Shown here one piece after another: positions 1-35,041 of a DNA stretch of 35,041 nucleotides. The DNA comes from Rickettsiales bacterium. Lineage in GTDB: Bacteria; Pseudomonadota; Alphaproteobacteria; Rickettsiales; UBA8987. The translations under genes were made by a program, and so were the position numbers. Each line of letters opens with the position of its first letter. The stretch's first letter is position 1. The stretch lies in NCBI GenBank assembly GCA_033762595.1, contig JANRLM010000034.1:1-35041 (forward strand). The letters are read 5' to 3'. The notes under the pieces are model-generated. The model worked only from the letters and a program-made list of their open reading frames with translations. It was not told where the DNA came from and made no database searches.

Positions 1-1794
1 ACTCGCGTTCGCACTCAAATTGAGAAAAGCCATAAAGAATATTACTTAAATGAGCAGATGAAGGCAATTCGCAAAGAGCTTGGCGACGAGGACGAAAAAA
101 ACGAATTGCAAGATCTTGATGAGCGTATCAAAAACTCAAAAATGAGTAAAGAGGCCACTGATAAAGCAAAATCCGAGTTCAAAAAACTCAAATTAATGAG
201 CCCAATGGCTGCAGAAGCTGGCGTTATTAGAAATTATATTGATTGGCTGTTATCTCTACCTTGGGAAGTCAAATCAGAGGTTAATAACAATATCAAAAAA
301 GCCCAAAAAATCTTGGATAAAGATCATTACGGCTTAGAAAAAGTCAAGGAAAGAATTGTTGAATATCTTGCAGTGCAACAGCGTTCAAATGAACTGAAAG
401 GTCAGATAATCTGCTTGTTTGGCCCTCCGGGTGTTGGTAAAACTTCACTTGCTCGCTCAATCGCAACAGCAACTGGTAGGGAGTTTGTAAAAATCTCACT
501 TGGTGGCGTTCACGATGAATCAGAAATTAGAGGCCATAGAAGAACTTATATTGGCTCAATGCCTGGAAAAATTATTCAATCTCTAAAAAAAGTTAAAACT
601 AGAAACCCAGTAATTTTACTTGATGAGATTGATAAATTAGGCAGGGATTTTAGGGGTGATCCAGCCTCTGCACTTCTTGAAGTGCTTGACCCAGAACAAA
701 ATAAAAATTTTAATGATCACTATATTGAAGTTGATTTTGATCTCTCAGATGTAATGTTCATCACTACTTCAAATAGTATGAATATGCCCCGCCCTCTCAT
801 TGATAGAATGGAGGTTATTAGGCTTTCTGGCTACACTGAAAATGAGAAAATTCACATCGCAAAAGATCACCTAATACCAAAACTTTCTAAAAAGCACGGG
901 CTAAGAAATTCTGAATGGCATATCTCAGATTCCGCTTTGTATGACTTAATCAGATATTACACTCGTGAGTCAGGCGTTAGAAATTTGGAGCGTGAAATTT
1001 CAAAATTATTTAGAAAAATCACCACAAAAATTGTAAAAAAACAGGCGAAAAAACTTAATATAACATCTTCAAACCTTAAGAAATTCCTTGGCGTTAGAAG
1101 ATATGATCATAACAAAGTTGAGAATGATAATTTCGTCGGCATCACTAACGGCCTTGCTTATAATGAGGTTGGTGGCGATTTGCTTGCGATTGAAGCCGTT
1201 TTAATTCCGGGTGGCAAGGGCGGCATCACAATTACTGGCCAACTTGGCGAAGTGATGCAGGAATCTGCCAAAACCGCTTGGAGCTATATTCGCTCGCGTG
1301 CTTATGATTTTGGCATAAAGAAAGATAAATTCTGGAAAAATGATATCCACATTCACTGCCCAGAAGGTGCAACCCCTAAAGATGGCCCTTCCGCAGGTGG
1401 TGCAATGTGCACAACTATTGTTTCAGTGCTAACTGGAATTCCAGTTAATAAAGATGTTGCGATGACGGGTGAAATCTCCCTTCGCGGCAGGGTTATGCCG
1501 ATTGGCGGCCTTAAAGAAAAACTTCTAGCGGCTGGCAGGGGTGGTATAAAAAAGGTTTTAATCCCTGAAAAAAATGTTAAAGATTTAGAAGATATACCTT
1601 CTGAAATTAAGGATAAGCTTGAAATTATTCCAGTTAATACGGTTGATGAATTGTTATCGCACGCATTAACCTCTGATTTAATTCCGCTTACTTACGCAGA
1701 AATTGAAGAGGATATTAAAGAAAGTGAAAAGAAATTAAAACTTGCCGAAACCCAAGAAAACTTGGATATAACAAATGAAATAGTTACCCATTAA
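1..1794 (+). CDS. lon: ATP-dependent Lon protease, 5'-truncated by the window edge
   Basis: Lon is a cytosolic AAA+ serine protease that degrades misfolded and regulatory proteins. The reading frame is open from base 1. The first codons already read like Lon (a [12 protein letters not shown]-type coiled-coil segment), so the ATG at 58 is internal and the N-terminal substrate-binding domain lies outside the window. Visible parts in order: the linker helix, Walker A GPPGVGKT (bases 421-444), Walker B ILLDEID, and the C-terminal protease domain. The catalytic Ser is in DGPSAGG (codon 1390-1392) and the catalytic Lys is the second Lys of GGLKEK (codon 1519-1521), 43 residues later as in E. coli Lon. 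597 residues are present. The protein ends in a Glu/Lys-rich tail of about 40 residues past the protease domain, which looks longer than usual. nuoC starts 3 bp after the stop, suggesting cotranscription with an unrelated gene. Confidence 0.97.
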
Positions 1795-1797
1795 AAT

Positions 1798-2379
1798 ATG
1801 AAAGAATTTATAGAAAATAATTTACAAAATTTGTTCTCAAAAATTGAGGAGAAAAATAATGTTATAATTTTGGAAACAGAAACTGCGAATCTATTAAAAT
1901 TACTAACTGAATTAAGAGATAATCCTGAAACTTTATTCAAGCAGTTAGTTGATATTACTTCAGTTGATTACCCAAATAAAGCAAATAGATTTGAAGTTAT
2001 TTATCAATTTTTAAGCCTTAAACATAATAAAAGGTTAACTATAAAAATTAAACTTGCTGAAGATGAAATTTTGCCTTCAGTAACCTCAGTTTTCTCAAAT
2101 GCAAATTGGTTTGAGCGTGAAGTTTGGGATATGTATGGCATTCGCTTTAGCAACCACCCTGATTTACGCAGAATCCTTACTGATTATGGCTTTGAAGGCC
2201 ACCCGCAACGCAAAGATTTCCCCCTCACTGGTTTCCTTGAAGTTAGATATGATGAGAAGAAAAATAAAGTGGTTTATGAGCCTGTGCATCTGCATCAGGA
2301 ATTCCGCAATTTTGATTATCTCTCCCCTTGGGAAGGCACTAATTATGTTCTACCCGGTGATGAAAAAGCCGCCCAGTAA
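1798..2379 (+). CDS. nuoC: NADH-quinone oxidoreductase subunit C
   Basis: NuoC is the 30-kDa peripheral-arm subunit of respiratory complex I, which passes electrons from NADH to quinone at the inner membrane. The 193-residue product has the family signature around residues 101-145 ([10 protein letters not shown], then [13 protein letters not shown] and [12 protein letters not shown]). It ends with the [12 protein letters not shown] segment typical of alphaproteobacterial NuoC. It begins 3 bp after the lon stop with no clear Shine-Dalgarno. Its last 37 bp overlap the 3' end of ispE on the other strand. It is odd that nuoD does not follow and no other nuo gene is adjacent. The only other complex I gene here is nuoE, about 12 kb away. 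The identification is secure; the isolation may reflect the scattered nuo gene order seen in some reduced alphaproteobacteria. Confidence 0.96.
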
Positions 2380-3221
2380 CTTGGGAAATTTTTTTCTACC
2401 TCTTTATAAGCGGAAAATAAATTTTCTTGGTTATCAAATATCACAAAACAAGTTGCACCACTGCCAGACATTCTAGCGATTAAAACCCCTTCTAAACCTT
2501 GCAAAAACCCTATAATTTGGTTTATCTCAGGGCAAATTTTAACAGCGTTATTTTCTAAATCATTCTTAGTATTTTGTAAGAATTTTATAAGATTATTAGA
2601 GTTTGAAAAATCAGTTTTTTCTATAGAAATTGGCTTTGAAAATTTATCAAAACCCATTGCAAAAATATCCTTCGTTGCAACTTCAATTAATGGGTTAATC
2701 AGCAGAATATTTAACTCAGTAAAATTTTTGATTTCAGAGATCTTTTCACCAATCCCCTCAACAAAACAGGGCTTAGAAAAAACGCAAGCTGGAACATCAG
2801 CACCAATTTCTAACCCTATTTTTTGTAAAGAATTATTATCTAAATTTAGCTCAAAAAATTTATTTACCTCTCTTAAAACACCAGCCGCATTGGCACTTCC
2901 CCCACCAATTCCAGCAGAAACTGGCAGGTTTTTTGTGAGAGTAAATTTTAGATTCGGTAATTTTTGTGGAAAGTTTTTTTGTAGCAACTCATAAATTTTC
3001 AAAATCAAATTAGAATTTTTCAAATTTTCTAACTTAAATGCAAACCTTCCATTAACCTCTAATTCATTAGCGTTTGAAGGCTCAAACGAAATTTCATCAT
3101 AGCAATTTGTGAAATAAAAAATGCTCTCAAGCAAATGATAATTATCTTCACGCTTACCCAAAATATGCAGAAATAAATTTATCTTCGCATATGTTTTGAA
3201 TTTATGATGAAATGAAATCAC
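2343..3221 (-). CDS. ispE: 4-diphosphocytidyl-2-C-methyl-D-erythritol kinase
   Basis: IspE phosphorylates CDP-methylerythritol with ATP in the MEP pathway to isoprenoid precursors, which feed undecaprenyl phosphate and quinone side chains. The 292-residue protein has the GHMP-kinase layout. The N-terminal [14 protein letters not shown] motif carries the catalytic Lys at residue 13. The glycine-rich ATP loop [16 protein letters not shown] lies at about residues 99-114. The catalytic Asp of GADVP is at residue 142, and the C-terminal [10 protein letters not shown] motif is present. Length is normal for the family. It starts 3 bp after the nfu-like gene stops, so the two probably form one minus-strand transcript. 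Its 3' end overlaps nuoC by 37 bp in a tail-to-tail arrangement. Confidence 0.96.
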
Positions 3222-3224
3222 GAT

Positions 3225-3827
3225 TTATAAATCAAAATTATCAGGGTTTCCGCCGTTTACAGCTTCAACTGAAACCACTTCAGGAATATAATGTTTAAGC
3301 ATATTCTCAATGCCGTTTTTTAGCGTGATAGTTGAACTTGGGCAACCAGAGCAAGAGCCGTGCAATTCAAGATAAACCACACCTTCATTAAAGCCTTGAT
3401 ACACAATATCACCGCCATCTTCAGCAACTGCGGGGCGAACTTTCATATCAATTAATTCTTTAATTTGTTTTACTATTTCAGAATCTTCCTCGTTGATAGT
3501 ATTCGCAACATTCATATTAGCGGCTTTTCGCTCAGATTGTCCAGATAATATGGGCTTTCCGCTTATATAATGCTCCATAATTGTTGTTAAAACTTGTGCT
3601 TTTAACATTCCCCAATCTGCCAAATCATTTTTACTAATTGTGATAAAATCAGAGCCGAAAAACACCTGTTCAACATCAGGTATTTCAAACAATATTTGTG
3701 CAAGCGGTGATGCTTCTGAGGCTTCTTGCTTGTTTCTAAAAGTTGCAGTGCCTGAATCTAAAACCACTTCACCGGGGTAAAATTTCATCGTGTTTGGGTT
3801 CGGCGTTTTTTCAGTTTGAATGAACAT
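3225..3827 (-). CDS. Nfu-type iron-sulfur cluster scaffold/carrier protein
   Basis: Nfu proteins receive Fe-S clusters and deliver them to apo-enzymes, in mitochondria and alphaproteobacteria including lipoate synthase and respiratory complexes. The 200-residue product has the two-domain Nfu1-like form. An N-terminal Nfu_N domain starts with the diagnostic TEKTPNPNTMKFYPG (residues 5-19). A C-terminal NifU-like domain (about 116-190) holds the cluster-binding pair C159-x-x-C162 in HGSCSGCPSS. The start is the ATG that places this N-terminal motif at the expected position. It lies 3 bp upstream of ispE. The family call is firm; the exact client proteins cannot be told from sequence. Confidence 0.95.
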   Translation of the reverse strand: MFIQTEKTPNPNTMKFYPGEVVLDSGTATFRNKQEASEASPLAQILFEIPDVEQVFFGSDFITISKNDLADWGMLKAQVLTTIMEHYISGKPILSGQSERKAANMNVANTINEEDSEIVKQIKELIDMKVRPAVAEDGGDIVYQGFNEGVVYLELHGSCSGCPSSTITLKNGIENMLKHYIPEVVSVEAVNGGNPDNFDL

Positions 3828-3878
3828 AGAGCTTGTTTTTTTTAGAAGAATATAGCGTAAAACTAAAGAATTTCAAGG

Positions 3879-4790
3879 CTACAAAATTTGTTCTCTTTGT
3901 TGAACAATTTCATTTAATTTGTGAGATTTTCTCTCTTTATAACCAGAATAAACCGCCCCAAAAATTATAATGACTGAGCCAACTGCCGCAGGAATATCAA
4001 GCATTTCACCAAATGCGAAATAAGCAATTATCGCCGTGTATACTAGCCTTGTGAAATCTATTGGAATTGAAAAAGTAATATCCACCATTGATAAACCTTT
4101 CGCAAGAGTATATTGCAAAATATTTGATGTTACGGCAATTCCTAAAACCCAGAGCAAATCTTCATTTGAAGGCTCAACCCAACTCATAAAAGCAAGTGGT
4201 GCACTGAAGAATGTCATAAAGAATGTCATATAAAATGTAATCACAATCGGCTTTTCAGTAGCAAGTAAGGTTTTAATTACAATCCCAGAAATTGCCCAGA
4301 AAACCGCTGAAAAAAGCACTAGCAAACTAATAGGGCTATAGCCTTCAAAACCCGGCCTGATAACAATTAACATACCCATAAAGCCAAGTATTAAGCCGAT
4401 TTTTCTATGTGGTCCCATTCTTTCACCAAAAATAAAATAGGCAAGAATTGCCGTAAATATTGGTGCTGTGAATGAAAGTGCAGTTACTACAGATAAATTC
4501 ATCTTAGAAATTGCATGGAAGAATGCCAACATTGAGATAACGCCAGTTGTAGAACGGAAAATATGAAGTTTAACTCTATTTGTTTTGAAATAGGCAAAGC
4601 CTTTATAGAAAATAATTGGAATAAACATCAGAAAAGCGAAGATATTTCTGAAAAAAATTATCTCTGGTGAGGTTAGATTTTCTGAAACATGACGCACCAT
4701 ATTCACCATAATTCCTGAAGCCAAACAGGAAATATTCAGCCAAATTATTGCTTGCCAAATTTTTGAAATTTCAATTTTTTTATCTTGCAT
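3879..4790 (-). CDS. EamA/DMT-family membrane transporter
   Basis: This is an inner-membrane protein of the drug/metabolite transporter superfamily, with two tandem EamA repeats and about ten hydrophobic segments across 303 residues. The first repeat includes an EIIFFRNIFAFLMFIPI segment and a TALSFTAPIFTAILAYFIFGERM segment near its end. The second ends in FGEMLDIPAAVGSVIIIFGAVY. Both are classic for the family. Substrate is unknown; relatives export amino acids, metabolites or S-adenosylmethionine-like compounds. I chose the ATG at 4790. An in-frame GTG at 4823 would add 11 residues, but neither start has a convincing ribosome-binding site and the ATG places the first membrane helix close to the N terminus. 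It is transcribed divergently from yggS. Confidence 0.9.
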   Translation of the reverse strand: MQDKKIEISKIWQAIIWLNISCLASGIMVNMVRHVSENLTSPEIIFFRNIFAFLMFIPIIFYKGFAYFKTNRVKLHIFRSTTGVISMLAFFHAISKMNLSVVTALSFTAPIFTAILAYFIFGERMGPHRKIGLILGFMGMLIVIRPGFEGYSPISLLVLFSAVFWAISGIVIKTLLATEKPIVITFYMTFFMTFFSAPLAFMSWVEPSNEDLLWVLGIAVTSNILQYTLAKGLSMVDITFSIPIDFTRLVYTAIIAYFAFGEMLDIPAAVGSVIIIFGAVYSGYKERKSHKLNEIVQQREQIL

Positions 4791-4857
4791 ATTTCTGTTA
4801 AAAATACTTACTAACTCTAACACTTATCAATAAATAGTAATAAATTTTAATCAAATA

Positions 4858-5571
4858 ATGATTTCTGAAAATCTTAAAATATTAAAAAATCAGATAGCAG
4901 AAATTTGTTATAAAATTTCTAGAAACCCTGCGGAGGTGAATCTTATAGCGGTTTCTAAAACAAAGCCAGTAAGCGATATTTTAGATGCAATAAAAGCTGG
5001 GCAATTTGATTTTGGTGAGAATTATATTCAAGAAGCAACTGAAAAATTTGCTGAACTTCAAAAAATAAATGCAAAATTTAATCTTCATTTTATTGGGAAT
5101 TTGCAATCTAACAAAGTTAAATATCTAACAAACTTCTGCTATCTTTTTCACTCTCTAGATAGAATTTCTCTAGCTAAAGAGCTTAATAAAAGGCTTGTTT
5201 TTGAAAATAAAAATCTTGATTGTTTATTACAAATTAATAGCTCAAATGAAGAAAGTAAAAGCGGTTGCAAGCCAGAAGAAGCGATTGAATTATTGAAAAT
5301 TATTTCAAATGAATTTCAAAATATTAAAATCAAAGGCGTGATGACAATTGCCGAAAACTCTGAAAATCCAGAACAAATAAGGGATAATTTCAAACTTACA
5401 AAAGAAATTTTTGAAAAGGCAAAAAGCCAAAATTTTCATAATATTGATATGCAAGAAATCTCAATGGGTATGAGTGGCGATTATAAAATTGCGATTGAAG
5501 AAGGTGCAACTTTACTCCGAATCGGCTCAGCAATTTTTGGGGTGAGGAATAGCAAAAATTCTATTTCATAA
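4858..5571 (+). CDS. yggS: YggS/PLPBP family pyridoxal phosphate homeostasis protein
   Basis: Members of this family bind pyridoxal 5'-phosphate in a single TIM-barrel domain and buffer vitamin B6 and amino/keto-acid pools. No catalytic reaction has been established for them. The 237-residue product has the PLP-binding Lys34 in AVSKTKP, the FGENYIQEA segment, HFIGNLQSNKV, the SMGMSGDYKIAI phosphate-binding region and the closing RIGSAIFGVR. Length is standard. In many proteobacteria yggS sits beside yggT; here the YggT-family gene lies about 21 kb away. A 47-bp gap with a TATAAT hexamer separates it from the next gene. Confidence 0.95.
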   Translation: MISENLKILKNQIAEICYKISRNPAEVNLIAVSKTKPVSDILDAIKAGQFDFGENYIQEATEKFAELQKINAKFNLHFIGNLQSNKVKYLTNFCYLFHSLDRISLAKELNKRLVFENKNLDCLLQINSSNEESKSGCKPEEAIELLKIISNEFQNIKIKGVMTIAENSENPEQIRDNFKLTKEIFEKAKSQNFHNIDMQEISMGMSGDYKIAIEEGATLLRIGSAIFGVRNSKNSIS

Positions 5572-5589
5572 TTGCTAATTATAGCATAG

Positions 5590-5595
5590 TATAAT
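5590..5595 (+). promoter_or_regulatory. Candidate -10 box upstream of the DUF4139 gene
   Basis: A perfect TATAAT lies 23 bp before the ATG at 5619. No good -35 hexamer occurs at 16-18 bp; the nearest candidate, TTGCTA at 5572-5577, is only 12 bp away. In AT-rich DNA such hexamers arise by chance, so this is tentative. Confidence 0.3.
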
Positions 5596-5618
5596 TCCAA
5601 AATTTCAAATAAAAAAAT

Positions 5619-7055
5619 ATGAAAAATCTCTCAAAAATTATAATTTCAGGGCTGTTTTTCCTCTCAGCTCATAAAGCTTTTGCGGAACAAGATAAGGTTT
5701 CAGCGGTAACAATTTATGGTAATAATCCAAATAATTGGAATCAGCCTTACTGGTATAATCAGGGCAATAGTGAGGGTTTTGCGGTTTTTAATTTTGAGAA
5801 AAATTTTTCTTTTAGTGAAGGCGTGAATGAAATTATCATTGAAAATCTGCCTGCAAATGTTGAGATTGCGAGCGTAAAACTCAAAAATCTCTCTGGTAAA
5901 AAACTTGTTTTAGAGCAGGAATTTTCAAAATCTTCCCTCACTTCTGATGATTTATTTTCAGCAAATATTGGCAAGGATATTGAGGTTGAGCAAACCGCTG
6001 GCGATAGAACAATTTATCATCGTGGTAAGTTACTCCAAGGCTCACCGCAATTATTTATTCAAGATGAAAATCGCATTCGTTACTTGAATGATTTTTCTTC
6101 AGTTTTATTCCCGGCAAATGGCTCTATAAAAGCTGGAAACGCAATAAAATGGGTAGTTGCAAGCAAAGATGAGGGCGAAGAAATAATTAATTATAGCTAT
6201 AAAACTTCAGGCATAAATTGGCAGGCTTCTTACGATTTATATTATGATGAAGCTCAAAATAATGCTCGTTTGGAAGGCTGGGCGGAGATTAACAATGCAA
6301 CAAATATTGAAATTTCTGAAGCAAATATAAAATTAATCGCTGGTGAAGTTAATCAAATTTCTACGCCAAAAGTAGCGATGATGCGAGGTTCTGGCAGTAG
6401 TGGAATGGAAATTGCAATGGCAAGTGATGCAATACAAGCACCTAATTTTCAGCAACATAATTTTTCTGATTATCAAGCCTATACCATTGATAGAAAAGTT
6501 GATATAGCCCCTTTTTCATTCAAAAAAATCAAATTATTTGCTGATAAATTAAATATTCAGCCTGAGAAAATATATTTTTATAAAGGTTGGGAAGGGAAGA
6601 AAACCGCATCTGTTGAGGTTAAATTCAAAAACACTGAAGAAAATTCTTTAGGTCTACCCCTTCCGGGTGGCAGATATAGCTGCTATATTAAAGATAATGA
6701 TGGTAAATTTGAGTTAGCAGGGCAAGATAATCAGGAACATAAATCGGCAGGGCAGGAGGTTTCGCTCAATATTGGTAATGTTGCAGATATTTCAGTTGAG
6801 AGAGAGCAAATTGATAGCTCAAGCGATAATAATCGCAAAATTGGCAGATACGTTACTCGTATAACCATCTCCAACGCTAAAGAAAATGAGGTTAAACTGG
6901 TAGTTAAAGAAATGATAAATAATAGTAATAATTGGAAAATTACTGATTCAAATATCGCTTATGAGAAAAAAACCTCGCAGGAAGTTTGGTTTAATGTGCC
7001 AATCCCAGCTAAAGGGCAAAATACAATTGAATATACGGTTGAATATTATTGGTGA
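5619..7055 (+). CDS. Exported DUF4139 domain protein
   Basis: This 478-residue protein of unknown function has an N-terminal signal peptide: basic KNLSK, a hydrophobic core, and likely cleavage after AHKAFA near residue 22. It should therefore be periplasmic or surface-associated. The middle and C-terminal part match the DUF4139 pattern of a beta-rich domain, with YKTSGINWQASYDLYYDE (about residues 194-211), LEGWAEINNATN followed by IKLIAGEV, and a final NTIEYTVEYYW strand. No catalytic residues are evident. Internal Cys residues are almost absent. It stands alone between yggS and the first PIN toxin module. Family members occur widely in Gram-negative bacteria, often with no assigned role; I infer no more than an envelope location. 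Confidence 0.85.
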   Translation: MKNLSKIIISGLFFLSAHKAFAEQDKVSAVTIYGNNPNNWNQPYWYNQGNSEGFAVFNFEKNFSFSEGVNEIIIENLPANVEIASVKLKNLSGKKLVLEQEFSKSSLTSDDLFSANIGKDIEVEQTAGDRTIYHRGKLLQGSPQLFIQDENRIRYLNDFSSVLFPANGSIKAGNAIKWVVASKDEGEEIINYSYKTSGINWQASYDLYYDEAQNNARLEGWAEINNATNIEISEANIKLIAGEVNQISTPKVAMMRGSGSSGMEIAMASDAIQAPNFQQHNFSDYQAYTIDRKVDIAPFSFKKIKLFADKLNIQPEKIYFYKGWEGKKTASVEVKFKNTEENSLGLPLPGGRYSCYIKDNDGKFELAGQDNQEHKSAGQEVSLNIGNVADISVEREQIDSSSDNNRKIGRYVTRITISNAKENEVKLVVKEMINNSNNWKITDSNIAYEKKTSQEVWFNVPIPAKGQNTIEYTVEYYW

Positions 7056-7085
7056 TTTTTTAGTTTTTTTGTTGTATGATCCATT

Positions 7086-7313
7086 ATGCATATTTTTGAA
7101 TTAAATCTTAATAACGCTTTTAACGATTTAGAGTATATAAAAAAACTCTATCCTGAGGTGTTTTCTGCAAAATTATTAATAGATGATGTTGATAAAAAAT
7201 CTGCCGCTGAAAATTCTATAAAAAAAATTTTGCTCGCACAAAAATATTTGGAGTCTTTCAACCCCCCATCATCAATAGATATTGACAAAATCGCAGATGA
7301 ATCAAATATTTAA
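7086..7313 (+). CDS. Putative antitoxin of PIN toxin module 1
   Basis: This small 75-residue protein is not recognised as a standard antitoxin family. It is judged an antitoxin from position: its stop is 6 bp before the ATG of a PIN-domain toxin gene. It also has a similar partner upstream of the second PIN gene at 22339-22569. Shared features are an (I)DDVD segment near the middle, a charged helix, and a C-terminal tail of the form IDIDKIADESNI. The N-terminal 30 residues differ from the other copy, and no ribbon-helix-helix, AbrB or helix-turn-helix motif is visible. The C-terminal tail is the likely toxin-binding part (inference). A TATGAT hexamer at 7075-7080 lies so close to the ATG that a leaderless transcript is possible. 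Confidence 0.7.
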   Translation: MHIFELNLNNAFNDLEYIKKLYPEVFSAKLLIDDVDKKSAAENSIKKILLAQKYLESFNPPSSIDIDKIADESNI

Positions 7314-7319
7314 TTGGTT

Positions 7320-7715
7320 ATGATTTATCTTGATACAAATGTTATAGTAAATTCTGCGATTAATAACATCTATAAACAAAAATCTCTAAAATTATTTTTG
7401 GAAGTTATAGAGCAGGGAAAATTTTTTTCTTCTTATTTGCTAATTCAAGAGTCTTTATTCGTTTTTAACAAATTAGATATTCCAAAAGAGGCAAGAGATT
7501 TTTATATTGATGTATTACTCAATCACTTGAAGGGCTATAATTTCTCAAAAGAATTTAGAAGAGCATTAGACTTATATAATAAAGTAAAATTAAAAAGCAC
7601 TAATGATTTATTTCATTTTGCAATCGCAGAAAGTTTTTGTGAAGAATTAATAACTTTTGATAAAGACTTTGAGAAGCTAAAACCATTTACTTCACTCAAG
7701 ATAACAATTTTGTAA
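7320..7715 (+). CDS. PIN-domain ribonuclease toxin (VapC-like), module 1
   Basis: PIN-domain toxins are Mg2+-dependent RNases that cut tRNA, rRNA or mRNA when freed from their antitoxin. This 131-residue protein has the family acidic residues: D5 in MIYLDTN, E44 in LIQES, D96 in STNDLFH and D114 in ITFDKDF. All four fall at the same positions as in the second toxin at 22583-22981, so the two are close paralogues. I chose the ATG at 7320 because it gives the canonical MIYLDTN start; a TTG at 7314 is also in frame. proA starts 1 bp after the stop, so the module is wedged directly against a housekeeping gene and may share its transcript. Confidence 0.88.
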   Translation: MIYLDTNVIVNSAINNIYKQKSLKLFLEVIEQGKFFSSYLLIQESLFVFNKLDIPKEARDFYIDVLLNHLKGYNFSKEFRRALDLYNKVKLKSTNDLFHFAIAESFCEELITFDKDFEKLKPFTSLKITIL

Positions 7716-7716
7716 A

Positions 7717-8970
7717 ATGAACATTACCGAAAAAACATTTGAAATTTGTGAGAGGGCGAAAATTGCTTCATCTGAAGTTGCACTCAAAAATTCTGAAACG
7801 AAAAATAAAGCCCTTAGAAATGCCGCAGCTTCCATAATGGATTATAAGAAAAATATTATTGCAGAAAATCAGAAAGATCTAGATTCGCTAAGCCCTGATG
7901 CCACAAAAGCCTTTATAGATAGGCTTAAACTTGACGAAAATAGAATCTCTGCAATCGCAAAAGGCTTGAATGAAATTGCAGAATTACCTGATCCTGTCGG
8001 TAAAATACTCGCAAGTTGGAAACGCCCTAACGGGCTTGAAATTTCAAGGGTAGCAACCCCTATTGGTGTGGTGGGGATTATATATGAATCCCGCCCGAAT
8101 GTAACCGCTGATGCGGGTGGCCTCTGCTTGAAATCAGGCAATACCTGCGTTTTGAGGGGCGGTTCTGATAGTATAAATTCCTCAATTGCTATTTTGGAAG
8201 CATTAAAACAGGGTTTGAAATCTGCTAATATTACCCAAGATGCAATTCAGCTTATCCCATTCAAAGAGCGTGAAGCCGTGGGTGCGATGCTAAGAGCCTC
8301 ACAATATATTGATGTTATAGTGCCAAGGGGAGGAAAAGGTTTAATTCAGAGGGTTATAGATGAAAGTAAAATCCCACTTTTTCAGCATTTAGATGGTAAT
8401 AATCACACCTATATCCATAAATCAGCTGATTTGGAAATGGCGGTTAAAGTGCTTCATAACGCCAAAATGCGTCGCACTGGCGTTTGTGGTGCAACTGAAA
8501 CCTTGGTTATTGATATTGAAATAATAGATAAAATTTTACCTAAAATCATAGAAATTCTTACAAATTCGTGTTGTGAAATTAGGGGCGATGAGTTAATCTC
8601 CAAGCTTGATTATCGTATAATTCCTGCCAATAATTCTGATTGGGATACTGAATATCTTGATTCAATTATTGCAGTAAAATCTGTTGGTGGTTTGGAAGAT
8701 GCGATAAAATTTATTAAGCAACATTCATCTGGCCATACTGATGCGATAATTGCCGAGGATAAATCAGTGGCGGAGGTTTTTTTGAAAGTTATAGATTCCG
8801 CAATCGTGATGCATAATACTTCAACGCAATTCGCAGATGGTGGGGAATTTGGTATGGGTGCTGAAATCGGCATTGCTACTGGCAAACTTCATGCAAGGGG
8901 GCCTGTTGGGGTTGAACAACTCTGCACTTTCAAATATATAGTCCGAGGTGATGGGCAAGTTAGGGGGTAG
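7717..8970 (+). CDS. proA: Gamma-glutamyl phosphate reductase
   Basis: ProA reduces gamma-glutamyl phosphate with NADPH to glutamate semialdehyde, the second step of proline synthesis. The 417-residue protein is full length for the family and belongs to the aldehyde dehydrogenase superfamily. Visible motifs are IGVVGIIYESRPNVTADA (about 116-133), the catalytic Cys257 in RRTGVCGATETL, and the C-terminal GMGAEIGIATGKLHARGPVG. The partner proB is not in the window. It lies 1 bp after the PIN toxin stop and 5 bp before the asparaginase-like gene, so all three could be on one transcript. The end of the gene contains an AGGGGGT run that serves as the ribosome-binding site of the next gene. Confidence 0.97.
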   Translation: MNITEKTFEICERAKIASSEVALKNSETKNKALRNAAASIMDYKKNIIAENQKDLDSLSPDATKAFIDRLKLDENRISAIAKGLNEIAELPDPVGKILASWKRPNGLEISRVATPIGVVGIIYESRPNVTADAGGLCLKSGNTCVLRGGSDSINSSIAILEALKQGLKSANITQDAIQLIPFKEREAVGAMLRASQYIDVIVPRGGKGLIQRVIDESKIPLFQHLDGNNHTYIHKSADLEMAVKVLHNAKMRRTGVCGATETLVIDIEIIDKILPKIIEILTNSCCEIRGDELISKLDYRIIPANNSDWDTEYLDSIIAVKSVGGLEDAIKFIKQHSSGHTDAIIAEDKSVAEVFLKVIDSAIVMHNTSTQFADGGEFGMGAEIGIATGKLHARGPVGVEQLCTFKYIVRGDGQVRG

Positions 8971-8975
8971 AAAAT

Positions 8976-10643
8976 ATGGGTTATGGCGTTGTTGTTACAG
9001 GTGGAACGGTTTTATGTGCAGAAAATGGTGAGGGGCTAAATGTTCCAATTTATGATGATTGGCATATTCAACAGCTTTTGACAATTTTGAAATATAAAAG
9101 TGAATTGGATAGTGAATATGAATCTCTAAAAACTCAGATTCTTGAAACAAAACATATTTTATTTCAACCTGAATCAGAACAAAAGAGAGTAAATCTTGAA
9201 AATACAAAGAGAACCATTCATAAAAATATTCTTGGAACAATTATAAATAAATTACCCCCCTCAGACGAAGCACTTTTGCATTTTATAAGAAATATGGCTT
9301 CGCTTCAAGGCTCTGGTCAAGATGTTGTTAGCCCTTACATAATAGATAGTATAAAATTTGATTTTAATGAGCATTATTATAGACTTCTTGAATCTGCAAA
9401 AGAACAATTATCTAAAAATGATTCTGTTGTAATAGTTGGTGGCACTGATACAATTCAATATTATGCAACGGCTTTAACAAAACATTTGAAAGCTAGCAGT
9501 TCATTATCTGGTAATAAAAAAATTTTTTTCTTATCCTCAATGGGTAATTTAGAAAATCATGCTGAGCATAACGCTAAATTGTTTGAAATTGCAGGGAATT
9601 TAACAAAAGATAATAATGTTCCGGGTGGCGGTGGTTATATACTCTCTTCTGCAGATAGGGATGCAAGAGAAGTTATTGTTCACGATGCAACAAATAGCTT
9701 TGTAAAAGTTTCTGCAAGACTACATAATTCTTTTAGAAGCCTATGCCCCGTTGGGATTTATGGAAAAAATGGCTTTGAAAAGAATAAAAATTATATACCA
9801 CCCAATGCTTTCTTAGAGTATGTTGGCGGAGGTATTGACGATTCAAGCCCTGTTCTAAATAGAATAGCACCACCTTTATTGCAAGCAAATGGTCAAGATG
9901 AAGTGATCGCTTATCTTGATGCGGTAGCAATTATAAAGCCACCTGTAAATGCTGCAGTGATAGAGATAAATCCTAAATGGATTATACAAAGAGGAGACGG
10001 AAAATTTGATGAAATAAAATCAAAGATAAAAGGCCTTAAAAAGGCGGGCATAGATGTTATTTTGAATAATTATTATATATACAAAAATAACGGTGACACA
10101 ATTGAACCTAAGTATCAAAAACAGGATTTAGATAAAAATAATTTTTTGGAACAACTTTTAAAAGAAGGGGCGATATATGATGAAAAAACTACAAAAGGCT
10201 GTGCCGTAAATGCTTTGATTAGAAATAACATTCAAACCTATCAAAATGGTTTTAATATGGAAAATTCTAATAATAAAAATTTAGTTTTGTCTATTGGCTA
10301 TTTTCCTGATCAAGAATTATTTATACAATTTTGTAAAGAGTTAAAAAATAGAGGCGTTGTTGGTGTAAGCATCTCAGGCTTACCAGGTTCAGTATTACCT
10401 GAAAAAGTAGTTAACTCTCTTGAAAATATTTTTGGAGAAAATAACTTTAATATCTCTTTTGCTGGTAATGAAAATCTATATCCAGATCCAGAAAATAAAG
10501 GAAAAACTTTCACAGAAGGTGAAGGAGTTAATAAGGCGCATTATGCTGAAGGTGCAAAAGCCGCAAAATATGCAAGCCCATTATCTCCCGAAAATGCTGT
10601 AAAAGAACTTAGAGATAGATTGCTTAAAAATAGAACTAGATAA
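8976..10643 (+). CDS. Divergent, extended asparaginase-like protein
   Basis: This 555-residue protein shares the core pattern of L-asparaginase/glutaminase enzymes, which hydrolyse Asn to Asp and ammonia, but is far from the usual length of about 330. Matches seen in order: VVTGGTV with a candidate nucleophile Thr11; LQGSGQDV at about 111-117, resembling the substrate-binding GSQDM; VVIVGGTDTIQ with Thr157-Asp158; Lys181 eight residues before Met189, as for the catalytic Lys of E. coli type II; and NSFRS at 251-255. The His of the classical HGTDT is replaced by Gly. About 55 extra residues sit between the first two motifs, and the C-terminal half is much longer. No signal peptide is visible. 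The start is supported by AGGGGGT 8 bp upstream. Neighbours are proA (5 bp) and plsC (1 bp). Activity and substrate are unproven. Confidence 0.7.
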   Translation: MGYGVVVTGGTVLCAENGEGLNVPIYDDWHIQQLLTILKYKSELDSEYESLKTQILETKHILFQPESEQKRVNLENTKRTIHKNILGTIINKLPPSDEALLHFIRNMASLQGSGQDVVSPYIIDSIKFDFNEHYYRLLESAKEQLSKNDSVVIVGGTDTIQYYATALTKHLKASSSLSGNKKIFFLSSMGNLENHAEHNAKLFEIAGNLTKDNNVPGGGGYILSSADRDAREVIVHDATNSFVKVSARLHNSFRSLCPVGIYGKNGFEKNKNYIPPNAFLEYVGGGIDDSSPVLNRIAPPLLQANGQDEVIAYLDAVAIIKPPVNAAVIEINPKWIIQRGDGKFDEIKSKIKGLKKAGIDVILNNYYIYKNNGDTIEPKYQKQDLDKNNFLEQLLKEGAIYDEKTTKGCAVNALIRNNIQTYQNGFNMENSNNKNLVLSIGYFPDQELFIQFCKELKNRGVVGVSISGLPGSVLPEKVVNSLENIFGENNFNISFAGNENLYPDPENKGKTFTEGEGVNKAHYAEGAKAAKYASPLSPENAVKELRDRLLKNRTR

Positions 10644-10644
10644 A

Positions 10645-11412
10645 ATGTTCCTGCTATTTTTTTACATATGGACTGCTGTAGTTTTGGTTTTGTTTTCACC
10701 AAGTTATATCAACTTCAAACTTTGCATGAAGGCCTCTCAGGCTTGGGCAGCGGGTGTGGTTTGGGGTCTTAAACATATTGCAGGGGTTGAAAGCAAGCTT
10801 ATCGGCATTGAAAATCTTGAAAAACTAACTGGCAATAAATATTCCTTTGAGGGTGGTCGGTTAAAAAATCTATCAACCATCAACCATCAACCATCAACCA
10901 ATAAAGGCTTCATCGTTGCCTGCAAGCATCAATCCGCGTGGGAAACTATTGTTCCTTTTCTCTATGTTCCAAACACATCTTATGTGTATAAAAAGGAAAT
11001 CGGCTATATTCCATTTTTTGGCTGGTATAATGTTTTTTTGAATAATATTTCTGTTGATAGAAAAGCTGGTGCGAAAGCACTTAAAATCGTTACATCGCAA
11101 GCAATAGCAAGGGTTTCTGAAGGGCGAGGTATTACACTTTTCCCAGAAGGGACGAGAGTTCCAGTGGATAAAAAAGTGAAATATAAACCAGCAATTTACT
11201 CAATTTATAAAGAAGGGGTTGATGTAATTCCAGCCGCGGTGAATTCAGGATATTTCTGGCCAAAAGGAAAATTTTTGAATAAAAAAGGCACGATTTATTT
11301 TGAGTATCTTGAGCCTATGCCAAAAGGCTTATCTAAAGAAGATTTTATGGCAGAACTTGAAAATAGAATTGAAACCGCTTCACAAAAATTAGCAAATATA
11401 TCAAATGGATAG
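10645..11412 (+). CDS. plsC: PlsC-like 1-acyl-sn-glycerol-3-phosphate acyltransferase
   Basis: The product probably transfers an acyl chain to lysophosphatidic acid, making phosphatidic acid for membrane lipids. The 255-residue protein starts with a membrane-anchoring helix (about 2-20). It carries the acyltransferase block I as KHQSAWET (H95 to E100, an HX4E rather than HX4D spacing), then IPFFGW, FLNNISVDR and the FPEGTR block at 166-171. The HX4E form is, to my knowledge, common in alphaproteobacterial homologues. Between residues about 60 and 87, just before block I, is a hydrophilic insert partly encoded by four exact copies of a 7-bp unit (10872-10899). It begins 1 bp after the asparaginase-like gene and overlaps sdhE by 8 bp, so these are likely one operon. 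Confidence 0.88.
   Translation: MFLLFFYIWTAVVLVLFSPSYINFKLCMKASQAWAAGVVWGLKHIAGVESKLIGIENLEKLTGNKYSFEGGRLKNLSTINHQPSTNKGFIVACKHQSAWETIVPFLYVPNTSYVYKKEIGYIPFFGWYNVFLNNISVDRKAGAKALKIVTSQAIARVSEGRGITLFPEGTRVPVDKKVKYKPAIYSIYKEGVDVIPAAVNSGYFWPKGKFLNKKGTIYFEYLEPMPKGLSKEDFMAELENRIETASQKLANISNG
10872..10899 (+). repeat. Four tandem copies of the 7-bp unit ATCAACC inside plsC
   Basis: Four exact head-to-tail copies of ATCAACC lie within the acyltransferase coding sequence and encode roughly residues 76-85. Seven is not a multiple of three, so gain or loss of one unit would shift the frame just before the catalytic HX4E block. Copy number in this window keeps the gene open. Confidence 0.9.
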
Positions 11413-11653
11413 AGAAACTAAAATCAAAAAATTATTATATCAAAGCTGGTATAGGGGTTGCAAAGAAACTGATAAAATTCTAGGGGTTTTTGCACGAGAA
11501 AATCTGCATAATTTATCAGATGCTGAAATTGAAGAATTTGAGGCAATCCTTAAAGAAAATGATGTAGATATTTATAATTGGTTGACAGGCAAACAGCCTG
11601 TTCCATTAGAGATTAAAAATAATTCTATTTTTTCAAAATTGCTAAGCAATTAA
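11405..11653 (+). CDS. sdhE: Succinate dehydrogenase assembly factor SdhE (FAD assembly)
   Basis: SdhE (YgfY/Sdh5, DUF339) promotes covalent attachment of FAD to the SdhA flavoprotein of respiratory complex II. The 82-residue product is all-helical in pattern and carries the family RGxxExD signature as YRGCKETD (R17, G18, E21, D23), followed by LGVFARENL and a short NWLTGKQPVP segment typical of the C terminus. Length is normal. The start overlaps the end of plsC by 8 bp, indicating translational coupling. The last 12 bp overlap the 3' end of alaS on the opposite strand. No sdh structural genes lie in the window. Confidence 0.93.
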   Translation: MDRETKIKKLLYQSWYRGCKETDKILGVFARENLHNLSDAEIEEFEAILKENDVDIYNWLTGKQPVPLEIKNNSIFSKLLSN

Positions 11654-14287
11654 ACCCTTAACCGCCCCTAAGGCCTCTAAGTAATTATCCAGATTTGGAG
11701 TGCCTCCTTGTGCGAAATCTGGCCTGCCGCCACCACCTTTACCGCCCATTATTTCAACTGATTTTTTAACAATATCAACCGCTGAAATTTTACTCACTAA
11801 ATCATTAGTAACGCCAGCTAAAACTGAAACTTTCCCCTCATTTTCAGAGACTAAAAATACTACACACGAAGTGTGTTTAGTTTTTATTTCATCAACAATT
11901 CCTCTTAAATCTTTTGCATCAATTCCTTCAAGTTTTTTAGCGATGAAATTTACGCCATTTATAATTTCAACCTCATTTTGAGAAGATTGGTTTTCTCTAG
12001 AGTTACCAAGTGCAATCTTCTTTTTCAAATCAGAAACTTGTTTTTCAAATTCTTTTCTTTCGCTAATTAATTTTTCAATTTTATCTGAAATTTCTGCTTC
12101 GCTTGTTTTTAATTTTTCAGAAATTTGGTTGAGAATTTCCTCTTTTTTATAAACAAACTCTAATGCTTTTACCTCAGTAACTGCTTCAATTCTCCTCACG
12201 CCAGAGGCAACACCACTCTCACGAGTAATGCGGAATAAGCCAATATCGCCCGTTCTTTCAATATGAGTGCCACCACATAACTCAACAGAGTAGCCAGAAC
12301 CCATTGAAAGCACACGCACATCATCAGAATATTTTTCACCAAATAGAGCCATCGCACCTGAATCAATTGCTTGTTCCAACTTCATAATTTTGGTTGAAAC
12401 TGAGCTATTTTCAGCAATAATTCTATTAACTTCTAGTTCAATTTTTTTGATTTCTTCATCGCTAAGTGGCTTATTATAAGAGAAATCAAACCTTAGATAA
12501 TCTGCTTCAACTAATGAGCCTTTTTGCGTAACAAAATCACCTAAAATATTTCTTAAAACTGCGTGTAAAATATGAGTTGCAGAGTGATTTTTTCTAATTT
12601 TACTTCGGCGATTTTCATCAATTTCAAGCTTTGCAATATCGTGAAGTTTTATTTCACCAGAGATCATTTTTCCAAAATGAACAAAAAGTGAGCCTGCTAA
12701 TTTTTTAGTATCAGAAACTTCAAAAACGCCTTTATCAGTTTTTATAATACCTTTATCACCAGCCTGCCCGCCAGATTCCGCATAGAATGGCGTTTGATTT
12801 GTGATAATTGCTCCTTCGCTTTGCGAAATAGTTTTTCTTTCTTCGCCATTACAAATTATCGCAATTACATCACCAGAAGATTTTGTTGCGGAATAGCCAA
12901 GAAACTCAGTTGCACCTAGTTTTTTTGAAAGCTCAAGCCAGAGATTTTCTGTTGAGGCTTCACCACTGCCAGCCCAACTTGCACGAGCTTTTTCTTTTTG
13001 CTTTTCTAGGGCTTGATTAAAACCAACTTCATCAACTTTAGCACCTTTTTCACGCAGAATATCTTGCGTTAAATCCAGCGGAAAGCCATATGTGTCATAT
13101 AGCTTGAAAGCAATTTCACCAGAAAGAGTTTTGTTTTTTATATGCTTTGATTCACCTTCTAAAATTTTTAAGCCAGTGGCTAAGGTTTCTCTGAATCTTT
13201 CTTCCTCATTTTCAATCGTTTGAGTGATAACACTTCTTGCTCTTTCAAGCTCTGGGTAGGCTTCACTCATCTCAGCCAACAAGGCTGGCACTAGCCTGTA
13301 AAACAAGGGTTTTGATGGATTCAGGCGATGACAATGACGCATCGCACGACGCATTATTCTTCTTAAAACATAGCCCCTACCTTCATTTGAAGGCAACACC
13401 CCATCAGCAATCAAGAAGCAAGTTGATCGCAAATGATCAGCAATTACCCTATGAGAATTTTGGAATTCTTTTGAAGCCTGCCCTGATAAATTTTTGCTCG
13501 CTTCAATTAAACGAATGAAAATATCAGTTTCATAATTATCGTGAACATTTTGTAAAACGGTTGTTAGCCTTTCCAAGCCCATACCAGTGTCAATACAAGG
13601 CTTTGGAAGGTTTATCATATCACCATTTTCTAGTTTTTCATATTGCATAAAAACTAGATTCCATATCTCAACAAATCTATCACCATCAGCATTAGCAGAA
13701 CCCGGTGGGTCACCTGCAACTTTATCTCCGTGATCAAAAAATATCTCACTACAAGGGCCACAAGGGCCAGTATCACCCATCGCCCAGAAATTATCATCAG
13801 AGGAAATTCGGATTATTTTATCTTCAGCAACGCCAATCTTTTTCCAGATATTAAATGCCTCGTCATCATTATGATAAATTGTTACGCAAAGTTTTTCTTT
13901 AGGTAGAGAAATTGTTTTGGTTAGAAATTCCCAAGCGAAAGAAATCGCATCATCTTTGAAATAATCACCGAAGCTGAAATTTCCAAGCATCTCAAAAAAA
14001 GTGTGATGGCGTGCGGTATAACCAACATTCTCAAGATCATTATGCTTGCCCCCTGCCCTCACGCATTTTTGTGATGTAGTTGCTCTTAAGTGAGCCTTAC
14101 CTTGCTTATCTTTTATTTCTTCACGCCCTGCAAAAACATTCTTAAACTGCACCATTCCAGCGTTTGTGAACATTAAAGAGGGGTCATTATGCGGAATAAG
14201 TGGAGATGATGGCAAAACCAAATGCCCCTTAGATTTGAAGTAATCAAGGAAAGAAGAACGAATTGAGGAAAGTGTTTTTGTAGCCAT
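11642..14287 (-). CDS. alaS: Alanyl-tRNA synthetase
   Basis: AlaS charges tRNA-Ala and edits mischarged Ser/Gly. The 881-residue protein is full length. It has the class II catalytic core at the N terminus (SSPLIPHNDPSLMFTNAGMVQFK, then RAGGKHNDLENVGYTARHHTFFEMLGNFSFGDYFK). The editing domain carries the zinc-ligand motifs HSATH (near 12572-12588) and CGGTH (near 12264-12278). The C-terminal C-Ala domain ends with GGKGGGGRPDFAQGG. I use the ATG at 14287. A TTG two codons upstream is open but less likely. Convergent with sdhE (12-bp overlap) and divergent from nuoE across a 352-bp gap. Confidence 0.97.
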   Translation of the reverse strand: MATKTLSSIRSSFLDYFKSKGHLVLPSSPLIPHNDPSLMFTNAGMVQFKNVFAGREEIKDKQGKAHLRATTSQKCVRAGGKHNDLENVGYTARHHTFFEMLGNFSFGDYFKDDAISFAWEFLTKTISLPKEKLCVTIYHNDDEAFNIWKKIGVAEDKIIRISSDDNFWAMGDTGPCGPCSEIFFDHGDKVAGDPPGSANADGDRFVEIWNLVFMQYEKLENGDMINLPKPCIDTGMGLERLTTVLQNVHDNYETDIFIRLIEASKNLSGQASKEFQNSHRVIADHLRSTCFLIADGVLPSNEGRGYVLRRIMRRAMRHCHRLNPSKPLFYRLVPALLAEMSEAYPELERARSVITQTIENEEERFRETLATGLKILEGESKHIKNKTLSGEIAFKLYDTYGFPLDLTQDILREKGAKVDEVGFNQALEKQKEKARASWAGSGEASTENLWLELSKKLGATEFLGYSATKSSGDVIAIICNGEERKTISQSEGAIITNQTPFYAESGGQAGDKGIIKTDKGVFEVSDTKKLAGSLFVHFGKMISGEIKLHDIAKLEIDENRRSKIRKNHSATHILHAVLRNILGDFVTQKGSLVEADYLRFDFSYNKPLSDEEIKKIELEVNRIIAENSSVSTKIMKLEQAIDSGAMALFGEKYSDDVRVLSMGSGYSVELCGGTHIERTGDIGLFRITRESGVASGVRRIEAVTEVKALEFVYKKEEILNQISEKLKTSEAEISDKIEKLISERKEFEKQVSDLKKKIALGNSRENQSSQNEVEIINGVNFIAKKLEGIDAKDLRGIVDEIKTKHTSCVVFLVSENEGKVSVLAGVTNDLVSKISAVDIVKKSVEIMGGKGGGGRPDFAQGGTPNLDNYLEALGAVKGLIA

Positions 14288-14311
14288 CTTCAAAAGTAAA
14301 ATTTTTATCTA

Positions 14312-14335
14312 TATATAAGTATCTATATAAGTATC
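14312..14335. repeat. Tandem 12-bp repeat, two copies, upstream of alaS
   Basis: TATATAAGTATC occurs twice in direct succession (14312-14323 and 14324-14335), with partial continuation on both sides, 25 bp upstream of the alaS ATG. It may be part of the alaS promoter or a protein-binding site. It may also be simple AT-rich slippage. Confidence 0.7.
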
Positions 14336-14420
14336 TATAAAATTTGTAAATATAGTAAAATTTTTAGAGGTGTTTTAGGAATGCTCTCTAAAAATAGATG
14401 TGATGCTCTTCTCCGCCAAT

Positions 14421-14521
14421 TGTCACCCCGCACTTGTTGCGGGGTTAATGGCTAAAAACTTTTCTAAGCCTCAGTTTTGAGCGTGTTTTATGATTAATCC
14501 CACAACAAGTGCGGGGTGACA
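14421..14521. repeat. Inverted repeat pair, 29-bp arms, of a TGTCACCCCGC palindromic element
   Basis: The left arm 14421-14449 and right arm 14493-14521 are reverse complements with two mismatches in 29, separated by 43 nt. Each outer end reads TGTCACCCCGCAC. The left arm alone also folds into a CCCCGC/GCGGGG hairpin. The same terminal sequence forms a compact perfect hairpin at 26930-26958, so this is a dispersed palindromic element of this genome. GC content is clearly above the surroundings. Confidence 0.88.
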
Positions 14522-14639
14522 TGCAAATGGCAAAAGGCAAAATTTCTATAAAATCTTTGCAATCTTTTACAATAAAATCAATTCTTGCCCTTGTAATCTT
14601 TTATTGTTAAAAGGGATTTATTTTGAAAATAATAGTAAA

Positions 14640-15224
14640 ATGTCATCAAATTTTGTAAAAAAAGATTCTTCGGTTTTTAGGTTCACGCCTGAAAATTTAA
14701 GCAAAATAGAAAATCTTATTAAAAAATACCCTCAAGGTAAGCAAGCTTCTGCGGTTTTGCCAGTACTTGATATTGCCCAAAGGCAGAATGGAAATTGGCT
14801 TTCAGTTGATGCAATGAATGCTGTTGCTGAGCTACTAAATATGCCTTACATAAAAGTTTATGAAGTGGCAACTTTCTATTCAATGTTTAATCTCAAGCCA
14901 GTTGGAAAGTTTTTTATTCAATCTTGCAGAACAACGCCTTGCTGGCTTCGTGGCTCAGATAATATTAAAGATTTAGTGAAAGAAAAACTTGGAATTGGTA
15001 AAGGTGAAACCACACCTGATGGTCTATTTACCTTCACAGAAGTTGAGTGTTTAGGTGCTTGCGTTAATGCCCCTGTTGTGCAAATTAATGATGATTATTA
15101 CGAAGATTTGAACAAAGAAATTTTTTCTAATCTGATTGATGATTTGAAGGCAGGTAAAAAACCAAAAATCGGCACGCAAATTAATCGTAAAAATTCTGCT
15201 CCTGAAGGTTCAGCTTTGTTATAA
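14640..15224 (+). CDS. nuoE: NADH-quinone oxidoreductase subunit E
   Basis: NuoE is the 24-kDa thioredoxin-fold subunit of complex I that carries the [2Fe-2S] cluster N1a next to NuoF. The 194-residue product has the four cluster ligands C96, C101, C137 and C141 in CRTTPC and CLGAC. It also has an upstream [21 protein letters not shown] segment and [16 protein letters not shown], which is very characteristic. I chose the ATG at 14640, giving MSSNF; a TTG at 14604 would add 12 residues with no similarity to the family. It is not followed by nuoF but by fabH, so like nuoC it is detached from the usual nuo operon. Confidence 0.96.
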
Positions 15225-15255
15225 TAAATCTTATTTTTCATAAATTTTTTACAAA

Positions 15256-16215
15256 ATGGTTTCTTCAATTATAAAATCGGTAGGCAGTTATTTACCAAGC
15301 AAAATCCTTACAAATTTTGACTTAGAAAAAATTGTTGAAACTAATAATGATTGGATAATTGAACGCACAGGAATTGTTAAAAGGCATATCGCTGATGAAT
15401 CCGAACTAACTTCTGACTTAGCAGTAAATGCAGCCAATAACGCACTTAACAAGGCAGGGCTTAACCCTTCAGATATTGATTTAATAATTGTTGCAACCAC
15501 AACACCTGATAATACATTTCCTGCAACTGCGGTTACTATTCAAAATAAACTCGGTATAAAAACCGCCACCGCTTTTGATGTGCAAGCGGTTTGTGCTGGT
15601 TTTATTTACGCACTCGCAACTGCGGATTCCCTCATTAAAAACCTAGGTTTTAAGCGTGCTTTAGTTATCGGTGCGGAAACTATGTCTCGTATAGTTGATT
15701 GGCAAGATAGAAATACTTGCATTTTATTTGGTGATGGTGCTGGTGCGGTAATTCTAGAAAAATCTGAAGAAACCAACAAAGGAATTCTCTCTTGTTCAAT
15801 ATATACTGATGGCACTTCCAAAGATATTTTATTTGCTGATGGTGGCGTTAGCCAAAATCAGAAATCAGGAGTTGTAAAAATGGAAGGTAGGGAAGTTTTC
15901 AAACACGCTGTAACAAAACTTTCTGAGGTTACTCTTGAGGCTTTAAATAAAGCAAATATTAAGGCAGAAGAAATTGATTGGGTGATTCCACATCAAGCAA
16001 ATCAGCGTATTTTAGATGGCGTTATTAAAAAATTAAATATCCCTCAAGAGAAACTAATTTCTTGCGTTGCGGATCACGCAAATACATCTGCTGCTTCAAT
16101 TCCACTTGCTTTAGATTTTGCTTTTAACAATGGTAAAATCAAAAAAGGCAATTTAATTGCAATGCAAGCTATCGGCGGCGGTCTTGCTTGGGGTAGCGTA
16201 ATTGCTAGGGTTTAG
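15256..16215 (+). CDS. fabH: 3-oxoacyl-[acyl-carrier-protein] synthase III
   Basis: FabH condenses acetyl-CoA with malonyl-ACP to start type II fatty acid synthesis. The 319-residue protein is full length. It has the Cys-His-Asn triad at C113 (VQAVCAGF), H246 (IPHQANQRI) and N276 (DHANTSAAS), almost the same numbering as E. coli FabH. The C-terminal GGGLAWGSVIARV also matches. The start ATG lies 31 bp after nuoE with no strong Shine-Dalgarno. In many proteobacteria fabH follows plsX; that partner is not here. Confidence 0.97.
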   Translation: MVSSIIKSVGSYLPSKILTNFDLEKIVETNNDWIIERTGIVKRHIADESELTSDLAVNAANNALNKAGLNPSDIDLIIVATTTPDNTFPATAVTIQNKLGIKTATAFDVQAVCAGFIYALATADSLIKNLGFKRALVIGAETMSRIVDWQDRNTCILFGDGAGAVILEKSEETNKGILSCSIYTDGTSKDILFADGGVSQNQKSGVVKMEGREVFKHAVTKLSEVTLEALNKANIKAEEIDWVIPHQANQRILDGVIKKLNIPQEKLISCVADHANTSAASIPLALDFAFNNGKIKKGNLIAMQAIGGGLAWGSVIARV

Positions 16216-16289
16216 TTGTTGGGATTTTTGCTATTTATATTAATCACTTTGCAATCTAACTACTAACGACCAAAGACTAATTACCAATT

Positions 16290-16985
16290 ATGTCCGATAA
16301 AAAATCTAAAAAAACATCTCTTATAAAAGGTGGTAGGGCCGCTGAGAATGTTCGCTTGCGTGATAAGAAAAAGCTCAAAAAATCTTCACAAGATTGGCTA
16401 GAGAGGCAAATTAATGACCCGTTCGTTCAGCAAGCCAAAAAAGATGGTTATAGAAGCAGAGCTGCTTATAAACTGATAGAAATTGATGAGAATTTCAACA
16501 TTCTTAATGGTGCAAAATCAGTGGTTGATTTGGGCTGTGCACCGGGTAGTTGGTGTCAATATGCTTCCAGAAAGCTCGGTGATAAAGCTAAAATTGTTGG
16601 CGTTGATTTGAAGGAAGTTGATTCCATTCCAAATTGCATTCTTATCAAAGGTGATTTTACTGAAAATGAAATTCTGGCGGATTTACTTGAAAAAACCAAT
16701 GGCAAAGTTGATGTTGTGTTGAGTGATATGGCACCAAACTCAACGGGGCATTCACGCACAGACCATCTACAAATTATGTATTTACTAGAACTTGCTATAG
16801 ATTTTGCGGTAAATAACCTTAAGAAAAATGGCTCATTTGTTGCAAAAGTTTTACAAGGCGGCGCTGAAAAAAACCTGCTTGATATTGCTAAGAAAAATTT
16901 TGCAAAAGTAAAACATTATAAACCTAAAGCCAGCCGCCAAGAATCCGCAGAAATGTATATAGTTGCAACTGGGTTTAAGTTTTAG
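16290..16985 (+). CDS. rlmE: 23S rRNA (uridine-2'-O) methyltransferase RlmE (FtsJ/RrmJ)
   Basis: RlmE uses S-adenosylmethionine to methylate U2552 of 23S rRNA (E. coli numbering) late in 50S assembly. The 231-residue protein has a Lys-rich N-terminal extension of about 40 residues and then the Rossmann methyltransferase. The SAM loop is VVDLGCAPGSWCQYA (78-92). The catalytic tetrad is K61, D146 (VLSDMAPN), K186 (FVAKVLQGG) and E221 (SAEMYIVA), in the same spacing as E. coli K38/D124/K164/E199. A 74-bp gap separates it from fabH. It is convergent with pyrG, with only 20 bp between stops and no clear terminator. Confidence 0.95.
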   Translation: MSDKKSKKTSLIKGGRAAENVRLRDKKKLKKSSQDWLERQINDPFVQQAKKDGYRSRAAYKLIEIDENFNILNGAKSVVDLGCAPGSWCQYASRKLGDKAKIVGVDLKEVDSIPNCILIKGDFTENEILADLLEKTNGKVDVVLSDMAPNSTGHSRTDHLQIMYLLELAIDFAVNNLKKNGSFVAKVLQGGAEKNLLDIAKKNFAKVKHYKPKASRQESAEMYIVATGFKF

Positions 16986-17005
16986 TTTTATCTAATATGA
17001 AATTA

Positions 17006-18628
17006 CTACTTCTTAGCTGCTTTGATGAATTCTTTGAAAATTGGGTGTGGAGCGAAAGGTCTTGATTTTAACTCAGGGTGAAATTGCACTGCTATAAAAA
17101 ATGGGTGGTTTTTTAACTCAATAATTTCTGGTAGCTTGCCATCTGGTGAAAGGCCTGAAAACACCATTCCACAAGCCTCTAGCTTCTCTTTATAATTAAT
17201 ATTCACTTCATATCTATGGCGATGCCTTTCTGAAATTTCAGTGCTTTGATAAATTTTATGGGCTAAACTGCCCTCTTTTATAACACAATCATAAGCACCT
17301 AAACGCATTGTTCCGCCTAGATTACCACCGATTGAACGGGTTTCCTTCTCATCACCTTTTTGCCATTCTTTCATTAGCCCTACAAGTGGGTCTTTAGCTG
17401 GAGTGAATTCAGAGGAAGTTGCATCTTTAATATTTGCGACATTTCTTGCGGTTTCTATAACTGCCATTTGCATTCCAAAACAAATTCCAAAATATGGAAT
17501 TTTATTTTCCCTAGCATATTTTATTGAGGAAATCTTACCCTCAGAGCCTTCATTACCAAACGCCCCCGGCACTAAAATTGCATCAACACCCTCAAATTCT
17601 TTTGCGATATTATCATCATTAAAAAGCCGTGAATTAACCCACTTCACTTTCACCTTCACATCATTGGCAATGCCAGCGTGGCAAAGGGCTTCCATAATAG
17701 ATTTATAGGAATCCGCAAGGGCAGTATATTTACCAACTATCGCAACACATACTTCGCCATCTTTAGGATTACTGATTTTTTCTGAGATTTCTTCCCATAT
17801 AGCAAGGTTAGGCTTTGATTCAAAATCCAAACCAAATTTTTTTAGAATCTGCACATCAAGCCCTTCTTTGTGATATTCCGTTGGCACTTTGTATATGCTA
17901 TCAATATCACGGGCTTCTATAACCCTCTCTGGCTTTAGGTTACAGAACAAAGCGATTTTTTGTTTATCAGATTGTGAGATTGGGTATTCGGTTCTACAAA
18001 GTAAAATATCTGGCTGAATACCAATGCTTCTAAGCTCTTTTACTGAATGTTGTGTTGGCTTGGTTTTAAGTTCTTTCGCGGCTGAAATATAAGGAACAAG
18101 CGTTAGATGAAGGTAAAGAGTGTTCTCCTCACCAAGCTCATTGCCAAGCTGCCTGATGGCTTCAAAGAAAGGCAAAGCCTCAATATCGCCAACCGTTCCT
18201 CCAATTTCACAGATTAGAAAATCAACGCCAATAACATCAGCAGTGATAAATTCTTTAATTAAATTTGTAACGTGAGGAATAACTTGAACAGTTGCACCCA
18301 AATAATCCCCTCGCCTTTCTTTTGCGAGTAGGTTGGAGTAAATTCTGCCAGAAGTAACGCTATCACTTTTTCTTGCGCTAACATTGGTGAATCTCTCATA
18401 ATGCCCTAAATCCAAATCTGTTTCTGCACCATCATCGGTTACAAAAACCTCTCCGTGCTGAATTGGATTCATTGTGCCGGGGTCAATATTAAGATACGGA
18501 TCAAGTTTTCTAAGGCGAACATTATAACCCCTTGCCTGCAACAAAGCCCCAAGGCTTGCAGAGGCAATGCCCTTCCCAAGTGATGAAACCACCCCACCAG
18601 TTATGAATATGTATTTTGTTTTACTCAT
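17006..18628 (-). CDS. pyrG: CTP synthase
   Basis: PyrG aminates UTP to CTP using glutamine and ATP. The 540-residue enzyme has the N-terminal synthetase domain ([23 protein letters not shown], then the [23 protein letters not shown] region). The C-terminal class I glutamine amidotransferase domain has Cys383 in GICFGMQ and the His517/Glu519 pair in QFHPE. It ends with the usual [14 protein letters not shown]. It follows an unrecognised gene by 8 bp on the same strand. In many bacteria pyrG is followed by kdsA or eno; neither is seen here. Confidence 0.98.
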
Positions 18629-18636
18629 TTAATTAT

Positions 18637-19236
18637 TTATCTCGCTTTTGTTTTCTTAATTTTGTGAAGTTTAAGCATATTTTCATCATAAACACCGCCA
18701 AAATCAATACGCCCAATATCTGCAAGGCGGATAATTATTTTTCTATCGTCGTAAGAATATTTATCACCAATTAAACGAAGCAACATAAATTCTTCATCAA
18801 TATCTTGCACTTGGCCAAAATAAAAATCATTCGCGGTTTTGGCATCATAAACTGAAATATGGCCAAAAAGTGAATTTATAGTTTTTATAACCTTAAAAAA
18901 ATGATTGTGAATATTGATATTAGAGATTTTTTCAAGCGGATTTGCGTTATTTTTTGATTTTTCTTCAAGAAGAATTTCCAATTGCTCAAGCAACTCGCCT
19001 TCCCAAGAGAGAGTTGCGAGATTATCATAAAAAAGCAGAGAAAACCCATCAAAACCGCCACTATCAGGCAGAATTTTACGAGCTAAAATCATAATTTCAC
19101 TAACATCAAGAATTTGACACAGGAAAGCATCAGAAGGGTGTTCTAGGCTAATTTCGCAGAAATTTTTAGATTTCTTGAGGCTATCCAGCGATTTTCTAAG
19201 AATTGATGGCGATATGGTATTTTCAAGCGTTTTCAT
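18637..19236 (-). CDS. Hypothetical protein co-directional with pyrG
   Basis: I do not recognise this 199-residue protein. It is acidic to neutral, with no signal peptide or membrane helix. The N-terminal 130 residues look mixed alpha/beta with leucine-rich helices. From about residue 130 the pattern is a run of short beta strands (FYFGQVQDID, EFMLLRLIGD, KIIIRLADIGRIDF, then GGVYDENMLKLH). This is reminiscent of a small Sm-like or SH3-like barrel seen at the end of several uncharacterised bacterial proteins; that resemblance is only by eye. It lies 8 bp upstream of pyrG on the same strand and is divergent from hisZ, so it is probably the first gene of a pyrG operon. Confidence 0.8.
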   Translation of the reverse strand: MKTLENTISPSILRKSLDSLKKSKNFCEISLEHPSDAFLCQILDVSEIMILARKILPDSGGFDGFSLLFYDNLATLSWEGELLEQLEILLEEKSKNNANPLEKISNINIHNHFFKVIKTINSLFGHISVYDAKTANDFYFGQVQDIDEEFMLLRLIGDKYSYDDRKIIIRLADIGRIDFGGVYDENMLKLHKIKKTKAR

Positions 19237-19314
19237 TGATTGTAATTTTTATTTCAATTTATAATAAATTGCTTTAATAAATTTACAATAAAAACAACTT
19301 AAAACTAAATTCCT

Positions 19315-20271
19315 TTGAATAGTCCGAAAAATCTTCTGCCTTCAGGTTTTTATGATCAAATATCTGAAATGGCTTTCAAAGAACTTGAAACCAACTTGCA
19401 AATCATCAAGCTTTTCAGGCGTGAGGGCTTTAATTTCGTTCGCCCATCTATTATGGAGTTTGAGCAATCTTTGGATAAAAATCACTCCTCAGAGTTTTTC
19501 AAAGTTACTGATCCAATTTCTGGTAAAATGATGGTTTTGCGAAATGATATTACCCCGCAAATTGCGAGAATTATTAAGGATAGATTTGAGATTGAAATCA
19601 TCAAAAAGCCAATAAAAATCTCATATTCAGGGCAGGTTTTTAGAAAAAACGGCAAAGGTAAATTCGCAGAAAGGCAGATTACCCAAACTGGTTTAGAGCT
19701 AATAAATGAAAGTGATATTTCCGCTGATTCAAAAATTTTAGAGATAATTTATAAAGCCCTCAAAACTCTAAAAATTAATAGTTTTACCATAGATTTTTGT
19801 ATCCCATCTTTGCTGTTAAATTTTTTAGGAATGGTTGAAAATTCAAAATATAAATTAATTAAAAAAGCGATTGAAGATAAGAATCTGAATTATCTTCAAT
19901 CCCTTCCAGAAACCAAGCAAATAGCAAAAATTATCAAGAAATGCGATGAAGCATCTGATGCGAAAGAAGCGATAAAAATACTTGCAGAAATTAATAAAAA
20001 ACTGCCAAAAGATGTTGAATTTATAATCAAAAATTTAGAGCTTATTATAAAAGATTTACTAAAAAAAATTGGTAATTTCAAACTTAGCTTGAACATCTTT
20101 GAAGCTAAGAATTTCCATTATCACACAGGGGTTTGTTATAGCATAATTTCTGATGATAATTATGAGGAGATTGTTCGTGGTGGCAGATATAAAATTAAAA
20201 TCAGTAAGGAAAAATCCGTTGAGGCAGTCGGTGCAACAATAATTCTAAATTCAGTTCTAAGGTGTGGTTGA
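19315..20271 (+). CDS. hisZ: ATP phosphoribosyltransferase regulatory subunit HisZ
   Basis: HisZ is a paralogue of the histidyl-tRNA synthetase core that lacks aminoacylation. It binds the short form of HisG to form the first, feedback-inhibited enzyme of histidine synthesis. The 318-residue protein has LLPSGFYD near its N terminus, the RNDITPQIAR segment (HisZ-like rather than the R-P-E-G-T of HisRS), QVFRKNGKGKFAERQITQTGLELI, and no anticodon-binding domain. The start is unusual: the family N terminus requires a TTG at 19315 (or an ATT two codons earlier), since an in-frame stop lies at 19306-19308 and the first ATG is at residue 19. murC starts 3 bp after the stop. No other his gene is present. 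Confidence 0.88.
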   Translation: MNSPKNLLPSGFYDQISEMAFKELETNLQIIKLFRREGFNFVRPSIMEFEQSLDKNHSSEFFKVTDPISGKMMVLRNDITPQIARIIKDRFEIEIIKKPIKISYSGQVFRKNGKGKFAERQITQTGLELINESDISADSKILEIIYKALKTLKINSFTIDFCIPSLLLNFLGMVENSKYKLIKKAIEDKNLNYLQSLPETKQIAKIIKKCDEASDAKEAIKILAEINKKLPKDVEFIIKNLELIIKDLLKKIGNFKLSLNIFEAKNFHYHTGVCYSIISDDNYEEIVRGGRYKIKISKEKSVEAVGATIILNSVLRCG

Positions 20272-20274
20272 TTT

Positions 20275-21717
20275 ATGATAAACTCAAACAAAAAATATTC
20301 TTCACTTCGCTTTATTCCCTTTGATATTGGCACAATTCATATGATTGGAATTGGCGGAATTGGTATGAGTGGTATTGCTGAAATTCTGCATAATATGGGC
20401 TATAAAGTGCAGGGTTCAGATATATCTGAAAATTATAATGTAAAAAGGCTACAAGCCTTGGGTATCAAGGTTTTTATTGGGCATAATAAGGAAAATATTA
20501 CTGGTGCTTCTGTAGTTGTGAAATCAACCGCGGTGCAGGCTGATAACCCTGAGATTATCGCCTCAAAAGCAGAAAATCTGCCGATTGTAGCTCGTTCTGA
20601 AATGCTTGCGGAACTCACTCGCCTTAAGGCAACCATCGCAATTGCTGGTTCGCACGGCAAAACCACTACTACTTCAATGATAGCACACATACTTGATTTT
20701 GCGGGGCTTTCGCCCACTATAATTAATGGTGGTATTATCAATAGCATTGGCTCAAATGCTCGGCTTGGAAGTGGTGATTGGCTGGTTGCGGAAGCTGATG
20801 AAAGTGATGGAACCTTCATCAAAATCCCCTCTACAATCGGCGTAATTACTAACATTGACCCTGAGCATATGGATTATTGGGGCAGCGTTGAAAAACTTGA
20901 AGAAGGCTTCAGGGCATTCCTAGCAAGGCTTCCATTTTATGGGTTTGCAGTGGTTAATAAAGATCACTCGCTTGCTTATAAAATCGCAAAATCAACTGAG
21001 AATAGAAAAATTTTATATTACTCAATGATTGATAAAGATGCTGATATTTATGGCTATAATCTTGAGTTTCAAGAAGGCTACAGCCTTTATAATATTGATA
21101 TAAGTGATAATCTTTCAAGCACAAACAACAAGGAAACTTATCAAGTTAAACTCCCTTGTTTTGGCAAGCATAATATTGAAAACTCGCTTGCTGCCATTGC
21201 GGTTGGCTTAAGTATTAATATTCCGATTGAGAAAATTATTGAAGCATTGGCGAATTTCTCAGGCGTAAAACGCAGATTTACTATAACTGGGGTTACAAAT
21301 GGGGTTACAATAGTTGATGATTACGCCCACCACCCAGAGGAAATTAAAGCAACGCTTTCCGCTGGCAAACATTTTCAGCACGGCAAAAAAGGTAAGGTTA
21401 TAGCGGTTATGCAACCGCATAGATATACTAGACTTAATGATTTATTCTCTGATTTTGTGAATAGTTTTTCTTCCGCTGATTATGTTATAATCACTGAAAT
21501 GTATTCCGCAGGTGAAACCCCGATTGAAAATGTGAATCACCACCGCCTAGCCGAAGAAGTTAGAAAAACAGGTAAGCAAGCGGTTTCTCTCAATTCAGAT
21601 TCTGATTTGGCAAAAACCCTAAAAGATGTTATAGAACAAGGGGATATTGTAATTTGTATGGGTGCTGGAACAATCACTTATATGGCAGCAAAACTCCCTC
21701 AGGCTTTAGAAAATTAG
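20275..21717 (+). CDS. murC: UDP-N-acetylmuramate--L-alanine ligase
   Basis: MurC adds the first amino acid, L-Ala, to UDP-MurNAc in peptidoglycan synthesis, using ATP. The 480-residue protein has the N-terminal nucleotide-binding HMIGIGGIGMSGIAE (22-36), the ATP loop AGSHGKTTTT (124-133), VVDDYAHHPEEI in the central/C-terminal region, QPHRYTRL and the closing ICMGAGTITY. Length is normal. It begins 3 bp after hisZ. It is not in a classical mur/fts cluster: neither murG nor murB/ddl flanks it. Confidence 0.97.
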   Translation: MINSNKKYSSLRFIPFDIGTIHMIGIGGIGMSGIAEILHNMGYKVQGSDISENYNVKRLQALGIKVFIGHNKENITGASVVVKSTAVQADNPEIIASKAENLPIVARSEMLAELTRLKATIAIAGSHGKTTTTSMIAHILDFAGLSPTIINGGIINSIGSNARLGSGDWLVAEADESDGTFIKIPSTIGVITNIDPEHMDYWGSVEKLEEGFRAFLARLPFYGFAVVNKDHSLAYKIAKSTENRKILYYSMIDKDADIYGYNLEFQEGYSLYNIDISDNLSSTNNKETYQVKLPCFGKHNIENSLAAIAVGLSINIPIEKIIEALANFSGVKRRFTITGVTNGVTIVDDYAHHPEEIKATLSAGKHFQHGKKGKVIAVMQPHRYTRLNDLFSDFVNSFSSADYVIITEMYSAGETPIENVNHHRLAEEVRKTGKQAVSLNSDSDLAKTLKDVIEQGDIVICMGAGTITYMAAKLPQALEN

Positions 21718-21833
21718 CAAAAGTAAAGCAAAAAATTTTCTCCCTCAACAAGTAAATAAGTGGTAAATTTACATAATTGAATTACAATTCAAGATTGTTA
21801 TAGCTTAATTAGTGTAATTAGTTACCCCTAAAA

Positions 21834-21944
21834 ATGTCCAAGCAAAATAATAAAGATAACCAAAAGAATAATTCCAAAAAGCAAAATTTGGCAAAAGCCC
21901 TGCGTGATAATTTGCATAGAAGAAAATCTTCTGATAAAAAATAA
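21834..21944 (+). CDS. Tiny basic protein with LAKALRDNLHRRK motif
   Basis: A 36-residue ORF (ATG 21834, TAA 21942-21944) encodes a Lys/Asn-rich peptide ending in a LAKALRDNLHRRK segment. Very short basic proteins with an ALRxNLxRRK motif are, as I recall, found in many alphaproteobacteria, often near murA. This recollection supports it being real rather than random. The next small gene begins 15 bp later on the same strand. Function unknown; nucleic acid or ribosome contact is plausible from charge only. Confidence 0.6.
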   Translation: MSKQNNKDNQKNNSKKQNLAKALRDNLHRRKSSDKK

Positions 21945-21959
21945 CAAATTTCTGCCCTA

Positions 21960-22271
21960 ATGTCGCATGACCACGATACAAAATTAGAAAAGATAAGGGC
22001 AAGGCAGAAACGCGATTTGAAAGCGATGGTTCATCGCCAGCATATTGAGGCAGCAGAGCAGGCAAGGGAACAGGGCTATGAATCAGAAGGTTTAATGAAT
22101 GTTGATCCAAATGAAGGGATTGACCAAGATATTGCTGGAAAACTAGGTTCTATGAAACAAGAAATTATACAAAATCATCACGAAAGAGCCAAAAAACTTG
22201 GCGTTATGAGAAGTCGCATTCGCATTGGCAGAAGCAAAGCCAAAGCTCGTGGCAAAGCCTTAGGCTTGTAA
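21960..22271 (+). CDS. Hypothetical small charged protein
   Basis: I do not recognise this 103-residue protein. It is helical in pattern and highly charged. An N-terminal Lys/Arg/Glu-rich half (EKIRARQKRDLKAM, then HIEAAEQAREQG) is followed by an acidic loop (NVDPNEGIDQD). It ends in a strongly basic tail (RSRIRIGRSKAKARGKALGL). No Cys, membrane helix or signal is present. The basic tail suggests binding to nucleic acid or ribosome (inference). It is 15 bp downstream of the 36-residue ORF and 67 bp upstream of the second antitoxin gene. Codon use looks like that of its neighbours. Confidence 0.75.
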   Translation: MSHDHDTKLEKIRARQKRDLKAMVHRQHIEAAEQAREQGYESEGLMNVDPNEGIDQDIAGKLGSMKQEIIQNHHERAKKLGVMRSRIRIGRSKAKARGKALGL

Positions 22272-22338
22272 GTTTCCGCTAAACTACCTATTTATTTTTC
22301 TACTAACTTAGTTTATAATGCCCTTAGGAGAAATAATT

Positions 22339-22569
22339 ATGCAAACAACATTTGAAACAACTATTGAACAACTTCAGCATAGCATTACATCTTACATTGA
22401 TCGCTTCCCAGCTAAAAGCAATATAAGGGTTACTATTGAAGATGTTGATAGCGACGAGGCAGTAAAAAAAAGAATTGAAGCATTCAAACGCATTCAAAAA
22501 GCTTGTGCTGGAATTCGCATTCCTGAAGGGGTTAATATAGACGAACTTGCTAACGAATCAAACCTATAA
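22339..22569 (+). CDS. Putative antitoxin of PIN toxin module 2
   Basis: A 76-residue protein paired with the PIN toxin that starts 13 bp later. The ATG at 22339 is preferred over the ATG at 22318, because AGGAG (22326-22330) lies 8 bp before it; this also makes its length match the 75-residue antitoxin of module 1. Shared parts are VTIEDVD in the middle, a charged helix (VKKRIEAFKRIQKA), and the C-terminal tail VNIDELANESNL. The N terminus (TTFETTIEQLQHSI) is different from copy 1. No standard DNA-binding fold is evident. The antitoxin role is inferred from gene order and the paralogous arrangement. Confidence 0.72.
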   Translation: MQTTFETTIEQLQHSITSYIDRFPAKSNIRVTIEDVDSDEAVKKRIEAFKRIQKACAGIRIPEGVNIDELANESNL

Positions 22570-22582
22570 TTTTTCTAAAAAA

Positions 22583-22981
22583 ATGATTTATCTTGATACT
22601 AATGTTTTAATTAATTCCATTTTGGATGGAAATAAAAAAAAATTATGTGAAAAGATTTTTCTAGATGCTATAAAAAATAAAAAGCTATTTTCCTCATATC
22701 CTTTGGTTCAAGAAACTTGCTATGTTTTAGCAAAAAATAAGATAGAAAATATCACTATAGAAGACCTATCAAATTTACTTATTGAGTTAAGTGAGGATAT
22801 AAATCTTCAAGAAATATATTATAGAGCATTAAACCTCTCAAGAAAAGTTGGCTTTACAAATATAAATGATTGTATTCACACTGCAATTGCAGAAGCTGAA
22901 TGTGAAGAATTAATAACTTATGATAAAGGATTTAAGAAAATTATTCCTCATACAAACTTAAAAATCACCATTCTTGATTGA
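22583..22981 (+). CDS. PIN-domain ribonuclease toxin (VapC-like), module 2
   Basis: This 132-residue PIN-domain RNase toxin has the acidic residues D5 (MIYLDTN), E44 (LVQET), D96 (NINDCIH) and D114 (ITYDKGF). These match the first toxin at every position, and both close with LKITIL. The ATG at 22583 gives the canonical N terminus; a longer in-frame start at 22547 would overlap the antitoxin. queA begins 18 bp after the stop. As with module 1, no transposase or integrase remnant flanks it, so how it was duplicated or acquired is not visible. Confidence 0.88.
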   Translation: MIYLDTNVLINSILDGNKKKLCEKIFLDAIKNKKLFSSYPLVQETCYVLAKNKIENITIEDLSNLLIELSEDINLQEIYYRALNLSRKVGFTNINDCIHTAIAEAECEELITYDKGFKKIIPHTNLKITILD

Positions 22982-22999
22982 ATATAATTAGATAGATAA

Positions 23000-24049
23000 A
23001 TGCACAAACTCTCAGATTTTGACTATTATTTGCCGGAAGAATTAATTGCGGAAAAGCCTCTAAAAAATAGAGATGAAAGCAGGCTGCTCCGTTTTGCTGA
23101 AGGCAAAATTTCAGAGCATATTTTCAAAGATATTATAAACTTTGTAACTGCTGGTGATGTTATTGTTTTTAATAATACAAAAGTTATCCCAGCAAGGCTA
23201 GAAGGCAGTGTTAGCAATAGCAAATGCGAAGTAACGCTTCTAAAAATTTTATCAAAAGATAATGAAAAAACTATCTGGAGTGCCTTTTGTAAGCCAGCTA
23301 AAAAATTCATTATTGGTAATTCTTTTGAAATTGCAGATGAGTTTAAGGCAAAAATTATCGCAAAGAATTTTGGTGAAATACAGCTTGAATTTAATTTATC
23401 AGAAATTGAATTTTTCCAAAAACTCGCAAAATATGGATCAATGCCCCTGCCCCCTTATATCGCAAAAAAACGCAAACCCGATGAAAGCGATAAGGAAAAT
23501 TATCAAACAATTTATGCTGAAAAAGAGGGTTCAGTTGCAGCCCCAACGGCAGGCTTGCACTTCACAGAAGAATTGCTTGAAAGACTCAAAAATAAAGGGG
23601 TCATCTTAAGTTTTATAACCCTAAATGTTGGTGCTGGCACTTTTCTACCAGTAAAAGTTGATAATATTACCGATCACAAAATGCACAGCGAATATTTTGA
23701 AATCTCTGACGAAACCGCAAACACAATAAATCAAGCCAAAAAACAAGGCAAAAAAATTATTGTGGTTGGCACAACTTCACTAAGAGCTTTAGAATCAGCA
23801 CCCTTTGAAAATGGCGAAATAAAAGGCTTTTTTGGCGATACAGATATTTTTATTTATCCTTCATATAAATTCAAAATACCTGATTTTTTAATCACAAATT
23901 TTCATTTGCCAAAATCTACACTGATGATGTTAGTAAGTGCTTTTATCGGCTATGAAAATACCAAAAAATTATATGAATTTGCGGTGCAAAATAAATACAG
24001 ATTTTTCTCATATGGCGATGCCTGCCTGCTAGAACTCAAAAAATTTTGA
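23000..24049 (+). CDS. queA: S-adenosylmethionine:tRNA ribosyltransferase-isomerase
   Basis: QueA transfers and rearranges the ribosyl part of S-adenosylmethionine onto 7-aminomethyl-7-deazaguanine in tRNA, giving epoxyqueuosine. The 349-residue protein is full length. It has DFDYYLPEELIAEKPLKNRDESRLL at the N terminus, FNNTKVIPARL, AAPTAGLHFTEELLERL (the family hallmark), VGTTSLRALES and TNFHLPKSTLMMLVSAF. Gene tgt does not follow. It lies 18 bp after the second PIN toxin and 52 bp before the histidine kinase. Confidence 0.97.
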   Translation: MHKLSDFDYYLPEELIAEKPLKNRDESRLLRFAEGKISEHIFKDIINFVTAGDVIVFNNTKVIPARLEGSVSNSKCEVTLLKILSKDNEKTIWSAFCKPAKKFIIGNSFEIADEFKAKIIAKNFGEIQLEFNLSEIEFFQKLAKYGSMPLPPYIAKKRKPDESDKENYQTIYAEKEGSVAAPTAGLHFTEELLERLKNKGVILSFITLNVGAGTFLPVKVDNITDHKMHSEYFEISDETANTINQAKKQGKKIIVVGTTSLRALESAPFENGEIKGFFGDTDIFIYPSYKFKIPDFLITNFHLPKSTLMMLVSAFIGYENTKKLYEFAVQNKYRFFSYGDACLLELKKF

Positions 24050-24101
24050 TTAAAATAAATTTGGTTATTAGAATAATTTGTCTTCCAACCAATATTTTTT
24101 A

Positions 24102-25616
24102 ATGCTTTTTAATAGGCTAAATAAGTTTTTTCTTCAGCTTGCGATTAGAAAAAAAATCCTATTCATTGTAATTTTTACAAGTTTTATCTCAATAATTTTC
24201 GTTCTTGGGTTTTTTATTTATTTTTCTACCGCAAGAATCAAGGAAAACCTTATTCAAGAAATGCAAGTTCTAGCAGAGCTAGTTGGCAATAGAAGCACCG
24301 TTGCAATTGAATTTTATGATGAAAGAACCGCAAAGGAAAATCTAACCGCTCTCTCTGTTAGAAAATCAGTGCGAACCGCCTGCCTTTATAACGCAAGTGA
24401 GGAGCTTTTTGTTGAATATCACAGAGAGGATAAAAATAAAATTCCTTGTAAAAATATTTTTCTAACAGGTCATGAATTTGAAGGAAAATATCTCAATGTT
24501 TTTTATACTATAAAAATCAAAGATGATTTAATTGGTTATGTCAATATAACCTCTGACTTGAAAGATGTTGATAAAGCAATAGAAAAATATCTCATATATA
24601 GCTTGCTTGCCCTTATAATTGGTGTGATTATAGCTTATGTTGTTTCTAAGGCGTTTTCTAAGGTGATTGATAGGCCTATAAATCGCTTATTCCTTGCCTC
24701 TCGTGAAGTTACTGAGCAAGGCAATTATGATATAGTTGTAAAGAAAAAAACTAATGATGAGCTTGGTGTTTTAGTTGATGCTTTTAATGAAATGTTGCTT
24801 CAAATTAAAATCAGGGAAAACGCCGTTAAAGAAGCAAATTCTAACCTTGAAAATAAAGTTTTTGAAAGAACTAAAGAACTTGAAAAAGCCAAGCAAATTG
24901 CAGAAAGAGCCAATGAAGCAAAATCAGAATTTTTGGCAAATATGAGCCACGAACTTAGAACGCCAATGCATGCAATCCTCAGTTTTGCTGAATTTGGTAG
25001 AACAGAATTTGATAAAGTTGATAGAGATGAACTAAAAAATTATTTCAATAAAATTGAAACAAGTGGCAAAAGGCTTTTAACTTTGCTTAATAATTTGCTT
25101 GATTTATCTAAACTTGAATCAGGTAAGATGACCTTCAACATTAAAGCTAATAACATTGAAGTACCTCTAAATTCAGTAATTAGTGAGTTTCAAAAATTAC
25201 TTGATAATAAAAAGCTTAGAATTTCAGTTAGTAAGCAAGATGCTAAAATGATAGCATATTTTGATAATCAAAAAATGGTGCAGGTTTTCTCTAATTTAAT
25301 TTCAAACGCCATTAAATTTTCTCCAAATGGTGGGTTTATAAAAATTGATTTCAAACTCACGCAAGCTGGCAACTTTCTTATTTGTTCAATTTCTGATCAA
25401 GGCGTTGGAATTCCAACTGAGGAGCTTGAGACAATTTTTGATAAATTTGTTCAAAGTAGCAAAACAAAATCAGGTGCAGGTGGCACAGGCCTTGGGCTTT
25501 CTATTGTTAAAGAAATTATCCAAGGGCAAGGTGGTGATATTTGGTGTAAAAATTCGGAATATGGCGGAGCAATTTTTTCCTTCACAATTCCAACGCAACC
25601 AGCTAAAATCATATAG
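24102..25616 (+). CDS. Membrane sensor histidine kinase (CHASE8-like, HAMP, HisKA, HATPase_c)
   Basis: A 504-residue two-component sensor. Helices at about 19-41 and 164-182 bracket a periplasmic region of about 120 residues. That region fits the CHASE8 pattern (RSTVAIEFYDERTAKENLTAL, then ACLYNASEELFVEY). A HAMP linker follows (about 183-240), then a coiled coil, HisKA with the phospho-acceptor His283 in SHELRTPMHAIL, and the ATPase domain with N402 (ISNAIKF), SDQGVGIP and GTGLGLS. I chose the ATG at 24102; a TTG eight codons upstream is open. The next gene's Shine-Dalgarno overlaps this stop codon, so kinase and regulator are coupled. The ligand is unknown. Confidence 0.92.
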   Translation: MLFNRLNKFFLQLAIRKKILFIVIFTSFISIIFVLGFFIYFSTARIKENLIQEMQVLAELVGNRSTVAIEFYDERTAKENLTALSVRKSVRTACLYNASEELFVEYHREDKNKIPCKNIFLTGHEFEGKYLNVFYTIKIKDDLIGYVNITSDLKDVDKAIEKYLIYSLLALIIGVIIAYVVSKAFSKVIDRPINRLFLASREVTEQGNYDIVVKKKTNDELGVLVDAFNEMLLQIKIRENAVKEANSNLENKVFERTKELEKAKQIAERANEAKSEFLANMSHELRTPMHAILSFAEFGRTEFDKVDRDELKNYFNKIETSGKRLLTLLNNLLDLSKLESGKMTFNIKANNIEVPLNSVISEFQKLLDNKKLRISVSKQDAKMIAYFDNQKMVQVFSNLISNAIKFSPNGGFIKIDFKLTQAGNFLICSISDQGVGIPTEELETIFDKFVQSSKTKSGAGGTGLGLSIVKEIIQGQGGDIWCKNSEYGGAIFSFTIPTQPAKII

Positions 25617-25627
25617 GAGATAAATTT

Positions 25628-26596
25628 ATGTCAAAATTAATGGAAAACCAAGTAAAACTAGCTGCTGAGGAAGGGAATATTTCTTCCAAAATTCCAGTTG
25701 CTGTTTGCGTTGATGATGAAGAATTTAACCTTGAAATTCTTGAAAAGCACCTAAAAATGGGTGGTTTTGAGTGCCATACTTTCACAAATGGCAATGATGC
25801 CCTTGATTTTATTAATCAAAACTCCAAAAAAATTGATGTTGTTCTGCTTGATATAATGATGCCCGGTATTGACGGCATTGAAGTTCTAAAAAGATTAAAA
25901 TCTAACAACGAAACAAAGAATATTCCTGTGATAATGCAAACCGCTATGACGCAGGAAAAGAAGAATGTTGAAGGCATTGAAAGTGGTGCTTATTATTATA
26001 TTACCAAACCTTATGCACACGCGGTTTTGGTATCAATTGTAAAATCTGCAATTCGTGAAAAATTAAATAGCGAAAATCTCAAAAGCGAAGTTGGTAATGC
26101 ATATACCATTATAGATAGCATAAAATCAGCTAATTTTGAAATAAAAACCTTTGAAGAAGCCAGAAAACTTGCAAATTATCTTGCCCGCTTCAGTGCTGAT
26201 CCTAGCAAGTTTGTTATTGGTTTAACCGCACTTTTGATAAATGCTATTGAACACGGAAATTTTGAAATTGGCTTTGAAGAAAAAGCAAAATTATTACTTG
26301 AAAACAGATATGATGAAGAAATTGAAAATAGAGCCAAAAACCCTGTAAATATTGATAAAAAAGTTATTATAGAGCTTTTCAAAAAAGAAAAAGAAGGCAT
26401 TTATTCCGTAGTAATTAAAGATGAAGGCAAAGGTTTTAATTGGGAAGAATATCTTGATTTTGAACCTTCAAGAATGACTGACCCTAACGGCAGGGGAATT
26501 GCAATGGCTCACATAATGAACCCGAACTCTATTGAATATTGGGGCAGAGGAAATGTTGTGGTTTTCAAAATGCCAATGAGAGAAAAAAACGATTAA
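25628..26596 (+). CDS. Response regulator with RsbW-like ATPase output domain
   Basis: A 322-residue protein with an N-terminal receiver domain (about 24-146): acidic pair D29-D30, phospho-acceptor D75 in VVLLDIMMPG, T105, and K127 in TKP. Instead of a DNA-binding domain, the C-terminal part (about 160-315) resembles the anti-sigma-factor serine kinase fold (HATPase_c_2). It has N205-H209 in LINAIEHG, D265 in KDEGKGFNW, and GRGIAMAH at 288-295. Such a domain could phosphorylate or sequester a partner protein rather than bind DNA (inference). AGGAG at 25615-25619 overlaps the kinase stop, fixing the start. No sigma factor or anti-anti-sigma (STAS) gene is seen nearby. Confidence 0.88.
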   Translation: MSKLMENQVKLAAEEGNISSKIPVAVCVDDEEFNLEILEKHLKMGGFECHTFTNGNDALDFINQNSKKIDVVLLDIMMPGIDGIEVLKRLKSNNETKNIPVIMQTAMTQEKKNVEGIESGAYYYITKPYAHAVLVSIVKSAIREKLNSENLKSEVGNAYTIIDSIKSANFEIKTFEEARKLANYLARFSADPSKFVIGLTALLINAIEHGNFEIGFEEKAKLLLENRYDEEIENRAKNPVNIDKKVIIELFKKEKEGIYSVVIKDEGKGFNWEEYLDFEPSRMTDPNGRGIAMAHIMNPNSIEYWGRGNVVVFKMPMREKND

Positions 26597-26618
26597 TAAT
26601 CAACAATGAGAGGATTTT

Positions 26619-26900
26619 ATGTTACCACCTTTTATCGCACTAATTAATTTAATTTTAGAGTTATTTTCTCTAGTAATTTTTGTTTATATAATAGTTCAGT
26701 TGCTAATTTATTTTGAAATTGTGAATAAATATCAGCCGCTAGTTAGCCGAATTATGGGCTTTTTATCTGGCGTAATTGAGCCAATATTAAATAAAATTAG
26801 AAAATATATAAAACCAATTAATGGTGTTGATATTTCGCCTGTTTTATTGCTAATCTCAATCCACTTTGTTCAATATTGCCTAACTTACTATTTTAGCTAA
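26619..26900 (+). CDS. YggT family membrane protein
   Basis: A 93-residue protein with two hydrophobic stretches (about 4-32 and 71-92). Between them is the YggT-type segment where PILNKIRKYIKPINGVDISPVLLLISI matches the family's R-x-I-x-P, then D-x-SP-x-x-L pattern. Family members lie in the inner membrane and have been linked to osmotic tolerance, division and cell shape in various organisms, without a settled molecular role. GAGAGG at 26608-26613 serves as ribosome-binding site. It lies 22 bp after the response regulator, so likely shares its transcript. It is convergent with lolA across a palindromic element. Confidence 0.88.
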   Translation: MLPPFIALINLILELFSLVIFVYIIVQLLIYFEIVNKYQPLVSRIMGFLSGVIEPILNKIRKYIKPINGVDISPVLLLISIHFVQYCLTYYFS

Positions 26901-26929
26901 GTATAGATTTAAACTCCTTAACCTCCAGT

Positions 26930-26958
26930 TGTCACCCCGCATTTATTGCGGGGTGACA
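26930..26958. repeat. Perfect 12-bp palindrome (TGTCACCCCGCA) with 5-nt loop
   Basis: Arms 26930-26941 and 26947-26958 are exact reverse complements around the loop TTTAT. The element lies between the convergent yggT and lolA genes. It shares its TGTCACCCCGCA end with the inverted repeat at 14421-14521. It could help terminate transcription from either side, but no T-run follows on either strand, so I class it as a dispersed palindromic repeat first. Confidence 0.88.
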
Positions 26959-26998
26959 CTAAAGAGAAAAAACAACTGATAATTTAACAAAATCTAAT

Positions 26999-27646
26999 CT
27001 ATTTCGCTGTTGGATATTTTTTAGATGGTCTTCTAAAGTTGAAAATTGTGTTGTCAAATTTTCTATCTTGTTGAATATTTGAAAGCACTAACTCAGTAGT
27101 TTTTCCGCTTTCATCAACCCTTTTGATAGAAATTAACTCCACAGGTAACTTCGTAAATTTTAGAATTAACCCTGAAACTTCTTCAGATAAATCTTCAGTT
27201 TTGTTCACAAAATAAAGCTCAAAAAAGTTCTTTTCAGAAGAAATATTTGTTAAATCCATCAATTTATTATTTTGCAAATTCACGCCTTTATAAAGCAGGA
27301 TATTTAATGGGCTTTTGCCAGTATCCGCCCTTGTTACTTGGTCTAAATCATAATCATATTGGATAAAATTTTCATTAATAATAAAATAATCCATTTTGAA
27401 AGGGCTGTTATATCTTATCAAAAGTTTGCCCGGCCTTTCCAAGAAAAACTCACCATTCACAATTGAAGTGCTATCAGGGTTCAATTGAATAAATTTCGCA
27501 CTGAGAGTTTTGAGTTTATTCAAATAAATTTGTGCGGAATTAATTTCATCTTGATAATTTTGATATAAAATCTGCGAGTTTGCAAAGCTACTTTTCGCAA
27601 ATGAAAATATAAAAAGCGTAATTAAAAATAATAATATTTTCTTCAT
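26999..27646 (-). CDS. lolA: Outer-membrane lipoprotein carrier protein LolA
   Basis: LolA shuttles lipoproteins across the periplasm from LolCDE to the outer membrane. The 215-residue protein has a signal peptide (KKILLFLITLFIFSFAKSSFA, cleavage near 22). It has the LolA pattern KTLSAKFIQLNPD, then a GEFFLERPGKLLIRYNSPFKMDYFI segment and the C-terminal IQQDRKFDNTIFNFRRP. Length is normal. It overlaps aroB by 4 bp (ATGA-type), the last of three overlapping minus-strand genes. The RPGK-x-x-x-x-Y-x-x-P signature makes the call firm even though the family diverges quickly. Confidence 0.92.
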   Translation of the reverse strand: MKKILLFLITLFIFSFAKSSFANSQILYQNYQDEINSAQIYLNKLKTLSAKFIQLNPDSTSIVNGEFFLERPGKLLIRYNSPFKMDYFIINENFIQYDYDLDQVTRADTGKSPLNILLYKGVNLQNNKLMDLTNISSEKNFFELYFVNKTEDLSEEVSGLILKFTKLPVELISIKRVDESGKTTELVLSNIQQDRKFDNTIFNFRRPSKKYPTAK

Positions 27647-28737
27647 AATATAATATCTCTCTCTAAATATTTTCGTAAGATTTTTTCATCAACATCTTTT
27701 TTGATGAAGGATTTACCAATATCATTAGCCAAAATAAATGTAAGTTTTTTATCCGAAACTTTTTTATCTTGATACATAAGGCTTACAATTTCATCTATCT
27801 TAAATTTCTTTTTAAGCTCTGAAACCCTAGTTCTTAAGCCAAATTTTTTTAGTAAATTTTCAACTCTATCAGCGGTATTTTTCGGGCAAATTTCTAGCAT
27901 TTCAGAAAATCGGAAGGCTTGTGCCATACCAATTGCAACGGCTTCGCCGTGAAGTAATTTTCCACTAAAATCTAGCAAAGCTTCATAAGCGTGGCCAAAA
28001 GTATGCCCAAGATTTAGCAATGCACGCTTGCCGGCTTCCTTCTCATCTTCCGCAACAATCCTTGCTTTTGCTTGGCAAGATTTTTCAATCATATAAGCAA
28101 TTTCAGAAAAATCATTTTGCTTCTCTAAATATTCAAAGAATTTTTTATCATCAATCAAACCATATTTTACAATCTCAGCAAATCCAGCTTGAAGCTCCCT
28201 TTCAGGCAGGGTTTTTAGAGCGTTAATATCTGCTAGAACAATTTTTGGTTGATAAAAACTACCCACTAAATTTTTGCCATAAGATAAATTTATCCCTGTT
28301 TTTCCGCCAACAGAGCTATCCACCATTGCAAGTAAGCTTGTTGGAATCTGCACAAAATTTATTCCACGCAAAATGACACTTGCTGAAAAGCCAGTAATAT
28401 CGCCAACCACTCCACCACCCAAGGCTAAAAGCGTTGAAGAACGCTCCGGCTGGTGCTTAAAAACTTCATCAATAATATATTGCAGATGCTTAAAATTCTT
28501 GGTTTTCTCACCTGCGGGCAAAATTATTTCTGCAAAATCAAAACCGCTAGATTTAAGAGATTTAGTAATTTTCTTCGCAAATAATTTTGAAGTATTTTCA
28601 TCGGCGATGATAAAAATTTTTCCTTTTTTCTTGAGGGTTTTTTCAAGATATCCCCCAACATTTTCCATTAAATTTTCACCGATAAAAATATCATAAGGTG
28701 AATTTTCTAGGCTAACATTTACTTTGCTAATTGGCAT
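27643..28737 (-). CDS. aroB: 3-dehydroquinate synthase
   Basis: AroB converts DAHP to 3-dehydroquinate, the second step of the shikimate pathway, using NAD+ and a divalent metal. The 364-residue protein has LPAGEKTKN, the NAD-binding GGGVVGDITGF, PTSLLAMVDSSVGGKTGIN and KNLVGSFYQP. The metal ligands lie within LNLGHTFGHA and HGEAVAIGM. Full length. It overlaps aroK by 11 bp and lolA by 4 bp, so the three are translationally coupled. aroK-aroB order is common in proteobacteria. Confidence 0.97.
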   Translation of the reverse strand: MPISKVNVSLENSPYDIFIGENLMENVGGYLEKTLKKKGKIFIIADENTSKLFAKKITKSLKSSGFDFAEIILPAGEKTKNFKHLQYIIDEVFKHQPERSSTLLALGGGVVGDITGFSASVILRGINFVQIPTSLLAMVDSSVGGKTGINLSYGKNLVGSFYQPKIVLADINALKTLPERELQAGFAEIVKYGLIDDKKFFEYLEKQNDFSEIAYMIEKSCQAKARIVAEDEKEAGKRALLNLGHTFGHAYEALLDFSGKLLHGEAVAIGMAQAFRFSEMLEICPKNTADRVENLLKKFGLRTRVSELKKKFKIDEIVSLMYQDKKVSDKKLTFILANDIGKSFIKKDVDEKILRKYLERDIIL

Positions 28738-29320
28738 TATTGATTTTTTTCTTATTTATAAAAATTGCAATTTCGGTAATTATTTTTTCTAAAACTTTTT
28801 TCTGTGATGTGTTATCTGTAATTGTTATTAAATCAGCTTTAGAATAAACTTCTTCCCTGTCTTTCATTATTTTTTTAACCAAAGCTAATTTATCATCTTC
28901 AGTTTCAAGAAGTGGCCTATCTTTTCTTGCTGAAACCCTTCTAAAAATAGTTTCCGCACTAGCTTTTAGCCAAACTGAAACTGCGTTTTCTTTAATAATT
29001 TTGCGAGAATCTTCGTTCAGAAAAGCCCCGCCACCAAGTGCAATAACTTTAGGTTTTTTATTTTCCAGCAGAGATTTAATTTTTTGATGCTCCATTTTGC
29101 GAAATTCTTTCTCGCCAATATTCTCAAAAATCCAACTTATGCTGTGGCCAATATCGCCTTCAACTTCTAAATCAATGTCAAAAAATTCTATTTCAAGATT
29201 TTTAGCTAATTTTCGCCCAAGCGTTGTTTTGCCAGTTCCCATCATTCCAAGCAGAACTATCTGAGAGTTTCTTGCATCTAAAACAGATTTATAGTAATTA
29301 TTTGAAGATTTATCTTTCAA
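28727..29320 (-). CDS. aroK: Shikimate kinase
   Basis: AroK phosphorylates shikimate with ATP in aromatic amino acid synthesis. The 197-residue protein has Walker A GMMGTGKT (25-32), the shikimate-binding FFDID (46-50), F73-R74, LGGGAF (95-100) and the lid ARKDRPLL. A polar N-terminal extension of about 18 residues precedes the P-loop strand, and a Lys-rich tail follows the last helix. Both are slightly longer than in E. coli. It leads the aroK-aroB-lolA overlap group and is divergent from the small ORF before xerD. Confidence 0.95.
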   Translation of the reverse strand: MKDKSSNNYYKSVLDARNSQIVLLGMMGTGKTTLGRKLAKNLEIEFFDIDLEVEGDIGHSISWIFENIGEKEFRKMEHQKIKSLLENKKPKVIALGGGAFLNEDSRKIIKENAVSVWLKASAETIFRRVSARKDRPLLETEDDKLALVKKIMKDREEVYSKADLITITDNTSQKKVLEKIITEIAIFINKKKINNAN

Positions 29321-29386
29321 CTTAAATAAACTTTAATTAGATTAAATTTTAATTTATAAAAGTTATTATAACAAAAATTACTTAAA

Positions 29387-29518
29387 GTGAAAAAATTAAT
29401 TATATTTATTTTAATTTTCTTAATTGGGGCGGTTTTCCTCTATAAATCTGATATTCAGCCTGAAATTAAAGAGGTTCGGAAGGAAATAAAAAATGAAAAA
29501 CTCAATTTCGGCAATTGA
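29387..29518 (+). CDS. Small membrane-anchored protein upstream of xerD
   Basis: A 43-residue ORF with a GTG start and a TGA stop. It has an N-terminal hydrophobic helix (KKLIIFILIFLIGAVFLY) followed by a short polar tail beginning KSDIQPEIKEVRKEIKNEK. It overlaps the first 26 bp of xerD in another frame. The clear anchor-plus-linker layout and the lack of stops make it a credible gene. Tiny proteins of this shape (one helix, then a D-x-Q-P turn) are, as I recall, present near xerD in other alphaproteobacteria, but I cannot name the family. Function unknown. Confidence 0.55.
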   Translation: MKKLIIFILIFLIGAVFLYKSDIQPEIKEVRKEIKNEKLNFGN

Positions 29519-30440
29519 AGATTTTATATCAATGCTTGCTTCTGAAAAGAATGCCAGCAAAAACACCCTTGAATCTTATCAGCGAGATTTACAGCAATTC
29601 TCTGAGGCAATAAAAAAGCCTTTGTTAGAGGCGGATAAAAACCTTATTGATGAATATATTTCTAGCTTAAACAAGCATTTCAAAGCAAGTTCTATTAGTA
29701 GAAAAATATCTGCAATCAGGCAATTTTATCATTTTTTGCATAGTGAAAATCATATTAGCAAAAACCCTGCAAAAAATATTTTACTTCCTAAAAAAGAGAA
29801 AAATCTGCCAAAATTTCTTACCGAAAATGAAATTGATACGATTAAAAATCAAGCTCTTCTTGAGGGCGAAAATTATAAATCATATCGCATTATATGCTTG
29901 CTGGAAATTTTATCGCAAGCGGGATTGAGGGTTTCTGAGGTTATAAATCTAAAAATTACCGATATTCAAAAAGCCAATTATCAAGGCAAGGATAAATATT
30001 TTATGATAATTTCTGGCAAGGGCAATAAAGAGAGGCTCGTTCCAATTTCAGAAAATCTGCATAAAAATATTAGCAAATATCTGGTTTTTTTGAAAGATTA
30101 CCTGGCTGAAAAGCAAGAAAATATGCCTAAAATTAGTTTGGCTCACAAAAAAAATTATTTATTTCCATCTAGCAATAAATCGGGCTTTATAACAAGGCAA
30201 CAGGTTGCAAATATTCTTAAGGAGTATGCTTTGAAGGCTGGGATTTCACCTAGTAAAATCTCCCCACATATATTACGCCATTCTTTTGCGACTAATATTC
30301 TTGATAAAGGCTTGGATTTAAGAGTTTTACAAGAAATCCTTGGTCATAGCGATATATCCACCACGCAAATTTATACCCACACTAATATAAGTAAGCTAAA
30401 AAACTTCGTGGAAGCCAACCACCCACTCGCTAAAGGGTAG
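29493..30440 (+). CDS. xerD: Site-specific tyrosine recombinase, XerD type
   Basis: XerC/XerD recombinases resolve chromosome dimers at dif near the terminus. The 315-residue protein has an N-terminal SAM-like core-binding domain (about 5-90). The catalytic domain has R146 (SQAGLRVSEV), K176 (SGKGNKERLVP), H259 and R262 (SPHILRHSFATNIL), H285 (LGHSDISTTQIY) and the nucleophile Y294. The close match to the XerD consensus at LGHSDISTTQIYTH, and the absence of attachment sites or phage genes, argue for the housekeeping enzyme and not an integrase. XerC versus XerD cannot be separated with certainty without alignment. Confidence 0.9.
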   Translation: MKNSISAIEDFISMLASEKNASKNTLESYQRDLQQFSEAIKKPLLEADKNLIDEYISSLNKHFKASSISRKISAIRQFYHFLHSENHISKNPAKNILLPKKEKNLPKFLTENEIDTIKNQALLEGENYKSYRIICLLEILSQAGLRVSEVINLKITDIQKANYQGKDKYFMIISGKGNKERLVPISENLHKNISKYLVFLKDYLAEKQENMPKISLAHKKNYLFPSSNKSGFITRQQVANILKEYALKAGISPSKISPHILRHSFATNILDKGLDLRVLQEILGHSDISTTQIYTHTNISKLKNFVEANHPLAKG

Positions 30441-30468
30441 ATGATGGAATAAGGGCATTGGGAGTTAG

Positions 30469-30494
30469 GTCATTTCGAACGAAGAGAGAAATCC
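30469..30494 (+). repeat. GTCATTTCGAACGAAG-type intergenic element
   Basis: The stretch GTCATTTCGAACGAAG followed by AGAGAAATCC resembles short dispersed elements of the GTCATTTCGA...GAGAAATC type known in many bacterial genomes. TTTCGAA is self-complementary. Only one copy was seen in this window. Confidence 0.45.
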
Positions 30495-30609
30495 GGCTAT
30501 AGGTTTTTCTATTTAGATATTATGACTCGTGTTCCCATCTCCCAACCCCTAAATCCCCCCCTCTAACACCTTACCCCTAGCCCCTAGAACCTCATTTCCA
30601 CTTTTTCCC

Positions 30610-30637
30610 TTGACACTTCGGGGAATATCTGTAAATA
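30610..30637 (+). promoter_or_regulatory. Candidate promoter of rplM-rpsI
   Basis: A perfect -35 TTGACA at 30610-30615 is followed at 16 bp by TAAATA (30632-30637), a weak -10. The rplM ATG is 26 bp further on. TTGACA is rare in this AT-rich window and its place before ribosomal protein genes is sensible. Confidence 0.45.
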
Positions 30638-30663
30638 GGCATTCCCAAATTAGTATTTTTAAG

Positions 30664-31149
30664 ATGAAAAATAAAGCTACAAAAACCTTTACACCTGCTT
30701 CAGTTAAACGCAATTGGCACTTAGTTGATGCCACTGATTTAGTCGCAGGAAGGCTTGCTTCTGAAGTTGCAAAGTTACTTCGTGGTAAGAATAAACCTAC
30801 ATATACCCCAAACCAAGATGTTGGTGATTATGTTGTTGTTATCAATGCTGAGAAAGTTTGCTTAAAAGGCAATAACAAATTACGTGATAAAACATATTAC
30901 CGCCATACTGGTTTCGCAGGTGGTATTAAAGAAACTACACCTTTCAAAGTTCTTGCTGGTAAAAAGCCTGAATTTATTATTGAAAAAGCAGTGCAAAGAA
31001 TGATTTCTCGTGAAGATGTTTTAGGTAGAGCTCAATTCAACAAATTATTTGTTTATGCGGGTTCAAATCACCCTCACCAAGCACAAAACCCAATTCCTTA
31101 TGATATTGCCTCTCTTAATGAGAAAAATAAAAGGTTTAGAACAAAATAA
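30664..31149 (+). CDS. rplM: 50S ribosomal protein L13
   Basis: L13 is an early-assembling large-subunit protein. The 161-residue product has the full family pattern: RNWHLVDATDLVAGRLASEVA near the N terminus, then TYTPNQDVGDYVVVINAEKV, KTYYRHTGFAGG and the C-terminal YAGSNHPHQAQNP. I use the ATG at 30664; the frame is open back to a TTG at 30610, but that TTG is the presumed -35 box. rpsI follows after 12 bp, the standard L13-S9 operon. Confidence 0.97.
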   Translation: MKNKATKTFTPASVKRNWHLVDATDLVAGRLASEVAKLLRGKNKPTYTPNQDVGDYVVVINAEKVCLKGNNKLRDKTYYRHTGFAGGIKETTPFKVLAGKKPEFIIEKAVQRMISREDVLGRAQFNKLFVYAGSNHPHQAQNPIPYDIASLNEKNKRFRTK

Positions 31150-31161
31150 TAACTTATTTTT

Positions 31162-31659
31162 ATGATTAATATCCCAACAACAGAATTAAAGAAATCTAAG
31201 AAGAAAGTTGCTTCTGCTGAAGTTGCAAATGATGATGTTTCTTCTAGAAAAACTGCTAAATTAGATGCACAAGGCAGAGCTTACGGCACTGGTAGAAGGA
31301 AAGATGCCTCTGCTAGAGTTTGGATTAAACCCGGCACTGGTAAATTTACAATTAACGGTCAAGATATCAAAGCATATCTTAAACGCCCAGTATTACAAAT
31401 GATTGTTAACCAGCCATTTGATGTTGTTAATTCAACAAGTAAGTTTGATGTTTTTGCAACCGTTGAAGGTGGCGGATTATCTGGTCAAGCTGGTGCTATT
31501 AGACACGGAATCAGCAGAGCTTTAGATAATTATAACCCTGAAGTTAACCATTCGCCACTTAGAAAATCTGGCTTCTTAACTCGTGATCCTAGAGTTGTTG
31601 AGCGTGAGAAATTCGGTCACAAAAAAGCTCGTAGAAGCTTCCAGTTCTCTAAGAGATAA
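31162..31659 (+). CDS. rpsI: 30S ribosomal protein S9
   Basis: S9 sits in the head of the small subunit, with its C-terminal tail reaching the P-site tRNA. The 165-residue product has the S9 core from about residue 38 ([20 protein letters not shown], then [14 protein letters not shown]) and the conserved terminal FQFSKR. The N-terminal extension of about 37 Lys/Ala-rich residues and the [20 protein letters not shown] signature are typical of alphaproteobacterial S9 and the best lineage clue in this window. A rho-independent terminator follows directly. Confidence 0.97.
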
Positions 31660-31688
31660 TTCTCAAAGAATATTACTTATCTTATTCC

Positions 31689-31716
31689 AAAACCCCACTT
31701 CAAGTGGGGTTTTTTT
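31689..31716 (+). terminator. Rho-independent terminator of rplM-rpsI
   Basis: AAAACCCCAC (31689-31698) pairs with GTGGGGTTTT (31704-31713) around the loop TTCAA, and a T-run extends to 31716. It begins 29 bp after the rpsI stop. The T-run touches the stop codon of the convergent rfbG gene. Confidence 0.93.
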
Positions 31717-32803
31717 ATGAAATTATATTTTCAATAATTTGTTTATCTGTAAAATCTCTAAGATTTTTGGGATTATCTGAATTTTTAAGATAGAAATTAT
31801 ACCACTCCGCTGTTAATTTTATGGCTTCGTATGGCTTTAATTTTGGCTTCCAGCCTAGTTCATTTTTTGCCTTGCTATTATCAAGACCAAGAAATTTAGC
31901 CTCATATAAAGCATTTTCATCAGCTTCAATTTTATAGGAAATTTTATTTTCTGAATTAAAATTCTCCAAAAATATTTTGGTTAAATTTTCTACATCAATT
32001 TTTTCTTCCTCTTTATCAGGGCCAAAATTATAAGCCTGATTATATTTTTTTGGCTCTTGAGAAATTTTATAAATAAGGGTTAAATAGCCATTTATACTTT
32101 CTAAAACATGTTGCCAAGGCCGAATTGCCCTTGGATTTCTTATAGAGATTTCTTGATTTTTTGTAATTGCCTCAAATATATCTGGCACTAAACGATTCTC
32201 TGAAAAATCGCCGCCACCTATAACATTGCCAGCTCTTGCAGTTGCAAGCTCAATATTTTTTTTGTTGAAAAATGATTCGCGGTAGGAATTGCTAATAATC
32301 TCAGCACAGGCTTTGGAAGCCGAATAAGGGTCTTTACCGCCTAATTTATCTGATTCAATAAAATCTCTTTTTTCTTCGTTATTTTCATAGCATTTATCAG
32401 AAGTAACATTCAAAATGGTTTGCACGGAACTAGTTTCTCTGCAAGCTTCAAACAGATTAATCAAACCCATTAAGTTTGTTTCAAAATTATTTACTGGGTT
32501 TTTATAGGATCTCAAAACAATTGGCTGTGCTGCTAGATGCAAAATTATTTCAGGCTCAAATTTTTGAATAGATTTTTTTAATTTTTGAGAATCCCTTATA
32601 TCGCCAAATTCGCTAAAATCCAAGGTTTCAGAGATTTTAAGGCTTTCAAACATGCTGCCTCTAAAATTTTCAGGCGGTAAGGCAAAACCATAAATTTTTG
32701 CCCCTAAATTTTTTAGTGCTATACTTGCCCAACTGCCCTTAAAGCCAGTATGCCCAGTTAGAAAAATCTTTTTACCAGAAAAAAATTTAGAGAAATTATT
32801 CAT
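31715..32803 (-). CDS. rfbG: CDP-glucose 4,6-dehydratase
   Basis: RfbG dehydrates CDP-glucose to CDP-4-keto-6-deoxyglucose, the branch point to 3,6-dideoxyhexoses of O-antigens. The 362-residue short-chain dehydrogenase/reductase has the NAD loop FLTGHTGFKGSW (14-25), HLAAQPIVLRSYKNP, the active-site TSDKCYEN and PYSASKACAE (Y-x-x-x-K), ARAGNVIGGGDF and IRPWQHVLE. These patterns separate it from dTDP-glucose dehydratase. The start overlaps the end of rfbF by 4 bp. Downstream rfbH (the next pathway enzyme) is absent from the window. Confidence 0.95.
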   Translation of the reverse strand: MNNFSKFFSGKKIFLTGHTGFKGSWASIALKNLGAKIYGFALPPENFRGSMFESLKISETLDFSEFGDIRDSQKLKKSIQKFEPEIILHLAAQPIVLRSYKNPVNNFETNLMGLINLFEACRETSSVQTILNVTSDKCYENNEEKRDFIESDKLGGKDPYSASKACAEIISNSYRESFFNKKNIELATARAGNVIGGGDFSENRLVPDIFEAITKNQEISIRNPRAIRPWQHVLESINGYLTLIYKISQEPKKYNQAYNFGPDKEEEKIDVENLTKIFLENFNSENKISYKIEADENALYEAKFLGLDNSKAKNELGWKPKLKPYEAIKLTAEWYNFYLKNSDNPKNLRDFTDKQIIENIIS

Positions 32804-33582
32804 TTTTTATTATCCCAAATTCGCCATTCAGCTTTATTTTTAAGCCATAAATCTTCTAGATGAAGTTTATCTCGTAAGGTATCCATAGCGTGCCAAAAAC
32901 CATCATGCTTGTAGGAAACTAATTGCTTATCTTTTGCTAAATTTTCAAGGGGCTCTCTTTCAAAAATTGTTTTTGAATTATCAATGTAATCAAAAATTTT
33001 TCTATTAAGAACAAAAAAACCACCATTAATATAACCGCCATCACCAGCGGGCTTTTCAAGAAATTCTGTTACAACCCCATCATTTTGCATCTGCACTGCA
33101 CCAAATCTTCCGGGTGGCTTAGTGGCAAGCATTGTCGCAATTTTTTTATGTTTTAGATGGAATTCAATTTCTGCTTTTATATCTACATTCGCAACGCCAT
33201 CTCCGTATGTCATACAAAAATTTTCACCATCAATATAATCTTTGATTAATTTTACACGGCCACCTGTCATAGAATCTTCACCAGTATCAATCAGCGTAAC
33301 CTTCCAAGGCTCAGAGCTTGAATTGTGAATTTTTACGCTGTTATCGCTCAAATCATAGGTTACATCAGACATATGGCGATAGTAATTTGCGAAATATTCT
33401 TTGATAAAATAGCCCTTATAACCCAGGCAAATTACAAAATCATTTATTCCATAATGCGAATAAATTTTCATAATATGCCAGAGAATTGGCTTACCGCCTA
33501 TTTCTATCATTGGCTTTGGTTTTAGCTGTGTTTCCTCAGAAATTCTAGTGCCAAGCCCACCTGCAAGTATTACTGCCTTCAT
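32800..33582 (-). CDS. rfbF: Glucose-1-phosphate cytidylyltransferase
   Basis: RfbF makes CDP-glucose from CTP and glucose-1-phosphate, supplying RfbG. The 260-residue nucleotidyltransferase begins with MKAVILAGGLGTRISEET and KPKPMIEIGGKPILWHIMKIY. It has the family-specific DTGEDSMTGGRVKLIKDYI, MTYGDGVANVD and LEKPAGDGGYINGGFFV. Full length. It overlaps rfbG and hemD by 4 bp each. CTP for the reaction would come from PyrG, encoded about 15 kb away. Confidence 0.97.
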   Translation of the reverse strand: MKAVILAGGLGTRISEETQLKPKPMIEIGGKPILWHIMKIYSHYGINDFVICLGYKGYFIKEYFANYYRHMSDVTYDLSDNSVKIHNSSSEPWKVTLIDTGEDSMTGGRVKLIKDYIDGENFCMTYGDGVANVDIKAEIEFHLKHKKIATMLATKPPGRFGAVQMQNDGVVTEFLEKPAGDGGYINGGFFVLNRKIFDYIDNSKTIFEREPLENLAKDKQLVSYKHDGFWHAMDTLRDKLHLEDLWLKNKAEWRIWDNKK

Positions 33583-34289
33583 AATTTATTTATTATTTCA
33601 ATTAGAGAATTTTCGGTTGGAAATTCTGGATATATGATATTTGCGAAATTATAATTTGCAATAGAATCAGCAATCTGCTTGCTTAGAGTAACTGCAGAAA
33701 ATTTTGATAAATCTATAAAATTATCAATAAATATTTTTGCCGTTCGCTCTGAAAAAAACACCACTAAACATTCTTGTAATGCTTGGATTTCCTTAATTTT
33801 TTCTTTAGATAATTTATTTTGTTTTGACTTATAAAAAATTTCTCTCTTATAGAAAAAATTTTCTGCAACGATTAATTTTTCAAGATTCCCTTTAGTTACA
33901 TCAGCAGAAATATGAATAAATTTTTCACCTTTTGAAAAATTTTCTTTAATAAAATTTGCAATTGCAATCTCACCTGAAATTTTTGATTTCTTTTTATAGG
34001 CGGAAAAAACCCTCTGAAAACCTAATTTACTAGCAATTTCTGCTGAATTATCACCAGCGGTAATAATATTAAAATTTCTAATTTTTGTATTCTTTGAAAG
34101 GGCTTCTACCCCATTTGCAGAAGTAATAATCAGATTAGAATTTTCTGGAAAATTTATTTCTCTTCCTAAAATTTCTATTTCAATAAGTGGCAGATTTATA
34201 ATGTTACTTCCCTTGTTAACCTCAGAAATTTTTGAGCTAAATTTTATATTATCTTTTTCAGGGCGGGTTAGGATTATAGAGGGTTTCAT
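33579..34289 (-). CDS. hemD: Uroporphyrinogen-III synthase
   Basis: HemD closes and isomerises hydroxymethylbilane to uroporphyrinogen III in haem synthesis. Sequence is poorly conserved in this family, but the 236-residue product shows the expected pattern: an N-terminal ILTRPEKDN segment, LIITSANGVEAL, IITAGDNSAEIASKLGF, FIHISADVTKGNL, YKREIFYKS, VVFFSERTAKIFIDNF, and a C-terminal AVTLSKQIADSIANYNF. Two alternating alpha/beta halves are consistent with the fold. It overlaps both neighbours by 4 bp in the birA-hemD-rfbF-rfbG group. hemC is not in the window. Confidence 0.88.
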   Translation of the reverse strand: MKPSIILTRPEKDNIKFSSKISEVNKGSNIINLPLIEIEILGREINFPENSNLIITSANGVEALSKNTKIRNFNIITAGDNSAEIASKLGFQRVFSAYKKKSKISGEIAIANFIKENFSKGEKFIHISADVTKGNLEKLIVAENFFYKREIFYKSKQNKLSKEKIKEIQALQECLVVFFSERTAKIFIDNFIDLSKFSAVTLSKQIADSIANYNFANIIYPEFPTENSLIEIINKL

Positions 34290-35008
34290 AAGAAAAAAAC
34301 CTCACCGCTAGATAACTTTTTTAATTCATCACCCACCTTAAATTCAAGCAAGCCTTCATTATCAACCATGATTATTTCACCTGCAATTTTTTTGTTATAT
34401 AAATTTATTTCAGCGAAATTTTTCTTGAGGTAGGAATTTATTTTTTCTGCAATTTTTGCAAAACCGAAATTTTTTTCTTCTAATAAAATTGCATCTAAAT
34501 TTTTAATGATTTCATTAAGGCAAAAATTTTTATCCCGCTCAAAACCTAGATCTGCAAGGCAGGTAGTTTTTCTATCAATTAAATATTGTGGTGAAGATTT
34601 GATGTTCAGCCCAACGCCACAGATTAAAAAATCACCTTGTTTTTCAAGTAATATGCCACAGATTTTTTTATCATCAATAAGCACATCATTTGGCCATTTT
34701 ATAACTGGCAAAAGCCCAAGATTTTCAAGAAGTTTAGCTATCGCTAAGGCAAAAAAATAAGAGAAATTTTGGGGACTATTTTCTTTGCTAACATCAAAAA
34801 TAAAACTTGCGAATAAATTTCCCTCTTCTGAAATCCACTCCCTCTCATATCTACCTTTTCCAGCGGTTTGGGAGTTTGCGATAATAATATTTTTATGTAG
34901 GGAAATATTTTTTTGCGACTGCAAAATTCTTTTTGCTTCCTCGTTTGTGCTATCAAGAATTTCATATTCTTTGATAGTAAACCCTTGAAAATTTTTTGTA
35001 ATTATCAC
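34286..35008 (-). CDS. birA: Biotin--[acetyl-CoA-carboxylase] ligase (BirA, no HTH domain)
   Basis: BirA activates biotin with ATP and attaches it to the carboxyl carrier protein of acetyl-CoA carboxylase. The 240-residue protein has YEILDSTNEEAKR, the biotinyl-AMP loop AGKGRYEREWIS, LFASFIF, IKWPNDVLIDDKKICGILLE and GVGLNIKSSP, then a small C-terminal SH3-like domain. The N-terminal DNA-binding domain of E. coli BirA is missing, so it should be a plain ligase and not a bio-operon repressor. It heads a four-gene set linked by 4-bp overlaps. In many alphaproteobacteria birA follows nuoN; what lies upstream is beyond the window. Confidence 0.95.
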   Translation of the reverse strand: MIITKNFQGFTIKEYEILDSTNEEAKRILQSQKNISLHKNIIIANSQTAGKGRYEREWISEEGNLFASFIFDVSKENSPQNFSYFFALAIAKLLENLGLLPVIKWPNDVLIDDKKICGILLEKQGDFLICGVGLNIKSSPQYLIDRKTTCLADLGFERDKNFCLNEIIKNLDAILLEEKNFGFAKIAEKINSYLKKNFAEINLYNKKIAGEIIMVDNEGLLEFKVGDELKKLSSGEVFFL

Positions 35009-35041
35009 AGATAATCAAATGCGATGAAAGTGCTGATAAGT

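Follow-up and report, generated by a model that had tools for sequence, protein, structure and literature searches.

A divergent asparaginase-like protein, and probable amidohydrolase, from a deep lineage in Rickettsiales

Introduction

A Rickettsiales genome carries, between a proA-like and a plsC-like gene, a reading frame whose product (P0001) was taken in a preliminary description for a divergent asparaginase with large insertions and an extended C-terminal half. Does this protein belong to the class-1 asparaginase superfamily and, if so, is it a working enzyme of a known type, a lineage of its own, or a non-enzymatic derivative? The window, that is, the whole stretch of DNA analyzed, is 35,041 nucleotides long. 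Searching the literature for divergent asparaginases in Rickettsiales and for tandem C-domains, we found nothing on point. The Asparaginase Database (PMC13425635) has 40 families.

Gene and genomic context

The reading frame is real, with an ATG start, 555 codons, and an SD-like AGGGGG 5' of the start codon. The gene and its two neighbors are as follows.

8976..10643, +, divergent class-1 asparaginase-like protein P0001, whole ORF, 555 aa (Pfam, family profile, Foldseek)
7717..8970, +, proA-like neighbor (gamma-glutamyl phosphate reductase) upstream of P0001 (Pfam Aldedh; 5-bp gap)
10645..11412, +, plsC-like acyltransferase downstream of P0001 (1-bp gap)

The position between proA and plsC, with gaps of 5 and 1 bp, was borne out as first described. 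The name proA comes from reading the sequence; the Pfam match itself is to Aldedh. Counts of promoter and terminator patterns in the stretch were close to the shuffled expectation, and it is from the gene spacing alone that co-transcription of P0001 with its neighbors appears likely. When the homologue loci were compared, no conserved operon was found around them, and proA was not kept as a neighbor. Two of these loci (L024 and L026) lie near flagellar-type genes and an 'RFIDR' protein (about 220 aa, unmatched in Pfam), and the other homologues lack these.

Other small reading frames were seen in the window. An 82-aa Sdh5/SdhE-like ORF (11405-11653, +) overlaps the end of the plsC-like gene, and a PIN-domain-like ORF (Pfam PIN) occupies 7314-7715 (+). 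A second PIN-like ORF (22547-22981, +) reads like the one at 7314-7715 and comes after an 83-aa ORF (22318-22569), with which it possibly forms a toxin-antitoxin pair.

Family distribution and relationship to asparaginases

Relatives of P0001 were present in 6 of the 344 genomes searched in its order, its own genome included. The six genomes represent six different genera and five families, and the relatives share 22-31% identity with P0001; five of them were also recovered by a pattern-based scan of genome contigs. When 385 genomes sampled from the class were searched with a profile, the matches were weak and partial, several being ordinary asparaginases, and no member of the P0001 family was among them. 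No relatives were found in viral contigs, plasmids or phages, and a viral origin was rejected on these searches. In the window genome, P0001 was the sole PF00710 protein found.

The Pfam check proposed in the preliminary description gave a positive result: P0001 scored 24.7 bits with the Asparaginase N-domain profile (PF00710), above the curated cut-off of 22.5, and an Asparaginase match at E<=1 was obtained in all six family members. A phmmer search with P0001 found no PDB chain. The six-member family profile matched 33 PDB sequences at E<=1, all of the asparaginase/GatD superfamily, with a best E of 2.9e-8. When the family was aligned by hhalign to canonical N-domains, the probability was 98%; the N-domain score was 98, and none of 200 column-shuffled decoys scored above 22. 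The resemblance of P0001 to asparaginases is far beyond chance. A Radical SAM identity was considered and rejected, as the Pfam score of 18.1 bits was below the cut-off of 29.5 and the match overlapped the Rossmann-like core.

The known subfamilies fitted poorly. The NCBIfam model of type I asparaginases (TIGR00519) gave 18.6 bits against a cut-off of 260.5. In a tree built from 68 N-domain sequences, rooted at the midpoint and with a long branch for the homologue L028, the P0001 family formed a single clade (99/97), and the full-length asparaginases (94/84) and short-chain asparaginases (96/90) were both separate from it. The family is a deep lineage of the class-1 asparaginase/GatD superfamily, outside the full-length and short-chain enzymes. 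The profiles, Foldseek and the tree thus agree with the initial view of a divergent subfamily that is neither type I/II nor GatD. Because it is so far confined to six scattered genomes of one alphaproteobacterial order, we regard it as a new offshoot of a known enzyme family and not as a new type of system.

Predicted structures

Structure prediction had also been proposed. The AF2 model of P0001 was weak (pLDDT 62.6, pTM 0.47); its PDB matches at E<=0.001 were all asparaginases. A better model was obtained for the homologue L024, which lacks the insert described below (pLDDT 75.8, pTM 0.80; last 48 residues of low confidence), and all 50 PDB matches listed for it by Foldseek were asparaginases or GatD. 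Among the matches listed, the best was GatD 1zq1 (E 6.6e-12), the TM to target ranged from 0.51 to 0.68, and the alignments covered 312-394 columns. The predicted fold of the P0001 family, as modeled on L024, is that of an asparaginase. Together with the Pfam score and the family profile, the Foldseek matches support the asparaginase core that had been proposed for P0001.

N-domain and insert

8976..9836, +, N-terminal (catalytic) asparaginase domain, residues 1-287 (PF00710; hhalign 98%; Foldseek on homologue L024)
9057..9293, +, helix-predicted insert, about residues 28-106, borders approximate (in P0001, L026 and L027 only)

The spacing from T11 to D124 is 113 residues in P0001, compared with 39 in L024 and 45 in E. 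coli AnsB. Extra residues between the first two motifs, put at 55 in the preliminary description, do exist, but they number about 70. A search for homologues sharing the insert had been suggested as a way to recognize a family; the family exists, but the insert occurs in three members (P0001, L026, L027) and is absent from the other three, and it does not mark the family.

Active site

The four predicted active-site elements are listed in order.

8997..9008, +, TGGT motif, residues 8-11 (invariant 6/6; T11 at the AnsB T12 nucleophile position)
9342..9350, +, I123-D124-S125, second motif (invariant 6/6; S125 at AnsB S58)
9438..9452, +, GGTDT, residues 155-159 (T157/D158 at AnsB T89/D90; D invariant, T in five members, S in one)
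9705..9707, +, Lys244, at AnsB catalytic K162 (invariant 6/6; in register with the canonical Lys)

When the AnsB sequence was numbered, the residues expected at T12, S58, T89, D90 and K162 were all found there. In RrA of Rhodospirillum rubrum, Lys158 corresponds to EcAII Lys162 (PMC10949315). Nineteen of the 391 gap-free positions in the six-member alignment were invariant, T11, S125, D158 and K244 among them. Four of five canonical active-site positions were invariant; the chance of four or more is about 2e-5 if columns are independent. By alignment, the catalytic positions T12, T89, D90 and K162 are kept in P0001 as the predicted T11, T157, D158 and K244. In L024, T15, S55, T87, D88 and K173 are the counterparts of T11, S125, T157, D158 and K244.

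The TGGT, GGTDT and FRS (residues 253-255) motifs first noticed in P0001 are all present, and two other assignments were revised. SGQD (113-116), first taken as the second motif, adjoins the insert, and the actual motif is I123-D124-S125-x-x-F128, invariant in all six members and aligned with the AnsB S58 motif. Lys181 had been named as the catalytic Lys; in an hhalign comparison of the family with 46 asparaginases from other genomes, it was K244 that fell over the canonical Lys. Because K244 and S125 are invariant and aligned to canonical positions, neither Lys181 nor SGQD is considered a catalytic part. A loss of the catalytic Lys, which would follow if its counterpart were placed in the helix behind the SSM motif, was likewise rejected, since AnsB K162 in DVTKTNTT corresponds to the invariant K244.

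Other pocket positions have changed. The reported replacement of the HGTDT His by Gly is correct for P0001 and for four members overall, but it is not family-wide, with Leu at residue 155 in one member and Thr in another. Five of the six members have Ile where AnsB has Gln59. In canonical enzymes, N248 and E283 of the C-domain reach the active site of the neighboring subunit, and these two residues are without a clear equivalent in the P0001 family.

C-terminal half

9837..10250, +, C1, canonical asparaginase C-domain position, residues 288-425 (alpha/beta order in both models; hhalign)
10263..10640, +, C2, extra C-terminal segment, residues 430-555, possible second C-domain (invariant Y442, G471, P475, Y523)

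The extended C-terminal half that had been noticed in P0001 is real and common to the whole family. No Pfam match to Asparaginase_C (PF17763) was obtained in P0001, in C1 alone or in C2 alone, and none was found in its own genome; C1 and C2 searched alone against Pfam and PDB gave no significant match. By hhalign, C1 scored 20.9 against the canonical C-domain (decoys reached 19.2 at most and alpha/beta control windows 17.2), and C2 scored 16.0 (decoys at most 14.7; alpha/beta controls at most 13.4). C1 against C2 scored about 17, which 1 of 200 shuffled decoys reached. The three comparisons are roughly in register and narrowly above decoys and controls, with low hhalign probabilities of 1-6%. 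On visual inspection, C1 and C2 each finish with two helices resembling the canonical 'GV..DMTPEAA' segment. The canonical GxGN and E283 region is not recognizable in C1, and C2 carries YxP and LPGxxLP motifs, then a Tyr-Ala segment, then an SPExA-type helix. The Foldseek alignment lengths of the L024 model would fit N + C1 better than N + C2.

The C-terminal half may be a tandem C-domain duplication (N-C1-C2), with C2 as a possibly degenerate second copy, which would give a class-1 asparaginase architecture of N, C and C'. We hold this tentative reading somewhat less probable than its opposite and keep it as a hypothesis because neither C1 nor C2, searched alone, matches a family in Pfam or the PDB. 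If it is true, C2 may assume the intersubunit role in the active site, or modulate it.

Proposed function and alternatives

P0001 is probably an amidohydrolase of the class-1 asparaginase superfamily, probably cytoplasmic, and of a deep lineage of its own; no signal peptide was seen by eye. We infer its activity, substrate, location and oligomeric state. The N-domain would use a conserved two-Thr machinery, in which Thr11 is the first nucleophile, Thr157-Asp158-Lys244 form the second triad and Ser125 lies in the substrate pocket, and the enzyme would hydrolyze a side-chain amide (Asn or a related small amide) to the acid and ammonia. C1, in the canonical C-domain place, would complete the protomer, and the alpha/beta C2 would be appended.

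Extreme divergence of the family, a pocket Gln59 and C-domain contacts that are not recognizably kept, and a patchy distribution with no conserved operon partner would also suit a protein of asparaginase fold that has no catalytic activity and serves as a sensor or regulator by binding an amino acid or amide. In a dead pocket, however, one would not expect T11, S125, D158 and K244 to be invariant, and T157 to be T or S, at 22-31% identity. A working amidohydrolase is favored because of these residues, the inactive protein is unlikely, and the non-enzymatic derivative first offered as an option is disfavored, since, with Lys and Ser correctly assigned, the canonical catalytic positions are retained. 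It is very improbable that P0001 serves as a GatD-like subunit in a tRNA-dependent amidotransferase. Both 1zq1 and 2d6f were among the best Foldseek matches of the L024 model, and the NCBIfam GatD model gave a weak match of 16.5 bits, but this is far under the cut-off of 324. GatD requires GatE, and the window genome has a bacterial GatB (398.9 bits), with GatE-model matches only on the GatB ORF (76.6 bits; cut-off 319.55); we therefore do not regard P0001 as GatD.

The amidohydrolase reading includes a special case, not exclusive of it, in which the same mechanism acts on a substrate other than free asparagine (e.g., Gln, a peptide or an amide of the cell wall). Motif changes near the pocket, an extra segment with its own invariant residues and the separate lineage in the tree are consistent with it, and the upstream proA, though not a conserved neighbor, hints at Glu/Pro metabolism. 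The insert, however, is missing from half of the family, and we consider another substrate, with specificity determined by the changed pocket and the added C-terminal segment, possible but rather doubtful.

Comparison with known enzymes

P0001 is best placed as a new lineage within a known superfamily, and it is probably active. It shares with the full-length class-1 L-asparaginases (type I AnsA, type II AnsB and archaeal) the N-domain fold, the TGGT, DS, GTD and Lys162 positions and a C-domain-like region in the same place, whereas its family forms a separate clade, has lost the HGTDT His and adds a C-terminal segment of about 125 residues. The asparaginase-like core is also common to archaeal GatD (GatDE), but the P0001 genome carries a GatCAB-type GatB and no GatE-type match over the cut-off. 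The short-chain asparaginases (scASNase) consist of the N-domain only, RrA of R. rubrum having 172 aa (PMC10949315). P0001 has the N-domain fold and catalytic set in common with them, and its order also has short proteins resembling them; at 555 aa, with two further segments and in a separate clade, P0001 differs from a single N-domain of about 170-250 aa.

The P0001 family thus adds a deep, uncharacterized branch, from an order whose genomes are reduced, to an enzyme superfamily of importance in therapy and industry. An active site that has diverged around retained catalytic positions could help to tell catalytic essentials from specificity determinants. The practical importance of the family stays limited as long as its activity is only predicted.

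Other asparaginase-like genes were observed in the order. Short N-domain-only ORFs (about 180-250 aa; L044-L059 and L023) occur in several families and form one clade (96/90) resembling the short-chain asparaginases of PMC10949315, and two genomes (G013 and G254) have both such an ORF and a P0001-like protein. Many g118 genomes have a canonical full-length asparaginase at 206-224 bits; G313 shows the P0001-like L028 only, whose ORF reaches the contig end. Three genomes (loci L073, L074 and L076) have adjoining large open frames of 600-660 and 760-776 aa, each with an Asparaginase_C match.
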